From assembly GCF_031179145.1 (NCBI RefSeq), contig NZ_JAPSIB010000018.1, positions 39,814 to 103,813 on the forward strand: a stretch of 64,000 nt of DNA, read 5' to 3'. Positions within the stretch are counted from its first letter, which is position 1; each line of letters starts with the position of its first letter. Under the pieces are notes generated by a model, which saw only the letters and a program-made list of their open reading frames with translations, was not told where the DNA came from and did not search any database. The translations under genes were made by a program, and so were the position numbers. This DNA comes from Brevibacterium sp. (lineage in GTDB: Bacteria; Actinomycetota; Actinomycetes; Actinomycetales; Brevibacteriaceae). Below, piece by piece: positions 1 through 64,000 of this stretch.

Positions 1-375
1 GCTCTCGACGCCGGTGCTGCCGGATACATTCTCAAGGACATCGCTCCCGGAGATCTGCCGGTGGCGATTCGCACGGTGGTCAAGGGCGAACCATTCCTCT
101 CCCCACTCTCTCTTCGGCAGCTGATCGCGCACTCTCAGGGGAACGAAGCGCGACGGGCCCAGCAGGATGCCGCCGCGCTCATGGCGACTCTGACATCCAA
201 GGAGCGCGAAATCGCGTCGTTGGTGGCACAGGGCCTGTCGAACAAAGAGGTTGCCGAGGCGTCATTCATCAGCGAAGCAACCGTGAAGACTCATCTCAAC
301 CGAATCGGAATCAAGTTCGACACCAACAACAGGGTGCAGATCGCGGTCATCGCCGAGCGGGCCCGACTGGTATAG
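1..375 (+). CDS. LuxR/NarL-family response regulator, C-terminal part (5' truncated by window edge)
   Basis: Frame 1 is open from the first base, so the gene starts outside the window; the track start at base 61 is only the first internal GTG. The visible 124 residues begin with the end of a receiver domain (AGYILKD, where the Lys is the conserved receiver lysine) and continue into a GerE/LuxR helix-turn-helix (LTSKEREIASLVAQGLSNKE then SEATVKTHLNRI). The family binds DNA after phosphorylation by a partner histidine kinase; the kinase is not in view and probably lies upstream. The stop is TAG at 373-375 and a weak hairpin follows. Family assignment is firm; the target is unknown. Confidence 0.93.
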   Translation, partial: ALDAGAAGYILKDIAPGDLPVAIRTVVKGEPFLSPLSLRQLIAHSQGNEARRAQQDAAALMATLTSKEREIASLVAQGLSNKEVAEASFISEATVKTHLNRIGIKFDTNNRVQIAVIAERARLV

Positions 376-388
376 GCAATCGGTACCG

Positions 389-405
389 GTCGGCTGGACG
401 CCGAC
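389..405 (+). terminator. weak hairpin after the response regulator
   Basis: Arms GTCGGC and GCCGAC flank a 5-nt loop and are followed by TTCTCGT. It lies 14 bp past the stop codon in the gap before the convergent DUF429 gene. The stem is only 6 bp and the T-run is poor, so this is a tentative terminator. Confidence 0.3.
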
Positions 406-460
406 TTCTCGTGGCAGGCCACCTATCCTCATTGAGGGGCATCCGCGAAGCCCGATTCCG

Positions 461-1195
461 TCAGTGCCGAGGAAGCCAGATCCAACCTTCCCGCCGGGCG
501 GCTTCCTGCAGATGCTGAGGCGGCGGCTCGCATCTGCCCAGTTCTGCTTCTCGCGCGATTAAAGCGGCCACCACTACGTCGAACGCGTTGTCGTCTCGAG
601 AGCAGAGCCCTTCATTCCCGTTCCAGTCCAGCCAGGGAAATCGCTCCGACACCGCCGAGACCAGAACCGAGAGCTGAGCGGCGTTCTTCAGCCCCTTGTA
701 TCCGTTGTGTCGCAGAGACCAACACTTCAGCGCCGCCGCAGGGTACACCTCACAGATGACGCCCGAACCGTCTCGAGCAACTTCGACGCCTTCGTCCCGC
801 AATCGTGCTTCGATTCCTGCCCACCGCATGGCGGCACGGGCAATTCTGTCGGTTGCGACACTGAGAGGGGTGATCCCCGTCCGCCGATGAACCTCCAGGT
901 CGGTCGCCCGCATCGCGAGGCTCCGCCTCCACTCACTGCCAGTGGACACCGGCCGCAGCAGTGTTCCCCTAGCATGGGCACTGACGAAGTCGACAAATCT
1001 CATGGGCCATCCCACCGGAACATCAATACCTGTTCGGCCCCCGGGCCGGACCTCAGCGACGAGAGCCTCATCGTCCGCACCCACTTGCACATGTTCAACG
1101 ATGCACGACTCGCCCTGCCCACGGACCACGGCCAGCCCGGTGCGAACAGCTTCAGCGGCCAGATCAATACCCACATATGACGTCACGGGCACCAT
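461..1195 (-). CDS. DUF429 domain protein (predicted RNase H-fold nuclease family)
   Basis: The 244-aa soluble protein shows the DUF429 layout: YVGIDLA at the N-terminus with an acidic residue on the first strand, TGIDVPVGWP near residue 57, EVYPAAALK near residue 150 and DDNAFDVVVAALIA near residue 205. The spaced acidic residues fit the RNase H-like fold proposed for this family; no activity is established. It is transcribed divergently from rraA across a 118-bp gap. No strong ribosome site precedes the ATG, so one of the nearby in-frame GTG codons could be the true start. Function unknown. Confidence 0.8.
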   Translation of the reverse strand: MVPVTSYVGIDLAAEAVRTGLAVVRGQGESCIVEHVQVGADDEALVAEVRPGGRTGIDVPVGWPMRFVDFVSAHARGTLLRPVSTGSEWRRSLAMRATDLEVHRRTGITPLSVATDRIARAAMRWAGIEARLRDEGVEVARDGSGVICEVYPAAALKCWSLRHNGYKGLKNAAQLSVLVSAVSERFPWLDWNGNEGLCSRDDNAFDVVVAALIAREAELGRCEPPPQHLQEAARREGWIWLPRH

Positions 1196-1313
1196 TGTCC
1201 GTCACAGCGCTGCCAACGTGATTCGGCGGTCACCGGACACCGCCGGACCTCCTCGGCGAGGCTCGGATGTGCGAGACTCGATCGTGAGAGCCCACCACTG
1301 CGAAGGGAAGCCC

Positions 1314-1781
1314 ATGACCGTATCGACAGCAGACCTCTGGGACGAACGCGGGTCCGAGCTCAACTCGATCGCACTGAATTTCACCGATTTCGGGGGCAAG
1401 ATCGCGTTCTCCGGACCGGCTCGCACCGTCCGTTGTTTTGAGGACAACGCACTGGTCAAGTCCCTCGTGGCCGAGGAGGGAGACGGTGCTGTCCTCGTCA
1501 TCGACGGCGGTGGCTCGATCGGCACTGCCCTGATGGGCGACATGGTTGCCGCCACTGCCATGGAGAACGGCTGGTCGGGCGTGGTCATCAACGGTGCCGT
1601 CCGTGACCGGGTGGTCCTTGCGACCTTGGATTTCGGCATCAAGGCGCTCGCGAGCAATCCTCGCAAGAGCGGAAAGACAGGCGCGGGAGAGCTCGACGTC
1701 GTACTCACCATCGGCGGAGCCGAGATCCGCCCCGGTGCCATGGTCTTCGCGGATGCTGACGGCGTCGTCGTCGACAGGTGA
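1314..1781 (+). CDS. rraA: RraA-family protein (RNase E regulator RraA / HMG aldolase family)
   Basis: The 155-aa protein matches RraA along its whole length: VRCFEDN, VIDGGGSIGTALMGD, VVINGAVRDR and LTIGGAEIRPGAMVFAD. The start was moved from the track's 942 to the ATG at 1314, which follows GAAGGGAAG. E. coli RraA binds the C-terminal region of RNase E and inhibits it; related proteins are 4-hydroxy-4-methyl-2-oxoglutarate/oxaloacetate aldolases that use an Arg-Asp pair. This copy keeps the Arg-Asp pair (AVRDR), so an aldolase or decarboxylase role is at least as plausible as RNase regulation. It stands alone, with the unknown 177-aa gene 87 bp downstream. Confidence 0.9.
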   Translation: MTVSTADLWDERGSELNSIALNFTDFGGKIAFSGPARTVRCFEDNALVKSLVAEEGDGAVLVIDGGGSIGTALMGDMVAATAMENGWSGVVINGAVRDRVVLATLDFGIKALASNPRKSGKTGAGELDVVLTIGGAEIRPGAMVFADADGVVVDR

Positions 1782-1868
1782 TGCTCGACTGATCGGCAGG
1801 TGTTCCCGTTCGGCAACAAGGGGCCGCGGGCAGCAGCCCGGGTCGCAGGCGTCATCTACGATGTCGCT

Positions 1869-2402
1869 ATGACTGATGAGTTCACGTGGGACACGTTCGC
1901 CCGCCTGGTGACCACCGACGAATCCGCGCTCGCTGCGGTTCGGCAGTTCACCGCCGACCCTGACGCGTACTTCGCCGACCACGAGGATGACCTCATCCAA
2001 CGCGGGATCGAGGACTCCGAAGAAGTCACCGGAGCCGTCGTCGTCATCGACGCCCTCGGCAAGGTCGACGAGGTGGCCTACATGGGTTGGAAGTCCCCGG
2101 TCGACGAAGTGGTCGGACTGCTCGAGCGCATTCCCCGCGTCAAGGACACCGGAATCAACCTCGAGGTTCTCGTCGAACCCGGGTACCCGCAGGAAGCCGA
2201 TGTCGAGACCGTCGTCGGCTGGATCAACGCCCTTCTCGCGGACTCCGACGTCACCGTGGCGATCCTCGACGAGGACTCCGACGCCTATCCCCTCATCGCG
2301 GTGCCCACAGACAGGGCAGCGTCAATTGCCGAGACGGCGGACAGCCTCGGCGCCGAGGTGCGCATCCTTCGGGCAGACGCATCCGAGGTGCCGCACGCAT
2401 GA
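1869..2402 (+). CDS. conserved hypothetical protein (possibly DUF6630-like), coupled to the next gene
   Basis: The predicted 177-aa acidic cytoplasmic protein has no signal peptide or membrane segment. The start is the ATG at 1869, since the upstream extension in the track lacks support. The pattern LLERIPRVKDTGINLEVLVE... WINALLADSDVTVAILDED looks like an alpha/beta fold and reminds me of DUF6630 proteins, but I cannot confirm this. Its stop overlaps the ATG of the 1035-aa gene (ATGA at 2399), so the two are translationally coupled and probably act together. Function unknown. Confidence 0.75.
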   Translation: MTDEFTWDTFARLVTTDESALAAVRQFTADPDAYFADHEDDLIQRGIEDSEEVTGAVVVIDALGKVDEVAYMGWKSPVDEVVGLLERIPRVKDTGINLEVLVEPGYPQEADVETVVGWINALLADSDVTVAILDEDSDAYPLIAVPTDRAASIAETADSLGAEVRILRADASEVPHA

Positions 2403-5400
2403 CCTCCGACGACTCCCCCAGCGACGGTGCCCACTCCGACCGTAGGGACTTCGACGAGGTGCCTCAGGACGGCGGGCCCGACTTCGAGATCGTCGACCAC
2501 ACTCCTGCGGAGTTCGTCTCCCTGACCGATGAGCTGCTCAGTCGCGAGTGGACGGACGAAGAGTTCGACATCGGCGACGCCACAGTCTTCCCCCTCAACG
2601 GCTTGTGGGCGCTCAGCCCGTCCACCTGGGACCCTGAGGATCCGGTCGCGGACTGGGCCGGACACCCCGCCGTTCGATGGGCAGACGACTACCGCGATGC
2701 ACTCGTCGCGGCCTGGGGCTCCCCCGAGACGTTCGTCCCTCGGTTCGATCCTGAAACGGGCGACCCGGACGGAGTCATCGATGTCATCTTCAACTCGCTC
2801 GGAATCAAGGACGCTCTGGAGTGGAGGCACGATGACCGGATCGTCCTGCTCTCGTCCCGGTGGATCGACGAACCGGGTGCCAGCCGCTTCGATCTGCTTC
2901 TGCTGATCGTGCCAGAGGCTGTCTACTCCGGTGGCCAGGTCACCCTCTTCACCGAAGAAGCCACCATCGAGTCCCGGCTCTTCCATGGTGAGGAACTTGG
3001 CGAACTGCACCGTCGAGCCGCGCTCATGTCCTATGCCGCGGGACGCGGCGAGGAGACCGTGCTCACCCCGGGCACCGACGAGACCGGCGCGACCCGGTGC
3101 TGCTACCGCGTTAACAGATACACGTGGGCGCACTGGATATTCACTGCGGATTCCCGCGCACTCCTGCTCATCCTCGACACCACCACTCATGGACTCCTCG
3201 ACCCGGGCGACGAGGACGAGGATCACGAGGCGGCCATGGACCAACTGCGCCGCCTCTACTACGGAGTTCCGGACGACCTCCTCGAACTGATGTCACGACC
3301 CGCTTCTTCGGTCAAGGGCACAGTCAGCACGGTCGAAGGATTTCCGGTCAACGGGCGAGTTCTGCCGCGGATCTCCGGTGCATTCTGGTTCGACGGCGAA
3401 GACTGGCACAAGTCCCCCGGGCTGATGGAATACGCCAACCGGCATTCCGTCGGGTTCGGCGATGTCGGCTTCGACGACGCCGTCCGCCGCCCCCTGCGCC
3501 TGGGAGGCGACTTCCGGCCCGAGCATCTCCTTCTGCCAGGACACGTCAACCTCGCCGATCCCGATGAGATTGCGCGCGCTCTCACCTTTTTCGAGGCAGC
3601 ATTCGAGAACTCTCCGCACCCGGAGGGCGCTCGCCCCGAAGGACTCATTCGCCTCGGCCCTGCCACTCCCGCTCACGGAGCCACTGCGATCCTCAACGAC
3701 ATCGAGACCGCTGTCACGAGCTGGTGGGACACCGGACTCGAGACCTATGAGAAGTCCGGAAGCCCCTTCACGATGATCGGCCGCCCATTCGAGAGCTTCG
3801 GTCGCAGGGAACTCATGGCGCACCTGGGCAACGCCGAGGAATGGACCGCGGATGTCTTCGCGGACTGGATGGGGTCCCTCATCGAGGCCGCCACTGAGAG
3901 ATGGGGACAGCCCTTCACCATCGAAGCCCACGACTCCGATGGCCGACGGCCGATCCGCATCCCTGCGGCGCGCACGCTGCGCGGCAATGGATTCGCGTCG
4001 GCTCCAGCGTGGTGGGTCAACGGCTTGGTCGTCTCCTTCAACCATGGCTCCCCGCCCCACTGGGACATGGCCCCCGACGGCTGGCACCTGCCCGGCACCC
4101 GCCCGGGACCGATCGCTGTGGCCTACATCTTTCCCGCCGATGCCGTCATCGACCCGATCTGCGGAACCCGCGTGGACGCGCTGCGCTACCGGGCCCACTG
4201 CGTCGCCGCCCTGCAGGGAGTCTGCTCACAGTCTGTGACCTGGGATTCCACTCCAATCGGAGACCGTGCGAACAACCCGGAAAAGATCCGCGATCTCTTC
4301 GAGCACACCACCGCCGAGGCGGTCCGCTGGGTCCTGCCGGCACCGCGGCTCAAGGGCGCTCCGCCCTCGGACGGTTACCACGCCTGGCACTTCACCCATG
4401 ACAATCGCGCACTGCTTCTCACCTGGAGCGAGGACAGTCCGTTCAATGTGTTCGCGCGCCCGCGCGATGCCCGTGCCGCCTCGGTGACGTACGGCGGGGC
4501 AGCCACCGCCTATGAGAAGCAGGCCGCCCTCTACGACGGACTGCCCCCGGATCTGCTGTCCCTCCTCGCCGACCGGTCTGAGGACACAGGAATGCTCACC
4601 GTCACCGACGGAGAAGGCCGCTCCCTGGCCGCTGCGACCGGAGTGCTCTGGTACGACGGACTCGACTGGATCGTGCCCACCGGGCTGTTGACAGCGGTCC
4701 ACGACTACGTTGACAGCTCCGAAGCCGGTGCCGATGACGAGGGCGATCCGCCGATGACGGCCGCGAACGTCCTCATGGGCGGGTCGGATGGCCTGCGAAC
4801 GGCGGCCTTCGTGCTTGCGGCGGGGAACCGGTTCAACGCCACGCTCTTCCTCGAGGACTCCCAGTACTCCACCATCGCCTTGGGTCGGGTTCCGCAGCCC
4901 GACGAGGTGAGCAGAGCTCTGGATTCCTTTGGCACCGTGGAGAACGTGGTCATGTACGGCAACCTCGAAGGATTTCTCAATGTGCGCGTCCACGCCACCG
5001 ACTTCGACCGCTTGGTGCCGGCTGCTCTGAGCAACCCCGACCCCCGCAGTCGCCGGGAACTGTTCCTGTGGCTGCTGGGTTCGGGCGCCTCGGCGACAGT
5101 GCAGTACACCCGCTCGACGAACCTCACGATCCTTCTCGACAATGAGGTCCTCGACCCGGACTCGGATGCGATCCTCGTCAATGAGCTGCTCGCACGCGGT
5201 GCGGCACAGATGGTCCACGCCGTGGCACCGCGGGTGCGCGGAGGTGGACATCCCCTGATGCAACTCTGCGACCGCGACATTGACGATGCCGATCTCCAGC
5301 CCCTCTACGAAGCGTTCTTCGACGGCGCCGTCTCGACGGTCGACGGCAGCGGGGGTGCCACTCTCGGCCACTACCTCAACCTCGACCTCCCTGTCGGACG

Positions 5401-5506
5401 AGACGGACAGACCGTGGCCGAATACGTGGCAGCAGGTCGGTTCCCCCACTCCCGGGACCGCACGGCACTGCTCGAGCACCTCCACACGTACCGCGATCAC
5501 AAGTAA
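2399..5506 (+). CDS. large hypothetical protein with internal domain duplication and ankyrin-like C-terminus
   Basis: The 1035-aa acidic protein starts at the ATG overlapping the previous stop; the 104 extra residues in the track are out-of-frame translation of that gene. It has no signal peptide or membrane segment. Two similar units are visible. In the first, HWIFTADSRALLLILD is followed by LYYGVPDDLLELM and SGAFWFDGEDWHKSPGL. In the second, HFTHDNRALLLTW is followed by LYDGLPPDLLSLL and GVLWYDGLDWIVPTGL. The last ~150 residues (FLWLLGSGA ... NELLARGAAQMVH ... PLYEAFFDGA) look like degenerate ankyrin-type helix pairs. I do not recognise the family. The pairing with a small gene is reminiscent of effector/immunity or sensor pairs, but no toxin motif is visible. 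Confidence 0.85.
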   Translation: MTSDDSPSDGAHSDRRDFDEVPQDGGPDFEIVDHTPAEFVSLTDELLSREWTDEEFDIGDATVFPLNGLWALSPSTWDPEDPVADWAGHPAVRWADDYRDALVAAWGSPETFVPRFDPETGDPDGVIDVIFNSLGIKDALEWRHDDRIVLLSSRWIDEPGASRFDLLLLIVPEAVYSGGQVTLFTEEATIESRLFHGEELGELHRRAALMSYAAGRGEETVLTPGTDETGATRCCYRVNRYTWAHWIFTADSRALLLILDTTTHGLLDPGDEDEDHEAAMDQLRRLYYGVPDDLLELMSRPASSVKGTVSTVEGFPVNGRVLPRISGAFWFDGEDWHKSPGLMEYANRHSVGFGDVGFDDAVRRPLRLGGDFRPEHLLLPGHVNLADPDEIARALTFFEAAFENSPHPEGARPEGLIRLGPATPAHGATAILNDIETAVTSWWDTGLETYEKSGSPFTMIGRPFESFGRRELMAHLGNAEEWTADVFADWMGSLIEAATERWGQPFTIEAHDSDGRRPIRIPAARTLRGNGFASAPAWWVNGLVVSFNHGSPPHWDMAPDGWHLPGTRPGPIAVAYIFPADAVIDPICGTRVDALRYRAHCVAALQGVCSQSVTWDSTPIGDRANNPEKIRDLFEHTTAEAVRWVLPAPRLKGAPPSDGYHAWHFTHDNRALLLTWSEDSPFNVFARPRDARAASVTYGGAATAYEKQAALYDGLPPDLLSLLADRSEDTGMLTVTDGEGRSLAAATGVLWYDGLDWIVPTGLLTAVHDYVDSSEAGADDEGDPPMTAANVLMGGSDGLRTAAFVLAAGNRFNATLFLEDSQYSTIALGRVPQPDEVSRALDSFGTVENVVMYGNLEGFLNVRVHATDFDRLVPAALSNPDPRSRRELFLWLLGSGASATVQYTRSTNLTILLDNEVLDPDSDAILVNELLARGAAQMVHAVAPRVRGGGHPLMQLCDRDIDDADLQPLYEAFFDGAVSTVDGSGGATLGHYLNLDLPVGRDGQTVAEYVAAGRFPHSRDRTALLEHLHTYRDHK

Positions 5507-5604
5507 CGCGCGGGGAGCGAAGACCAGGGGCGGGAGTCGCAGCCACTGAGGAGGAGCTCCTCACATGGTCGGAGAAGCGCGATGACGAGGGTGCCGACTT
5601 CGGG

Positions 5605-6294
5605 TCACTTCGCGAGCGCCTTCTCCACTCGTTCCCGCGCAGCCAACAGCGCGTCGCGCGCGGTCGGGATGTCGAACCGCCCTGCGGGAGCGATGACGCT
5701 CAGCGCCCCCAAGCACTCGCCGGCAGAAATCACTGGAACAGCGACGACGTCGACGACATCACCGAGCCATTCCGAATGGGACTGGGCGAATCCTCGGTCC
5801 CGCACCTCGGCGAGGGTGTCGTCCATCCCTTCCCACCTGCTCGTGTCGACATGTGTGTCGAAAGCGAGCAGCACGAGACCTGACGCCGATGTCGTCAGGT
5901 CCAAGTGCGGCTCAGCTGCCCGGCTGATGGCAAAGGGCCGTTTCGGTTCGTGCCGTTCGATGATGATCGCTTCGTTGCCGTTGAGCACCGCATAGGAGAT
6001 CGGCTCATTGAGCTCTGCGACCAAAGCCTCCATGGTTCGGGTCACTTCCGGCGGAACGGCGGAATACTCGATCGCGAAACGGCCGAACATCGCTGCCCGG
6101 GGTGAAAGCTGATAGTCGCGCTTCTCATTCTGCACCAGCCATCCGGCCTCAGCGAGCGTCGATACGTACTGGTGAGTGGCAGCTCGTGACCATCCGAGTT
6201 CGCGAGACAATTCGGAAACGCTGGTTCTTCCTACGGGGAACTTGAGGAATGTCTCGAGGACCAGGATCGTCTTGCTCACAGATTGCAGGCTCAT
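5605..6294 (-). CDS. IclR-family transcriptional regulator
   Basis: The 229-aa protein has an N-terminal winged helix-turn-helix (residues ~1-60: SVSKTILVLETFL ... VSELSRELGWSRAATHQYVSTLAEAGWL) and a C-terminal IclR effector domain (~70-229: SYAVLNGNEAIIIERHE ... DVVAVPVISAGECLGALSVIAP). IclR proteins sense small carbon compounds and usually control a neighbouring catabolic operon. It is the last gene of the minus-strand ABC transporter/M19/unknown-protein block and is the obvious candidate regulator of it. A hairpin lies between it and the substrate-binding protein gene, so it may be transcribed separately or at a lower level. Confidence 0.93.
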   Translation of the reverse strand: MSLQSVSKTILVLETFLKFPVGRTSVSELSRELGWSRAATHQYVSTLAEAGWLVQNEKRDYQLSPRAAMFGRFAIEYSAVPPEVTRTMEALVAELNEPISYAVLNGNEAIIIERHEPKRPFAISRAAEPHLDLTTSASGLVLLAFDTHVDTSRWEGMDDTLAEVRDRGFAQSHSEWLGDVVDVVAVPVISAGECLGALSVIAPAGRFDIPTARDALLAARERVEKALAK

Positions 6295-6325
6295 GCTTAG
6301 CCATTATTCCCATCTCGCCATCACA

Positions 6326-6354
6326 ATGCCCGACAGCGATAGGCTGCCGGGCAT
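6326..6354 (-). terminator. hairpin between the substrate-binding protein and IclR genes
   Basis: An interrupted inverted repeat (ATGCCCG-A-CAGC, 5-nt loop, GCTG-C-CGGGCAT) gives an 11-bp stem with one mismatch. It lies 14 bp beyond the stop of the ABC substrate-binding protein gene on the minus strand. No T-run follows, so it could attenuate rather than fully stop transcription into iclR. Confidence 0.45.
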
Positions 6355-6367
6355 CATGCATGAGTGT

Positions 6368-7225
6368 CTACAGCAGATTCGCTTCGCCCGGATGCATCAC
6401 CTGCGGGTCCAGACCGTACTTCTCGGCGATCTTGTCGAGCTCTCCGGACTCACGAAGATCGGCGACAACCTCGTCGATCGCCTTGCCGAGCTGTTCGTTG
6501 TCCTTCGACACAGGGAAGTTGGTCTGGCCGGGAGCTTTCGTCGCGGGCAGACGGTCATCCGGCTTGAGCGGCGTCACCTTGTACCCTTCGATCTCATGCT
6601 TCTTGAGGTACTCGGTACCCGCGATGTAGCCCTGAACCGTGCCGTCGATGCGCCCGGCGCCGATGTCTTCGAATACGGCATCGTCGTTCTGGTAGATCTT
6701 GAGCTCTCCGCCGAATATCTCCTTGAGATCGTCGACTCCGACGAGACCCTGGCCGACGCCGATCGTCAGCTTCTCGAGTTCGTCGACATTGTCGATTCCC
6801 TCTTTCGTCACGGAGGAGAACGGCGAGGTCACGACCGGAGCAGAGAGCCGCACCTTCTCCGCGCGTTCCTTCGTCCGGTACCACGAGCCCAATGTCGTGT
6901 CGGCACGACCGGTGGCGACAGAAGTGATCATTGCCGCCGAATCGCCCTTGTTGATCTTGAGTGTGAGGCATTCTTGCTCCGCGAACTTCGTCAAGATGTC
7001 GCCCTCGAGTCCCGTCAGGGTCCCAGGTCCCTCGGACATCGAGAACGGAGTGTACTCGTACTGGGCGACGGTGAGAACACCCTCTTCCAGTGTCTTCAAT
7101 CCCTCGTGCCGCGGTTTGCAATCCTCCGCAGCTGCATCGGGAGCTCCTGGTGGAGTTCCACCGCATCCGCTGAGAACGATCAGAGCGGTCGCTGCCGCCG
7201 AGGCTATGGCGAGGATTCTATTCAT
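6368..7225 (-). CDS. ABC transporter substrate-binding lipoprotein, polar amino acid type (SBP_bac_3)
   Basis: The predicted product is 285 aa. I start it at the ATG at 7225, preceded by AAAGGAG at 5-nt spacing, rather than the track start 11 codons upstream. A lipoprotein signal peptide is clear: MNRILAIASAAATALIVLSGC with lipobox LSGC. The mature part shows family 3 features (TVAQYEYTPFSM, LTGLEGDILTKFAE, ADTTLGSWYRTKERAEKVRLS, ELDKIAEKYGL). It should capture a small amino-acid-like solute outside the membrane and deliver it to the two permeases encoded just upstream. Given the M19 dipeptidase-like gene in the same operon, the ligand may be an unusual amino acid, opine or dipeptide. Confidence 0.93.
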   Translation of the reverse strand: MNRILAIASAAATALIVLSGCGGTPPGAPDAAAEDCKPRHEGLKTLEEGVLTVAQYEYTPFSMSEGPGTLTGLEGDILTKFAEQECLTLKINKGDSAAMITSVATGRADTTLGSWYRTKERAEKVRLSAPVVTSPFSSVTKEGIDNVDELEKLTIGVGQGLVGVDDLKEIFGGELKIYQNDDAVFEDIGAGRIDGTVQGYIAGTEYLKKHEIEGYKVTPLKPDDRLPATKAPGQTNFPVSKDNEQLGKAIDEVVADLRESGELDKIAEKYGLDPQVMHPGEANLL

Positions 7226-7254
7226 GATGACTCCTTTGTCAGTCGGTGAGTGTG

Positions 7255-8001
7255 TCAATTGGTGAGTTGGCGTTCTTCCGCAGTACGGAGTTTGCCGGCT
7301 GCGGGCAGCAGTGCCTTGATCGCCTGCTTCTTCGATCTCTGCTTTGGCGTGCCCATCCGCTCTTCAAGGTAGCCGCTGAGCGCAGCCCCTGGAATCGTGA
7401 TGCACAGGTAGAGGACGGCTGCCGCCGTGTAGACGGACATGTATTCGAACGTCGCCGATCCGATGATTCCTGCCTGCTGCATGATCTCCGGAACAGTGAT
7501 GACAGTCGCCAGCGAGGTGGCCTGGAAGATGATGATCGTGAGATTGACCAAGGGCGGTATCGAGATCCGGGCGGCCTGCGGAATCACAATGAATCGGTAG
7601 GTGTCCACCACCGACATCGACAGCGAATTCGCCGCTTCGGACTGTCCTTTTGGAACGGCACCCAGCCCGGCTCGGATCATCTCCGAGGAGTACCCGGCAG
7701 CTGAGAATGTCAATGCTGCAACAGCGGCAGGATAGGGTGCGAGCAACACTCCCAATTGCGGCAGACCCTGATAGAACAGGAATAGCAGCACCAGAATCGG
7801 GATGCCCCGTCCGAGTTCCACCACCACCAGGGCCGAATAGCTCACGAGCTTGGATGGTGCCTCGACGAGGAGCGCGAGGAAGAACCCGAGGACGTACCCG
7901 AACAGACACGACACGCAGGTCATTGCGATGGCGACCCACAGGCCGGGAAGCAGATCAGGTATGTACTGTGGCCAATCATAGAGCCAAGCGAAATCGTTCA
8001 T
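7255..8001 (-). CDS. ABC transporter permease, polar amino acid type (HisM/GlnP family)
   Basis: The product is 248 aa and starts at the ATG at 8001, which overlaps the previous gene's stop (ATGA); the 351-aa track version is an upstream extension. It has about five hydrophobic segments and the EAA-type loop FSAAGYSSEMIRAGLGAVPKGQSEAA, where the cytoplasmic loop docks on the ATPase. It should form the heterodimeric channel with the adjacent 214-aa permease. The last ~35 residues are basic and hydrophilic (RMGTPKQRSKKQAIKAL). Confidence 0.92.
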   Translation of the reverse strand: MNDFAWLYDWPQYIPDLLPGLWVAIAMTCVSCLFGYVLGFFLALLVEAPSKLVSYSALVVVELGRGIPILVLLFLFYQGLPQLGVLLAPYPAAVAALTFSAAGYSSEMIRAGLGAVPKGQSEAANSLSMSVVDTYRFIVIPQAARISIPPLVNLTIIIFQATSLATVITVPEIMQQAGIIGSATFEYMSVYTAAAVLYLCITIPGAALSGYLEERMGTPKQRSKKQAIKALLPAAGKLRTAEERQLTN

Positions 8002-8642
8002 GCGACGGCATACCTCCTCGTGATGCGCGTGTGGACGGTGCGCGAGAAAACGGCGATCGGCAGGCTCAGAAGCAGGTACACCGCACCGGCGATTCCGAAC
8101 ATGTACAGGCCGTGCGCGTGGTACTGCGTCATGATTCCCGCACGGAATACCAGGTCGGCCACTCCGATCGTCGAGACCAGCGCCGAGTCTTTGAGCAGAC
8201 CGATGATCTGAGTCGCGACGGACGGGCTCACCGCTCTGAAGAGCTGCGGACCGATGACGAACCGCAGGGTCGACCATCGATCGAGGTTGAGCGCCCCGGC
8301 AGCTTCCCATTGCCCGGCAGGGATTGCTTTCATACCCCCACGGTAGATCTCAGACATATAGGCAGTCGCGATGATCGACAGGGTGAGCAGCGATGCGGTG
8401 ACTGGCGATAGGGTTATTCCGAGCTGTCCTACGCCGAAGAAGGAGATGAACAGCCAGACCAGCGTGGGAACGCCGCGGATCACATGGACGATGGAGTTGT
8501 AGATTCCGCGGATAAGAGCGAACTTGCTCTCAGCGAGGACGAGGAGTGGCAGCCCGAGCACGATCCCGATCGCGGCGGAGCCGAAAGTCATGACGATCGT
8601 CCACCCGGCTCCGCGCGCAATGTACGCGAAGATCTCGAACAT
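7998..8642 (-). CDS. ABC transporter permease, polar amino acid type
   Basis: The 214-aa inner-membrane protein has the typical family start (FAYIARGAGWTIVMTFGSAAIGIVLGLPL) and the EAA loop TAYMSEIYRGGMKAIPAGQWEAA. The family usually spans 210-240 aa, so it is full length. It ends in ATGA overlap with the second permease and begins 1 bp after the ATPase stop, which indicates one tightly coupled operon. Confidence 0.93.
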   Translation of the reverse strand: MFEIFAYIARGAGWTIVMTFGSAAIGIVLGLPLLVLAESKFALIRGIYNSIVHVIRGVPTLVWLFISFFGVGQLGITLSPVTASLLTLSIIATAYMSEIYRGGMKAIPAGQWEAAGALNLDRWSTLRFVIGPQLFRAVSPSVATQIIGLLKDSALVSTIGVADLVFRAGIMTQYHAHGLYMFGIAGAVYLLLSLPIAVFSRTVHTRITRRYAVA

Positions 8643-8643
8643 G

Positions 8644-9456
8644 TCAGCGCCCTAGGACCGCGGAGAGGAACTTCTGCGTGCGGATATTATTCGGCGCAGT
8701 CATGATCTGTTCAGGTGGCCCTTGCTCGATGATGGAGCCCTCGACCATGACAGCGACCTGATTGGATACGTGGCGTGCGAACTCCATCTCATGCGTGACG
8801 ACGAGCATCGTCATATTGTCGGAGGCGAGTTTTCTCATCACCTGGAGGATCTCGGCGCCGATCTCGGGGTCGAGTCCGGAGGTCGGTTCGTCGAAGAGCA
8901 TGAGCTGCGGATCCATCGCGAGGGCGCGAGCAATGGCGATGCGCTGCTGCTGGCCCCCTGAGCACTGTGCGGGATATGCGCCGGCCTTGCTTTCGAGTCC
9001 GACTCTCTTCAGCTCTTGCATCGCCCTTTCCTCTGCCTCTGCCTTGGATCGTCGGTGCACCCGCATCTGCGGCAGGGTCACGTTCTTCAAAGCGGTGAAA
9101 TGGGGAAAGAGGTTGAATGATTGGAACACCATTCCCGTATAGTTGCGCAGGTTGCGTACGGATGCTTTCGACGGCGTACCCGTGTCGAAATCGACTGTGG
9201 CGTCTCCAATGCGCAGCCTTCCGCTGCTGGGCACCTCCAAGAGATTGAGACAGCGAATGAGGCTCGACTTGCCGGCACCCGATGGTCCGATGATCGAAAT
9301 CACTTCGCCCTTGGCGACATCGAGTGAGACGTCGTTCACTGCCTTGTGTTCGCCGAACTGTTTGGTCAGCTGCACAGCTGAAACGAATGAACCTTCCATT
9401 GCCGGGGCACCTTCTTCGAGAGCCGAGGAATTCGGGGACAGATGGGAAATGGACAT
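8644..9456 (-). CDS. ABC transporter ATP-binding protein, amino acid type (GlnQ/HisP family)
   Basis: The product is 270 aa from the ATG at 9456, which follows AAGGAGT. Walker A (GPSGAGKSS), Q-loop (VFQSFNLFPHFTALKNV), signature (CSGGQQQRIAIARAL), Walker B (LMLFDEPTSGLDPE) and H-loop (VVTHEME) are all intact, so it should be an active ATPase energising the two adjacent permeases. A non-conserved leader of ~25 residues precedes the domain; the internal Met in APAMEGSF is an alternative start. It sits between the M19 gene and the permeases on the minus strand. Confidence 0.94.
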   Translation of the reverse strand: MSISHLSPNSSALEEGAPAMEGSFVSAVQLTKQFGEHKAVNDVSLDVAKGEVISIIGPSGAGKSSLIRCLNLLEVPSSGRLRIGDATVDFDTGTPSKASVRNLRNYTGMVFQSFNLFPHFTALKNVTLPQMRVHRRSKAEAEERAMQELKRVGLESKAGAYPAQCSGGQQQRIAIARALAMDPQLMLFDEPTSGLDPEIGAEILQVMRKLASDNMTMLVVTHEMEFARHVSNQVAVMVEGSIIEQGPPEQIMTAPNNIRTQKFLSAVLGR

Positions 9457-9470
9457 GTTCCACGACTCCT

Positions 9471-10457
9471 TCAGAGTTGTTTGAACGTTCTGCGATAGAA
9501 ATTCAGCCAGTTCTCGCCCATGATCTTGGCGACTTCCTGGTCGTCGAATCCCCGTTCGCGCAGGCACCGCTCCGCGTTCGGGAATTGTGATGGATCGTCG
9601 AACCAGCCCAATCGAGGCTGCGGACCCGAATTCGTGCTGGAGCCGGCTCCGTACTGGATCTCTCTGGCCCACCGCCCCTGCCGCATCCACTCGAGATACT
9701 CCATACCACCCGTCTGATCGAAGTCGGTACCGATGCCGACATGGTCGATGCCGATGCGATCGACTGTCCAAGCGACGAGTTCAGACCACTTCTGAGATGT
9801 GGTGTAGTCACCCGCGATGTTTCTGTAGATCGACAACCCGATGACGCCCCCATTGTCCTTGAGCGCGTCGAGCACCTCGGTCGGCTTGTTCCGTGGATGC
9901 GGGGCAAGTTCCGCCGGATTGGAATGAGTGATCGCCACCGGTTCCTGCGAGTGCCTGATCGCATCCATGGTCGTCGTATTCCCGACGTGCGAGAGGTCGA
10001 TGACCATTCCGCATCTGTTCATCTCGCGCACCACGTACTTTCCGTATCTCGACAACCCGGAATCGTGCGGTTCGTAGCAGGATCCTCCGATGTCGGATTG
10101 GATGTTGTACGTCAACTGCCCAACCCGAGTGCCCATGCGGGCGAAGAGCTCGACGTATCCTAACCGTCCCTGCAGGAAAGCCACATTCTGGAATCCGAGG
10201 AGGATGGCGCATCGACCCGAATCCGCAATCCGAGTGATGTCATCGGCAGTGTAGGCAATCTCGACCAGGTCGGCGTTGTCTTCAGCCATGTGACGCCATT
10301 TGACGATTTGATCCATTGATTCGGTCGCATCTTCCCAGAACCCCACGGTGACCGTGGCGCATCCGACAGTACCCGCGGCAATCTCGTCAAGGGCAGGTCT
10401 GTGGTCGGGTTTCTCCTTTTCCAGCGGGGTGCAAAGCAGGCTGTCGACGTACAGCAT
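9471..10457 (-). CDS. M19 (membrane dipeptidase)-like protein with altered metal site
   Basis: The product is 328 aa from the ATG at 10457, preceded by AAGGA. The track ATG at 10508 overlaps the upstream stop and would add 17 residues. The M19 fold is clear: GLSRYGKYVVREMNRCGMVI, DLSHVG, ITHSNP and HVGIGTDFD. Compared with renal dipeptidase, the His and Asp of the usual DGHxD motif become YVDSLLC and the bridging Glu becomes Gln in GFQN, while the two later His and the Asp of GTDFD remain. Such proteins are a distinct M19 subgroup; from memory PvdM of pyoverdine maturation is one. It may therefore not be a peptidase. Its operon holds an ABC importer and an unknown 857-aa protein. Confidence 0.88.
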   Translation of the reverse strand: MLYVDSLLCTPLEKEKPDHRPALDEIAAGTVGCATVTVGFWEDATESMDQIVKWRHMAEDNADLVEIAYTADDITRIADSGRCAILLGFQNVAFLQGRLGYVELFARMGTRVGQLTYNIQSDIGGSCYEPHDSGLSRYGKYVVREMNRCGMVIDLSHVGNTTTMDAIRHSQEPVAITHSNPAELAPHPRNKPTEVLDALKDNGGVIGLSIYRNIAGDYTTSQKWSELVAWTVDRIGIDHVGIGTDFDQTGGMEYLEWMRQGRWAREIQYGAGSSTNSGPQPRLGWFDDPSQFPNAERCLRERGFDDQEVAKIMGENWLNFYRRTFKQL

Positions 10458-10504
10458 TGTGCGTTCCTTCGTTCGGGTGTCCGTGGACGTGGTGGGGTCT
10501 GTGG

Positions 10505-13078
10505 TCATCGCGGAGACGGTCCGTGGGCAGCGATGAATGCGGCGATGTTCTGGTTGTCGAGTTCGTCCGGGTCAGTGAGCAGGTAGAGCTCCTCGCTGGT
10601 GAACTGCTTGGTAATCCGCTCTCCGGGCCGAATGACATCGAGAACCGTTCCGCCCGTATGCTGTCGTGAGATCGGGGTGTCGACGTCAAGTCCGGCGTTG
10701 CCTCGGTAGTAGATATTCCAGAATGTTGTCGCATCGACTTCTCGGCCCGTGGCGCAGAAGTCTCCCATTGTTGCGAAGTATGAGCTCCGCAGAAGCTCGG
10801 GATCATCCCCTTTCCTCACGCGTCCGACAAACTTGTCCGGCTTCTCCTCGACGTCGAAGACGATTCCGTATCGGTACAGTTCGAGCTGGATTCCTGCGAC
10901 GGCATGGTCGGGGACGACGTTTCGGATCTCCACTCGGAGCGGTTCGGAGTCGGCGTGGGCTCCGATGAGATTGACGAGGACGTGCCCGGTGACAAGGAGG
11001 CTCTGGCCGAGGTTGTCGATGACAAGGACATCGTGCTCGAATCTGTGGGTGGGAGCCTGCCAGGCTTCCGCCTTTCCGGTCTTGGGATCGAGTGATTCGA
11101 TGAGCAAGTCGCCGAATGTCGTGGCAGCCTCGATATTGGCCGTCATGGCTGTGACGACGAACTCCCGAGCCCCATGCCATGACCCTTGCGGGACATTGAG
11201 CGCTTGGAAGGCTCGACCGGCCATCAGTCGGATCTCTCGATACTTCATCGCGATCGTGTCAGTCGCATGTCCTGACGGCGGGGTGATAGGTGTCTGCACC
11301 GGAGTGAGGACGACCTTGACCTTCGACTGATCCGATGGCCGGACCTCGGGAGCCTCCAGTTGGGCTCGAGGTCGTCGAGTGGGAACGTTCGGCTTCTCGT
11401 ACGACCACCACCATGTCGAATCGTCCGCCCCTGCGATCTCATCGCGATACGGAGCCGATTCGAAGATCAATCCACGAACGTCTCTGCCCATATGATCCTC
11501 GGTGCGATCGAGACCGTGGATGAACGAATTGACGAACCGGATCACCCACACAGGAACGAAGTCGATGTCGTGTGGATCGGCGTGAGCGGTGGCGAATGGT
11601 TTGTCCTGGAGAGACAGCACGAGTCGCGCGATGTACTCAAGTTCAGGGTGCTCTGTCAGCAATTCACCGAGAAATATGAGATCGGTGCCTTCGATCGCGG
11701 ACTGCAGTGCCCGAATCTGCATTGGGTAGCTCTGAATGAGCTCGTGGGCTTCCGGCACCTCTTCGCGTGGCCCCGACCGCGGTTCCTCGGCAGCTCGCGA
11801 CTGATACCACACCCGGTCCCTGAACTCATCGTCATTGAGCGGCAGTTCGAGTGCCCATCGGTAGTCAGTGTTGATGATGTCAGCGATCGTCGACACGCGG
11901 GTAGTCGGATCGAGATCGAGGTGTTCTTCGAAGTTCAGCCGCTCCTCTGCAACCTTGTCGCAGTAGTCAGGGACCAGTTCCATGAGAAGAGCATTGAACG
12001 AGTGCAATGCCTCCTTGCTCACCTGATTCATCGACTCCCGATGAATGGTGCCGAGAACAGTCCGTCCGGGTGATGGAACGACTTCGCCTCGAGCGGCAGC
12101 TCGAACCTTCGCTCTGATCCGCCGCAAGTCGGCGACGATCTCCATGTTGCTGGTGAAGAATCGATACGAGGTTGGAAGGAACGACCGATAGGTGATGGTG
12201 CGATTCAGGTGCCGTTCCAAAGCGGCGAATTCTGAAGGGCCGATCTCATCGTTGGTGAGCACATGTCCGATGACCTCGAGGTAGGCGGCAATGTAGGAGT
12301 GGACCAGAACGGGACGATTGTAGAAGAGCATCGCCAGGCCCAGAGCTGAACCGTTTCCGACTCCGATGAGACGCTTGACCGATTGGTCGAGGCGGACAGC
12401 CGTTTCCGGTGCGTCCAGTCGGGCAAGCTCTTCGACGAGGTCGACCGAGAGCTCTCGCATGAGATAGGCGGAGAGCATCTGAGCATGGTAGGAGGTCTTG
12501 AGCGGGTGCCCTGGGCGGATCCCGGCGAACGGCATCGTGCCGAACGTGCCGTTGCCGTCGAGACCGGTATTGCGCATGACGTAACCGACATTGCGGAGAT
12601 CCTTGGTGTCCGGCTGTTCACCACTGGCGAGAGCTTGTCGAACCGACCTGAATATCCTCAGGCTTTGATTGGACCGGAACCAGACCAGAGTATTGCTTGT
12701 GGCTCGCCCTTCATAGAGCCGCGGAATCTCCTCCTTGGTGATGCGCACCTCTTCAGCGGTGGCCACTCCGTCGAGAAGAGCTCCGGTCATGTCCCAGCTG
12801 GTGCCGATGATTCGACCGGTGCGGTTCTCATGCGAGGGTTCCTGCATGAATGCGAGGAAGGTGAGTGCGCCCTCGGGTGTGGTGATGGAATAGCGAGCTT
12901 CGCCATTTCCTCGAGCGTCGACTGCGAAGATCTCTCTCTCGATGCGCCACTTCTCTCGGATCATCTTTGCGATGAAGCTCCGTGAAGCGGAGAGTCGATT
13001 CGGCTGCATGGCGCCGAGGTTCCGGGGGTCCATCACGAAATGCGGATCGTCGAATGTCCCGACTTGGTTCTGTGCCAC
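10505..13078 (-). CDS. uncharacterised 857-aa protein, probable two-domain fusion, first gene of the M19/ABC operon
   Basis: The protein starts at a GTG after GAAGGGCAG and has no signal peptide or membrane segment. Residues ~30-420 contain recurring motif-like stretches (KWRIEREIFAVD, IIGTSWDMTGALLDG, LRNVGYVMRNTGLDGNGTFG, RLIGVGNGSALGLAM). I recall similar stretches in uncharacterised proteobacterial proteins, but cannot verify this. A Pro-rich linker near residue 575-600 (TPVQTPITPPSG) leads to a second domain (YREIRLMAGRAFQALNVPQG ...) that reminds me of DUF3726. No catalytic motif of a known enzyme class is evident. Overlap with or close spacing to the M19 gene and the ABC genes argues for a shared catabolic or processing role. 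Function unknown. Confidence 0.85.
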   Translation of the reverse strand: MAQNQVGTFDDPHFVMDPRNLGAMQPNRLSASRSFIAKMIREKWRIEREIFAVDARGNGEARYSITTPEGALTFLAFMQEPSHENRTGRIIGTSWDMTGALLDGVATAEEVRITKEEIPRLYEGRATSNTLVWFRSNQSLRIFRSVRQALASGEQPDTKDLRNVGYVMRNTGLDGNGTFGTMPFAGIRPGHPLKTSYHAQMLSAYLMRELSVDLVEELARLDAPETAVRLDQSVKRLIGVGNGSALGLAMLFYNRPVLVHSYIAAYLEVIGHVLTNDEIGPSEFAALERHLNRTITYRSFLPTSYRFFTSNMEIVADLRRIRAKVRAAARGEVVPSPGRTVLGTIHRESMNQVSKEALHSFNALLMELVPDYCDKVAEERLNFEEHLDLDPTTRVSTIADIINTDYRWALELPLNDDEFRDRVWYQSRAAEEPRSGPREEVPEAHELIQSYPMQIRALQSAIEGTDLIFLGELLTEHPELEYIARLVLSLQDKPFATAHADPHDIDFVPVWVIRFVNSFIHGLDRTEDHMGRDVRGLIFESAPYRDEIAGADDSTWWWSYEKPNVPTRRPRAQLEAPEVRPSDQSKVKVVLTPVQTPITPPSGHATDTIAMKYREIRLMAGRAFQALNVPQGSWHGAREFVVTAMTANIEAATTFGDLLIESLDPKTGKAEAWQAPTHRFEHDVLVIDNLGQSLLVTGHVLVNLIGAHADSEPLRVEIRNVVPDHAVAGIQLELYRYGIVFDVEEKPDKFVGRVRKGDDPELLRSSYFATMGDFCATGREVDATTFWNIYYRGNAGLDVDTPISRQHTGGTVLDVIRPGERITKQFTSEELYLLTDPDELDNQNIAAFIAAHGPSPR

Positions 13079-13097
13079 TCTGCACTGCCCTTCAACC

Positions 13098-13143
13098 GTA
13101 CGTCAATTTATATTTGACGCTCATCTAGTGTCTGTTGACGTAC
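13098..13143 (-). promoter_or_regulatory. operator/promoter region with repeated TTGACG boxes
   Basis: Upstream of the 857-aa gene lies an AT-rich patch holding a perfect inverted repeat CGTCAA-N7-TTGACG (13101-13119). A third TTGACG box (13135-13140) forms a larger perfect repeat, GTACGTCAA...TTGACGTAC, with the first. The minus strand offers TATAAA as a possible -10 within the inner repeat. This suits binding of a dimeric or tetrameric repressor such as the IclR protein at the operon end. It is the only strong candidate promoter for the seven-gene block. Confidence 0.6.
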
Positions 13144-13296
13144 TTTTGAGATTAGCAAAGTCGACAATGCTCGAACAAGGGGAATTCAGATATTTCTTCA
13201 GCCGACTCGAAGGGGCTCAGAATCATTCGAGCCAGCACTCGCAACGACCATCAGCACCGGTCGCTTCGAATGGAGCCGTGAGCAGACGCAGACGAA

Positions 13297-13330
13297 CTGA
13301 GGCCGCACCTGAGATCAGGTGCGGCCTCAG
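13297..13330 (-). terminator. strong hairpin terminator after the M20 gene
   Basis: Perfect 16-bp arms CTGAGGCCGCACCTGA and TCAGGTGCGGCCTCAG are separated by only 2 nt, so the folded form would have a ~14-bp stem and a small loop. It starts 25 bp beyond the stop of the M20 gene. On the minus strand a weak pyrimidine-rich stretch (TTCGTCTGCGTCTGCT) follows. It insulates the M20 gene from the 857-aa operon. Confidence 0.7.
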
Positions 13331-13354
13331 CAGAGGAACCCAGCGCGGGTCAGC

Positions 13355-14590
13355 TCACGCGCGGAACTCGACCTGGGTGGCTCCCTTGGGACGCGCAGCC
13401 TTGAGCTCCTGGTATTTCGCACGCAGCTCAGGGGTGGCGGCGATGTCGATGACCGTGGCGGCCATCGTCTTGGCTCCGTCGATGACGGCGGCGTCGGCGG
13501 CCGGGGTGATCGCTGCGGCGGTGAATGCAGGATTGTGGGCGGGAGCCGACTCACCGATGAACGTCATCATCGGGTGGATCGAGGGCACCACTTGGGACAC
13601 ATTGCCCATGTCCGTGGAGCCGCCGCCCAGACCTGTCGAGGAATCAACGGTGCGACCGGTCAGGGGCAAGTTCGCATCCCACAGATCGGCGAGGGTCTCG
13701 TCGTGGTCGATCGGCGCATAGGCGTACTCCGTCGATTCCCATTCCCACCGGCAGCCGGTGGCGATCGCGGCTCCTTCGAAGCATTTGAGAACCCGCTGCT
13801 TCGTCTCCCGCCAGACGTCGAGGTCGAAGGCCCGGACTTCGACCTGGACCGTCGTGTGCTCGGGGATGATGTTCGTCGCCTGCCCGCCTTCGGAGATGAA
13901 GGCGTTGAGATTGACCTCCTTGGGCAGATGCTGGCGCAGCATCGCAATCGCATTCAGGGCCAGCACTGCGGCGTTGCTCGCATTGATACCCTGCTCCGGC
14001 ATGCCGGCCGCATGCGCCGTCTTTCCTGTGTAGTCCACCTTGAACCGGTCGACCGCAGTCGCATTCATCGACCGGGCACCGTGACTGTCGGCCGTCATCT
14101 CCGGCGTCTCGGTCATCCCGTGGATCATCAGGGAGATGTCCGCATCCTCCCACGCACCCGCTTCGAGCATCGCCACCTTGCCGCCGCCGTGCTCCTCGGC
14201 GGGAGTGCCGAGCAGCTTCACGGTCAACCCCAGCTCATCGGCCACCTCGGCGAGCGCCAGGGCAGCGCCGACCCCAGCGGAGGCGATGACGTTGTGACCA
14301 CATCCGTGACCGATCCCGGGCAGGGCATCGTACTCCGCACAGATCGCGACGACGAAGTCGCCGCTGCCGCGAACGGCTTCGATCGCCGTCTCCACACCGT
14401 AGACCCCTGTCCTGGTGTCGAACCCGGCGGCCGACATGGTCTCTGCGATGAGCTTCGCCGATTCGAACTCCTCCCAGGACAGCTCCGGGTGCGCGTGAAT
14501 CGTGTGGCTGAGGGTGAGCAGCAGTTCACGCAGGGAATCGACCTTGGCACTGGTGCGATTCTTCGCTTCGGCAATCGACGGCATCGTCAT
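13355..14590 (-). CDS. M20-family amidohydrolase/aminoacylase (AbgB/HipO-like)
   Basis: The product is 411 aa from the ATG at 14590, which follows GAGGAGT; the track adds 58 unsupported residues. M20 hallmarks are present: AEYDALPGIGHGCGHNVIA (His and Asp metal ligands), the GTPAEEHGGGK Glu pair, a dimerisation domain with YTGKTAHAAGMPEQGINA, and a C-terminal metal-site segment STGLGGGSTDMGNVS ... HNPAF. The family hydrolyses N-acyl amino acids, aminobenzoyl-glutamate or hippurate in the cytoplasm. It is monocistronic, divergent from the glycerate kinase operon, and ends at a strong hairpin. Substrate unknown. Confidence 0.92.
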   Translation of the reverse strand: MTMPSIAEAKNRTSAKVDSLRELLLTLSHTIHAHPELSWEEFESAKLIAETMSAAGFDTRTGVYGVETAIEAVRGSGDFVVAICAEYDALPGIGHGCGHNVIASAGVGAALALAEVADELGLTVKLLGTPAEEHGGGKVAMLEAGAWEDADISLMIHGMTETPEMTADSHGARSMNATAVDRFKVDYTGKTAHAAGMPEQGINASNAAVLALNAIAMLRQHLPKEVNLNAFISEGGQATNIIPEHTTVQVEVRAFDLDVWRETKQRVLKCFEGAAIATGCRWEWESTEYAYAPIDHDETLADLWDANLPLTGRTVDSSTGLGGGSTDMGNVSQVVPSIHPMMTFIGESAPAHNPAFTAAAITPAADAAVIDGAKTMAATVIDIAATPELRAKYQELKAARPKGATQVEFRA

Positions 14591-14931
14591 ATCCACTCCT
14601 CGTTTCGACAGGGCTCTCAGCGTCAATACTGCGCGATTCGCGGTTCGTCCGCTGACAGAATCCGATATCTGAATCCTACGCACACGACTGTTCGTCCGGT
14701 GCGTGCCCGGTGGTGGCTCGGCCATGATCAGAGCGCCGGAAACACTCATCGCGAACGAAGGCACGGACCGGTGGACCTATTCGAACACCTGAAGCCGGTT
14801 CACCTGTTGTTCACATGAGAAAGTCCTTATAAACAGGCGATCGACGCCACAACTATGCCAAGCTCACATTCGAACACCGCGACAATCGGCCGTGGTCGGA
14901 TTCCCGCCACTCGAACCGGAAGAGGACACCA
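14591..14931. promoter_or_regulatory. 341-bp divergent intergenic region (M20 gene / glycerate kinase operon)
   Basis: No gene is supported here. It contains an 11-bp direct repeat ATTCGAACACC at 14779-14789 and 14868-14878, a pair of GTTCAC boxes near 14799-14815 (GGTTCACCTGTTGTTCACATG) and a TTATAAA stretch at 14827-14833 that could be a -10 element for the plus-strand operon. The TGTTCA-type boxes resemble sequences ahead of the gntP gene at 19.1 kb, which suggests shared control, perhaps by the DeoR regulator at 23.2 kb. Confidence 0.45.
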
Positions 14932-16176
14932 ATGACGATGCTCGTCCCGCACCGAATTCTCATCGCCCCCAGTGGGTTCAAGGAGAGCCTGGACACCGTC
15001 GAAGTCGCCAGTGCCATCGCCGAGGGCATCCGCTGTGCCCTGCCCGCCGCGCACATCGACACCGTCCCCCTCGTCGACGGCGGCGAGGGCTCAGCCGCCG
15101 CACTGGCCCACGCCACCGGGGGCCGCATCGTCGACGCCTTCGTCACCGGACCCGTCGGCTCACTGGTGCCCAGCCACTTCGCCCTCCTCGGTGGGGCGGG
15201 CACAGGCACCGCCGTGGTCGAGATGGCCGCTGCAGCCGGACTCGCCCTCGTCCCCCGCGATCTCCGCGATCCCGGCGCCACGACGACCTACGGCGTCGGC
15301 GAGCTCATCCGCGCGGCCCTCGACGCCGGCGCTCAGCGGATCCTCGTCGGCTGCGGTGACTCGGGCACCTGCGATGGAGGGCTCGGGGCGCTGCAGGCGC
15401 TCGGCGCCCATGCCCGCGACGAACTCGGCGCCGAAGTCGGCTTCGGCGGCAACGCACTGGCCGACGTCCGCACTCTCGACCTGTCCGGACTCGACCCCCG
15501 CCTCGATGAGGTCGACGTCTTCGTCGCCTGCAACCCCTACAACGTTCTCCTCGGCGAGAAAGGCGTGGCCCGAGTCTTCGGCCCGCAGAAGGGCGCCACC
15601 CCCGACCAGGTCGAACACCTCGCGCTCGGTCTCGAGAACTGGGCGGCCATCCTCGAGCGCTCCGGCGTTCAGGACGAGGGATACGACTACGGACACGGCA
15701 TCGGCACCGGCGCCTCGGGCGGACTGGGCGCCGGACTGGCCGGCGGCATCGGGGCCACCCTGCTGCCGCGCTTCGAGGTCATGCTCAGTCACGTCGACCT
15801 CGACGGGCTCATCGCCGCTGCCGACCTCGTCATCACCGCCGAGGGCGCCGTCGACTTCCAGACTCCCAAGGGCAAGATCCCCGCCGAGGTGGCCCGCCGT
15901 GCCAAACTCCACGGCAAGCCGGTCTTCGCGCTGGCCGGCAGCATCGGCGGCGGTGCCAGGGACGTCCACAACGTCGGCATCGACGCCTTCTCCTCGATCC
16001 TGTCCGTTCCGATGCCGCTGGAGGAGGCGATCTCCGCCGGGAGCGAACTCCTCGCCGCAGCGGCCGAACAGGCGATGCGCCTGATCATGGTCGGCTGTTC
16101 GATCGGCTCACGGATGTCTTCGCCGTCGCCGCTCGTCCCCGGCCTTGTCGCACCTCGGCTCCTGGAACGCATATGA
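14932..16176 (+). CDS. glycerate kinase (GlxK/GarK family)
   Basis: This 414-aa cytoplasmic enzyme phosphorylates D-glycerate to 2- or 3-phosphoglycerate. Family motifs are PSGFKESLD at the N-terminus, VDGGEGS, GCGDSGTCDGGLGALQALG (variant of the usual GGSATNDGG), GPQKGA and TAEGAVDFQT...GK. The start is ATG 14932 after GGAAGAGG; ATG 14938 is equally possible. The last ~30 residues (MVGCSIGSRMSSPSPL...) do not resemble the usual family C-terminus and look like a lineage-specific tail. The stop overlaps the ATG of the SLC13 transporter, so substrate uptake and phosphorylation are co-expressed. Confidence 0.93.
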   Translation: MTMLVPHRILIAPSGFKESLDTVEVASAIAEGIRCALPAAHIDTVPLVDGGEGSAAALAHATGGRIVDAFVTGPVGSLVPSHFALLGGAGTGTAVVEMAAAAGLALVPRDLRDPGATTTYGVGELIRAALDAGAQRILVGCGDSGTCDGGLGALQALGAHARDELGAEVGFGGNALADVRTLDLSGLDPRLDEVDVFVACNPYNVLLGEKGVARVFGPQKGATPDQVEHLALGLENWAAILERSGVQDEGYDYGHGIGTGASGGLGAGLAGGIGATLLPRFEVMLSHVDLDGLIAAADLVITAEGAVDFQTPKGKIPAEVARRAKLHGKPVFALAGSIGGGARDVHNVGIDAFSSILSVPMPLEEAISAGSELLAAAAEQAMRLIMVGCSIGSRMSSPSPLVPGLVAPRLLERI

Positions 16177-17699
16177 GCGGTCCCGCCTCCGCGCTGTGGT
16201 CGAGAATCGATGAGCTGAGGGCCGGATCGACCAGCGCTGCCCCGGTGACGATCGGTGCCCGGCGCCGCTTCCGGTGGGTCGTGTCCGCGATAGTCCCCCT
16301 CACCCTGACCGCGTCGGCAGGGGTTGCGGTGATGCTTCCCGAATCCCTCCCCTACGCCGCCCGCATCACCCTCTTCGGCTTCGCCCTCGCGACGATCCTG
16401 TGGTCGCTGACCTCGATGAACGCTGCCTACGTCGCACTCGCCGTGGTCGTGCTCGTTGTGCTCCTCGGCGGAGCCAGTCAGGAGCACCTCTTCGACTCCC
16501 TCGCCTCCGACGTCATCTGGCTGATGATCGGTGCCTTCGTCCTCGGCGGAGCCCTGCGGACCTCGGGGCTGGCCGAGCGTCTCACCGCACTCGCTCTGCG
16601 CAGGTCCCGCACGGTCGGTGAGACGTTCTGGCTGGTCACAATTGTCCTCCTGCCGCTCTCCGTCTTCATTCCCTCGACCTCCGGCCGGGCCGCAGTGGTC
16701 CTGCCGCTGTTCCGGACCCTGTCCGACCTCTTCGCCGACCGCCGGATCACCCGGGCGCTGGCCCTGCTGATGCCGACGATCATCCTCGTCACGACGATCT
16801 CGACGCTCATCGGGGCGGCGTCCCACCTCATCGCCGTCGACCTCCTGCGCCAACTCACCGGCGACACCATCACCTTCGCCCACTGGGCTCTATGGGGCGT
16901 GCCCTTCGGACTCGCCGCAGCGCTCGCCTCCTGCTGGGTCGTCACCCGCATGTTCCTCGACCCGGAACTCCGGGCGCGGCGGCTGCCGGCCCCGGCCTCG
17001 AGCACGCGGGCACAGCAGGGCGGCCCGCAGACGCAGCACATCCAGCGACGGAATCGCCTCAGTCGCAGCGAACGCATCACCTCGACGGTGCTCATCGCCA
17101 TGGTCGTGCTGTGGTTGAGCGAGCCCGTCCACGGCCTCGAGGTCGCCACCGTCACTCTTGTCGGGGCACTCGTGCTCACGATGCCGCGAATCGGGGTGAT
17201 CTCCTGGAAACGGGGACTCGCCTCGGTGTCATGGAACCTCGTCGTCTTCGTCGGAGCGGCGCTGACCCTGGGCGGCGCGCTCATCGAATCCGGGGCCGGG
17301 CAGTGGATCATCGACAGCCTGTTCTCCTTCGGCGGTCTCAGTGCGACGAGCCCGACCCTCGTCGTCGTCCTCTTCATCGCCCTGCTCACCCTGACCTCGC
17401 ATCTCTACCTCACCTCACACACCGTCCGCGCGATCGCGCTCGTGCCGCCGTTCCTCTACCTCGCCGCGAGCATGGACCTCAACCCCGTCGCTGTGCTGTT
17501 CATCGCCACGGTCGGGATGGACTTCTGCCTCACCCTGCCGGTGAGCTCGAAGGCGATCCTCGTGTTCCAGGAGACCGATGTCGACACCTTCACGCCGAGC
17601 GATCTGATGCGGCTGAGCGCCGTGCTCATAGTCGTCCACGCCGTGCTCATGGTGGTCTTCTACTTCGGCTTCTGGCAATGGACCGGACTCGCCCTATGA
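16173..17699 (+). CDS. SLC13/DASS-type anion:sodium symporter
   Basis: The 508-aa membrane protein has roughly 11-12 hydrophobic segments. Motifs such as ASDVIWLMIGAFVLGGALRTSG, PSTSGRAAVVLPL and the C-terminal LTSHTVRAIALVPPFLYLA fit the divalent anion/Na+ symporter family, which carries dicarboxylates, sulfate and related anions. A hydrophilic loop with basic and Gln-rich stretches (residues ~265-300) splits the two halves. Translational coupling to glycerate kinase suggests glycerate or another short hydroxy acid as the substrate. Confidence 0.88.
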   Translation: MSGPASALWSRIDELRAGSTSAAPVTIGARRRFRWVVSAIVPLTLTASAGVAVMLPESLPYAARITLFGFALATILWSLTSMNAAYVALAVVVLVVLLGGASQEHLFDSLASDVIWLMIGAFVLGGALRTSGLAERLTALALRRSRTVGETFWLVTIVLLPLSVFIPSTSGRAAVVLPLFRTLSDLFADRRITRALALLMPTIILVTTISTLIGAASHLIAVDLLRQLTGDTITFAHWALWGVPFGLAAALASCWVVTRMFLDPELRARRLPAPASSTRAQQGGPQTQHIQRRNRLSRSERITSTVLIAMVVLWLSEPVHGLEVATVTLVGALVLTMPRIGVISWKRGLASVSWNLVVFVGAALTLGGALIESGAGQWIIDSLFSFGGLSATSPTLVVVLFIALLTLTSHLYLTSHTVRAIALVPPFLYLAASMDLNPVAVLFIATVGMDFCLTLPVSSKAILVFQETDVDTFTPSDLMRLSAVLIVVHAVLMVVFYFGFWQWTGLAL

Positions 17700-17758
17700 C
17701 CTCCCTGCCCGCCACTTCGCCTCTCGTCTCCTCGCCCCTTCACTCAAGGACTTAGCCG

Positions 17759-19048
17759 ATGACTCTGCGCCGCAAACTCTTCATCCTCTTCGGCTCGCTC
17801 GTGGCCATGACCTTCCTGGCTGCCGGGATCACCACGTGGGCGGTGATCAACTGGAAGACGACCGAGAACGACCTCCAGCGCCACTACGAGCGCAGCCTCA
17901 AGCTGCAGAACGTCCGCGCTCTGACATTTCAAGCCGTGCTCGAGGTGCCCGAGGGGCTGACCGGCAACGATCCCGACGCCCGGCAGGACTTCGAGGAGAC
18001 GATCGCCCCTGCCGCCGACTCCCTGAAGACGTGGGCACAGCTCGTCGACACTCCCGAGGAACGCGAAGAGGTCGAGCAGGTGCAGTCGGCCTTCGACGCC
18101 CTCGTCGCGGATTCGCACTTGGCCTTCGACCACATCGAGGCCGGCAGCTTCGCCGAGGCGGATCGGCTCTTCGACGAACAGATCGAGGAGGCGAGCTCGG
18201 AGTCGTTCCAAGCCGTCACCGACCAGGCCGAAGCTACCGACGCGGAGCGCCGCGAAGTCATCCACGACGCGACGAAGCAGACCCGGCACACCGCCGAGGT
18301 GATGCTCATCATCACCGCCATCAGCGCCTTCGGCATCGCTCTGCTCCTCGCGGCCTACCTCATCAGCGACGTCTTCACCCCGCTGCGGGACGTGCGACGG
18401 GCACTGGCGCAGGTGCGCAAGGGCGATCGCTCGGTGCGTCTCAACGAGGAGCGCCACGACGAGTTCGGGCAGGTCAACCAGGAGTTCAACCGACTCGTCA
18501 ACACCCTCGCAGAGGCGGAGGACTCGACTGCGAGTCCGCTCGTGCATCCGGGCCGGTCCGCGCCGGCACTGACGGTCGAACGCGCTCACGTGCGTCCGCT
18601 CGTCTACGAGGTGGTCAGCCGTCTCCATTCCGAACTCGCCGAGCGCTCAGCGGATCTCGACGTCACGTTCGACACCTCGGCGAGCCACGTGCCCGTCGAC
18701 TATCTCCCCGTCCAACAGGCGCTGAGCGCACTGATCGTCGACACGATGGAGAGAGCGGGCGGAACCGGCACTCACCTCGGCCTGAGGATCAGCGACACGG
18801 GCGTCGACAATGATCCGCGACTGGTCATCGAGGTCGGCGGCACCCGGCCCGCCGACACTGCAGCATCGACCGTGCCCGCCTCGCCGTCATCCCCTCTGGA
18901 CGACGGACAGGTGGCAACCGAGCCCCGGACGCGCAGCCTCGCCCTGGTCAGGGCAGTCGCCCAGCAGCACGGCGGCGCACTGGTCCTCGAGGACTTCGGC
19001 GCTCAGGGCACCTATGCCCGGATGGAACTGTCGCTGATCACGCGCTGA
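17759..19048 (+). CDS. HAMP-containing sensor protein with degenerate histidine-kinase-like C-terminus
   Basis: The 429-aa membrane protein has TM1 (~7-30), an extracytoplasmic helical sensor (~35-175, four-helix-bundle style, Glu/Asp-rich), TM2 (~178-202) and a HAMP linker (FTPLRDVRRALAQVRKGDRSVRL ... EFGQVNQEFNRLV). The region after HAMP resembles only part of a kinase. There is no H-box phosphoacceptor, the expected N-box Asn is missing (QQALSALIVDTM), the G1 DxGxG is absent (LVIEVGGTRP), yet the end LALVRAVAQQHGGALVLEDF resembles the terminal part of a HATPase domain. It is probably catalytically inactive. It lies between two transporter genes with no response regulator, so a transport-linked sensing role is inferred. 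Confidence 0.82.
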   Translation: MTLRRKLFILFGSLVAMTFLAAGITTWAVINWKTTENDLQRHYERSLKLQNVRALTFQAVLEVPEGLTGNDPDARQDFEETIAPAADSLKTWAQLVDTPEEREEVEQVQSAFDALVADSHLAFDHIEAGSFAEADRLFDEQIEEASSESFQAVTDQAEATDAERREVIHDATKQTRHTAEVMLIITAISAFGIALLLAAYLISDVFTPLRDVRRALAQVRKGDRSVRLNEERHDEFGQVNQEFNRLVNTLAEAEDSTASPLVHPGRSAPALTVERAHVRPLVYEVVSRLHSELAERSADLDVTFDTSASHVPVDYLPVQQALSALIVDTMERAGGTGTHLGLRISDTGVDNDPRLVIEVGGTRPADTAASTVPASPSSPLDDGQVATEPRTRSLALVRAVAQQHGGALVLEDFGAQGTYARMELSLITR

Positions 19049-19083
19049 AGTCGAGTTGGTGTGAATCCCAGCCAAACCTTGCC

Positions 19084-19134
19084 AAGTTGAGCAGGAATGA
19101 CACATACTTGCTCATACTGTTCAACTTCTGCTCA
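19084..19134 (+). promoter_or_regulatory. inverted-repeat operator candidate upstream of gntP
   Basis: Arms AAGTTGAGCAG (19084-19094) and CTGTTCAACTT (19117-19127) pair at 10 of 11 positions. Two further TGCTCA boxes (19109-19114, 19129-19134) are the complement of the TGAGCA inside the left arm. The cluster lies 33-83 bp ahead of the GntP start and is a good site for a tetrameric sugar-responsive regulator such as the DeoR protein encoded at the end of this operon. Confidence 0.55.
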
Positions 19135-19166
19135 CTCAACCGACCCGCCTCACCGTGGAGGACACT

Positions 19167-20642
19167 GTGGATCTGCAACTCATATTGGCGCTTGTCGCCG
19201 GGATCGCGACGATCGTCGTCATTGTCCTGGCCACCCGCCTCGACGCCTTCATCGCTCTGCTCGTCGCGGCCGTGGTCACCGGCGTCGTCGCCGGCCAGGA
19301 CCTGCTCGCTCTCGTCGATTCGATCACCACCGGTTTCGGCAACACCCTGGCCAGCATCGGCATCGTCATCGGCCTCGGCGTCGGGATCGGCAAGGTCCTC
19401 GAAGTCTCCGGCGCCGCCGACTCCCTTGCCCAGGCCTTCCTGCGCGCCTTCGGCAAGGGCCGCGAGCCCTGGGCGATGGGCACGGTCGGATCCTTGGTGT
19501 CGATCCCCGTCTTCTGCGACTCGGGATACGTCATCATGAACCCGCTCGCCCGCTCCATCGCCCGCGTGAAGAGGGGCGGCTACGTCACCCTCGCGCTGGC
19601 GCTCGGCTGTGGAATGACGCTGACCCACCACATGGTGCCGCCGACCCCCGGACCACTCGCCGCCACGGGCATCCTCGGCGCCGACATCGGCGCGGTCATC
19701 CTCACCGGTGTCGTCTTCACCGTCATCCTCCTGCCCGTCGTCGTCATCTACGCCCGGTGGATCGGGCCGAAGCTCGAACCCCTGCTCAACACCGAGGTCC
19801 GCGAACAGGTCTACGGCACCGTCGGCGCCACCTCGTCGGGCACCCGCGCTTCAGGCGGAATCAACACTCTCACCGGTGATGAGAGCACCCCTTCAGCGGC
19901 GTCCGACGACGTCGCGGTCGACGGTAATGACACGACCACCTCGGCGAAGAAACCGGGGGCTTTCCTCGGGTTCCTCCCCCTCATCGTGCCGCTGCTGCTC
20001 ATCGTCGCCAACACCGTGTGCACCGCGATCGACAAGAACGCTCAGGGCCAGCTCTCCGGCGACGCCTACGAAGCCTCGGCCTGGGTCGCCCCGATCGCCT
20101 TCATCGGCAACCCCGTCATCGCCCTGATCATCGGACTCGTCCTCGCCGTCTACATCCTCCTGCCCCGCGTGACCCCGCGCTCGACGGTGCAGGGGTGGCT
20201 CGCCGACGCAGCCTCCTCCGCTGGTCTCATCCTCCTCATCACCGGTGCCGGCGGCGCTTTCGGCATGGTGCTGCGGGAGTCGGGCGTCGGTGATGCCCTC
20301 GCCGAGGCGATCGCCTCGATCAGCCTGCCCGCCCTCCTCGTGCCGTTCATCATCGCCACGCTCGTGCGCCTGGCACAGGGTTCGGGCACGGTCGCGATGA
20401 TCACCGCCGCCTCCGTGACCGCCCCACTCATCGCACCCCTGGGGCTCAGCCCTCTCGTGGCCGTGATGGCGTGCACCGCCGGGTCGATGGTCTTCTCGTA
20501 CTTCAACGACTCCTACTTCTGGGTCGTCACCCGCTTCGCCGGACTCGACGGAGTCTCCGCGATCAGGGGCTGGTCCGGAATCACCACCGCCGTATGGGCG
20601 GGTTCCCTGCCGCTGCTGTTCGTGCTCGACCTGGTCGTGTGA
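19167..20642 (+). CDS. GntP-family gluconate/sugar-acid permease
   Basis: This 491-aa membrane protein is a proton-coupled uptake carrier for gluconate-type sugar acids. I prefer the GTG at 19167 because GGAGG lies 5 nt upstream; the track GTG at 19155 overlaps that site. Family features include the N-terminal LILALVAGIATIVVIVL, IGIVIGLGVGIGKVLEVSGA, SIPVFCDSGYVIMNPLARSIA, HHMVPPTPGPLAATGILGAD, and GSGTVAMITAASVTAPL. A hydrophilic insert lies near residues 215-260. The next gene is a four-carbon acid sugar kinase starting on the overlapping TGATG, so the likely cargo is threonate or erythronate. Confidence 0.93.
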   Translation: MDLQLILALVAGIATIVVIVLATRLDAFIALLVAAVVTGVVAGQDLLALVDSITTGFGNTLASIGIVIGLGVGIGKVLEVSGAADSLAQAFLRAFGKGREPWAMGTVGSLVSIPVFCDSGYVIMNPLARSIARVKRGGYVTLALALGCGMTLTHHMVPPTPGPLAATGILGADIGAVILTGVVFTVILLPVVVIYARWIGPKLEPLLNTEVREQVYGTVGATSSGTRASGGINTLTGDESTPSAASDDVAVDGNDTTTSAKKPGAFLGFLPLIVPLLLIVANTVCTAIDKNAQGQLSGDAYEASAWVAPIAFIGNPVIALIIGLVLAVYILLPRVTPRSTVQGWLADAASSAGLILLITGAGGAFGMVLRESGVGDALAEAIASISLPALLVPFIIATLVRLAQGSGTVAMITAASVTAPLIAPLGLSPLVAVMACTAGSMVFSYFNDSYFWVVTRFAGLDGVSAIRGWSGITTAVWAGSLPLLFVLDLVV

Positions 20643-22063
20643 TGCCCCTGTCCTCCCAGCAGCCGACAGGATCCCGCGGAGGCTCGACGGCGGATGCGGC
20701 CTCGTCACCGCGGTTCGTCATCGTCGCCGACGACCTCACCGGCGGGAACTCCTGCGGCGCCCTCTTCGCCGAGGCGGGTCTGCGCACCATGACCGTCACC
20801 GGCACCGGCGGGAACGAGCGCGTGAGCCTCAGCGACCTGCTCGACGACTACGATGCCGTCGTCGTCAACGCCGAGACCCGCCACCTGCCGCCCGAGACGG
20901 CTGCCGAGATCACCTCGGCGATCGTCCGCGCCGCCGGTCCCGTCGACCTCGCCACCTGCCGCATCGACACAACCCTGCGTGGGAACGTCGGACCCACCGC
21001 CGAGGCGGCCCTGGCGTCCCGGCGGGAGCTGGCCGGAGATGGAGTGAAGGTCATCGGGCTGTGTGTTCCGGCCTTCCCCTCAGCCGGACGGATCACCGTC
21101 GGCGGGCGGCAGCTGCTGCACGGCAGCCTGCTCGAGCAGACCGAACTGCGCCACGACGTGCGCTCCCCGATGCGCACCTCGGTGGTCGCCGACATCCTCG
21201 AGACCGGAACCGAACTCGCGACTCACACGATCGAGCTCGAGACCGTCCTCGACGGTCGCTGGGCCCTGCGCGCCGCCGTGCTCAGCGGCATCGGTATGGG
21301 CGCCGACGTCATCGTCTGCGACGCCCTGACCACCGAGCACGTGGACCTCATCGGCCAGGTGGTCGTCGACCTCAGCAGGGAGATCGCTGCCACCCCGGCC
21401 GATGCTCCCGGCGAGAACGCCCGGCTCCACGCGCGCCTGCGCCACGGCGAGAGACTCGAATGGCTGGCCATCGATCCGGGACCGGGCAGCCTGGCTCTGG
21501 CTCAGGCCCTGCTGCCGGCACACCACGACGAGGTGATCCTCGGCCTCTCGGGATCGGCAACCGAGGTGACCCGGAGCCAGCTGGCGAAACTCGCCGAAGA
21601 CCCCGCGGTCACAGTTCTGCGCGCGGTCCTCGACGAGGACAACCTGCCCGATGTCGAGGCCACGGTCGCACAGGTCGCGGGAGTCACCTCGGCGAAGGCG
21701 ATCATCGTCGCCACCGTCGTCGACGCCTCCGACCTCCGCGAGCTCACAACCGAGCAGTCGGAGCTCCTCCCCCGCAGACTCGCCCGGATCGCCGCCGAGG
21801 TGATGGCCGCGAGCACCGTGTCCGGGCTCTACACGACAGGCGGAGACGTCACCGCGGCCGTTCTGTCCGAACTCGACGCCCTCGGGATGGAGCTCGACAC
21901 CGAGATCATCCCTCTCGCCGTCGGCGGGCGGCTCATCGGCGGACCTCATTCCGGGGTGCCCATCGTGACGAAGGGCGGACTCATCGGGGATTCGGGCACG
22001 GCCGAACTGTGCCTGGACTACCTGAGCCAGGCCGCACGGCTGCGCAGGGCCGAGCACCGCTGA
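20642..22063 (+). CDS. four-carbon acid sugar kinase (DUF1537; DtnK/OtnK family)
   Basis: The product is 473 aa. The N-terminal substrate domain carries FVIVADDLTGGNSCGALFAE and a CRIDTTLRGNVG motif. The C-terminal nucleotide domain has LGLSGSATEVTRSQ, LYTTGGDVTAAVLSELDALG and PIVTKGGLIGD. DUF1537 kinases phosphorylate C4 on D-threonate, D-erythronate or 2-oxo-tetronates. The next gene is a PdxA-type dehydrogenase, a pairing known for the D-threonate route (kinase, then oxidative decarboxylation to dihydroxyacetone phosphate); there is no OtnC aldolase nearby, which would be needed for the oxo-tetronate route. D-threonate or D-erythronate 4-kinase is my favoured reading. Confidence 0.9.
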   Translation: MPLSSQQPTGSRGGSTADAASSPRFVIVADDLTGGNSCGALFAEAGLRTMTVTGTGGNERVSLSDLLDDYDAVVVNAETRHLPPETAAEITSAIVRAAGPVDLATCRIDTTLRGNVGPTAEAALASRRELAGDGVKVIGLCVPAFPSAGRITVGGRQLLHGSLLEQTELRHDVRSPMRTSVVADILETGTELATHTIELETVLDGRWALRAAVLSGIGMGADVIVCDALTTEHVDLIGQVVVDLSREIAATPADAPGENARLHARLRHGERLEWLAIDPGPGSLALAQALLPAHHDEVILGLSGSATEVTRSQLAKLAEDPAVTVLRAVLDEDNLPDVEATVAQVAGVTSAKAIIVATVVDASDLRELTTEQSELLPRRLARIAAEVMAASTVSGLYTTGGDVTAAVLSELDALGMELDTEIIPLAVGGRLIGGPHSGVPIVTKGGLIGDSGTAELCLDYLSQAARLRRAEHR

Positions 22064-22131
22064 CCTTGCCCGCCGGCAACTCAAGACCCGCACAGGCATA
22101 ATCATTGGAACCCAACGTCAAGGAGACTGAC

Positions 22132-23178
22132 ATGACCGCTCCCGTACTCGCCGTCACCGTGGGCGACCCCGTCGGAATCGGACCCGAGATCACCGCTCAG
22201 GTGCTCAGCGAATTCGCCGGCCGGGACGACCAGCACGGCGTCGCCGTCGCCGACCTCGCCGTCATGCAGCGCGCCGTCGACGTCCTCGGACTCGACGTCG
22301 AACTGCGTCCCATCACGGATTGGTCGACCCCGGCGGCAGGCGCCGGGGTCATCGACGTCTTCGACATCGACGTGCTCGGGACCGACCTGCCCGACTGGGG
22401 CGTCGTCGACGCTCGCGCCGGTCACGCCTCGGTGAAGGCGATCGAGATCGCTGCGAAAGCGGCGATGGACGAGGAGATCGCCGGAATCGTCACCGGACCG
22501 ATCAACAAGGAAGCAGTATGGAAGTCCGGTTCGCAGCACCTCGGACACACGGAGATGCTCGGTGAGCTCACCGGCGTGACGAAGCAGGACACGATGTTCG
22601 TCGTCGAGGACACCAAGGTGGCCGACCACAAGCTGCAGATCTTCTTCGCCACCCGCCACATGTCGCTGCGCAAGGCGCTCGACGCTCTCACCGTCGACAC
22701 CCAGGTCGATTCGATCCAGCGAGCCCACCGCGCCCTGCAGCTCTACGGTGTCGACTCCCCCCGGCTGGCCGTTGCCGCTCTCAATCCCCACGGCGGGGAG
22801 AACGGGGCGTTCGGCGACGAGGAGATCGAGATCCTCCGACCCGCCGTCGACCGCGTCAACGCCGGCTCCGACTTCGAGGTCGCCGGCCCCATCCCGGCCG
22901 ACTCGGTGTTCCACCACGGGCTGATCGGACGCTACGACGGGATCCTCTCCCAGTACCACGACCAGGGTCACATCGCCTCGAAGACCTATGACTTCGACGG
23001 CACGATCTCCGTCACCGTCGGCCTGCCCATCCTGCGCACCTCCGTCGACCACGGCACCGCCTTCGACATCGCCGGGAAGGGCATCGCCGACGCCGGAACC
23101 ATGCGTTCGGCCTACGCCGCCGCGATCGGCTATGCCCCCTTCGTCGACGGAATCCGGGCAGAGTACCTGCCGAAGTGA
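22132..23178 (+). CDS. PdxA-family 4-phospho-sugar-acid dehydrogenase (D-threonate/D-erythronate 4-phosphate type)
   Basis: The product is 348 aa from ATG 22132, which follows AAGGAG; the track TTG at 22105 has no ribosome site. It has VTVGDPVGIGPEIT, GPINKEAVWKSG, the metal-binding His of GHTEML, ALNPHGGENG and QYHDQGHI, plus DHGTAFD. PdxA proteins oxidise a 3-hydroxy-4-phospho acid and decarboxylate it. In vitamin B6 synthesis the substrate is 4-phosphohydroxythreonine, but next to a DUF1537 kinase the expected reaction is D-threonate (or erythronate) 4-phosphate to dihydroxyacetone phosphate and CO2. It may be called pdxA2 elsewhere. A second, divergent PdxA homologue sits at 37.5 kb. Confidence 0.9.
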   Translation: MTAPVLAVTVGDPVGIGPEITAQVLSEFAGRDDQHGVAVADLAVMQRAVDVLGLDVELRPITDWSTPAAGAGVIDVFDIDVLGTDLPDWGVVDARAGHASVKAIEIAAKAAMDEEIAGIVTGPINKEAVWKSGSQHLGHTEMLGELTGVTKQDTMFVVEDTKVADHKLQIFFATRHMSLRKALDALTVDTQVDSIQRAHRALQLYGVDSPRLAVAALNPHGGENGAFGDEEIEILRPAVDRVNAGSDFEVAGPIPADSVFHHGLIGRYDGILSQYHDQGHIASKTYDFDGTISVTVGLPILRTSVDHGTAFDIAGKGIADAGTMRSAYAAAIGYAPFVDGIRAEYLPK

Positions 23179-23245
23179 GGATCGTGCTTCGGTCGGAGGT
23201 TGGGTCGCCGGCAGAGGCGGTTGAAAACTGTGAGGTGATGGAGTG

Positions 23246-23971
23246 ATGGCGGTTCGCAGCGGAACGCAGAAGCGGAGAGAGACCATCGCCTCACTGCTCA
23301 AGACCGGATCATGGAGCATCGCGCGCCTGGCCGCCGAACTGGGGACCTCCGAGTCGACGATCCGCCGGGACCTGCGCGAAATGTCAGAGACCGGAGCGAT
23401 CATCCGCACGATCGGCGGCGCCGCCGCGGCCGGCTATGTCGAACCTCCTCTGGGTCAGCGGATGGAGCAGAACGCCGAGGCGAAGGACGCGATCGCGGCG
23501 ACCGCCCAGCGCTTCCTCGACGATCCGGGAGTCCGGTCCGTGTTCCTCGACGCGGGGTCGACGACAGTGCGCCTGGCCGAGAGGATCCGCTCCCGGCGCG
23601 ACCTCACGGTCTACACCCGCGGTCTCGAGATCGCCCTCACCCTCGCCCATCCCGCAGGCCCCGAGGTCGTGATGATCGGCGGCCGGGTCTCGACGATGTC
23701 GCACGGCACGACCGGGGCGCTCAGCGACTACGCCCTCGACCGACTCCGGGTGGACGTCGCATTCCTCGGCGCCGATGCCGTCGACCCGGCTGCCGGTCTG
23801 GGAGAGCCGACGCTCGAGGAGGCCCGGACGAAGGAGCTCGTCGCCGAACGTGCGGGTGCCGTCATCGTCATGGCCGACAGCTCGAAGACCGGTCGGGAGG
23901 TCGCCGCGTGGGCGCCCATGCCGGACGGCTGGGTGTGGATCGACGAGACGGGATCGCGGACGTTCGGCTGA
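23246..23971 (+). CDS. DeoR-family transcriptional regulator
   Basis: The 241-aa protein has an N-terminal DeoR helix-turn-helix (RRETIASLLKTGSWSIARLAAELGTSESTIRRDL) and a C-terminal sugar-phosphate sensor domain of the isomerase-like DeoRC fold (VFLDAGSTTVRLAERI, MIGGRVSTMSHGTTG, AFLGADAV, IVMADSSKTGR). The start is ATG 23246, with a GTG immediately before. DeoR proteins usually repress sugar operons and are released by a phosphorylated intermediate; a 4-phospho-tetronate or triose phosphate would fit here. The likely targets are the gntP-kinase-pdxA genes and perhaps the glycerate kinase operon. Confidence 0.93.
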   Translation: MAVRSGTQKRRETIASLLKTGSWSIARLAAELGTSESTIRRDLREMSETGAIIRTIGGAAAAGYVEPPLGQRMEQNAEAKDAIAATAQRFLDDPGVRSVFLDAGSTTVRLAERIRSRRDLTVYTRGLEIALTLAHPAGPEVVMIGGRVSTMSHGTTGALSDYALDRLRVDVAFLGADAVDPAAGLGEPTLEEARTKELVAERAGAVIVMADSSKTGREVAAWAPMPDGWVWIDETGSRTFG

Positions 23972-23990
23972 GTGCCTCTCACCTGACCGG

Positions 23991-24022
23991 TGTAATGGTT
24001 TTTGACAGATCATCCGTTACAC
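23991..24022 (+). promoter_or_regulatory. inverted repeat with -35-like box ahead of the CGNR gene
   Basis: TGTAATGG and CCGTTACA form an 8-bp inverted repeat with one mismatch and a 15-bp spacer that contains TTGACA at 24002-24007, a perfect -35 box. The downstream start ATG at 24038 is close, so the mRNA leader must be very short. This arrangement suits autoregulation by the encoded CGNR regulator. Confidence 0.5.
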
Positions 24023-24037
24023 GCACAGACTCGAACC

Positions 24038-24601
24038 ATGAACACGTCATGGGTGTGGCTCGGTGATCATCTCGCCGTCGACTTCGCGAACACGGTCAAA
24101 GTCGTCGACGGCAGAACCGTCGAACTGATAGGAACTCGGGAGGAGTTCAACAGCTGGTACGAGCTCGTACCGGCGCCGCTGCCGCACATCGACATCCGCG
24201 ACAGCGAGCTCGTCTCACTTCGGACCCTGCGCGACGTCGCCCTGCGCCTGTTGCACGCTGCCGCCGCCGGCGAGGCGCTGGACACCGAGGACGTCAGTTC
24301 GATCAATCGCACGGTCCGGGCCTCAAGCATCAGTCGTGTCCTCGGGGCGACAGTGGGATCGACGCGACTGGAGGCAGGCGACGACTTTCCCGCCCTGGCC
24401 GGAGTGCTTGCTTCTGCAGTCGTCGATCTGCTCGCGCAACCGAACATCGCCAATCTCGCGGTCTGCCCGGCTCCTGACTGCGGACAGTTCTTCCACCGGG
24501 CACGGCCGAATCAACGGTGGTGCAGCCCCGGATGCGGCAATCGCGCTCGAGTCGACCGCCACCGGCACCGGCGGAACTCCCCGAGCGAGGACGGTCGGTG
24601 A
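24038..24601 (+). CDS. ABATE/CGNR zinc-finger transcriptional regulator
   Basis: The 187-aa protein has an N-terminal stress-associated ABATE-type domain (LAVDFANTVKVVDGRTVELIGTREE) and a C-terminal CGNR zinc finger. Its four Cys are in AVCPAPDCGQFF and WCSPGCGNRARVDRHRHR, the last segment being strongly basic and likely DNA-binding. The start is ATG 24038; the TTG start in the track is unsupported. Its stop overlaps the LysE-type exporter start, and such pairs commonly let a sensor control the adjacent exporter. Confidence 0.88.
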   Translation: MNTSWVWLGDHLAVDFANTVKVVDGRTVELIGTREEFNSWYELVPAPLPHIDIRDSELVSLRTLRDVALRLLHAAAAGEALDTEDVSSINRTVRASSISRVLGATVGSTRLEAGDDFPALAGVLASAVVDLLAQPNIANLAVCPAPDCGQFFHRARPNQRWCSPGCGNRARVDRHRHRRNSPSEDGR

Positions 24602-25230
24602 TGATCGACTGGACCGTGGTGCCGACATTCGTCACTGCGGTTGTCCTCGTCCTCATCGCTCCGGGGCCCGATATGGCCTACATGGTCGCTGTCGGAATCG
24701 AGGGCGGCAGACGAGCTGCGGTGAGGGCGATCCTCGGTGTGTGCTCCGGCATGGTCGTCTACGTCCTTGCCGTCGTCGCCGGGTTCGGGGCTCTCGTCAG
24801 CTCCCAACCCTGGCTGCTCACCGCCCTGAAGATCTTCGGTGCGGGCTACCTGCTGTGGCTGGGAGTCAGCGTCCTGCGGCGCGGGAAGCAGACGGCCGCG
24901 GACCGTGAGCATCCGCCATCGGAGAACTGGTACTTCAGGGGCGCTGTGGTCAGCCTGACGAATCCGAAGATCGCCCTCTTCTTCCTCGCCTTCCTTCCCC
25001 AGTTCATCGGAGATGCAGACAGCCCCGCTGTGCAGATGGCCATGCTCGGAATCCTCGACGTCCTCATCGAGCTGGTGCTCTACGGAGCGGTGGGCCTGTT
25101 CGCGGCACGGTTCCATACACGGCTCGCCGCAGACGGCCGCGCGGGCATGGTGCTGAGCATCATCGCCTGTGCTGTCTATCTCCTGCTGGCCGGGGCCGTG
25201 ATCGTCGATCTCCTCAGTCAGCTCGTCTGA
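24601..25230 (+). CDS. LysE/RhtB-family amino acid exporter
   Basis: The 209-aa inner-membrane protein has about six hydrophobic segments and the family patterns LIAPGPDMAYMVAVGIEGGRRA, AGYLLWLGVSVLRRG and FRGAVVSLTNPKIALFFLAFLPQF. The family exports amino acids or homoserine lactone-like solutes. The start is ATG 24601 (with a GTG directly in front), overlapping the CGNR gene stop. Its 3' end overlaps the convergent DoxX-like gene by 17 bp. Confidence 0.92.
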   Translation: MIDWTVVPTFVTAVVLVLIAPGPDMAYMVAVGIEGGRRAAVRAILGVCSGMVVYVLAVVAGFGALVSSQPWLLTALKIFGAGYLLWLGVSVLRRGKQTAADREHPPSENWYFRGAVVSLTNPKIALFFLAFLPQFIGDADSPAVQMAMLGILDVLIELVLYGAVGLFAARFHTRLAADGRAGMVLSIIACAVYLLLAGAVIVDLLSQLV

Positions 25231-25636
25231 CGCTGGGACGGTCCCAGGCCAATGCTGCCAGAGCGAGCGCTCCGACGAACAGACCGAAGTCACGCAGCGC
25301 GACGTCGAGGAACTGCCCCATCGACACCAGGTTGACGATGATGCCGAACAGCCACGCCGCGACGAGCAGGGACCCCCACTTCGGAGCGATCGCCACGACG
25401 ATGCCGGCGACGATCTCGACGACGCCGACGGCATACATCGCCTGCTGGGCGGTTCCGGGCAGGAGCGAGTCGATCCAGGGTGCGAGGTAGATCGTCCAGT
25501 CGACGAGGAGGTCGAAGAACTTGTCGAGGCCGAACAGGATCGGCGCGACGATGAACACGGTGCGCAGCAGCAGGTAGGCGCGTTCGACGCCGACTCCTGT
25601 TCCTGCCGATGTCGAGGCCGGGGTTGCGTTGAGCAT
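25214..25636 (-). CDS. DoxX-like small integral membrane protein
   Basis: The product is 140 aa from the ATG at 25636, preceded by AAAGGA; the track adds 93 unsupported residues. It has four predicted membrane helices and the DoxX-type order AYLLLRTVFIVAPILFGLDKFFDLL, then AMYAVGVVEIVAGIVVAI. Function in the family is poorly defined (quinone or redox-related membrane proteins). It is divergent from the ECF sigma factor gene, across 232 bp holding a 12-bp GAACCCGGGTTC palindrome, and could be a target of that sigma factor; I found no clear ECF promoter to prove it. Confidence 0.82.
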   Translation of the reverse strand: MLNATPASTSAGTGVGVERAYLLLRTVFIVAPILFGLDKFFDLLVDWTIYLAPWIDSLLPGTAQQAMYAVGVVEIVAGIVVAIAPKWGSLLVAAWLFGIIVNLVSMGQFLDVALRDFGLFVGALALAALAWDRPSVRRAD

Positions 25637-25868
25637 GGCGTTGTCCTTTGCAGAGAAAGCGGAGAATGCCGGTGGGCATTCCTTGACTGCTCTGTGTCGA
25701 CGCGAACCCGGGTTCTTACCCGGATCCGCGGACCGTGCCCGTTCCGTAATCGAGGAACCGGCGCCAGTGACCTCCGGAGGAACAATCACGCCCCCGAAGT
25801 AAGACACTCCACTTCCCCCGACACCAAAGAGGTATGACTCTTCCACGGCGGTGCCCGGCGGTGACACA

Positions 25869-26522
25869 ATGACGATTGTGGACAACGTCTCTGCCGACGT
25901 CGGCGGTGTCGTCAATGATGACGAGTGGTTCCGCCACCTCGGCGATCAGGATCCTGCGGGTTCCGCGGCTCAGCGCACCCTGCACGACATGTTGGTGCGG
26001 GCGACCCGGACGCAGGTCTGGCGATTGCGCAGTCAGCTGCCGGGAGCCGGGCCTACGGATCTCGAGGACCTCGCTCAGCAGGCCGCCGATGATGCCCTGC
26101 TTGCCGTGCTGCGCAAGCTCGACACGTTCGAGGGACGCAGCAGGTTCAGCACCTGGGTGTACAAGTTCGGCGTCCTGCACGCCGGAGCCGCCGTGCGCCG
26201 GCAGGCGTGGCGGCACCGCGAGGTGATGCTCTCCGACTCCCTGCCCGTCGTCGACCACGATCACCTGCCCAGTGAGGTCGCCGAGGGCGATGACCTGGTG
26301 CGGGCTGTGAGGCGAGCGATCGAGTCCGCGCTCACGCCCCATCAGCGCAGGATCATGCTCGCGCTGCTCGTCGAGCAGGTGCCCATCGACGTCCTCGCCG
26401 AACGGCTCGGCACCACCCGCAATTCCCTGTACAAGACCGTCCACGATGCCCGGCAGCGCCTGCGCCACGCACTCATCGTCACCGGTCACCTCGAGCCGCA
26501 GTCCGGCAGGAGAACGTCATGA
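25869..26522 (+). CDS. ECF-type RNA polymerase sigma factor
   Basis: This 217-aa protein has a region 2 (DLEDLAQQAADDALLAVLRKLDTFEGRSRFSTWVYKFGVLHA) and a region 4 helix-turn-helix (LTPHQRRIMLALLVEQVPIDVLAERLGTTRNSLYKTVHDARQRLR). It redirects RNA polymerase to a small stress regulon. The downstream anti-sigma gene overlaps by ATGA at 26519, so the pair is co-translated. The start is ATG 25869; the GTG at 25851 in the track is less likely. Confidence 0.93.
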   Translation: MTIVDNVSADVGGVVNDDEWFRHLGDQDPAGSAAQRTLHDMLVRATRTQVWRLRSQLPGAGPTDLEDLAQQAADDALLAVLRKLDTFEGRSRFSTWVYKFGVLHAGAAVRRQAWRHREVMLSDSLPVVDHDHLPSEVAEGDDLVRAVRRAIESALTPHQRRIMLALLVEQVPIDVLAERLGTTRNSLYKTVHDARQRLRHALIVTGHLEPQSGRRTS

Positions 26523-26770
26523 CCGGCATCCCGAGACCCGGCGAGAAGTCCGACGAGCAGTCCCGCGACCTGTCGCGCGACGCGGCGGAGAGGATGCTCG
26601 TCGACACCAGCCCCTACCTGTCCTGCGACGACTGCTTCGACCGCCTCGACGAATACGTCGAACAGCGCATCGCCGACCCCGACTACGGGGATGAGCTCAT
26701 GGAGGTCCACCTCGCCGGATGTGAGGCCTGCGCCGAGGAGGCCCGCACACTGACCGTGCTGCTGAGCTGA
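26519..26770 (+). CDS. zf-HC2 anti-sigma factor (soluble)
   Basis: The 83-aa protein has a CDDCFDRLDEYVEQR segment followed by HLAGCEAC, the Hx3Cx2C zinc motif of the ZAS anti-sigma domain. There is no membrane segment, so it is a soluble, possibly redox-sensitive inhibitor like RsrA. It overlaps the sigma factor gene and is presumed to bind that sigma factor. Confidence 0.9.
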   Translation: MTGIPRPGEKSDEQSRDLSRDAAERMLVDTSPYLSCDDCFDRLDEYVEQRIADPDYGDELMEVHLAGCEACAEEARTLTVLLS

Positions 26771-26852
26771 TACCACAGCTGGTCGGGACAGCGAGTGACC
26801 GTGAAAATCCCTCATCTCTGAGAAATATTCGTCCGAGACCTCCCTCCCGGCC

Positions 26853-26872
26853 AAAGATCCTATAGGATCTTT
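26853..26872 (+). promoter_or_regulatory. perfect 20-bp palindrome, probable GntR operator
   Basis: AAAGATCCTATAGGATCTTT is a perfect 20-bp palindrome ending 30 bp before the ATG of the DhaK-DhaL gene. Length, AT-rich ends and position fit the operator of a dimeric FCD/FadR-type GntR repressor, and such a regulator is encoded fourth in this same operon. Confidence 0.75.
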
Positions 26873-26902
26873 GAAACACTTCTTCCAGCAGCGGAGATCG
26901 TA

Positions 26903-28753
26903 ATGACGCGATTGTTCAATGACCCCCACGACTTCGTCGCGGAGATGCTCCGAGGATTCGCCGCGGCCTCAGCCCGGTGGGTCCGGGCAGCACCTGGCGG
27001 AGTCGTGCGTTCCACCCGAGCCGCAGAGCCGACCGTCTCACTCGTCATCGGGGGCGGCAGCGGCCACTTCCCCGCCTTCTCCGGACTCGTCGGTCCTGGA
27101 CTGGCTCACGGAGCGGCGATGGGCAACGTCTTCGCCTCTCCCTCGACGCAGCAGATCCTCAGCGTCGCCCGCGCCTGCCAGCAGGGCCGGGGAATCCTGT
27201 TCAGCTACGGCAATTACGCCGGCGACGTCCTCAACTTCGACCAGGCGCAGGCCATCCTCCGCCGCGAAGGCATCGACGCTCGCACCGTGGTCGTCACCGA
27301 TGACATTTTCAGCGCAGCGGCGACCGAGGCGGAGAACCGGCGCGGCATCGCCGGTGACCTCACCGTCTTCAAGATCGCCGGAGCCGCGGCAGAGGCCGGA
27401 GCCGACCTCGACGAGGTGGAACGCTTGGCTCGCCTGGCCAATGACCGCACCCGATCGATCGGAGTCGCATTCTCAGGGTGCACACTGCCCGGCGCTGCCG
27501 AACCCCTGTTCGAGGTGCCTCCCGGACGCATGGCCATCGGCTTGGGCATCCACGGAGAGCCTGGGATCGACGAGATCGACATGCCCACTGCAGGTGAGCT
27601 CGCAGAGATCCTCGTCGCTCGGCTTCTCCACGAGGTTCCCGACGGCGCCGGACGTCAGAGCGCGCGGGTCGTCCCGATCCTCAACGGTCTCGGCACCATC
27701 AAGTACGAGGAGCTCTATCTGCTCTACGGTCACATCGACACGCTCCTGAGCAGAGCCGGTCTCGAGGTCGTCAGCCCAGAAGTCGGCGAGTTCTGCACCA
27801 GCTTCGACATGGCAGGACTTTCCCTGACACTTCTGTGGCTCGACGATGAGCTCGAACCTTTGTGGTCGGCGCCCTGCGACACTGCAGCCTTCCGCCGTGG
27901 CAGCATCTCGGGACACAGCGCTGTCGAGCTGTCAGCCGCCGACGAGGACTCGGCCCGGACCACCGCCGAGGCGATTCCCTCAGCGACCCCGGAGTCCCGC
28001 GCGCTGGCTGCTCGCATCGCCGAGGCGGTCTGCCTGATCGCGGACACTCTCGACGACGCCGCAGACGAGCTCGGCCGAATCGACCAGATCGCCGGCGACG
28101 GAGACCACGGGATCGGAATGCAACGCGGCTCCGAAGCCGCCGCCCGCACTGCCCGGTCGCTCATCGCCGATGGTGCCGGTGCCGGAACCGTCCTCATGCG
28201 TGCGGCAGCGGCGTGGAGCGACGCCGGGGGCGGAACCTCGGGAGTGATCTGGGGACGGATCATCTCCGGTCTCGCCACCGCGTGCGAGGATTCGTCGGTC
28301 CCCCGTCTGCACGACGTCGCGGAGACCGTGGCGCAGGTGTCGACCGCTGTTCGTGAGTTCGGCGGCGCCGAGGTGGGAGACAAGACCCTCGTCGATGCGC
28401 TCGTGCCCTTCGCGGATGCGTTCACGAGCTCGCTCCCCGGCACCGAGGCGACCGATTCGGGAAGTCTCCGCCGCACCCTCGCCGCGGCGACCCGGGAAGG
28501 CGCACGGGCCGCCGGCACCGCGGCGGAGGCCACGGCCGACATCGTCGCGAAGAAGGGCCGCTCTCGATCACACGGAGCCAAGAGCCTCGGCACCCCCGAC
28601 CCCGGAGCCGTCTCCCTCGCACTCATCGCCCGTACTCTTGCCGACTTCCTGACGGAGACCTCGCCACCGCACTCGTCGCACCCTCAACCACAGCATCCGA
28701 ACGACGGCGCCCGGACGGCCGTCCTCACCTCCCAGGAGAAAACCCTCTCATGA
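26903..28753 (+). CDS. fused DhaK-DhaL kinase (dihydroxyacetone/tetrulose kinase)
   Basis: This 616-aa ATP-dependent kinase combines both domains. The DhaK half (~1-330) has [25 protein letters not shown] and [11 protein letters not shown] with the substrate-binding His. The DhaL half (~365-585) has [12 protein letters not shown] with the Mg-binding Asp cluster, [21 protein letters not shown] and [11 protein letters not shown] Pro/His-rich tail of ~30 residues follows. The gene order with RpiB-type and TIM-type isomerases matches L-/D-erythrulose kinase modules (LerK-type) rather than plain dihydroxyacetone use; that substrate call is inferred. ATG 26903 follows GGAG. ATGA overlap with the next gene. 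Confidence 0.9.
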
Positions 28754-29205
28754 GCCTGACACTCGTCATCGGGTCCGACGACGCCGGATTCGACTACAAA
28801 GAAGCGATCAGAACCGACCTTGAATCCGACCCCCGCGTCTCCGAGGTCAAAGACGTCGGCGTCGACGCCGACTCCCACACGAACTATCCGAGCATCGCCA
28901 CCAGAGCGGCCGAGCTCGTCGCCGGCGGAGAGGCCGATCGCGCCATCCTCATCTGCGGCACCGGCCTCGGCGTCGCCATTGCGGCCAACAAGGTCAGGGG
29001 CATCCGCGCCGTCACCGCTCACGACTCCTACAGCGTCGAACGCTCCGTCCTGTCCAACGACGCCCAGATCCTGTGCATGGGCCAGCGCGTCATCGGCAGG
29101 GAACTGGCCAGGCGGCTCGTCGACGAATGGCTGGGCTACACGTTCGACCCACGCAGCGCCTCGAACGACAAGGTCGCCGAGATCAGTGCGTACGAATGTC
29201 AGTGA
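28750..29205 (+). CDS. RpiB/LacAB-family sugar phosphate isomerase (EryI-type D-erythrulose 4-phosphate isomerase candidate)
   Basis: The 151-aa protein matches Rpi[31 protein letters not shown], the [21 protein letters not shown] active-site loop (Cys as base) and [27 protein letters not shown]. RpiB interconverts ribose 5- and ribulose 5-phosphate. Next to a tetrulose kinase and a TIM-like isomerase, homologues called EryI convert D-erythrulose 4-phosphate to D-erythrose 4-phosphate, which then enters the pentose phosphate pathway. The start and stop both overlap neighbours. Confidence 0.9.
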
Positions 29206-30017
29206 ACTCGAATTCGAACCCGGATTCGAGCAGTGTCGCAGCACTGCCCCGGTACCTCGTCGGAACGAGCCTGAAGATGTACTTCGGCCATGCCCGCACT
29301 CTTGATTGGACGGTCGAGACTGCGGCCACCGCCGGACGGCACCCACTGGTCACGACCGGTGCCGTCGGGCTCTTCCTGATGCCGCAGTTCCCCTCGATCC
29401 CCGCCTGCCTCGACGCGGCTGGGCCCATCCTCATCGGCGCCCAGGATCTGGCCGCCGATGATGAGGGACCCTGGACCGGCGAGGTCTCCGGCGCTGTCCT
29501 GTCCGAATTGGGCTGTCGGCTCGTCGAAGTCGGGCATGCCGAGCGCCGACGTCATTTCGGGGAGACCGTCGAGGTGGTTCGGGCCAAAGTCCACGCCGCC
29601 GTCCGCAATGGCCTCGTCCCTGTCCTGTGTGTGGGAGAGGATGCGGAGACATCCCCGGCCGAGGCCGCCAGGGCTGTTCTCGCCGAGGTGACTTCCGCAC
29701 TCCCGGACTCGGCACTGGCCGCCGGGGGTCCGCCGGGCCTCGTCATCGCCTACGAACCCATCTGGGCGATCGGTGCTCCACGACCGGCGCGGCCCGAGTA
29801 CATTGGTCGGGTGTGCTCAATCCTTCGCGACCGTCTGAGATCCCAACTGCCCACGACTGACCTGCGCATCATCTACGGAGGCAGCGCCGGTCCCGGACTG
29901 CTCACCGGCATCGGCACCGAGGTCGACGGACTGTTCCTCGGACGCTTCGCCCACGACCCGGCCGCGGTGGCGGCGGTCCTCGACGAGCTCTCCGACCTCA
30001 TCGGTGATGCGGCATGA
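29196..30017 (+). CDS. triosephosphate isomerase-family protein (EryH/LerI-type tetrulose phosphate isomerase candidate)
   Basis: The product is 273 aa from ATG 29196, which overlaps the rpiB-like stop. It keeps the TIM catalytic set: Lys in GTSLKMYF, His in [13 protein letters not shown], Glu in AYEPIWAIG and the phosphate loop IIYGGSAGP. Two positions differ from ordinary TIM: the Asn of NWK becomes Ser (TSLK) and GHSERR becomes GHAERR. From memory the GTSxKM form is typical of EryH/LerI enzymes that isomerise L-erythrulose 1-phosphate to D-erythrulose 4-phosphate. With the RpiB-type gene this makes the two-step route from tetrulose phosphate to erythrose 4-phosphate. Confidence 0.88.
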
Positions 30018-30733
30018 GCACGACGACGTCCCCCGAGGACATCACCCGTCTCGGTCTCCGGGACCTCGTCCATGACCGGCTCCTCGAGATCCTCCTCACC
30101 GGAGAGATCAGTCCCGGAGAACGCGTGTCCATCGACGGGCTGGCTCGCCGCCTCAACGTCTCACCCACACCGATCCGCGAAGCGCTCGTCGACCTCGAAC
30201 GCACCGGCCTCGTCGTGCGCGAGGCATTGCGGGGCTACCGCGTGGCTCCCCCATTGGACCGTGAGCAGCTCGCCGAGCTCTGCGAGGCACGAGAGACCGT
30301 CGAGGCCCGTGCCGCACGACTCGCCACCCCCGCCGACGCCGGCTTCCTCGCGCAGCTGCGCACACTGCAGGCCGCCCACGAGGAGGCTGGACGACGCGTC
30401 GCAACCGCCCGGACATCCGCCGACGCCGAGCGGGACCACCTCATCGCCGACGCCCAGGACTACTTCCACCGGGACCAGGACTTCCACGAGGCGATCCTCG
30501 CCCGCTGCGGCAATCGCTACCTCGTGCAGATGTCGCACGGTCTCGGTGCGCAGATCCACCGCCTCAGGCAGACCCTGCCCCATGGGGTGACCGACGTTGA
30601 CGAGGCCGTTGCCGAGCACCAGGCGATCATCGACGCCTTCGCCTCGGCGGATCCAGACGCACCGGAAGAGGCGATGCGCACCCACATCCGCAACGTTGCA
30701 GCGAGAGCCCTCGCTGAGAATGAGGAAGCATGA
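30014..30733 (+). CDS. GntR-family regulator, FCD subfamily
   Basis: The 239-aa protein has an N-terminal GntR winged helix (LRDLVHDRLLEILLTGEISPGERVSIDGLARRLNVSPTPIREALVDLE) and an FCD ligand domain. The FCD metal ligands are recognisable as DQDFHEAIL, VAEHQAIIDAF and MRTHIRNV. It is embedded in the tetrulose operon with ATGA-style overlaps on both sides. It is the likely ligand of the 20-bp palindrome ahead of the DhaK-DhaL gene, so autoregulation by a pathway intermediate is inferred. Confidence 0.92.
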   Translation: MSTTTSPEDITRLGLRDLVHDRLLEILLTGEISPGERVSIDGLARRLNVSPTPIREALVDLERTGLVVREALRGYRVAPPLDREQLAELCEARETVEARAARLATPADAGFLAQLRTLQAAHEEAGRRVATARTSADAERDHLIADAQDYFHRDQDFHEAILARCGNRYLVQMSHGLGAQIHRLRQTLPHGVTDVDEAVAEHQAIIDAFASADPDAPEEAMRTHIRNVAARALAENEEA

Positions 30734-31662
30734 ACGAGATCGCGACCTGCATGCACGGCTTCGCCCCCGTCGACCGCTCCGGCCTGGCGCTCCACGACGC
30801 TCCCGCCGAGACCTGGGCGGGAGTTTTCGCCGAAGCCGCCGGACTCGGCTTCTCCGCCATCGAGATCGCCGACAGTCATATCCGTCCTGGCCACCTGGAT
30901 GTCCGCCGCCTGACCGAGCTCACCGGGGCCGCAGCCTCGGCGGGCGTGCGACCGGTCGCCGTCCATGTCCAGCGCAAGAGCATCATCGACCCCTGCCTCG
31001 GTGAGGACAACCTCGCCTATGCCCACGCCACGATCGACGCGGCCGCAGCACTGGGCTGCACGGTGTTCTCCACCGGCCTGCACCAACCGTTCTCCGAGGA
31101 GCAGAAGCGGGCCCTGTGGTTCTGGACGACGCCGGGCTGGACCGACCCGGACGACCCAGAGGTGAGGGAACTGGCCGTCACACGGTTCCGCGAGCTCGGC
31201 GAGCACGCAGCGTCCGTGGGGCTGCGGATGTCGCTCGAAATGTACGAGGACACCTATCTGGGCACCGCGGACAGTGCGGTGGCCCTGGTCGAGCAGATCG
31301 GCCTCGACAACGTCGGCCTCAACCCCGACATCGGCAACCTCATCCGGCTCCACCGTCCCATCGAGGACTGGCGGGAGATGTACGAGAAGACATTGCCCTA
31401 CGCCAACTATTGGCACATGAAGAACTACCAGCGCGACGAGGCCGGTGACGGCTCCTGGTTCACGTCCCATCCGAGCACCCTGGAGCTCGGACTCATCGAC
31501 TACCGAGCAGTGGTGAAGCGGTCCGTGGAACTGGGATACACAGGTCCCTATCTCATGGAACAGTACGGTGGAGACAGCCTGGGGGTGTGCGCGATGAACA
31601 TGCGCTACCTCGAAGGGCTCCTGGGGAGGACGCCGGTGTCCTCGGAGAGTGGTGCACGATGA
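30730..31662 (+). CDS. sugar phosphate isomerase/epimerase (xylose isomerase-like TIM barrel)
   Basis: The 310-aa protein has the AP-endonuclease-2/xylose isomerase barrel pattern: GLGFSAIEIADSHI, VRPVAVHVQRKS, GCTVFSTG, LRMSLEMYEDTYLGT with the metal-binding Glu, VGLNPDIGNLIRL, NYWHMKNYQRDE and GPYLMEQYGGD. These enzymes use a divalent metal to isomerise or epimerise small sugars. In erythritol operons a protein of this fold (EryC) acts on a C4 intermediate, and a similar role here is inferred from context. Overlaps the GntR and SDR genes. Confidence 0.87.
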   Translation: MNEIATCMHGFAPVDRSGLALHDAPAETWAGVFAEAAGLGFSAIEIADSHIRPGHLDVRRLTELTGAAASAGVRPVAVHVQRKSIIDPCLGEDNLAYAHATIDAAAALGCTVFSTGLHQPFSEEQKRALWFWTTPGWTDPDDPEVRELAVTRFRELGEHAASVGLRMSLEMYEDTYLGTADSAVALVEQIGLDNVGLNPDIGNLIRLHRPIEDWREMYEKTLPYANYWHMKNYQRDEAGDGSWFTSHPSTLELGLIDYRAVVKRSVELGYTGPYLMEQYGGDSLGVCAMNMRYLEGLLGRTPVSSESGAR

Positions 31663-32426
31663 CAGCGTTTCCCGAAGCCAGGACCGCGGTCCTCACCGGC
31701 GTCGGCAGCCCTCGCGGGATCGGTCGCCGCACGGCCCACCTCCTCGCCGAGCGAGGGTGGAACCTCGGACTCATGGCCCGCACCGACGAGCAGGCGCAGG
31801 ATCTGGCGCAGGAGATCAGCGCGAGCTACGGGGTGCAGGCACTCGGTGCCGGTGCCGACGTCACGGTCTCGTCCGAGGTCGCCGAGGTGGCGAGACTGTT
31901 CGAAGCCGAACTCCCCCAGATCGTCGGACTGGCGAACTTCGCCGGCGTCTCCTCGGCGGTGCCCTATCTGGAGATCACCGACGAGGAATGGACGCGGGTG
32001 CTCACGAACAACCTCACCGCCACCCACATCGTCACTCAGACGTTCGGTCGGATCATGGCCGACGCGGGGGTCGGTCGCATCGTCGGCCTCTCCTCGGTGA
32101 CCGCCCAGCGCGGAGGGGGCACCTTTTCGAAGACCGCCTACGCTGCCTCGAAGGCCGGGATCATCGGCCTCATCCGCGGTGTCGCGCGGGAGCTCGGACC
32201 GTTCGGAGTCTGCGCCAACTCCATCTCTCCCGGTCCCGTCGACACCGACATCATGGGCGGCACTCTCGATGACGGACGCCGAAACGCGATGGCGGCCGAC
32301 ACGGTGCTCGGCCGGATCTCGACGACCGACGATGTCGCCGCGGCCACCGCCTTCCTGCTCAGCGAGGAAGCCGGCCACATCACCGGGCAGACGTTGAGCA
32401 TCAACGGTGGGCTTCACTTCCACTGA
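31659..32426 (+). CDS. short-chain dehydrogenase/reductase
   Basis: The product is 255 aa from ATG 31659, overlapping the previous stop. It has the Rossmann motif TGVGSPRGIGRRTA, NFAGVSS, the catalytic Ser in LSSVTAQ, Tyr and Lys in TAYAASKAG, and SPGPVDT. As a member of the tetrulose operon it probably oxidises a tetritol or reduces a tetrulose, setting the entry substrate of the pathway; the exact sugar cannot be read from the sequence. Confidence 0.9.
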   Translation: MTAFPEARTAVLTGVGSPRGIGRRTAHLLAERGWNLGLMARTDEQAQDLAQEISASYGVQALGAGADVTVSSEVAEVARLFEAELPQIVGLANFAGVSSAVPYLEITDEEWTRVLTNNLTATHIVTQTFGRIMADAGVGRIVGLSSVTAQRGGGTFSKTAYAASKAGIIGLIRGVARELGPFGVCANSISPGPVDTDIMGGTLDDGRRNAMAADTVLGRISTTDDVAAATAFLLSEEAGHITGQTLSINGGLHFH

Positions 32427-32502
32427 CGAGCTGAGCACCGGAACGACTGCGCACGGCGCATCGTCGGCCACCGAACGGATCCGGCATTCTCGAAGGAGAG
32501 AC

Positions 32503-33393
32503 ATGTCCCAGCACTCCACCATGTTCATCGGACTCGGCGCCATCGGGCTGCCCATGGCCCAGCGCCTCCACGAGGCCGGAATCGAGATCACCGGAGTGGA
32601 TCTCTCGCCCGACTGTCGGCAGCGCGCGCAGGACCTCGGGCTGAAAGCAGAAGCATCACTGGACTCGGCCGGCTCAGCTGCCACGGTCATCGTCATGGTC
32701 GCCACCGGCAGCCAGCTCGACGCCGTGCTCCATGGCTCGGCGGGCAGGAGCGACACCGGACTGCTGTCGCGGATGTCCGAGGGCAGCGTGCTCGTGGTGA
32801 TGAGCACGGTCGGCCCCGCTGCGGTTCGGGCCGCAGCTCAGTCAGCCCGAGAACGGGGAATCGCCTGTCTGGACGTCCCGGTCACCGGCGGAGTGTCGGG
32901 AGTGGAGAGCGGGCGCCTGAGACTGCTGGCATCCGGCGATCCGGATGTTCTCGACTCCCGCAGGTACCTGCTCGACGCACTGGGAACGGTCATCGACTGC
33001 GGTGCGTCCGTGGGAGACGGGCAGGCGTTCAAAGTGGTCAATCAGCTGCTGTGCTCCGTCCACATCGTGGCCGCCGCGGAGGCGCTGGCTCTGGCGCAGA
33101 GGCTCGGCCTCGATCAGCAGCATGTTCTGGCCGCGATGACGGCCGGCGCCGCTGAGTCATGGATGCTCGGCGACCGGGGTCCGCGGATGCTTGAGGGACT
33201 CGACGCCGAGGTGCGCAGTGCCATTGGGATCTTCGTCAAGGACACGAGCCTCGTCGCGGCCGAGGCCGCCGATCTCGACATCGAACTCGCTCTCCTGCCG
33301 GTGGCAGAGCAGAAGTTCGCCGAGGCGGCGACCGCCGGTCTCCTCGACCGCGACGATTCTCAGGTGATCCGGACCTACCTGACCGAAGGCTGA
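32503..33393 (+). CDS. NAD-binding beta-hydroxyacid dehydrogenase (3-hydroxyisobutyrate dehydrogenase family)
   Basis: The product is 296 aa from ATG 32503, after GAAGGAG. It shows FIGLGAIGLPMAQRL (dinucleotide loop), DVPVTGGVSGVESGRLRLL (substrate motif) and a GDGQAFKVVNQLLC segment holding the catalytic Lys. The family includes tartronate semialdehyde reductase, 3-hydroxyisobutyrate dehydrogenase and L-threonate dehydrogenase (LtnD). Within a C4 sugar cluster LtnD-like or tartronate semialdehyde reductase activity is plausible; no OtnC partner is seen in the window. It is separated from the SDR by 76 bp and may be the last gene of the operon. Confidence 0.88.
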   Translation: MSQHSTMFIGLGAIGLPMAQRLHEAGIEITGVDLSPDCRQRAQDLGLKAEASLDSAGSAATVIVMVATGSQLDAVLHGSAGRSDTGLLSRMSEGSVLVVMSTVGPAAVRAAAQSARERGIACLDVPVTGGVSGVESGRLRLLASGDPDVLDSRRYLLDALGTVIDCGASVGDGQAFKVVNQLLCSVHIVAAAEALALAQRLGLDQQHVLAAMTAGAAESWMLGDRGPRMLEGLDAEVRSAIGIFVKDTSLVAAEAADLDIELALLPVAEQKFAEAATAGLLDRDDSQVIRTYLTEG

Positions 33394-33445
33394 GGTTCAG
33401 GGTCTCCGCCTGCCCCGGAGGTGCGCGGGCCGGACGGACACCGCC

Positions 33446-34237
33446 TCAGCGGCCCTGCCACTCGTAGGGCGTTTTCGACACGAACGCCTCGACGGCGTTG
33501 TGGAAGTCCTGGGAGCCGTAGATGCGCTCGACGATGTCGTGGTCATCTACCTGTCCGCGGGCACCTGAGAGGCGGCGCATCGACTCCTTGACGGACCACA
33601 TCGTCAGCGGTGCGTGTCCGAGCAGAGTGGTCGTCCAGTCGGCGACTGCCTGATCCACGGCATCCGTGACGAGTCCGACGAACCCGGCTTCCCGTGCCTC
33701 CTCGGCCTCGATGAAGCGGGCGCGCAGGAGCATGTCGACGACCCGGGCGCGTCCGAGCAGCTCGCTGAGCAGTGACAGAGTGTCGACGGAGAGGCAGTTG
33801 CCCAGCGTGCGGGCGATCGGCACCCCGAACTTCGCCGAGGCGGAGGCGATGCGGATGTCGGTGCACGCCGCGATCCCCAGGCCACCGCCGACGCAGTAGC
33901 CCTTGATCGCCGCGATGACGGGAACATTCACCGCACGCAGGCGGGACAGGATGGCGGAGATCTGCTGTTCGTATTCGACTCCGCGTGGCCCGTCGAAGGT
34001 GGCGAACTGGCTGATGTCCGTGCCGGCGACGAACGCCTTCTCCCCGCTGCCCTGCAGCACCATGACCCGGATGTCATCGGAGGCATCCGCCCGGTCACAG
34101 GCCGCCGCCAAACCGGTGTACATCTCCCAGGTCATCGCGTTGCGGGCATGGGGTCGGTTGAAGGTGACGGTGAGGACGCCGGGAGTCTCCTCGACGAGGA
34201 GATCCGAGGTGGTCTCAGTGGTGGTCTCTGTGCTCAT
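33446..34237 (-). CDS. enoyl-CoA hydratase/isomerase (crotonase) family protein with substituted catalytic Glu residues
   Basis: The predicted protein has 263 aa; ATG 34237 is preferred, while the GTG at 34255 overlaps the CoA-transferase stop. The crotonase oxyanion loop GSGEKAFVAGTDISQF and AIKGYCVGGGLGIAACTDIRIA are present. The two hydratase glutamates appear replaced: FAQPEI in the rat enzyme lines up with FGVPIA here, and AMEMVL with VVDMLL. A standard hydratase reaction is therefore doubtful, and an isomerase, racemase, lyase or decarboxylase of the same fold is more likely. It is the partner of the CaiB-type CoA-transferase directly upstream. Confidence 0.88.
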   Translation of the reverse strand: MSTETTTETTSDLLVEETPGVLTVTFNRPHARNAMTWEMYTGLAAACDRADASDDIRVMVLQGSGEKAFVAGTDISQFATFDGPRGVEYEQQISAILSRLRAVNVPVIAAIKGYCVGGGLGIAACTDIRIASASAKFGVPIARTLGNCLSVDTLSLLSELLGRARVVDMLLRARFIEAEEAREAGFVGLVTDAVDQAVADWTTTLLGHAPLTMWSVKESMRRLSGARGQVDDHDIVERIYGSQDFHNAVEAFVSKTPYEWQGR

Positions 34238-34251
34238 GGCTCCGCCTTCGC

Positions 34252-35439
34252 TCACGCTTGGGATCGCAGTGTCCTGAGTTCGGCTTCGGAGAAGCCGAGG
34301 CTCTCGAGTTCGTCATTGTCAGCTCCGAGCACGGGTCCGGCCGGACCGCGACGGGCCGGGGTGCGCGAGAAGCGCATCGGCGATCCGATCTGACGGATCG
34401 TTCCGGCGACCGGATGCTCGGAATCCCAGAAGAAGTCCCGCGCCTCCAGGTGGTCGTCGGTGAAGACTTCCCCGTAGTCGCTGATCGGTGCGCAGGGAAC
34501 CCCGACCTCGTTGAGCAGATCGATGACCTCATCGGTCGTCATCGTCGTGGTCTTGGCCTCGATCAGCTCGATGAGCTCGACACGGTTGTCCAGACGGTCG
34601 CGAGATGTCTGGAACCGCGCGTCGTCCAGAAGCCCATCCAGACCCAGAGCCCTGCACAGACTCTGCCAATTGCGAGCGGTGTTGGCCCCGATCGTCGCAT
34701 ATCCGTCCTTGGTGACGACTGCCTGGTAGGGCGCTTGATTCTGGTGAGCGGAGCCGTTGGGCCGGCCGACCTTGCCTTCGACGAAATAGGCCGCGGCCTC
34801 CCATACCGCGTAGGACACACCGCTTTCGAGCAGGGAGATGTCGATGTGCTGCCCCTCGCCCGAGCGGCTTCGCTCGACGACAGCCGCGGTGATCGCCAGG
34901 GCGACGTACAGAGCTGTGGTGAGGTCGCAGATCGGGACTCCGACTTTGACAGGCGCCCCGTCGGGGTATCCGGTGATGCTCATCAGGCCGCTGCGGGCCT
35001 GCGCCATGATGTCGAGTCCGGCCAATGGCGCCAGCGGCCCGTCCTGCCCCCATCCCGAGGCGGATGCGTAGATGATGGTCGGGTTGCGCTCTCGCACGCT
35101 CTCGTAGTCCACGCCGAGCCGTTTCATCACTCCCGGCCGCATGTTCTCGACGACGACATCGGCCTTCTCCGCCAGGCGCATGAACGCCTCTCTGCCGAGG
35201 ACTGTCTTGAGGTCGAGGGTGATGGACTCCTTGTTCCGATTGAGCAGCATGAATGGTGCGCTCTCCCCGTTGACGTGCGGCGCCGTCGATCGCGTCTGGT
35301 CGCCGCCCTCCGGGTTCTCGATCTTGATCACCCGCGCCCCGAGATCGGCCAGCTGCATCGTGGCGAAGGGTCCCGCCATGAACACCCCCAGCTCAAGGAC
35401 GGTGATCCCGGCCAGGGGTCCCGGAGTCGTCGCACCCAT
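34252..35439 (-). CDS. CaiB/BaiF family (class III) CoA-transferase
   Basis: The product is 395 aa from ATG 35439, after AAGGAGAG; the track adds 52 residues that have no support. Family motifs are GITVLELGVFMAGPFATMQLADLGARVIKIE, LNRNKESITLDLK, YASASGWGQDGPLA and the catalytic Asp in LAGLDIMAQA. It moves CoA between carboxylic acids, activating a substrate for the crotonase-like enzyme encoded next. It is divergent from a GntR regulator and next to a TctABC importer, so the acid probably comes in through that transporter. Confidence 0.92.
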   Translation of the reverse strand: MGATTPGPLAGITVLELGVFMAGPFATMQLADLGARVIKIENPEGGDQTRSTAPHVNGESAPFMLLNRNKESITLDLKTVLGREAFMRLAEKADVVVENMRPGVMKRLGVDYESVRERNPTIIYASASGWGQDGPLAPLAGLDIMAQARSGLMSITGYPDGAPVKVGVPICDLTTALYVALAITAAVVERSRSGEGQHIDISLLESGVSYAVWEAAAYFVEGKVGRPNGSAHQNQAPYQAVVTKDGYATIGANTARNWQSLCRALGLDGLLDDARFQTSRDRLDNRVELIELIEAKTTTMTTDEVIDLLNEVGVPCAPISDYGEVFTDDHLEARDFFWDSEHPVAGTIRQIGSPMRFSRTPARRGPAGPVLGADNDELESLGFSEAELRTLRSQA

Positions 35440-35469
35440 AGTTCTCTCCTTCTGATCTCTTCGATCCGA

Positions 35470-35530
35470 GCAACGTCGACCGTTGCAATGAGACGTGATC
35501 CACGTTACAGTCTTCACACTACTGTATACA
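35470..35530. promoter_or_regulatory. divergent control region with two palindromes (CoA-transferase / GntR)
   Basis: The region holds GCAACG-TCGAC-CGTTGC (35470-35486) and the palindrome TGTATACA (35523-35530), set in AT-rich sequence. TTGTATACAG on the minus strand fits the general TNGTNNNACNA pattern of FadR/FCD-type regulators. Lying between the CoA-transferase and its divergent GntR gene, it is the expected operator. Confidence 0.55.
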
Positions 35531-35539
35531 AAACACTGT

Positions 35540-36280
35540 GTGAGGAGAAGGATCATTTCCACCGCGCCCCTGACAGCACCGACCAGCCTCGCCACTTACG
35601 CCCGGCAGGCGATCGAGCGCGCGATCCTGTCCGGGGACTACCTGCCGGGCGAGCGCCTCATCGAGGAGCGGCTCTGCGATGAGCTCGGGATCTCCCGCCC
35701 TCCTCTGCGTGAGGCGCTCAAAGAACTCGCCCACACCGGCATCGTCGAACACGTGCCGCGCAAGGGTGTGCGCGTCATGTCGATCACCCAGCACGACGTC
35801 TTCGAGATCGCGACGCTGCGCCGCGAGCTCGAACGGATGGCCATGCAGCTGATGCTGCCTCAGCTGGACGAGGCAAGGGTCCAGCGCTGCCGGGACGCGC
35901 TCGTCGCGATGGAGGCGATCGCGGAGAACGGCACCGAGGGTGAGATGGTCTCAGCCGGGTTCGAGTTCCACTTCGCTGTTGTCGGCCTGGCCGGTCACAC
36001 ACGGATCGAGAGCACCTACCGGGCGATGGCGATGCAGCTGCAGCTGTGCATGGCCCTCAACAACAAGGCCCGTCGGCAGGTGGAGGACCTCGCCGGCAAC
36101 GTCGCCAGGCACACCCGCATGCTCGACGTGATCCTGCGCGGAGATGCGGAGGAGATCGAAGCCGAGTTCGACAGTCACGGCAACCTCTCGTTCCTCGTCG
36201 AGGTCGTCGACCAGCTCGGAGGCTCCACCGCCGAATCCACCCACTGGCTCGAGCAGCTGCGGGCATCGCTGCCCAAGTGA
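35540..36280 (+). CDS. GntR-family regulator, FCD subfamily
   Basis: The predicted protein has ~246 aa. It has a GntR helix-turn-helix (YARQAIERAILSGDYLPGERLIEERLCDELGISRPPLREALKEL) and an FCD effector domain with FEFHFAVVGLAGH and VARHTRMLDVIL. The start is uncertain. The track GTG at 35495 would place a palindromic operator inside the gene, so I prefer the GTG at 35540 as a near-leaderless start; an ATT or ATC start after AGGAGAAGG is also conceivable. It probably controls the divergent CoA-transferase/crotonase pair and the TctC-PdxA-TctBA genes downstream. Confidence 0.88.
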   Translation: MRRRIISTAPLTAPTSLATYARQAIERAILSGDYLPGERLIEERLCDELGISRPPLREALKELAHTGIVEHVPRKGVRVMSITQHDVFEIATLRRELERMAMQLMLPQLDEARVQRCRDALVAMEAIAENGTEGEMVSAGFEFHFAVVGLAGHTRIESTYRAMAMQLQLCMALNNKARRQVEDLAGNVARHTRMLDVILRGDAEEIEAEFDSHGNLSFLVEVVDQLGGSTAESTHWLEQLRASLPK

Positions 36281-36378
36281 ACCTGCTCAGGCTGGTCGGA
36301 GGCCGATGCACGACCGGCACCATTGCGTGAGAGAGCGAACAAGACCACACGTGAAAAACACTGTCAAAGGAGATAGCG

Positions 36379-37356
36379 ATGAAACATCAGAAAGCACTGC
36401 TGGCCTCGGTCGCCGGAGTGAGCGCACTCGGCTTGGCGCTGAGCGGCTGCAGCGGCGGCGGCTCAGAGAGTTCAGGTTCGGAAGAGGGCTTCACCCCCGA
36501 CAAAGTCACGATGATCGTGCCGTTCGCAGCCGGCGGCGGCAGCGACATCGCCGGGCGTGCCACCGCGTCGGGGCTCGAGCAGGTCACCGACACCACGATC
36601 ACCGTCCAGAACATCGACGGCGGCTCCGGTGCGGTCGGCTACTCGGAGTTCCTCGGCCGCAACGGTGACCCGAACTACCTCTTGGCCACGGAGACCGCAA
36701 TGCTCGCCCTCCCCGCGACCCAGGATGTCGAGTTCACCCACAAGAGCTTCACCCCGATCATGAAACTCGGGGACGACTACACCCTCATCGTCGCGAAATC
36801 GGACTCGCCGCTCAACACCTGTGAGGACCTCACGGAGAAGGGCAAGAAGGAGCGCACCGTCGTCGCCATCTCCGGCGCCACAGGACTCGACAACATCACC
36901 TTCACGCTGATGGAGAAGGCCACCCAGTCCAAGTTCGACCGGGTGCCCTTCGAATCGGGCGCCGAAGTGATCTCCGCAGTCATGGGCGGGCAGGTTGAGG
37001 CGATCTCGGTCAATCCCGGCGAGGTCTCCGGTCAGCTCGAGTCCGGCGACCTCAAACCCCTGTGCGCCGCCGCCGAGGAGCGCTACTCCTACCCGGCGCT
37101 CAAAGACATCCCGACCGCCAAGGAACAGGGAATCGATGTGGCGTTCGCGCAGTTCCGCGGTGTCATCGCCCCCGGCGACATCCCGGAGGACGCGAAGCAG
37201 TACTGGATCGACAAGGCCAAGGAATTCGCCGAGACCGACGCCTACTCGCAGTACATCGAGGACAACATGATGCAGCCGAACACGGCCTACGGTGACGAGT
37301 TCGCCACCTACCTCGATCAGAACGACAAAGACCTCAGGGAGGCAGTCGGCAAGTAG
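36379..37356 (+). CDS. tctC: TctC-family tripartite tricarboxylate transporter substrate-binding lipoprotein
   Basis: This 325-aa protein has a lipoprotein signal (ALLASVAGVSALGLALSGC) and the TctC/Bug-type mature domain: IVPFAAGGGSDIAGRA, VQNIDGGSGAVGY, and the ligand-loop residues around ISGATGLDN. It binds an organic acid outside the membrane for the TctB-TctA permease. AAAGGAG lies ahead of ATG 36379. A PdxA-like gene separates it from tctB and tctA, which is unusual. Confidence 0.92.
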   Translation: MKHQKALLASVAGVSALGLALSGCSGGGSESSGSEEGFTPDKVTMIVPFAAGGGSDIAGRATASGLEQVTDTTITVQNIDGGSGAVGYSEFLGRNGDPNYLLATETAMLALPATQDVEFTHKSFTPIMKLGDDYTLIVAKSDSPLNTCEDLTEKGKKERTVVAISGATGLDNITFTLMEKATQSKFDRVPFESGAEVISAVMGGQVEAISVNPGEVSGQLESGDLKPLCAAAEERYSYPALKDIPTAKEQGIDVAFAQFRGVIAPGDIPEDAKQYWIDKAKEFAETDAYSQYIEDNMMQPNTAYGDEFATYLDQNDKDLREAVGK

Positions 37357-37452
37357 CCGACGATCCTCGTCACCCGACCCACCGCACGTCCGCGGTCACG
37401 GCATCCCTGCTCGGGCCGCGGACGTGCCCCTCGACACTGGAGAACCATCGCA

Positions 37453-38520
37453 ATGACGACAGACATCCGACCCCGATTGGTTGTGGTCCCCGGAGACTTC
37501 TCGGGCATCGGACCAGAACTCATGGTCAGACTGCTCGCCGATTCCGCCAACCGCGCTCGTGCCGATCTTCTCGTGACAGCGACTCCCGATGAGGTGCGCA
37601 GGCTGAGCGCGGAGAACTCTGTCGACGTTCCCGCCGAGGTCGCGTGCCTGGGCACGCAGTGGGCAGGAGAATCGATTCCCGTCGGCGTCGTGAGCGAGGA
37701 AGCCGGGAAGCGTGCACTCACGGATCTCGGCACCGCCCTCGATCTCTGCGCCGGCGGCGAGGCCGACGGAGTGCTCTTCCTTCCCCTCAACAAGGCAGCG
37801 CTGGGGCGGGCGGGAATGAACGAGGAGGACGAGCTGCGGTGGTTCGCCAAGCGACTCGGCCATGAAGGCTTCACCTCGGAGCTCAATTTCATCTCCTCCC
37901 TCGTCACCGCACGAGTCACCTCGCATGTGCCGGTCTCGCAGATCGCGCACGGCATCAGAGCCTCCCGCGTGCTCGACACCATCACCCTCCTCGACGAGGT
38001 GCTTCGGGAGACGCGGACCGCGTCTCCCCGGATCGCGGTCTGCGCCCTGAACCCGCACGGAGGCGAAGGCGGCAAGTTCGGTCGCGAGGAGATCGAGGAC
38101 ATCGCCCCGGCCGTCGAATTGGCGCAGGCCCGCGGGATCGACGTCGAAGGCCCCTTTCCCTGCGACACTCTCTTCGGCCGCGCGATGGGCGGCGACTACG
38201 ACGGGGTCGTGACGATGTATCACGACCAGGGACAGATCGCGATGAAACTGCTCGGTTTCGATCAGGGAGTCACTGTCCATGGTGGGCTTCCCATCCCGAT
38301 CGCCACACCCGCCCATGGCACGGCGCACGAGATCGTCGGCACGGGGCGAGCCGATCTCGGCCCCTCCCAGCACGCCTTCGACCTGGCCGCCAGCATGGCC
38401 GCGCATCGCCGGAGCGCACGGGGGCACGCCGCGGCAACCGAAGCGAAGACGCATACCGGCCTCCCCGCCACCGCGAGCGCGGGAGCAGGCAGCCCCGGAG
38501 GTGGCAGCCATGAGTCCTGA
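37453..38520 (+). CDS. PdxA-family dehydrogenase (second, divergent copy, inside a TctABC operon)
   Basis: The 355-aa protein has GDFSGIGPELMVRLL, FLPLNKAALGRAG, a metal His in LGHEGF, ALNPHGGEGG, MYHDQGQIA and AHGTAHE. All three PdxA metal histidines are kept, but the text is clearly different from the copy at 22.1 kb. A disordered Ala/Gly/Ser-rich tail of ~45 residues follows the domain. Its end overlaps tctB by 11 bp. Being between tctC and tctB, it most likely oxidatively decarboxylates a (phospho)hydroxy acid linked to the imported substrate; vitamin B6 synthesis is unlikely from this context. Confidence 0.88.
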   Translation: MTTDIRPRLVVVPGDFSGIGPELMVRLLADSANRARADLLVTATPDEVRRLSAENSVDVPAEVACLGTQWAGESIPVGVVSEEAGKRALTDLGTALDLCAGGEADGVLFLPLNKAALGRAGMNEEDELRWFAKRLGHEGFTSELNFISSLVTARVTSHVPVSQIAHGIRASRVLDTITLLDEVLRETRTASPRIAVCALNPHGGEGGKFGREEIEDIAPAVELAQARGIDVEGPFPCDTLFGRAMGGDYDGVVTMYHDQGQIAMKLLGFDQGVTVHGGLPIPIATPAHGTAHEIVGTGRADLGPSQHAFDLAASMAAHRRSARGHAAATEAKTHTGLPATASAGAGSPGGGSHES

Positions 38521-39124
38521 GGTGATCGAGGAGACCATCCCGCCGAGGAACAGGCCCGAGCTCTCCGACGTCATCGGCACCACGGTCCTCGCGATCATCG
38601 GGCTCGCCGCCATGGTTGCCGGCTTCGGTTACGGGATGACGGTCGAGAACGGTCAGGTCGGGCCCGGCTTCCTGCCCGTGGTCACCGGTGGATTCGTCCT
38701 CCTCGCCTCCCTGGCCGAGATCGCGAGGCTCTTCCTCGCCCGCACCGGGACCACGGACGGTCGGATCATGCGCACTGTGGGGAATATCGAGGCCACCGCC
38801 GCGGAGTCGGTCGGACTTCATGCGAATGCGAGCGAGGAGAGCGCGGAGACGAGCGGACTCGACACCTTCGGGCGCACGGAGAAGCAACGCAATCGCGCAC
38901 CGTTCCACATCTTCCTCACTTTCGGAGTCGCACTCGCCCTGGTGCCCGTCACCGGCCTGATCATCGCGCTGTCACTAGCTGTCCTCTACGTCCTCGTCGT
39001 CATCGAGAAGCGCATCTGGTGGGTTTCGGCGCTCATCACCCTGGGGGCGGCCGCGTTCGTGTACACCGTCTTCGTCCTCGTCCTCTCGATCCCCCTGCCC
39101 ACGGGCATCCTCGGATTGATCTGA
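38510..39124 (+). CDS. tctB: TctB-family small permease subunit
   Basis: The predicted protein has 204 aa from ATG 38510, overlapping the pdxA-like gene. Four hydrophobic segments are seen (GTTVLAIIGLAAMVAGFGYGM, GFLPVVTGGFVLLASLAEI, FLTFGVALALVPVTGLIIALSL, ALITLGAAAFVYTVFVLVL) with a long hydrophilic loop of ~55 residues in the middle. GPGFLPVVTG is typical of TctB. It pairs with TctA and the TctC binding protein in a secondary, ion-coupled importer. Confidence 0.87.
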   Translation: MSPEVIEETIPPRNRPELSDVIGTTVLAIIGLAAMVAGFGYGMTVENGQVGPGFLPVVTGGFVLLASLAEIARLFLARTGTTDGRIMRTVGNIEATAAESVGLHANASEESAETSGLDTFGRTEKQRNRAPFHIFLTFGVALALVPVTGLIIALSLAVLYVLVVIEKRIWWVSALITLGAAAFVYTVFVLVLSIPLPTGILGLI

Positions 39125-39134
39125 AGGGTCTGAA

Positions 39135-40643
39135 ATGATTGACAATCTTCTGCTCGGTTTCGAAACCGCGGTGTCGCCGGAGAATCTCCTCTGGTGCTTC
39201 GTCGGCGTGCTTCTCGGGACCGTGATCGGACTGCTGCCCGGATTGGGATCGACGACGGGTGTGGCGATCCTGCTTCCCGTCACCCTGGCCTTCGAACCCG
39301 TCACCGCACTCATCATGCTGGCGGGCATCTACTACGGCTCCCAGTACGGCTCGTCCATCAGCTCGATCCTCATCTCCACTCCCGGCGACTCCTCGAGCGT
39401 GGTGCTCACCCTCGACGGCTATCAGATGGCACGGAAGGGACGAGCCGGGGCCGCCCTGGCGATCTCAGCCCTCGCCTCGTTCTTCGCCGCCATCATCTCC
39501 CTCATCGGACTCATCGCCCTGGCTGGACCGATCGCCCGGTTCGCCCTCAACTTCGGTCCGGCGGAGAACCTCGCGATCATCCTGCTCGGCATGGCGACGA
39601 TCGTGTCCTTCGCCGGGGAGAACATCCTGCGCGGCATCACTATGGCCGCCGCGGGCCTGCTCGTCTCGATGGTCGGTGTCGCCTCCGGGTTCTCCACCGC
39701 TCGATTCACCTTCGGCAGCGTCAACCTGCTCAGCGGGATCGACTTCGTCGCGATCATGATCGGCATATTCGCCGTCGGCGAGGTGCTCCATCAGATCCGC
39801 CGAGGTGGAGAAAAGCCGATCCGTGCCGGTTTCAAGGACCTCATCGTCACGAAGGAAGAACTGGCCCGTTCGCTTCCGGCCGCATCGCGGGGCACCGGCC
39901 TCGGGTTCGCCGTCGGAGTGCTGCCGGGCGCTGGTGCCACTCTCGCCACGTTCCTCGCCTACGGCGTGGAGAAACAGGTGAGCAAGTACAGGAAGCTCCT
40001 CGGCAAGGGCGCTCCGGAGGGAGTGGCCTCCCCCGAGGCGGCCAACAATGCCGCTGCGAATGCCAGTTTCATCCCGACGCTGGCCTTGGGAATCCCCGGC
40101 AGCGGCACCACCGCCGTCCTTCTCGGTGCGTTCATCATCTTCGGTCTGCAACCCGGACCGCTGCTGTTCTCGCAGGAACCGGATCTCGTGTGGGGTCTGC
40201 TCGTCAGCTTCTTCTTCGGCAACCTCATCCTGCTCGCGCTCAATCTTCCGCTGGCTCCGGTCTTCGCCCAGATCCTCCGGATCCCCTACCCCTACCTCTA
40301 TCCGATCGTCCTGTTCACCAGCCTCGTCGGGGCGTTCGCCTTGGGCAACAACTCATTCACGCTGTGGGTCGTGTTCTTCTCCGGCCTCCTGGGCTACTTC
40401 ATGAAGCGCTTCGACTTCCCGGCCGCCCCGTTCGTCCTCGGCCTCGTGCTCGGTCCGCTGTTGGAGAAGTACCTCGTGCAGACGTCAGCTTTGGGTGAGG
40501 GAAGTCTGCTCATCATGTTCCAGCAGCCGATCTCGGCCGTCCTCACCGTGGCTGCGATCATTGCGATGGGCTACCCCCTGGTCGCCGCCGTCATCCGCAA
40601 TCTCAAAGTGCGCAGGCAGGGGAAGGTCGCGGTCGATTCCTGA
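39135..40643 (+). CDS. tctA: TctA-family large permease subunit
   Basis: The 502-aa protein has about 11-12 membrane segments and strongly conserved TctA stretches: VGVLLGTVIGLLPGLGSTTGVAILLP, AGIYYGSQYGSSISSILISTPGDSSS, GFAVGVLPGAGATLATFLAYGVEK, ASPEAANNAAANASFIPTLALGIPGSGTTAVLLGA. These are the substrate and ion-coupling regions of the family. It starts 10 bp after tctB and completes the transporter. Confidence 0.94.
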   Translation: MIDNLLLGFETAVSPENLLWCFVGVLLGTVIGLLPGLGSTTGVAILLPVTLAFEPVTALIMLAGIYYGSQYGSSISSILISTPGDSSSVVLTLDGYQMARKGRAGAALAISALASFFAAIISLIGLIALAGPIARFALNFGPAENLAIILLGMATIVSFAGENILRGITMAAAGLLVSMVGVASGFSTARFTFGSVNLLSGIDFVAIMIGIFAVGEVLHQIRRGGEKPIRAGFKDLIVTKEELARSLPAASRGTGLGFAVGVLPGAGATLATFLAYGVEKQVSKYRKLLGKGAPEGVASPEAANNAAANASFIPTLALGIPGSGTTAVLLGAFIIFGLQPGPLLFSQEPDLVWGLLVSFFFGNLILLALNLPLAPVFAQILRIPYPYLYPIVLFTSLVGAFALGNNSFTLWVVFFSGLLGYFMKRFDFPAAPFVLGLVLGPLLEKYLVQTSALGEGSLLIMFQQPISAVLTVAAIIAMGYPLVAAVIRNLKVRRQGKVAVDS

Positions 40644-40678
40644 CTCCCGGCTCAGCGCTCAGGTGTGTGAGCAGGACT

Positions 40679-41641
40679 TCACGGGTTGACATGGTGAGCG
40701 CGGAACCGCTCGACCGCCTCGGCGAAGGAGCCGTCCTGGACGAATCCCGCGTGCAAGGCCCTGTCCACGGCGAGGGCTCCCGGAAATGAGCGGACGATGC
40801 GGGTGACGTTCTCATCGGGCTCGTCGACGACGAGTCGACGAGCCCGGGTTCCGCCGATGCGCTCGAGGCATTCGAGCATCTCCGCGACGGTGACGGAGAT
40901 TCCCGGGAGATTCACCACCCTCCAACCGTCGAGCCGGTCGGCATCGACAGCTGCGGCATGGAGGAGATTGTCGACGACGGTGTCCGGCGAGGACAGCCAC
41001 AGCCGGGTGTCATGCGGGACCGGGCAGACGGACGGCTTCCCGTTGAGCGGCTCCCGGACGATCCCGCTCGCGAACGAGGACACGGCGCTGTTCGGGGAGC
41101 CGGGACGAACGGAGATCGTGGGCAACCGGCAGGTCAGGCCATCGACGTACCCCTTGCGCGAGTACTCGTTGACGAGGAGCTCCCCGATCGCCTTCATCGT
41201 CCCGTAGGTCGATTCCGGCTGGGGAGCGTGGGATTCGGCCACGACGGCCGGCAGCAGGCCGCCGAACACGGCCACGGAGCTGGTGAACACGAACCGTGGG
41301 GCCGTGCCCACGAGACGTGCCGCCTCGAGAAGCTCGGTGGTGGCCGTGATGTTGACTCGATGGGCGAGGTCGAAGTCCTCCTCGGACCCACCACTGAGGA
41401 CGGCAGCGAGGTGAAATACGATCGCCGCGTCCTTCGTGATGACCTGCTCAAGGAGCCCGCGGTCCGCGATGTCGCCGACCGTCGACGTCACCCTGTGATC
41501 GGCGACCGGGCTCGCTGCCAGGTCGAGCGACTCGATGCGATCCACGGGCAGCGCGAAGCTGCCGTCGTCCATGGCGGAGAGCAGACGCCGGGTCAGGGCG
41601 CTGCCGAGGAATCCAGCTCCCCCGGTGACGACGACCTTCAT
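40679..41641 (-). CDS. denD: D-erythronate dehydrogenase (extended SDR)
   Basis: The predicted protein has 320 aa; ATG 41641 gives the expected MKVVVTGGAGFLGSAL start, while the track GTG at 41650 overlaps the upstream stop. Characteristic stretches are VFHLAAVLSGGSEEDFDL, FTSSVAVFGGLLPAVV, STYGTMKAIGELLVNEYS (catalytic Tyr and Lys) and LPTISVRPGSPNSAVSSFAS. They agree with the DenD group as I remember it. DenD oxidises D-erythronate with NAD+ to the 2-oxo acid, which a DUF1537 kinase, an isomerase and an aldolase/decarboxylase then process. The kinase family is present at 20.6 kb; no clear OtnC is seen. It is co-transcribed after the MDR gene and convergent with tctA. Confidence 0.87.
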   Translation of the reverse strand: MKVVVTGGAGFLGSALTRRLLSAMDDGSFALPVDRIESLDLAASPVADHRVTSTVGDIADRGLLEQVITKDAAIVFHLAAVLSGGSEEDFDLAHRVNITATTELLEAARLVGTAPRFVFTSSVAVFGGLLPAVVAESHAPQPESTYGTMKAIGELLVNEYSRKGYVDGLTCRLPTISVRPGSPNSAVSSFASGIVREPLNGKPSVCPVPHDTRLWLSSPDTVVDNLLHAAAVDADRLDGWRVVNLPGISVTVAEMLECLERIGGTRARRLVVDEPDENVTRIVRSFPGALAVDRALHAGFVQDGSFAEAVERFRAHHVNP

Positions 41642-41646
41642 AGGGG

Positions 41647-42648
41647 TCACTCCTCCATGGTCAGCACGATCTTCCCCGTGGTGTGGCCCGCCTCCCCCAC
41701 TCGGTGCGCTTCAGCCGCCCGGGACAGGGGGAAGGTCTTGTCGATTCTCGCGCGGAGCCGATCAGTCTCGACGAGTTCCCTGATCGCGAGCATGCCGGTG
41801 TGATCGGCCTCGACGAGGATGAGTTCGACACGGATGTCACGCGTGGCCGCCTCAGCGAAGAGGCCGCGCTTGGGGAATGGCAGGGTCGAGACCAGCACTC
41901 CTCCGGTCCGCAGCGACTCGAGCGACTTCAGCTGGTTGTCGCCACCGAGGGTGTCGAGGACGATGTCGACGTCCTTGACCGCCTCGGCGACATCCGTCTC
42001 CCGGTAGTCGATCACCTCATCGGCGCCGAGCTCCCGCACGAAGTCGTGCTTCGGCGCGCTCGCCGTGCCGATGACATGGGCACCGCGGGCCTTGGCGATC
42101 TGCACCGCGACATGCCCGACTCCACCGGCCGCGGCATGGATGAGGACCCGGTCGCCCTGGCCCACCTCGGCGGTGTCGACGAGGGCCTGCCAAGCAGTCA
42201 GCGACACGAGCGGGAGGGCTCCGGCCTCGACGTCGTCGATGTTCTTCGGCTTCGACGCGAAGGCCCTGGTCGGACCGACGACGAATTCCGCGTGAGATCC
42301 GACTCCGTAGGGATAGGGGAGCATGCCGAAGACCTCGTCGCCGGGCTTGAACAGGGTCACTCCCACGCCCACCTTCTCAACGACGCCGCAGACGTCCCAG
42401 CCGAGGACGAACGGCGGGGCGGGCAGGAACCCGGCCCCGCTGCGGTGCTTCCAGTCGGTCGGGTTCACCCCGGCGGCGCGGATGCGAACGAGGATCTGAC
42501 CGGGGGCGGGTTTGGGGACGGGCAGCTCGATCTCATGGAGGACTTCGGGACCGCCGAGGTGGTCCTGGCTGATCGCGCGCATTGTCGGCTCGTGGTTGGT
42601 CAAATCGGTCGCGGCTTCGGTGGCAGTGGCCGTCTTCGCTTCGCTCAT
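41647..42648 (-). CDS. MDR-superfamily NADPH:quinone oxidoreductase-like protein
   Basis: The predicted protein has 333 aa from ATG 42648, after AAAGGA; the track extension is unsupported. It shows IRAAGVNPTDWKHRSG, LGWDVCGVVEKVG, LIHAAAGGVGHVAVQIAKARGAHVIGTAS (NADPH fold) and EAGHTTGKIVL. No structural zinc Cys cluster is present, as in zeta-crystallin-type reductases. Its stop overlaps the denD region, so the two are one operon, but a pathway role is not obvious. Confidence 0.9.
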   Translation of the reverse strand: MSEAKTATATEAATDLTNHEPTMRAISQDHLGGPEVLHEIELPVPKPAPGQILVRIRAAGVNPTDWKHRSGAGFLPAPPFVLGWDVCGVVEKVGVGVTLFKPGDEVFGMLPYPYGVGSHAEFVVGPTRAFASKPKNIDDVEAGALPLVSLTAWQALVDTAEVGQGDRVLIHAAAGGVGHVAVQIAKARGAHVIGTASAPKHDFVRELGADEVIDYRETDVAEAVKDVDIVLDTLGGDNQLKSLESLRTGGVLVSTLPFPKRGLFAEAATRDIRVELILVEADHTGMLAIRELVETDRLRARIDKTFPLSRAAEAHRVGEAGHTTGKIVLTMEE

Positions 42649-42726
42649 GAGCCCATCCTTTCGGGTTTCGGCATCGATCGCCAGTGTCTCGGGTGCCTCG
42701 TTCGCGTTGTGGGCTAATCTCAGGTC

Positions 42727-44343
42727 ATGGTCACGCAGATTCCGCAGCAGCCGGATTTCTCCCACTCCGACGCCGAGGCAGTTGTGTGGAAGGCCCTGTG
42801 CGAACAGCTGCCCGAGGATGCCACCCTGGTCCACAGTCAGCGTCTGACCGGTCACGACAAAGACGTGGAGATCGACGTCCTGCTGCTGTGGCCGGGCGTC
42901 GGGATCGCAGTCATCGAAGTCAAGGGCGGACGCGTCGGCGTCGAGGACGGCACGTGGATCACGCAGGACGGCAGAGGCCACCGGAACCGGCTCAGAGTCT
43001 CTCCTGTCGAGCAGGCGATGATCGCCAAACACACTCTCATCGACTATCTCCGGCCACGAGTCTCAGCATTGCCCGGCCCGATCAGCCACCTCGCGGTGCT
43101 GCCTTACACGCAGCTTCCGGGCGACTGGGATCAGCCCGATGCCCCGCGTCGGCACCTGGCCGATGCGACACAGCTCGACTCCCTCGCCGGGGTCGTCAGC
43201 AGTCTGCTCCGCTTTGATTTCGATCCGGACCGGCATGACATCACCGCCCCGCACGAGTATGTCCTGAAGAACCTGCGGCGCACCAACCGGGCCGTGGAGA
43301 ATGTGCGCCTGCGCGCGGTCACCATTGAGAACAGAGCCGACGCTTTGACTCAGGAACAGACGAAGCTCATCCGAATCCTGCGCCATCAGAACCGGGCGGA
43401 GATCAGCGGCGGTGCCGGCTCAGGAAAGACCTATCTGGCATTGATGAAGGCTCGGGCGCTGACCCAATCCGGCGCAAAGGTGGCGCTGATGTGCTACTCA
43501 CGTGGTCTGGGCAGGTTCCTGCAGCTCTTCACCGCGCAGTGGCCCGAGGAGGATCGGCCTGCATTCGTCGGTCTGTTCCACGATATGCCGGTGCTGTGGG
43601 GCGCGGCCGAAGGCAGCGACGACGATTCGGAGTATTGGGAGCAGAATCTGCCCAAGAAGCTCAAAGACCTTGCCGATGAGCGTCCGCGGCGGGAGCTCTT
43701 CGATGCGATCGTCATCGACGAAGGCCAGGATTTCAGCCTCCTGTGGTGGGAGGCCGTGCAGTCGTGCCTGCGCAATCAGGTCGAAGGGACGCTGTACGTA
43801 TTCACCGATGAGAGGCAGAGGATCTTCGCCAGGCAAGGCGAGTCGCCGATCACGATGAACCCGATCCAACTCGATGAGAATCTGCGGAACTCCGAGCAGA
43901 TCGTGGCCGGGTTCGCCGATCTCGCTCTGGAGCCGCCGATCGCCCGGAATGGGCCGGGTGAGGAGATCGAGTGGATCGAGGTCGATCCCGACGACTCCCT
44001 CGCCGAGGCGGATGAACAGGTGGAATCGCTCATGGACGCCGGCTGGAATCCCGGCGACATCGCACTGCTCACCACCGGCAGCAGACATCCCGTGCAGCGC
44101 GAGATCGTCGCAGCCGAAGGGCAGTCGGCGTATTGGGATCAGTTCTTCGCCGCCGAGGACGTGTTCTACGGTCATGTCCTCGGTTTCAAGGGCCTGGAGC
44201 GACCCGTCGTCGTGCTGTGCATCAATGGATTCCGGGATCCTGACCGCGCCCTGGACATGCTCTACGTCGGAATGTCACGGGCGACGACGAAACTCGTCAT
44301 CGTCGGGGACACCACGGTGCTCGACTCGGTGCACGCAGGATGA
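42727..44343 (+). CDS. NERD-domain SF1 helicase-like protein
   Basis: This 538-aa protein has an N-terminal nuclease-related domain (~15-130: DVEIDVLLLWPGVGIAVIEVKGG, the D...ExK nuclease-like signature) fused to a UvrD-like superfamily 1 helicase (~210-538: Walker A SGGAGSGKTYL, Walker B AIVIDEGQDFS, motif III VFTDERQRIF, LDENLRNSEQI, GFKGLERPVVVL and YVGMSRATTKL). Such proteins are thought to act in DNA processing or stress. It is a lone gene divergent from the MDR/denD operon; it has no obvious restriction or defence partner beside it. Confidence 0.9.
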   Translation: MVTQIPQQPDFSHSDAEAVVWKALCEQLPEDATLVHSQRLTGHDKDVEIDVLLLWPGVGIAVIEVKGGRVGVEDGTWITQDGRGHRNRLRVSPVEQAMIAKHTLIDYLRPRVSALPGPISHLAVLPYTQLPGDWDQPDAPRRHLADATQLDSLAGVVSSLLRFDFDPDRHDITAPHEYVLKNLRRTNRAVENVRLRAVTIENRADALTQEQTKLIRILRHQNRAEISGGAGSGKTYLALMKARALTQSGAKVALMCYSRGLGRFLQLFTAQWPEEDRPAFVGLFHDMPVLWGAAEGSDDDSEYWEQNLPKKLKDLADERPRRELFDAIVIDEGQDFSLLWWEAVQSCLRNQVEGTLYVFTDERQRIFARQGESPITMNPIQLDENLRNSEQIVAGFADLALEPPIARNGPGEEIEWIEVDPDDSLAEADEQVESLMDAGWNPGDIALLTTGSRHPVQREIVAAEGQSAYWDQFFAAEDVFYGHVLGFKGLERPVVVLCINGFRDPDRALDMLYVGMSRATTKLVIVGDTTVLDSVHAG

Positions 44344-44349
44344 TCAGAC

Positions 44350-45321
44350 CTACTCCCCCGCGACCTCGAGCAGCACCTTCCCCAGCACCGACCTGCGGTC
44401 GAGTTCGCCGATGGCCGCAGCTGCCTCGGCGAAGGGGTACATGGCGTGGATGTGCGGGTTGAGCCGGCCCGCAGCCACGTGCTCGCTCACAGCCTCCCAC
44501 TGCCGGGCGATGTACGCGTCATCGTCGCGAGTGGCCGCGCCCCAGGCGACGCCGACGACGGAGGCGTTCTTCAGCAGCAGCCGGTTGACCCTGACCTCGG
44601 GGATCTGCCCGGGAGTGAAGCCGAGCACCAGGAGTTGGCCGTAGGTTGCGAGGCTGCGGATCGAATCCGTGAACCGGTCACCGCCGACGGGGTCGAAGAC
44701 GAAGTCGACGCCATCCGGCAAGATCTCCTTGACCGCGTCCTTGAACCCTTCGGCGAGAACCACATGGCGGGCGCCGAGCGAGCGCACCATCTCGGCCTTC
44801 TCCCCCGTTGACACGACTCCGACGACGTCGAGGCCCATTGCGAGTCCGAGCTGCACCGCTGCCGACCCGAGACCGCCGGCGGCGCCGTGGATGAGAACGC
44901 TCTGGCCCGGCTGAGCCTTCGCTCGCAGCCGCAGCGCGAAGTCGGCGGTGAGCACGTTCATCGGCATCCCCGCCGCGTGCCTGAGCTCCACTCCGCCCGG
45001 CACCGGAACGGTCTGCGCGTCGGGGGCGACGAGGTACTGAGCGAACGTGCCCTTGCCGGTGATCGCCGCCACCCCGTCCCCGACGGAGAAGCGCGAACCC
45101 GGCCCTGCGTCGACGACCGTGCCGGCGGCCTCGGATCCGAGGACGAACGGCAGGTCATGCTTGACCTGGTACATTCCTCGCGTCTGCAGCAGCTCGGGGA
45201 ACGTCACCCCGGCGTATGCGACTTCGATGAGCACTTCGCGATCGCCGGGAACCGGAGGGTCCACCTCGGCGAGCTTGACATCATCGGGACCGGTCAACTG
45301 GGTGACATGGATGGCTTTCAT
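44350..45321 (-). CDS. zeta-crystallin-type NADPH:quinone oxidoreductase (MDR)
   Basis: The 323-aa zinc-less MDR protein has VAYAGVTFPELLQTRGMYQ, FVLGSEAAGTVVDAG, VLIHGAAGGLGSAAVQLGLAMGLDVVGVVS and FDPVGGDRFTDSIRSL. GAGGAACG precedes ATG 45321. It is divergent from the APH-like kinase operon across a shared promoter with a TetR-type palindrome. Members of this family often act as enoyl-CoA or quinone reductases in fatty acid modules, which fits the divergent acyl-CoA genes. Confidence 0.9.
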   Translation of the reverse strand: MKAIHVTQLTGPDDVKLAEVDPPVPGDREVLIEVAYAGVTFPELLQTRGMYQVKHDLPFVLGSEAAGTVVDAGPGSRFSVGDGVAAITGKGTFAQYLVAPDAQTVPVPGGVELRHAAGMPMNVLTADFALRLRAKAQPGQSVLIHGAAGGLGSAAVQLGLAMGLDVVGVVSTGEKAEMVRSLGARHVVLAEGFKDAVKEILPDGVDFVFDPVGGDRFTDSIRSLATYGQLLVLGFTPGQIPEVRVNRLLLKNASVVGVAWGAATRDDDAYIARQWEAVSEHVAAGRLNPHIHAMYPFAEAAAAIGELDRRSVLGKVLLEVAGE

Positions 45322-45374
45322 CGTTCCTCACTTCACTGTGGCAGGCGGTCGGTGACACACATCACGATTTCGGC

Positions 45375-45425
45375 TTGACTCGGCAGCAGTCCTTGGTACT
45401 GTGATTGTAACTGAACGACTGTTCA
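45375..45425 (+). promoter_or_regulatory. promoter plus TetR-type operator ahead of the APH-like kinase operon
   Basis: TTGACT (45375-45380) and TACTGT (45397-45402) make a plausible sigma-70 promoter with 16-bp spacing. The palindrome TGAAC-GACT-GTTCA (45412-45425) covers the expected start point. It sits 16 bp before the TTG start codon and could also affect the divergent oxidoreductase gene. No tetR gene lies beside it, so the repressor is encoded elsewhere. Confidence 0.6.
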
Positions 45426-45440
45426 CTCGGGAGGTCGAGG

Positions 45441-46463
45441 TTGACCACAGCGCCGGCGGGAATCGACGCGAACGCATTGGGAACGTGGCTGCGCGAACAC
45501 TTCGGGGTGTCCGAGTTCAGCGTCGAGGCGATGTCCGTGGGCCGCTCCAACCTCACGTACACGATCAGCGTTGACGGACAGCCGCAGTGGGTGCTGCGCC
45601 GGCCGCCGCTGGGGCACACGGGTGGCAACGCGCATGACGTCGCCCGTGAGGGCAGGATCATGCAGGCTCTCGGGGACAGCGTCGTCCCCGTCCCCCGCGT
45701 CATCGACATCGTCGACGATCCAGCGGTGATGGACGTCCCGTTCGTCTTCATGGAGCACTGTCCCGGATTCGTCATCGACTCTCCTGAGGACTGGTCCCGA
45801 CTGGCTCCGGGCGACGGCCCAAGGTGTGCCTTCGCCATGATCGATGCCCTGGCCGCGATCCATCAGGTCGACATCGACGAGGTGGGCCTCGGTGATCTGC
45901 GCCGCCCCGGAGGACTGGTGGAACGCCAGCTCCGCAGATGGCTCGGCCAGTTCGACGCCATCACCACTCGCGACCTGCCGGTCATCAGGTCGGTCCATGA
46001 CGTCCTCGTCGAGGTGATGCCCGACCCAGGCGGCAGCCCGACGGGTCTCGCGCACGGCGATTACAAGCCCAACAACATGATCTGCTCCCCCTCTGGCGCT
46101 GTCACCGCCGTCGTCGACTGGGAGCTCACCGCCGTCGGAGAGGTCCTCACCGACCTCGGCTACTTCGTCGCCATGCTCACTGTGCCAGAGACGTACACGA
46201 GCATCTGGACGCCCGGGCCCGAAGTCGGATTCCCCGCCGTTGAGGAGCTCATCGACCACTATCAGGACCGCACTGGCACCGAAGTCCACGACGTCAACTA
46301 CTACGCCGCCTTCGCCGTGTGGAAGCTCGCCTGCATCCGCGAAGGCGTCTACACCCGCCTGCTCACCGGGACGATGGGCGACCTCGACCTGGATCCGGTC
46401 GCCGCCGGGGCCGGAGTCGAGGACCTCGCCCGACAGGCACTGAACCTGCTGGAGAAGTCATGA
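45441..46463 (+). CDS. APH-fold phosphotransferase family protein (ACAD10/11- or LvaA-like kinase)
   Basis: This 340-aa protein starts at a TTG after GGGAGG. Kinase-fold motifs are seen: NLTYTISVDGQPQWVLRRPP, VPFVFMEHCPGF, the catalytic loop GLAHGDYKPNNMI and metal-binding VVDWELTAVGEVLTDLGYF. Despite the aminoglycoside phosphotransferase label, homologues next to acyl-CoA dehydrogenases phosphorylate 4-hydroxyacyl-CoA, as in LvaA and the kinase part of ACAD10/11. With the SDR, acyl-CoA dehydrogenase and acyl-CoA ligase that follow, that role is the best inference. Overlaps the SDR gene. Confidence 0.9.
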   Translation: MTTAPAGIDANALGTWLREHFGVSEFSVEAMSVGRSNLTYTISVDGQPQWVLRRPPLGHTGGNAHDVAREGRIMQALGDSVVPVPRVIDIVDDPAVMDVPFVFMEHCPGFVIDSPEDWSRLAPGDGPRCAFAMIDALAAIHQVDIDEVGLGDLRRPGGLVERQLRRWLGQFDAITTRDLPVIRSVHDVLVEVMPDPGGSPTGLAHGDYKPNNMICSPSGAVTAVVDWELTAVGEVLTDLGYFVAMLTVPETYTSIWTPGPEVGFPAVEELIDHYQDRTGTEVHDVNYYAAFAVWKLACIREGVYTRLLTGTMGDLDLDPVAAGAGVEDLARQALNLLEKS

Positions 46464-47314
46464 AGGTCGCCGGCCGGGCAGCTGTCGTCACGGGCGCGGC
46501 GCAGGGAATCGGGGCGGCCCTCGCGGCCGAGCTCACCCGCCGAGGTGCTCGCGTCGTTCTCGCCGATGTCTCCTCCGCGGTCGAGCACACGGCATCGACA
46601 CTCGATCAGCACAGCTGGACAGGCGACGTGTCCTCCGTCGACGGGATCGCCTCCCTGCTCGACTTCGCTCGGACGGACCTCGGCGGCGTCGATCTCTACT
46701 TCGCCAACGCCGGCGTCACCGGGCCGCCCGGCCTCGGGAGCAGCGACGGGGACTGGGACCGGATCCTCAACGTCAATCTGCGCGCTCACATCCGCGCCGC
46801 CCAGGCGCTCATTCCCGACTGGCAGGCCGCCGGAGAGGGGCACTTCGTGGCGACCGCCTCGGCGGCGGGGCTGCTCACCCAGATCGGGTCGGCGGCGTAC
46901 TCGGTGACCAAGCACGCCGCGGTCGGCTTCGCCGAATGGCTGGACATCACATACCGCGACGACGGGATCCGCGCCTCGGTGATCTGTCCGATGGGAGTGA
47001 ACACGGACCTGCTCCGCGGCATCGGCGACACCGACGGCGGCAGCATTGCCGTCACTCCCACCGGCGATCCCCACCACCCACCATCGGATGGAAGGTCGGC
47101 TGCACAACGGGCAGTCACCTCGGCGGGGCGCGTGCTCGAACCGGCCAAGGTCGCCGAGGTCGCCCTCGGCGCCGTCGAGGCCGATGAGTTCCTCATCCTC
47201 CCCCACCCCGAAGTGCTCGACATGTACCGGATGAAGGCCTCCGACTACGAGCGATGGCTCAACGGCATGAGCCGCTACCAGCGCACTCTGACCAGCAGTG
47301 ACACCGAGCTATGA
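46460..47314 (+). CDS. short-chain dehydrogenase/reductase
   Basis: The product is 284 aa from ATG 46460, overlapping the kinase stop. It shows AAVVTGAAQGIGAALAAEL, FANAGVTGPPG, the catalytic Ser in ATASAAG and Tyr-Lys in AAYSVTKHA. The C-terminal third is longer than in a minimal SDR. In 4-hydroxy acid pathways an SDR of this kind (LvaD-like) handles the hydroxyacyl intermediate, and that is inferred here from gene order. Confidence 0.9.
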   Translation: MKVAGRAAVVTGAAQGIGAALAAELTRRGARVVLADVSSAVEHTASTLDQHSWTGDVSSVDGIASLLDFARTDLGGVDLYFANAGVTGPPGLGSSDGDWDRILNVNLRAHIRAAQALIPDWQAAGEGHFVATASAAGLLTQIGSAAYSVTKHAAVGFAEWLDITYRDDGIRASVICPMGVNTDLLRGIGDTDGGSIAVTPTGDPHHPPSDGRSAAQRAVTSAGRVLEPAKVAEVALGAVEADEFLILPHPEVLDMYRMKASDYERWLNGMSRYQRTLTSSDTEL

Positions 47315-47347
47315 CGCCACAGCCCACGAGACCCAACGAGGAGACCC

Positions 47348-48553
<1,206 letters not shown>

Positions 48554-48589
48554 CCGTCCCTGTCGTCCTTCCGGAAAGAGGATTGAGCA

Positions 48590-50302
48590 ATGAGCAGTTG
48601 GTTCGACACCCGCCCCTGGTTGAGCACATGGGGTGACATCGCCCCGAAACCGTACACTCTGGACTCCTCGACACCCTTGGCCGATCTGGCCGCGACCGTC
48701 GACGCCTACGGCGATGAGGAGGCGATCACCTACTACGGCTACCACCTCACCTGGGCGGAGTTCGACCGGTACTCGACCGCGTTTGCCTCGTACCTCGAAT
48801 CCCAGGGCATCGACCCAGGCGACAAGATCGGCATCTACGACCAGAACACGCCGGCCTTCGTCCTCGCGACCTACGGGATCTGGAAGGCCGGCGGGGTCGT
48901 CGTCCCCCTCAACCCCATGTATCGGGACGAGCTTCGGCATATCTTCTCCGACTCCGCGGTGAAGGGGCTCGTCGTTTCGAAGGCCGCGTTCTTCAGCCGC
49001 GCAGCTCCCTATGCCGCTGACCTGCCGGTCGTCGTCCTCAGCGATGACCGCAGCTTCCAGATCGACGGTCCGGACGCGATCTTCTCGATGTTCGACCAGC
49101 TCCCAGGAGAACCAGGCGTCAGCGGACCCGTCGAAGCTGCCTCGGCGACGGTGCTTCCCGACTTCCAGGCTGTCATCGAAGAACACCTGGACAAGGACTT
49201 CGCGCCGGCCAGTCCCTCCGTCGACGACATCGCCCTGATCGCCTACACATCGGGAACCTCCGGAAAGGCCAAGGGTGCAGCGGCCGCTCATTCGGCTCTG
49301 TCGAGCAACTCCCGCTATGTCACGCGTGGACCTGACTTCGAGCCCGGAGATGGATTCGTCTCGCTCGCTCCGCTGTTCCACATCACGGGTTTCGTCTGCC
49401 AGTTCCTCGCCGCAGTCGCCGGAGGGGCACGTCTGATCCTCAACTGCCGATTCGAGCCCGGATCTCTCCTCGACCTGAGCGCCCGGGAGAAGCCGACGTA
49501 CATGGTCGGTCCGGCCACGGTCTATACGGCGATGATGGCCCACCCCGACTTCCGCCAGGACCATGTCGCCTCCTTCAAGAAGCTCATGTCGGGAGGTGCG
49601 CCTCTGCCGGAGGGTCTGGTCGACAAGTTCGAAGACAAGGTCGGCGTCTACGTCGGACAAGGCTATGGACTGACGGAGACATGTGCGCAGGCGGTCACCG
49701 TGCCGCATGGCCTCCGGGCCCCTGTTGATCCGGAGAGCGGCAATCTCTCCTGCGGACTCCCCCAGCCGGACACCATGGTCAGAATCCTCAATGACCACGG
49801 CGAACCGGTGGGACCGAACGAGATCGGGGAGGTCGCGATCTCAGGCCCCCAGGTCGTCAGCGAGTACATCAACAACCGGCAGGCGACCCAGGAGCAGATC
49901 CCGGATGGTGAGCTGCGCACCGGCGACGTCGGGTACATGAACGAGGGCGGGTGGCTGTTCATCGTCGACCGGAAGAAGGACATGATCAATGCCTCCGGGT
50001 TCAAGGTCTGGCCCCGCGAGGTCGAAGACGTCCTCTACACTCACCCGGCGATCCAGGAGGCGGCCGTCGTCGGCATCCCCGACGAGTACCGAGGTGAGGA
50101 CGTGAGCGCATTCGTCACCCTGCAGCCTGGCGCCGAGGTGACCCCGGAGGAGATCGTCGACCACTGCCGCCAGCGTCTGGCCTCCTACAAGACACCCCAC
50201 TTGGTCAAGGTCATCGACGAACTGCCGAAGACGAGCTCGGGCAAGATCCTCCGTCGCACCATCCGCGCCGATGCGCTCGAGGCTGCAAGGGCGGCGCGGT
50301 AA
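48590..50302 (+). CDS. AMP-forming acyl-CoA ligase
   Basis: This 570-aa ANL-family enzyme has all core motifs: YTSGTSGKAKGA (P-loop), GYGLTETCAQ, ELRTGDVGYMNEGGWLFIVDRKKDMINASGFKVWPREVE and the catalytic Lys in SSGKILRR. It activates a carboxylic acid to its CoA thioester via the adenylate. As the last gene of the kinase-SDR-ACAD set it probably supplies the acyl-CoA substrate. Chain length cannot be told. AAAGAGG precedes ATG 48590. Confidence 0.93.
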   Translation: MSSWFDTRPWLSTWGDIAPKPYTLDSSTPLADLAATVDAYGDEEAITYYGYHLTWAEFDRYSTAFASYLESQGIDPGDKIGIYDQNTPAFVLATYGIWKAGGVVVPLNPMYRDELRHIFSDSAVKGLVVSKAAFFSRAAPYAADLPVVVLSDDRSFQIDGPDAIFSMFDQLPGEPGVSGPVEAASATVLPDFQAVIEEHLDKDFAPASPSVDDIALIAYTSGTSGKAKGAAAAHSALSSNSRYVTRGPDFEPGDGFVSLAPLFHITGFVCQFLAAVAGGARLILNCRFEPGSLLDLSAREKPTYMVGPATVYTAMMAHPDFRQDHVASFKKLMSGGAPLPEGLVDKFEDKVGVYVGQGYGLTETCAQAVTVPHGLRAPVDPESGNLSCGLPQPDTMVRILNDHGEPVGPNEIGEVAISGPQVVSEYINNRQATQEQIPDGELRTGDVGYMNEGGWLFIVDRKKDMINASGFKVWPREVEDVLYTHPAIQEAAVVGIPDEYRGEDVSAFVTLQPGAEVTPEEIVDHCRQRLASYKTPHLVKVIDELPKTSSGKILRRTIRADALEAARAAR

Positions 50303-50305
50303 CCC

Positions 50306-52915
50306 TCACCGCCCCAGGCTCACGCTCATCGCGCCGCCGATGCCGGCGAAGCGTTCGGGCTGGCAGGTGAGCAGGATGACCTGGGCGCTGCGGCCGACTT
50401 CGTTGAGGATGACGCCCAGGGCCTTGAGCCTCTCCTGGTCGGCGAAGCCGCATCCGTCGTCGACGATCACCGGTGCACCGGTGTCGGCGTCGACCAAAGT
50501 GGCCACCGCGAGGCGTCCGATGAGGGAGAGCTGCTCCTTCGTTCCACCCGAGAGTGATTCGAAGGGCACCGTCCGGTCGTTGAGAGTGCGGGAGACGATC
50601 TCCAGGTCCTCCGACACCTCGACGCTGAAGCCCGGACCGAACACCAGCCTCCCCAACCGTTCGATCTGCTCGCGGAACGGCGCCACATACTTCCGCTGCG
50701 CCTCGTTCTTCCGGGTGAGCACAGTCGTCCGCAACAGGTCGATCGCCGTCGCCTGCCGCTCCAGGCGAACCAAGGTCGATCGCGCGTGCTCGAGCTGCTG
50801 CTCAGCGGCCGCGCGTTTCTCGTAGATGCCTTCGCTGGCGCGATCGTCGATGAGCGCCGCCAACTGGTCAACCCTCTGCCGGTCCTCTTCGCGCTGTCGC
50901 TCTCTGCGAACGACCAGCTGGCGGGCGTTCTCCAACTGCATCGCAAGCGACTCCGGATCAGCCGCTTCATATGCGGCGCGCGCCTCGGCGAGTTCCTCCC
51001 CTACGCTCTCCGATCGCGACACCAGCATCTCGACCGCAGCTGACAGCACCTCGTCCGATTCGGCTCGGCGGGCTTCGGCCACTGCTGCCTGCAGACGCTC
51101 GAACTGGGTCGCTGCTTCCTGCTCGGTGGTCTGTGCCCGCACCAGGTCGACGCGAGCGCGGTCGCGTACCGACCGCTTCTGTTCGATGTGGGTCCGGAGG
51201 CTTTCAACCGCAGACTGCAGCTCCTCCGATCTCTGCGCAGCAGAAGATTGGGCCGCCTCCAACTCTTCGACGTCGACTGTGTCCGACTCGGGGGCGGCCG
51301 GACCGTCACCCAGGAGCTGTTCGGCCTTCGCGAGGGCGGCTTCGAGATCGTGTCGCCTGTCCTTGCCGAGCAGCACCTTGAGCGTCGCATCGGTCTCGGA
51401 CAGCTTCGCCTCCGCGTCCGCACGCTCCTGTGCACGCTCACGCGCCTGCGCAAGAGAGTCGACGTCGAGGCGGTCAAGCTCGGCGTCGAGGGCGGCCCGC
51501 GCCTTCTCCACAGCAGCATCGAGCTCTCGTGGTGACACACCCGGCCGGACGGTGACATCGAGGATCCCGTCGACGCCGATCCGGACATCCTTGGTCACGG
51601 CGAAGTCAGTGCCTGCGCCCGTGCCGATCTCTGCTCCGTCGACGAGCACGGCGCGCTCCCCCAGACGGACGACCGACACCTGAGCTGCTGCGGATGTCCT
51701 CGCGTTCTCGGCGATGCGCAGATCCGTCTCGAGGGCTCGCAGATGGTCCACATCGGTCCCGGTGACAGCGATCGATCCGATCGTCGCCTGCGCCTGGGCC
51801 CGTTTCTCGTCATGAATCCGGATCTCGTCGAGACGGTCTCGGAGCACCGTCCTCTGGGCTCGCGCTCGGGCTCGAGCCACCCGCCGGCCTGCGCGTTTCT
51901 CCTCCTCACGTGACTCGTCGAGTCGTTGCTGTGCCGCCTCGAGCTCATCCTGAGCGGCGGCGAACTCCGCCTCGTACCTGGTCAGGTCAGGTTCCACGGA
52001 AGTCAGGGCCTCACGAGCGAGGAGCAGGCTGTTCTCGCTCTCCTTGAAGTCCGAGGCGAGCTTCTCGCGCCTGGCCAGGGCATCGCGCGCTATCTGCAGG
52101 TCCCGCTCGACGGCAGCCGCTCGAGCGGCGGCCGTGTCGAACATGTCCTTGAGTTCGGCCACAGCAGCTTCCGCCTTCTCTGCCTCCTCCAGGTCTGCAG
52201 TCGCCTCCGCGAGCTGAGCGCGCACCGACCCCAAGCCGGCGAGGGCACGCGCATGGTTCTCGACCAGATCGTCCATGCCCCGGCTGCGGTCGACCATTTC
52301 CTGGTGCTCAGCCTCGGCCTCGGGCAGAGCTTCGATCGCCTCGCGGTATTCACCGGTGGGCTTCCCCGACTTCGTGAAGTACTTCGAGTGCTCCGCCTCG
52401 ATCCGCTCGAGGAACTCGTCGTGGTCGCCCACCTCGGCGCCGGATTCGCTGAGCGCATTGTGCAGGGCCTTGATCTGGGCCAGCGACGCCTGCTCGAGAC
52501 TCTCACCCTGCGCCACGTCAAGAGCGACGAGCAGGTCGACGTCGACCGTCTCGGCGAGGATCGACAGGAACCGATCATGGGCTTCATCCCCGGCCAACTG
52601 CTCCGGGCTCGGACGCAGAATCCCCAGTTCGGTGGTGTGCTGCCGCAGCCAGCGCTTGCGGTACTTGAGCTCGTACGCGCCGGTCGTCAGGTGTAGCTCC
52701 ACCTCGGGCCCCACGTCGGAACCGACCGGTTGGATATCTTTGATGCCCTGCTTCTTCGAGGATGATTTGTCCTCTCGCAGGTGCTTGATCGCCTGCGCGA
52801 TCGAGGACTTGCCGATCTCATTCGGGCCCTCGATCACCGTCACACCGGAGGAGAATTCGACGGTTGCATCGGTGATGCCGCGATAGTTCTGCAGCCTGAT
52901 GGAATGGAGTCTCAT
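50306..52915 (-). CDS. SbcC/YhaN-like AAA ATPase with coiled coils
   Basis: The product is 869 aa from ATG 52915, overlapping the SbcD-like stop. It has an N-terminal RLHSIRLQNYRGITDATVEF and Walker A EGPNEIGKSS, two long coiled-coil arms (~210-400 and ~500-700) and a C-terminal signature SLSGGTKEQLSLIGRLA with Walker B APVIVDDGCGFAD. No CxxC zinc hook occurs at the middle; instead a short beta-rich insert (LGERAVLVDGAEIGTGAG ... DVRIGVDGILDVTVRPG) joins the arms. With the upstream phosphoesterase it should form a DNA-end processing complex of the Mre11-Rad50 type. Confidence 0.9.
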   Translation of the reverse strand: MRLHSIRLQNYRGITDATVEFSSGVTVIEGPNEIGKSSIAQAIKHLREDKSSSKKQGIKDIQPVGSDVGPEVELHLTTGAYELKYRKRWLRQHTTELGILRPSPEQLAGDEAHDRFLSILAETVDVDLLVALDVAQGESLEQASLAQIKALHNALSESGAEVGDHDEFLERIEAEHSKYFTKSGKPTGEYREAIEALPEAEAEHQEMVDRSRGMDDLVENHARALAGLGSVRAQLAEATADLEEAEKAEAAVAELKDMFDTAAARAAAVERDLQIARDALARREKLASDFKESENSLLLAREALTSVEPDLTRYEAEFAAAQDELEAAQQRLDESREEEKRAGRRVARARARAQRTVLRDRLDEIRIHDEKRAQAQATIGSIAVTGTDVDHLRALETDLRIAENARTSAAAQVSVVRLGERAVLVDGAEIGTGAGTDFAVTKDVRIGVDGILDVTVRPGVSPRELDAAVEKARAALDAELDRLDVDSLAQARERAQERADAEAKLSETDATLKVLLGKDRRHDLEAALAKAEQLLGDGPAAPESDTVDVEELEAAQSSAAQRSEELQSAVESLRTHIEQKRSVRDRARVDLVRAQTTEQEAATQFERLQAAVAEARRAESDEVLSAAVEMLVSRSESVGEELAEARAAYEAADPESLAMQLENARQLVVRRERQREEDRQRVDQLAALIDDRASEGIYEKRAAAEQQLEHARSTLVRLERQATAIDLLRTTVLTRKNEAQRKYVAPFREQIERLGRLVFGPGFSVEVSEDLEIVSRTLNDRTVPFESLSGGTKEQLSLIGRLAVATLVDADTGAPVIVDDGCGFADQERLKALGVILNEVGRSAQVILLTCQPERFAGIGGAMSVSLGR

Positions 52916-54045
52916 GATCCGCTCCTGGCAAATCGGTAGAGCAGTCCCAGCGCATCCTGGGCGGCCCGGGCGGTCCCGTCCTCGCCCACGGCCATTGAAG
53001 AGAGGTCGTCGAGCGCCTGCTGGGTGAAGCCGCTCAGGCCCAGTCCGGCGAAGTCCTCGTCGGCGGCGATGACGGCGATGTCCGTGTGCCTCTCCCACAG
53101 GGAGACGAGGGCGAAGAGGTCCTGGGCATGGTCGATCACCTCGTCGAGCCTGGTCTTCGCTGCCGTCGACAGGGTTCCCCTGAGGATGAGCCAGACCGCA
53201 GTCCGGTCCTTGTCGGGCAGCTCGGCCAGCCGCTGTTCGAAGCGGCCGACGTCCTCGATCGAGTTGAGGTCCGCATCGAGGACTCGGTACGACCACTGTC
53301 CCACCTGCAGCTTCTCCACAGAGCAGGCATGGGTCTCGGCGTCGACGTCGACGAGGAGGACATTGCCGGGATCGTCCTCCCGGCGGGAGGTCACCTCCGG
53401 GGACCCCGGGTACCAGATCCGCTCGTCAACCCGATAGGTTGCATGCCGGTCGCCGAGGACGGCGAACTGCGCCCGGCCCTCACCGAGCACCCTGCGCAGG
53501 TGGTCGACGTCGATCGTCGCCAGCGAGTCCCGGTCGGGATTGAGGGTGCTCACCGCCCCGTGCCCGGCGATGATGCGCACGGTTCCGGCCGGCACTTCGG
53601 CGAGGTCCCCGGTCGCCTCGGCGACGAGGTCCCCCTGGGGACGTTTGGAGAACCACGGAGCGCCGACGATCTCGGTGCCGGGAACCACCTCGGTGGGAGT
53701 GGAATCACGGAGGACGTGGACGTGCTCGGGTCTGCGGGAGACGAACACCGGGGAATCGTAGATCGACGCCGCGTCGAGCGGGTCATGGTTGCCGGGCAGA
53801 AGCACGACGGGCACGGTGAACGAGCTGAGCACCTCGAAGGTCCGGGAGATGATCGCCCGGTCGAGCTGGTTGGACTCGAACACATCGCCGCAGACGACGA
53901 CGAACTCTGCTCCGTGCTCGCTCGCGAGCTCGCCGATCCGCCTGACCGCGTCGAGGCGGGCCCGGTGGAATCGGGGACGTGCTTCGGCACTGAGATAGTG
54001 GGCCGTCATGCCCAGCTGCCAGTCCGCGGTGGCGATGAACCTCAT
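52912..54045 (-). CDS. SbcD/Mre11-like metallophosphoesterase
   Basis: The product is 377 aa from ATG 54045, after AAGGAGGAG. Calcineurin-like motifs are TADWQLG, VVCGDVFESN, GNHDPLD, AGHGAVST and LGDRHATYR. Compared with canonical SbcD, DxH is DxQ and GHxH is GDRH, which I recall as a feature of an actinobacterial subgroup. Nuclease activity is likely but its metal site may differ. It is the first gene of the pair, coupled by ATGA to the SbcC-like ATPase. Confidence 0.9.
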   Translation of the reverse strand: MRFIATADWQLGMTAHYLSAEARPRFHRARLDAVRRIGELASEHGAEFVVVCGDVFESNQLDRAIISRTFEVLSSFTVPVVLLPGNHDPLDAASIYDSPVFVSRRPEHVHVLRDSTPTEVVPGTEIVGAPWFSKRPQGDLVAEATGDLAEVPAGTVRIIAGHGAVSTLNPDRDSLATIDVDHLRRVLGEGRAQFAVLGDRHATYRVDERIWYPGSPEVTSRREDDPGNVLLVDVDAETHACSVEKLQVGQWSYRVLDADLNSIEDVGRFEQRLAELPDKDRTAVWLILRGTLSTAAKTRLDEVIDHAQDLFALVSLWERHTDIAVIAADEDFAGLGLSGFTQQALDDLSSMAVGEDGTARAAQDALGLLYRFARSGS

Positions 54046-54182
54046 GGTCTCCTCCTTGGCTCGCACCCATCCTACGTAGCGGTTCCCACCCTACGGACAG
54101 GCCCTGACATGAGCCGTGACGCAGGTCATGCCGGACGAGGCGGTTGCCGAAACTTCACCCGAAGTAGAGATCTGGCGGAAGA

Positions 54183-54224
54183 TTGTCAAGCGAGGACGCG
54201 CTGACTTAGGTTAGGCTATGTTTC
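54183..54224 (+). promoter_or_regulatory. promoter with DtxR/IdeR-type iron box before the siderophore ABC operon
   Basis: TTGTCA (54183-54188) followed at 17-18 bp by TTAGGT/TAGGTT gives a promoter. The sequence TTAGGTTAGGCTATGTTTC (54206-54224) matches the DtxR/IdeR consensus perfectly over its first 13 bases and more weakly after. It overlaps the -10 and ends directly at the GTG start, so the message is almost leaderless. Iron-replete repression is the expected behaviour. Confidence 0.75.
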
Positions 54225-55115
54225 GTGAATGCGTTTCGAACAGTTCCGACCGGAACAGAGTCCCGAACGGCCACCGCTCTGCGTGCGGTCGGCCTGTCGC
54301 TGGGCTATGACGGCACCCCTGTCGTCGGCGACGTGTCCCTGACGATCGCTCCCGGTCAGGTCACCGCCCTCATCGGTCCCAACGGCAGCGGCAAGTCGAC
54401 GGTCCTGCGCTCCCTGGCACGGCTGCATCCGATCGCCTCGGGTACCGTGCACCTGAGTGCCGACGGTTCCGAAACGTCCTCGCACACCCTGACAGCGCGC
54501 GAATTCGCCCGCGCCGTCACTCTGCTCTCCCAGTCCCGGCCGCATCCCTCCGGTGTCAGCGTCCGTGAAGTCGTCGCCTACGGCCGTCACCCGCACCGCC
54601 GCCGCTTCGCCTCGCTGACCGAGGCCGACCGGGCCGCGATCGACAAGGCCCTGAGACTGACCGGGACCGCTGCGATGGCAGAGCGGTCCGTCGACCAGCT
54701 CTCCGGCGGTGAGCTCCAGCGCGTCTGGCTCGCCACCTGCCTGGCCCAGGACACCGGCATCCTGCTCCTCGACGAACCGACCAACCATCTCGACTTGCGC
54801 TACCAGGTCGAGATCCTCGACCTCATGCGCGATCTCGCCGATGAGCACGGGACCGCCGTCGGCGTCGTCCTCCACGATCTCAACCATGCCGCGTCCGTGG
54901 CCGACCACGTCGTCCTCCTCAGCAACGGCCGGGTGAGATCCGCCGGAAGCTGTGAGGAGGTCTTCACCTCGAGCGATCTCTCCGAGGTGTACGGTCTGCC
55001 CATCACGAGCCGCGTGGATGAGGCCACGGGACTGGTCCGCATCGAAGCCGTGCCCCGGCGCCGACAACGCGCGGCCTCGTCGGGGTCCCGGCTGCAGGTC
55101 GCCACAGCGGTCTGA
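54225..55115 (+). CDS. iron-siderophore ABC transporter ATP-binding protein (FecE/FhuC family)
   Basis: The 296-aa protein has Walker A GPNGSGKST, Q-loop LSQSRPHPSGVSVREVV, signature LSGGELQRVWLATCLAQ, Walker B ILLLDEPTNHLDL and H-loop VVLHDLNHA. This is the standard FecE/FhuC layout. The start is the GTG directly after the iron box; the core domain begins ~20 residues later. It is first in a complete three-gene importer. Confidence 0.93.
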   Translation: MNAFRTVPTGTESRTATALRAVGLSLGYDGTPVVGDVSLTIAPGQVTALIGPNGSGKSTVLRSLARLHPIASGTVHLSADGSETSSHTLTAREFARAVTLLSQSRPHPSGVSVREVVAYGRHPHRRRFASLTEADRAAIDKALRLTGTAAMAERSVDQLSGGELQRVWLATCLAQDTGILLLDEPTNHLDLRYQVEILDLMRDLADEHGTAVGVVLHDLNHAASVADHVVLLSNGRVRSAGSCEEVFTSSDLSEVYGLPITSRVDEATGLVRIEAVPRRRQRAASSGSRLQVATAV

Positions 55116-55203
55116 GAGTCCGCGCAACCGAGCGCACGACAGCAATCACAGCACGTCATACCCGTTCCTCCCTCCTGCCCAATTGCCAATAGGAAAGAAG
55201 CTC

Positions 55204-56250
55204 ATGTCACTGAAGACTCTGCCACGCACCTCTCTGCTCACCGTCGCCTCGGCGACGGCCGTCTGCGCCCTGACGCTTGCCGGCTGCGGCACCACTTCCA
55301 CCGAGAAGCCCGCCGGAGACGCCACCGCCGCCGCCTCGGAATCCTGCGAGAACGATTCGACGAAGACGTCGACCGAGCCGGTCACCGTCACCGACGACCT
55401 CGGTGAGAAGGTCGAACTCGACAAGCCGGCCGCCAAGGTCGTGTCCCTGGAATGGCAGTTCACCGAGGACCTGCTCTCCCTGTGCGTCAGCCCCTCCGCC
55501 GTTGCCGACGCCAAGGGCTACAGCACGTGGGTGAGCGCGGAGAAGCTGCCCGAAGGCGTCGCCGACGTCGGCACCCGCCAGGAGCCCAACGTCGAGTCGA
55601 TCCTCGCCGCGGACCCGGACCTCGTCATCGCCGAGGTGGCCTCGCGCAACGACAAGGTCGTCAAGCAGATCGAGGATCAGGGTGTGCCGGTGCTCGCGCT
55701 CCAGGGTGCGAACGCCGAGGACCCGATCAAGTACATGAAGGACGCCTTCTCCCTGATCGGTGAGGCCACTGGGCGCACCGAACGTGCCGAGAGCGTACTC
55801 AAGGGCTTTGACGCCAAGCTCGCCGAATCGAAGAAGGAGGTCTCCGCCGCCGACCTCCCCAACAAGGAGTTCGTCTACTTCGACGGTTACGTCGACGGCG
55901 CCAACGTCGCTCTGCGCCCCTTCGGTCAGGGATCGCTCATGGGCGAGCTCGGCGAGTCGCTGGGCCTGAAGAACGCCTGGACCGGCGAGGTCGACCCGGC
56001 CTATGGTCTCGGGCAGACCGACATCGAGGGTCTCGCCGAGGTCGGCAACGGCATGCTCTTCTACACGGGCACCGAGGACCCGGAGTCGGAGAACTACGTC
56101 GAACTGCTGAAGAAGAACGACATCTGGGCCAACATCCCTGCCGTGAAGGAGGACCGCACCCATGCGTTCCCGGAAGGGATCTGGACCTTCGGCGGACCGA
56201 AGTCCTCCGAGCAGGCCCTTGACGCCTATGTCGACGCACTGACCAAGTAA
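55204..56250 (+). CDS. iron-siderophore ABC transporter substrate-binding lipoprotein (FecB/FhuD family)
   Basis: The product is 348 aa from ATG 55204, after AGGAAAG. The signal peptide ends in a lipobox (SATAVCALTLAGC). The mature part has VTVTDDLGEKVELDKPAAKVVSLEW, NVESILAADPDLVIAEV and a C-terminal ALDAYVDAL helix typical of type III binding proteins. It captures a ferric siderophore for the fused permease encoded 3 bp downstream. An ~88-bp gap separates it from the ATPase gene. Confidence 0.93.
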   Translation: MSLKTLPRTSLLTVASATAVCALTLAGCGTTSTEKPAGDATAAASESCENDSTKTSTEPVTVTDDLGEKVELDKPAAKVVSLEWQFTEDLLSLCVSPSAVADAKGYSTWVSAEKLPEGVADVGTRQEPNVESILAADPDLVIAEVASRNDKVVKQIEDQGVPVLALQGANAEDPIKYMKDAFSLIGEATGRTERAESVLKGFDAKLAESKKEVSAADLPNKEFVYFDGYVDGANVALRPFGQGSLMGELGESLGLKNAWTGEVDPAYGLGQTDIEGLAEVGNGMLFYTGTEDPESENYVELLKKNDIWANIPAVKEDRTHAFPEGIWTFGGPKSSEQALDAYVDALTK

Positions 56251-56253
56251 TCC

Positions 56254-58419
56254 ATGCCCGCACACGACTCCGCCGAGGCGACCGCCCGCACCGCGAGAAC
56301 CTCGAGTTCCGCACTCTCGGACACGGTCGCCTCGGCGAAGTTCGGCTCGGCCCCGCCACTGCGCCGTCTCGGTTTCGGCGGGGCCGCATCCGCGGCCGGC
56401 GTACTCGTGGTCCTGCTCGCCGCCCTCACCCTCATCTCCGCCTGGCACATCACCCAGGGCACCTCGGCGATCGGATTCCGGGACCTGCTCGGTCTGCTCA
56501 CCGGCGCCTCCCCCGCCGAGGTGGGGCCCTCGGCCCTCGATGTCCTGCTCGGATCCCGGCTCCCGCGCGTGGGGGCCGGCATCCTCGTCGGCGTCGCCCT
56601 CGGCGTGGCCGGGGCCCTGTTCCAACCGCTGGCCCGCAATCAGCTGGCCTCCCCCGACACCCTCGCCGTGACCGGCGGTGCCCATTTCGCGGTCACCGCC
56701 GTCGCCGCCTTCGGGCTGGCCATCCCGGTGTGGGCGTCAGGAGCGGTCGCCTTCGTCGGTGGACTGCTCGCCGCCGCCCTGGTGATGAGCCTGGCCGGGG
56801 GTGCGGCCTCCTCGACGACCCGCCTCGTCCTCGCCGGCACCGCCACCGCACTGGCGCTGCAGTCGGCCACCTCGGCGCTGCTCATCCTCTTCGCAGAGGA
56901 GACCAAGAGCCTCTTCGCCTGGGGCTCGGGCACCCTCAACCAGCTCGACGGGACCGCCGCCGTGCGCAGCATCCCGGTCATCGCCGTCATCGTCCTCTCA
57001 GCGATCCTCCTCTCCCGACGCCTCGACCTGCTCAGCCTCGGCGACGATGCGGCCTCCGTGCTCGGGGTGCCGATCCGCTCGACGCGCGCGATCGGGATCC
57101 TGCTGGCCGTGGTGCTCACGGCGACCGCAGTGACGCTGGCAGGGCCGATCGGGTTCGTCGGGCTGTGCGCGCCCGTCGTCACCCGTCTCCTCTGCCGCCT
57201 GATTCCCGCCCTCGGCCGGCATGCGGTGATGATCCCGGCGACCGCGCTCGTCGGAGCCATCATCGTCATCGGCGCCGATGCTGTGCTGCGGGCCATCCTC
57301 GGCGCCGACGAGGCGATCACCCTGCCCTCGGGAGTGACGACGACGATCCTCGGCGCCATCGTTCTCGTGGCACTCGCCCGGACCATGCGCTCCTCGGGCC
57401 CGGCTCAGCCCGGTTCCGCGGCGCGCGGGACGGTGTGCGGCCGGCTCCGATTCATCGTCGTCGTCACCACCGGGACCGTGCTGCTCGTCGCCGTCGCACT
57501 GCTCGCGCTGCTGTCCGGCGAACGATTCTATCTCCTCGGCGACCTTGTCCTGTGGTGGCGCGACCAGGCGGCACCGGTCATCACATTCGCCTTCGACTCC
57601 CGTGCCCCTCGCGTCGCGGCCGCCCTGTGCGCCGGTGCGGCCCTGGCTCTGTCGGGAACGTTCGTCCAGGCCAGCGCCCGCAACCCTCTGGCTGAGCCGG
57701 GTCTGCTCGGCATCACCGGTGGGGCCGGCCTCGGCGCGGTCATCGTCGTCACCTTCGTGTCAGGACCCAGCGTCGCGATGGTGTCGGTGGCCGGGGTCAT
57801 CGGCGCCTTCCTCGCCTTCGGCATCGTCTACGGCCTGTCCTGGCGCGGCGGGATGAACACGGACCGGCTCGTGCTCATCGGAATCGGGCTGTGGTACGGC
57901 TTCACGGCGCTGACAACCATGCTGCTCGTCAGCGTCAACCCCTGGGACACGCCGAAGATCTTCACGTGGCTGTCCGGCTCCACCTATGGACGGGTGTGGG
58001 CCGACGTCGTCCCGGTCTTCGCCGTCCTCGTCCTCGCGATTCCGCTGGCGATCGTGTGGACGCGCGAGCTCGACCTGCTCGCCCTCGACGACGACACGCC
58101 GAAGCTCGTCGGCGTCGCCCGCGAACCCGTGCGCTTCGCGGTGCTCGTCACCGCCGCCCTGCTCGCCGCACTCAGCGTCTCCGCTGTCGGAGTGGTCGGC
58201 TTCATCGGCCTGGTCGCGCCGCATGCTGCGCGCGCCCTCGTCGGCGGTCGGCATGCCCGCGTCATCCCGGTCGCGATGCTGCTCGGGGCCGGTGGGCTGG
58301 TCTTCGCCGATGCACTCGGCCGGACGGTCATCGCCCCCGCGCAGATCCCGGCCGGTCTCATCATCGCCCTCATCGGCGCCCCATACTTCGTCTACCTCCT
58401 CGCCCGCTCCAAGGCGTAG
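56254..58419 (+). CDS. fused FecCD-type iron-siderophore ABC permease (FhuB-like)
   Basis: The 721-aa membrane protein contains two complete FecCD domains in tandem. The first half has SRLPRVGAGILVGVALGVAGALFQPLARNQLASPDTLAVTGGAHF and LAGPIGFVGLCAPVVTRLL. The second half has SRAPRVAAALCAGAALALSGTFVQASARNPLAEPGLLGITGGAGL and GVVGFIGLVAPHAARAL. The fusion is like FhuB, so one polypeptide replaces the usual permease dimer. It ends with a 28-bp overlap with the convergent urea transporter gene. Confidence 0.93.
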   Translation: MPAHDSAEATARTARTSSSALSDTVASAKFGSAPPLRRLGFGGAASAAGVLVVLLAALTLISAWHITQGTSAIGFRDLLGLLTGASPAEVGPSALDVLLGSRLPRVGAGILVGVALGVAGALFQPLARNQLASPDTLAVTGGAHFAVTAVAAFGLAIPVWASGAVAFVGGLLAAALVMSLAGGAASSTTRLVLAGTATALALQSATSALLILFAEETKSLFAWGSGTLNQLDGTAAVRSIPVIAVIVLSAILLSRRLDLLSLGDDAASVLGVPIRSTRAIGILLAVVLTATAVTLAGPIGFVGLCAPVVTRLLCRLIPALGRHAVMIPATALVGAIIVIGADAVLRAILGADEAITLPSGVTTTILGAIVLVALARTMRSSGPAQPGSAARGTVCGRLRFIVVVTTGTVLLVAVALLALLSGERFYLLGDLVLWWRDQAAPVITFAFDSRAPRVAAALCAGAALALSGTFVQASARNPLAEPGLLGITGGAGLGAVIVVTFVSGPSVAMVSVAGVIGAFLAFGIVYGLSWRGGMNTDRLVLIGIGLWYGFTALTTMLLVSVNPWDTPKIFTWLSGSTYGRVWADVVPVFAVLVLAIPLAIVWTRELDLLALDDDTPKLVGVAREPVRFAVLVTAALLAALSVSAVGVVGFIGLVAPHAARALVGGRHARVIPVAMLLGAGGLVFADALGRTVIAPAQIPAGLIIALIGAPYFVYLLARSKA

Positions 58420-59408
58420 GCCCGCCGGGTCTCCGCCGTCGAGTGCTCGCCGAGGGGCACGATGACGTCCGGAAGGCCTCTGAGCGCGAACACGGTGCCG
58501 AGGATCGCGAGGACGAGCGGGAAGCTCAGCGGCACGATGCCCCAGGGGGCCATCAGTTGGCTGAGCGCGCCGTAGAGCAGTCCTGACACCGCGGCCGCGA
58601 CGATCGACGCGACGAACGTCATCCGCCGGACTTCGAGGACGACGCCGAAGAGCCCGACCGCCACGACCGCTCCGTTGTAGCCCCACAGCCCGTGGTAGAT
58701 GGAGTAGCCGTCGGCACCGATGCCGAGGCCGGCCAGGGCTCCTGCCAACGATCCGAGCACCGCCATCACTGCGCCGATGCGGCTGGCCGCGGCGATGCCG
58801 AGCACGATGAACACGCCGACGAGCACGGAGTCCATGAGCATGACCTGCCCGATCCCCCGGAACGTCGCATGGAACAGGCCCTCGAGCAGGCCGACGGACG
58901 GACCGGTGAGCTGTTCGCGCAGGCCCGGATCGGTGGGAGCCTCCGACCGTGTCACCGGTTGGAGAAGGGCGAGGTTGGCCCGGCCGTTGGCGGTGGCGGG
59001 CAGAAGCAGCAGGGTGAGGGAGCCGAGCAGGGCGAAGGTCAGGGTGAGTGCAGGGGCGTCGAGCTTGACGACGAGGATCTCGACGGTGATCTTCATGACC
59101 GGAACCGACAGTGCCGCGGCGAAGAGGGAGATGACGACCGCATGGATCGCCCATTCGCCGAGGAGGAACACCGCCCCGAGCACTCCGAACAGTGTCCCGT
59201 TGAAGGAGTACAGCCCCTTGCGAATGCTTTCGTGGTCGTAGTGCAGCATCGTGGCCACGAGGGTCGACACGACGGCGCAGGCGAGAGTGAGAACGGCGGC
59301 CCATGGCCAGTGGAGACAGATGCCGAGGACGAAGATGAGGCCGGTGACGGGGTTGTTGATGAGGATGACCTGGCCGATCCCGCGCAGGGAGCTGTCGATG
59401 GCTCCCAT
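58392..59408 (-). CDS. urea transporter (UT family)
   Basis: The predicted protein has 338 aa; ATG 59408 follows GGAGGAG. An alternative start at 59495 (MEVIRRPAA) would add 29 residues. The internal two-fold repeat of urea channels is visible: RGIGQVILINNPVTGLIFVLGI with FNGTLFGVLGAVF, then RGIGQVMLMDSVLVGVFIVLGI with GYNGAVVAVGLFGVVL. About ten membrane segments. It passes urea down its gradient. No urease genes lie in the window. Confidence 0.92.
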   Translation of the reverse strand: MGAIDSSLRGIGQVILINNPVTGLIFVLGICLHWPWAAVLTLACAVVSTLVATMLHYDHESIRKGLYSFNGTLFGVLGAVFLLGEWAIHAVVISLFAAALSVPVMKITVEILVVKLDAPALTLTFALLGSLTLLLLPATANGRANLALLQPVTRSEAPTDPGLREQLTGPSVGLLEGLFHATFRGIGQVMLMDSVLVGVFIVLGIAAASRIGAVMAVLGSLAGALAGLGIGADGYSIYHGLWGYNGAVVAVGLFGVVLEVRRMTFVASIVAAAVSGLLYGALSQLMAPWGIVPLSFPLVLAILGTVFALRGLPDVIVPLGEHSTAETRRAYALERARR

Positions 59409-59571
59409 GAGCGAACTCCTCCGGTCGATGGCCGCCGTGGCCTCGAAAGTGCCGGAGTAGGTGTCGAACGCAGCGGGTCGCCGAATCACTTCCATCCCTC
59501 GTCTGTCCAGTTCTCGATGCGGCCGAACAGCCACTGACGAATGGTAACCCGTCCCACCTCGGCGAGGGAGA

Positions 59572-60978
59572 TCAGTCCATGTCGGGTTCGGCCATCGCCG
59601 GTGCCGGCTCGCGGAACATGCGGGTGCGCACGAGCAGGAACACGAGTCCGGCCACGGCCCACACGAGGCCGACGATCTTCGCGTTCGCATCGAGGCTCAG
59701 CCACAGGGCGAAGTTGATGATCAGACCGAGTCCCGGAAGCACGATCCCGGCGAAGACCCCGATCCGCCCGGCGGGGCGAAGGTACTTCACGGTGGCGAAG
59801 ATCAGCGACAGGTTGACGGCGCCGAAGGCGATGTAGGCGCCGAAGTTGATGAGCGAGGCCGCCGAGGCGAGATCGAGGAACAGTGCCGAACAGGCCAGCA
59901 CGGCGATGAACACGACGTTGATGATGGGCACACCGGTGCGGGCGTTGACCCGTCCGAACATCCGCTTCGGCAGGGTGCCGTCACGGCCCATCGCGTAGAG
60001 CAGCCGGGCCGCGCTCATCTGCTGGGTCAGCCCGCAGCCGAGGACGGCGAACATGTAGCCGCCGACGAACAACGCCTGGAACAGGGCCCCGCCGATGTAC
60101 TTCGCGATCTCCGGTGAGGCGCCGACGATGTCTCCCACCTCGGCGACGTCGGGGAACAGCACCTGCATCGTGTAGGTGATGGCGATGAAGAAGACGCCCG
60201 CGGCCACGACGATGATCATGATCGCCCGCGGGATGTCGGTCTTCGGGTGGATCGCCTCCTCCGACATCGTCGTCACCGCGTCGAAGCCGAGGAACGACAG
60301 AGCCAGCAGGGACGCGCCGCCCAGCAGCGCTCCGGTCGGCACTCCGCTGGGGTCGAACGGCAGCAGGCTCACGGTTGCGCCGTCGATTCCGGCCGCGATG
60401 TTGCGGATGGCGAAGAACAGGAACGCCACGGCCACGACGATCTGGACGACGACGAGGATGACGTTGACCTGCGCCGCGAGCTTGACGCCGACGACGTTGA
60501 GGACGGTGCAGATGACGATGGTCGACAGCACCCACACCCAGGCCGGAACCGCGGGCAGGACCGCGCCCATGTAGATCGCCGCGAGCAGGGCATTGAGCAT
60601 CGGCAGGAGCAGGTAGTCCAGCGTTGCCGCCCACCCGACCATGAACCCGACATGCGGATTGATGGTCTCCCTGGCGTAGGTGTAGGCGGATCCCGCCTTC
60701 GGGTAGTACCGCGACATCTTCGCGTAGCTGAATGCGGTGATCGCCACCGCGATGAGGATGAGGATGTAGGCGAGCGGGACCCGGCCAGCGGTCGCCTCGG
60801 CGACGATGCCGAACGTGTCGAACACCGCCAGGGGAGCCATGTAGGCGAGCCCCAGGAAGACGATGTGCCGCAGCTTGAGTCGCCTGCGCAGCACTCGTCC
60901 GGTGCCGCCGTGGTCGAGATCGACAGCGTCGTCCTCGCTGAGGTGGGTCGAACTGTTCTTCGTCGAATCGGTTCGCAT
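59572..60978 (-). CDS. APC-family amino acid permease
   Basis: The product is 468 aa from ATG 60978, after GAAAGG. It has twelve likely membrane helices, the APC helix 1 pattern LRHIVFLGLAYMAPLAVFDTFGIV, YPKAGSAYTYARETINPHVGFMVGW and LLALSFLGFDAVTTMSEEAIHPKTDIPRAI. The family takes up amino acids or polyamines by proton or exchange coupling. It lies downstream of the amidohydrolase across a GC-rich hairpin, and the two probably serve one catabolic route. Confidence 0.92.
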   Translation of the reverse strand: MRTDSTKNSSTHLSEDDAVDLDHGGTGRVLRRRLKLRHIVFLGLAYMAPLAVFDTFGIVAEATAGRVPLAYILILIAVAITAFSYAKMSRYYPKAGSAYTYARETINPHVGFMVGWAATLDYLLLPMLNALLAAIYMGAVLPAVPAWVWVLSTIVICTVLNVVGVKLAAQVNVILVVVQIVVAVAFLFFAIRNIAAGIDGATVSLLPFDPSGVPTGALLGGASLLALSFLGFDAVTTMSEEAIHPKTDIPRAIMIIVVAAGVFFIAITYTMQVLFPDVAEVGDIVGASPEIAKYIGGALFQALFVGGYMFAVLGCGLTQQMSAARLLYAMGRDGTLPKRMFGRVNARTGVPIINVVFIAVLACSALFLDLASAASLINFGAYIAFGAVNLSLIFATVKYLRPAGRIGVFAGIVLPGLGLIINFALWLSLDANAKIVGLVWAVAGLVFLLVRTRMFREPAPAMAEPDMD

Positions 60979-61032
60979 GACTGACCTTTCGGTTTGCGAT
61001 GTCGGTGACGGGCATCGGTGCCCGCCACCGGT

Positions 61033-61060
61033 CGGGCGCCGCCGGAAGCGACGGCGCCCG
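61033..61060 (-). terminator. GC-rich hairpin between amidohydrolase and APC permease genes
   Basis: Arms CGGGCGCCG and CGGCGCCCG form a perfect 9-bp stem around a 10-nt loop, within the 88-bp gap 3' of the amidohydrolase stop. There is no T-run on the minus strand. It may be a partial terminator or an mRNA-stabilising element that changes the ratio of enzyme to transporter. Confidence 0.45.
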
Positions 61061-61066
61061 GGCGGC

Positions 61067-62767
61067 TCAGCTGTGGGAGTGTCCCGAGCAGCTGTGCCCG
61101 TGGTTGAGTGTCTTCGCGGCGACGTCGATCCGGGTCTGGCCGAGCAGCGCCGTGTCCGTGGCATGCACGTCGTGGACGATCTCACCGCCGACGATCGTCA
61201 GCTCCGCCTGCTGATCGAGCAGACCGGCCGGGTCGAGCTGGTAGAGATCGGCCGACCAGGCGACGAGGTCAGCCTGAGCGCCCACGCTGATGACGCCGAG
61301 GCTGTCCTCGGCATGCCAGGCCCACGCGCCTTCGCGGGTGTAGCCGGCCAGAGCCTGATCGAGGGTGATGATCTCCCCCGGGGTCCAGGCGCTTCCTCCG
61401 TCGAGCCCGGCGCGGGTGAGCGCGGAGTACATGCCGACGAGGGGATCCATCTCCCCCACCTGCCAGTCGCTCGAGAGTGCGACATGGGCGCCGGACTCCA
61501 TGAGTGACCGCACTCGCCAGGCGCGGTCCCAGCGGTGCTCACCGACGTTGTCCATCCACGTGCCTTCGATGAGGTCCGGGGAGGCGTGCCGGGGTTGCAT
61601 GGCCGCCGTGATGCCGAGTTCGGCGAAGCGCGGCAGATCGGCGGGGTCCAGGCACTCGACGTGGACGATGCCGTGCCGGCGATTCCGGGTGCCGTTCGTC
61701 CGCTGGGCGTCCTCGACGGCGTCGAGCGCCAGTCGGATTCCGCCGTCGCCGGTGGCGTGGGTGTGAGTCTGGAATCCCAGTCGGTCGAGTTCGGTGACGA
61801 TCCGGCTCAGCTCGCCGACCGGCACGGAGGGATGTCCGCGGTGGCCGGGCCGGTTGGCGTAGTCCTCGAGCATCCACGCGGTGTGGGGTTCGATGACGTC
61901 GTCGGCATAGAGCTTGATCGGTCCGAACCGGAGCCGGTCGCTCTTCGGGCCGTCGTCGACGGCGGTGCGCAGGTCCTGCCGGAACTCGGGGGCGGAGTCG
62001 ACGGGGTGGAAGAGCGCGGCGATGACGCGCGAGCTCAGCTTCCCCTCACGCAGGGCCTTGCCGAAGAGGTCGATCTCGGCGATCGGCACCTGGGGTTCGA
62101 CGATCGTCGTGATTCCCGAGCGGGTGGCCATCTCGAGGCTGCCGAGGAGCTTCTTGTACCGGCGTTCGGGTGAGTACATCGGAATGTCCCGCTGGAGCGC
62201 GGCCAGTCCGTCGCTCGTCATCGCCGAGGTGTAGAAGTCGGTGACCCAGCCCGTGGGTCGGCCGTCACGGTCGTATTCGGGGTTGCCCCAGGCGATGTCC
62301 GCCCCGGCGGTGATCCCCAGGGCCGACAGTGCGGCGTGGTTGAGCCACACCGAGTGCTGGTCGTAGGTGGTGACGAAGATGGGGCGGTCGGTGAGCCCCT
62401 CGAGGTCGGAGGCCTGGGGGCGGCGGTTCTCGACGATCGAGTAGACGGCGTTCTCCGCGCACACCCAGTCGAGGTCGGGGCGCTCCTCGGCGAGCCGGGC
62501 GATCCGAGTCCGCACCTGAGTCAGAGTCTCGGCTCCTTCGAGGCTGACGGCATCGGGGTCGAACCCGAGCAGCAGGTGGTTGTGGCTGTCGATGATCCCC
62601 GGTGTGACGAGATTGCCGCCGAGGTGACGGGTGTCCCTGGCATCTGGCGCCTCGCTCGCGGGGCCGACGTAGGCGATGCGTCCACCGAGGACTCCGACGG
62701 CTTCCGCCCAGGGCCGGGCGGGATCGAAGGTGCGCACTCTGGCGCCGGTGAGCAGGAGGTCAAGCAT
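61067..62767 (-). CDS. YtcJ-like metal-dependent amidohydrolase (amidohydrolase 3 family)
   Basis: The product is 566 aa from ATG 62767, with GAGG 6 nt upstream; ATG 62773 is an alternative. It shows the N-terminal composite domain, the metal motif DSHNHLLLGF, GPIKLYADDV, THTHATGDGGIRLALDAVE, HGIVHVECLD and ALSSDWQVGEMDPL. The family hydrolyses amides, imides or N-substituted compounds; substrate unknown. The C-terminus is His/Cys-rich (NHGHSCSGHSHS), which could bind metal. Control by the divergent TetR through the palindromic site is likely. Confidence 0.91.
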   Translation of the reverse strand: MLDLLLTGARVRTFDPARPWAEAVGVLGGRIAYVGPASEAPDARDTRHLGGNLVTPGIIDSHNHLLLGFDPDAVSLEGAETLTQVRTRIARLAEERPDLDWVCAENAVYSIVENRRPQASDLEGLTDRPIFVTTYDQHSVWLNHAALSALGITAGADIAWGNPEYDRDGRPTGWVTDFYTSAMTSDGLAALQRDIPMYSPERRYKKLLGSLEMATRSGITTIVEPQVPIAEIDLFGKALREGKLSSRVIAALFHPVDSAPEFRQDLRTAVDDGPKSDRLRFGPIKLYADDVIEPHTAWMLEDYANRPGHRGHPSVPVGELSRIVTELDRLGFQTHTHATGDGGIRLALDAVEDAQRTNGTRNRRHGIVHVECLDPADLPRFAELGITAAMQPRHASPDLIEGTWMDNVGEHRWDRAWRVRSLMESGAHVALSSDWQVGEMDPLVGMYSALTRAGLDGGSAWTPGEIITLDQALAGYTREGAWAWHAEDSLGVISVGAQADLVAWSADLYQLDPAGLLDQQAELTIVGGEIVHDVHATDTALLGQTRIDVAAKTLNHGHSCSGHSHS

Positions 62768-62825
62768 GGTCATCCTCGTATCCGTGCATCGTTGCGTACG
62801 AAGCGTCGTTGCAGTGAGCGGTTCC

Positions 62826-62851
62826 ATTCTTTGACAGAAGCGTCAAAGAAT
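62826..62851. promoter_or_regulatory. near-ideal TetR operator between divergent amidohydrolase and tetR
   Basis: Perfect 10-bp arms ATTCTTTGAC and GTCAAAGAAT flank a 6-bp spacer. The site lies midway in the 124-bp divergent gap, 59 bp from the amidohydrolase start and 41 bp from the tetR start. A dimeric repressor here could control both directions. Confidence 0.8.
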
Positions 62852-62891
62852 TGGTTCAACTGTCACACTGCGCACGCGCTATTGTCAAGGC

Positions 62892-63491
62892 ATGGCACGT
62901 ACCAAGAATCAGGCGCAGCGTCGGGAAGCGCTCATCGCCGCGACTCTTCAGACGGTCGGTGAGTCGGGGCTGAGGTCGCTGTCGCTTGCCGATGTCGCCC
63001 GCAGAGCCGGGCTGACCAGGGGCGCGATCCTCTACTACTACGACGACCTCGACGATCTGCTCGTCGAGACGCACCGCGCGGGTGTGGCCCGGTTCTGCGA
63101 CCGCCGCGACGAGGTGATCGCCGCCCTCGCCGATCCGCGCGAGCAGCTGCGAGCTGCGATCCGGGAGGGGCTGCCGAGCGGTCCTGACGATGCCCTCATG
63201 CGTCTGCTCTACGAGTTCGACGTCCTCGCCGGCACGTCGCAGATCCATGACGAGCTGGTCGAGAACCTCTACACCCGGCAGCTGCGGATCTACCGCGAGG
63301 TGCTCGAATCGGGAGTCGCGGCAGGGGCGTTCACCCCGACGATCCCGCTCGAACAGCTGGCGATGAATCTCGTCGCACTCGAGGACGCGTACGGTCTGCA
63401 CATCGTCGGCGGCAACAGTCTCATCGACGTCGCCTCGGCGGAGTCGGCGATGCGTGCGGCGGCCGCGGGCCTGGGCGCCCCGCCGTCATAA
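62892..63491 (+). CDS. TetR-family transcriptional regulator
   Basis: The 199-aa protein has an N-terminal TetR helix-turn-helix (RREALIAATLQTVGESGLRSLSLADVARRAGLTRGAILYYYDDLDDLL) and a C-terminal ligand domain of the TetR_C_6/BetI-like sort (EDAYGLHIVGGN). It is divergent from the amidohydrolase/APC permease genes and likely represses them through the palindrome in between, released by the amide substrate or a product. Confidence 0.93.
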   Translation: MARTKNQAQRREALIAATLQTVGESGLRSLSLADVARRAGLTRGAILYYYDDLDDLLVETHRAGVARFCDRRDEVIAALADPREQLRAAIREGLPSGPDDALMRLLYEFDVLAGTSQIHDELVENLYTRQLRIYREVLESGVAAGAFTPTIPLEQLAMNLVALEDAYGLHIVGGNSLIDVASAESAMRAAAAGLGAPPS

Positions 63492-63521
63492 GCGTCTCAC
63501 TCTCCCCTGCTGATGTACTCC
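63492..63521. repeat. direct repeat copy 1: duplicated 3' end of the AraC gene
   Basis: This 30-bp stretch matches 63550-63579 at 28 of 30 positions, 58 bp away. Read on the minus strand it would encode EYISRGE followed by a stop, nearly the same as the true C-terminus of the AraC protein (EYISRGG). It lies just beyond that gene's stop and looks like a remnant of a tandem duplication or recombination. Confidence 0.8.
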
Positions 63522-63549
63522 TACTAAGTAGTTCGCAGGTTGGCTTGTC

Positions 63550-63579
63550 GCGTCTCACCCTCCCCGGCTGATGTACTCC
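63550..63579. repeat. direct repeat copy 2 (within the AraC gene end)
   Basis: This is the second member of the 30-bp direct repeat, differing at two bases from copy 1. It covers the last codons and stop of the AraC-family gene on the minus strand. Confidence 0.8.
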
Positions 63580-64000
63580 CCCGGCCGGTACCCGGTGACC
63601 CGGCGGAAGTCATTGCTGAAGTGCGACTGGTCGAACCAGCCGAGGCTCGCCCCGAGTTCGGCCAATGTTCCGTCCCACACGCGGTCAAGGGCCGCGACAG
63701 CGTCCCTCACCCGCGCCCGCACGAGAAGGCGTTTGACGCCGACTCCGCAGTGCTCCTGGAACATCCGCTGCAGTGTTCGCTCACCCATCCCGGTCCGCTG
63801 CGCCAGCTCGCCGAGGTGGGTCACCTCCGGATCCTCCATCACCTCGAGGGTGCGCCGGAACCGGCAGTAGCTCTCGGTCATCTCCGGCTCGTACGCCAGC
63901 AGCCACCGGTCGAGCGCCTCGGCGGCGGTGGTGAGATCGTCCAGGCCGGCCAGGTCATCGGATGTGGGGAACCAGGCGGCGGCGGGGATCGTCGTGTCGC
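63555..64000 (-). CDS. AraC-family transcriptional regulator, C-terminal part (5' end beyond window)
   Basis: The reading frame stays open from the track start at 63881 to the window edge, adding DTTIPAAAWFPTSDDLAGLD and more, so the gene begins outside. The visible ~148 residues hold the double helix-turn-helix: LGELAQRTGMGERTLQRMFQEHCGVGVKRLL and LGASLGWFDQSHFSNDFRRVTGYRPGEY. It is an activator-type regulator with an unseen ligand domain. It is convergent with tetR, and its 3' end is partly duplicated downstream. Confidence 0.9.
   Translation of the reverse strand, partial: DTTIPAAAWFPTSDDLAGLDDLTTAAEALDRWLLAYEPEMTESYCRFRRTLEVMEDPEVTHLGELAQRTGMGERTLQRMFQEHCGVGVKRLLVRARVRDAVAALDRVWDGTLAELGASLGWFDQSHFSNDFRRVTGYRPGEYISRGG

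Follow-up and report, generated by a model that had tools for sequence, protein, structure and literature searches.

A ligand-poor M19-fold protein and its unclassified partner in an ABC importer operon of Brevibacterium sp.

Organization of the operon

We analysed a 64,000-nucleotide stretch of DNA from Brevibacterium sp. (the window), which belongs to a genome of 3.83 Mb in 44 contigs. Its minus strand carries an operon that encodes, in this order, an 857-aa protein composed of the domains A and B, an M19-like protein, an ABC transporter ATPase, two permeases, a binding protein and an IclR regulator (Table 1). The M19-like reading frame, which had been picked out in an earlier sequence-only reading, is genuine, and its start methionine is identical to that of its orthologues. 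The ATG of the ATPase gene lies 14 nt past the M19 stop and has an AAGGAG ribosome-binding site. The operon order is conserved in Brevibacterium, Microbacterium, Leucobacter and Sediminivirga and partly in Labedella. An IclR gene also adjoins the module of M19, A and B genes in S. meliloti, Bosea, Aminobacter and Alloyangia.

Table 1 Features of the operon in the window
Feature	Position	Strand	Remarks
IclR-family regulator	5605..6294	-	Pfam IclR_C and HTH_IclR
ABC substrate-binding protein SBP_bac_3, lipoprotein-like N-terminus	6368..7225	-	Pfam PF00497, 2.2e-23
ABC permease 2, start approximate	7255..7998	-	HEQRo_perm_3TM above its cut-off
ABC permease 1, cystine/ectoine type	7998..8642	-	Order conserved in loci L003-L014
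ABC transporter ATPase, polar amino acid type	8644..9456	-	NCBIfam TcyN/GlnQ/EhuA-type matches, all under curated cut-offs
M19-like protein P0001, 328 aa	9471..10457	-	Pfam PF01244, 6.4e-71; residue table; structure model
A-B fusion protein, 857 aa, GTG start	10505..13078	-	No Pfam, NCBIfam or convincing PDB match
B domain, DUF3726-like, ~residues 600-857	10505-11281	-	Separate B genes of rhizobia, hhalign 98.7%
A domain, ~residues 1-558	11405-13078	-	In alphaproteobacteria a gene of its own (~560 aa) beside M19
Operator-like inverted repeat GTACGTCAA...TTGACGTAC, third GTCAA between the arms	13098..13143	.	Just upstream of A-B start

The window holds three copies of GTACGTCAA against 0.09 expected, and two of them fall within the inverted repeat. 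Related GTCAA/TTGAC arrays are found upstream of A-B in other Brevibacterium. Judged by its sequence the repeat is operator-like, and we infer a regulatory function for it. Scans for promoters and terminators gave nothing beyond shuffled sequences, and no Rfam RNA was found in the operon.

The GC content is 59-60% at window positions 6000-14000 versus 63-70% elsewhere in the window, which makes a recent transfer likely. The M19-like gene occurs in five of 57 Brevibacterium genomes, and matches at 1e-40 or better in seven of 396 genomes sampled across the order. The operon segment was probably acquired by transfer.

Upstream of the operon lies an M20 amidohydrolase gene (13355-14764, minus strand), which among the related loci has the same position only in B. 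celere (L003). In the loci of Sediminivirga, Leucobacter and Labedella (L009-L014), a second, divergent IclR gene, 44-58% identical to that of the window, lies at about 4435-5280, upstream of the operon. Two further reading frames of the window, of 1139 aa (2087-5503) and 256 aa (1233-2000), lie beside a DUF429 protein and have no Pfam match.

Remodelled active site of the M19-like protein

The M19-like protein matches PF01244 (Peptidase_M19) over the whole domain with 239.6 bits against a cut-off of 26 and thus belongs to this fold family. Canonical Brevibacterium paralogues, one of which is encoded in the same genome, show the motifs DGHND / G(V/I)EGG / DLSHV / SHS / HPRN / G(G/S)D, where the M19-like protein has DSLLC / GFQN / DLSHV / THS / HPRN / GTDFD. 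The HxD motif is therefore replaced by D-S-L-L-C and the bridging glutamate by Gln90 within GFQN. In addition, the histidine of the LTH motif has become Tyr117, at a position that presumably corresponds to His152 of human renal dipeptidase. His157, His178, Arg189 and Asp245 are retained. The replacement of HxD and of the bridging glutamate had been claimed before, as had the retention of the two downstream histidines and of the aspartate of GTDFD, and all of this is borne out by the residue table.

Compared with the ligand set of the renal dipeptidase type (HxD, bridging Glu, two His), the histidine and aspartate of HxD and the glutamate are swapped and the two histidines are left. By this alignment, three of the five usual metal-holding residues are gone, and the standard binuclear site is not buildable from the standard five ligands. 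The two histidines, Asp245 and perhaps Gln90 could still bind one metal.

These changes are shared by a whole clade. In a tree of 94 M19 sequences, 65 form a ligand-poor clade with support of 98/93. Gln-Asn occupies the bridging site in all 65 members, and Tyr117, Asn118, His157, His178, Arg189 and Asp245 are invariant across them. D-L-x stands at HxD in every row with a readable N-terminus, one row being truncated at this point. For the HxD comparison we rely on the paralogue residue table, as some canonical rows in the tree alignment have shifted N-terminal columns. Such uniform swaps are not due to chance. The sequence-only reading overlooked that the substitutions are the mark of an old subfamily and not of a single odd protein.

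The nearest solved sequence is 2i5g (3e-57), which is also matched by the subfamily profile at 1.3e-137. With D-x-L in place of HxD, GFQN, a tyrosine for the LTH histidine and a place in the common clade, the protein falls into the 2i5g-type ligand-poor subfamily. The AlphaFold model of the protein (pLDDT 86.7) leads to the same assignment in Foldseek, where 2i5g is the best PDB match (E 1.1e-32, TM 0.87), the renal-type dipeptidases come next and the top 20 matches are all M19 structures. PvdM (3b40), to which the protein had been likened, ranks eleventh, behind several true dipeptidases, and the neighbourhood is a transporter operon, not a set of pyoverdine genes. The model comparison therefore upholds the M19 fold and not the kinship with PvdM. 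As the PDB entry 2i5g dates from 2006, the subfamily itself is not a new one. Our literature search found no papers on PA5396, 2I5G, DUF3726, or M19 together with PvdM.

The dN/dS ratios against orthologues are 0.034-0.21 where computable, rough values given that synonymous sites are near saturation. This purifying selection indicates that the M19-like gene is not decaying. The site has gained a set of invariant polar residues, Asp5, Gln90, Asn91, Gln114, Tyr117 and Asn118, which suggests a changed active site rather than a dead one.

The partner protein A-B

The adjoining A-B protein, which the earlier reading passed over, is the more unusual part of the operon. The sequence profiles of A and of B gave chance matches only against the PDB. 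A model of the 857-aa protein (pLDDT 74, from a shallow alignment) found nothing in Foldseek that reached E 0.001; Ldh_2-type dehydrogenases head the list with E 0.01-0.2 across ~145 residues, a hint that concerns the B domain only. From this weak fold likeness of the modelled B domain, DUF3726 may be a degenerate relative of Ldh_2.

No Pfam match to DUF3726 (PF12525) lies above the cut-off in the window, and B is linked to this family only through the rhizobial B proteins, which match roseobacter DUF3726 proteins weakly (E 0.011). A DUF3726 search of the Brevibacterium genome gave no match, a result of little weight as the controls were undetected too. In Mesorhizobium 131-2-1, an 814-aa protein consists of A and a genuine DUF3726 domain. 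The fusion occurs both in the window and in Mesorhizobium, and the second case is independent evidence for joint action of A and B.

Our A alignment left out the downstream ORF of locus L018, which is an Ldh_2 gene. In a 1.8-Mb genome (L015 / G421 contig 43), many stops disrupt the A gene beside an intact M19 gene, and one TAA interrupts the A match of two small genomes (G629 and G719).

Distribution and two types of the module

The module of M19, A and B is present in nearly all of a 58-member subclade. A was detected in 53 of 385 alphaproteobacterial genomes, and an M19 gene of the ligand-poor type lies in 46 of the 51 fetched loci around A (L110-L160). A plasmid of Mesorhizobium ciceri (L079), which carries A and B with an ABC importer and an aldehyde dehydrogenase and has no nearby M19 gene, counts against the function proposed below. 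The sister clade (2i5g type) adjoins the dgcAB genes of dimethylglycine catabolism and is found without A and B.

Two types of the module can be distinguished. In type I the module is accompanied by LysR, aldehyde dehydrogenase, Ldh_2, betaine transporters and sometimes N-methylglutamate-dehydrogenase-like (mgd-like) genes. In type II, to which the window belongs, IclR and an amino-acid or polyamine-type ABC importer are present, and the operon core contains neither aldehyde dehydrogenase nor Ldh_2. The types also split in the M19 tree (type II 100/99, type I 99/65). Type I occurs in roseobacters and in genomes of 1.2-1.4 Mb with 28-36% GC, which are SAR11-like in size and GC alone. The betaine-type uptake system beside the module is BCCT in roseobacters and a glycine-betaine ABC transporter in Aminobacter and the small low-GC genomes.

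In Labedella the module is followed by genes for a mu-crystallin/OCD protein and a DAO oxidase, which might stand in for Ldh_2 and Mgd. A search of the window's genome yielded no Ldh_2; a sarcosine-oxidase-alpha-like protein (44% identity) is encoded elsewhere in this genome. Several alphaproteobacterial modules (L016, L147-L150) contain a SAM-dependent carboxyl methyltransferase (Methyltransf_7) of the plant salicylate-methyltransferase family.

Proposed function

From the changed residues, the clade, the selection on the gene, the operon and the co-occurrence of the module genes, all of which were observed, we propose, with a probability of about 0.5, that the M19-like protein is a non-peptidase M19-fold amidohydrolase, perhaps with a single metal, in a dedicated catabolic operon for a betaine-like or N-heterocyclic compound, perhaps a homarine-like osmolyte. 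The amino-acid-type ABC importer would take up a small betaine-like or N-heterocyclic carboxylate, which the A-B protein and the M19-like protein would process under the regulation of the IclR protein. In this scheme the M19-like protein would hydrolyse an amide intermediate, for example an N-formyl compound, left by ring opening. The remodelled site may hold at most one metal on His157 and His178 with Gln90 and/or water, while Asp245 would act as the acid/base and Arg189 would grip the substrate carboxylate.

The breakdown of trigonelline serves, by analogy, as the model for the order of a five-enzyme route. A-B would open the ring, aldehyde dehydrogenase would oxidize the product, the M19-like protein would remove the N-formyl group, Ldh_2 would reduce the imine, and Mgd would act last. 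Of this scheme the window itself shows A-B, M19, the importer and the regulator. The gene set and hosts of type I fit well the breakdown of homarine (N-methylpicolinate) to N-methylglutamate. The gene tmaR, which encodes an AraC-type regulator, adjoins mgdABCD in R. pomeroyi, and Mgd is cited as part of homarine catabolism (PMC13390433). In TM1040, sarcosine-oxidase-type BDAG genes and an HTH regulator lie beside the module; because this is the arrangement described for mgdABCD-tmaR, we count it in favour of the homarine-type reading. What counts against homarine for the window is that its operon belongs to type II, is without aldehyde dehydrogenase and Ldh_2, and has an importer of the amino-acid type. 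Its own substrate may differ from homarine.

An alternative that we regard as doubtful places the M19-like protein in the same module with a non-hydrolytic role, a hydration, isomerisation or ring opening through Tyr117, Asn118, Gln90 and Asp245, possibly free of metal. With the HxD ligands, the bridging glutamate and the LTH histidine, the classic water-activating centre is gone, and the new invariant set stands in its place. Moreover, no known ring-opening enzyme family was found in the module, so some member of it must do the ring opening. The strict retention of His157, His178, Asp245 and Arg189 speaks against this alternative, as it argues that part of the metal/substrate site is still used.

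It is improbable that the M19-like protein is a catalytically dead subunit which stabilises or regulates A-B. In favour of it are the position of the gene beside A in most loci and the loss of three metal ligands. Against it, the rest of the active site does not vary even between very distant phyla, and in the 2i5g-type sister clade identical residues are retained without A. Least probable is a dipeptidase or related peptide hydrolase with substitute ligands, fed with dipeptides by the importer: the clear M19 fold, the retained substrate-site residues Arg189 and Asp245 and the polar amino acid/cystine type of the importer fit it, but in all phyla the gene is partnered by betaine transporters, aldehyde dehydrogenase, Ldh_2 and enzymes of N-methyl amines and not by peptide transporters, and the genome already has a canonical M19 paralogue.

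With the usual ligand set incomplete and a gene context that leads away from peptide hydrolysis, it would be misleading to call the protein simply a dipeptidase, as had been argued from the letters alone, and the automatic label is probably wrong for this gene. More tentatively, A-B and the ligand-poor M19 protein might form a new kind of ring-opening and hydrolysing system for N-heterocyclic betaines, in which A would have a fold with no known relative and the substrate of the actinobacterial type II would be an undescribed one.

Significance

Labels of "membrane dipeptidase" are found in thousands of genomes, and the ligand-poor clade shows that a set of the proteins so labelled should not be taken for peptidases. 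The hosts of the module range from soil and skin/cheese-type actinobacteria through rhizobia and roseobacters to very small ocean genomes, and its largest partner, A-B, belongs to no recognised family. For the type II operon of actinobacteria, in which A and B are fused, the literature searched appears to give no description. If the link to homarine or related betaines is true, many hypothetical proteins would gain a likely function, and a direct growth test would be at hand.

Comparison with known systems

The closest known protein is 2i5g, a P. aeruginosa "amidohydrolase" that we take to be PA5396. It shares with the window protein the replaced HxD motif (D-G-L), GFQN, both downstream histidines, HPRN and GTDF. 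The difference lies in the gene context, as its pepD gene stands beside dgcAB (dimethylglycine demethylase) and a DUF5943 protein. Renal dipeptidase and Sco3058 (M19, MEROPS) have in common with the window protein the TIM-barrel M19 fold, the two downstream histidines, the arginine of H(P/A)RN and the strand-8 aspartate, whereas their HxD, bridging glutamate and LTH histidine are all replaced in it.

PvdM is an M19 homologue with a non-peptidase role. Several true dipeptidases are closer to the window protein than PvdM is, and no gene context common to the two was found. E. coli NagA is a single-metal amidohydrolase in which the first metal-binding motif is likewise lost and two histidines and the strand-8 aspartate are left; however, NagA keeps the bridging glutamate where the window protein has glutamine.

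A homarine operon that leads to N-methylglutamate, homABCDER, was reportedly described in 2026 by Ferrer-Gonzalez et al. from Rhodobacterales, SAR11 and SAR116. The type I module may correspond to it: its hosts are of a similar kind, and in it M19, A and DUF3726 stand with LysR, aldehyde dehydrogenase, Ldh_2, betaine transporters and, nearby, mgd-like genes. The window operon has A, B and M19 in common with type I and differs from it as a type II operon, in which A and B are fused, the regulator is IclR and the importer is an amino-acid ABC system.
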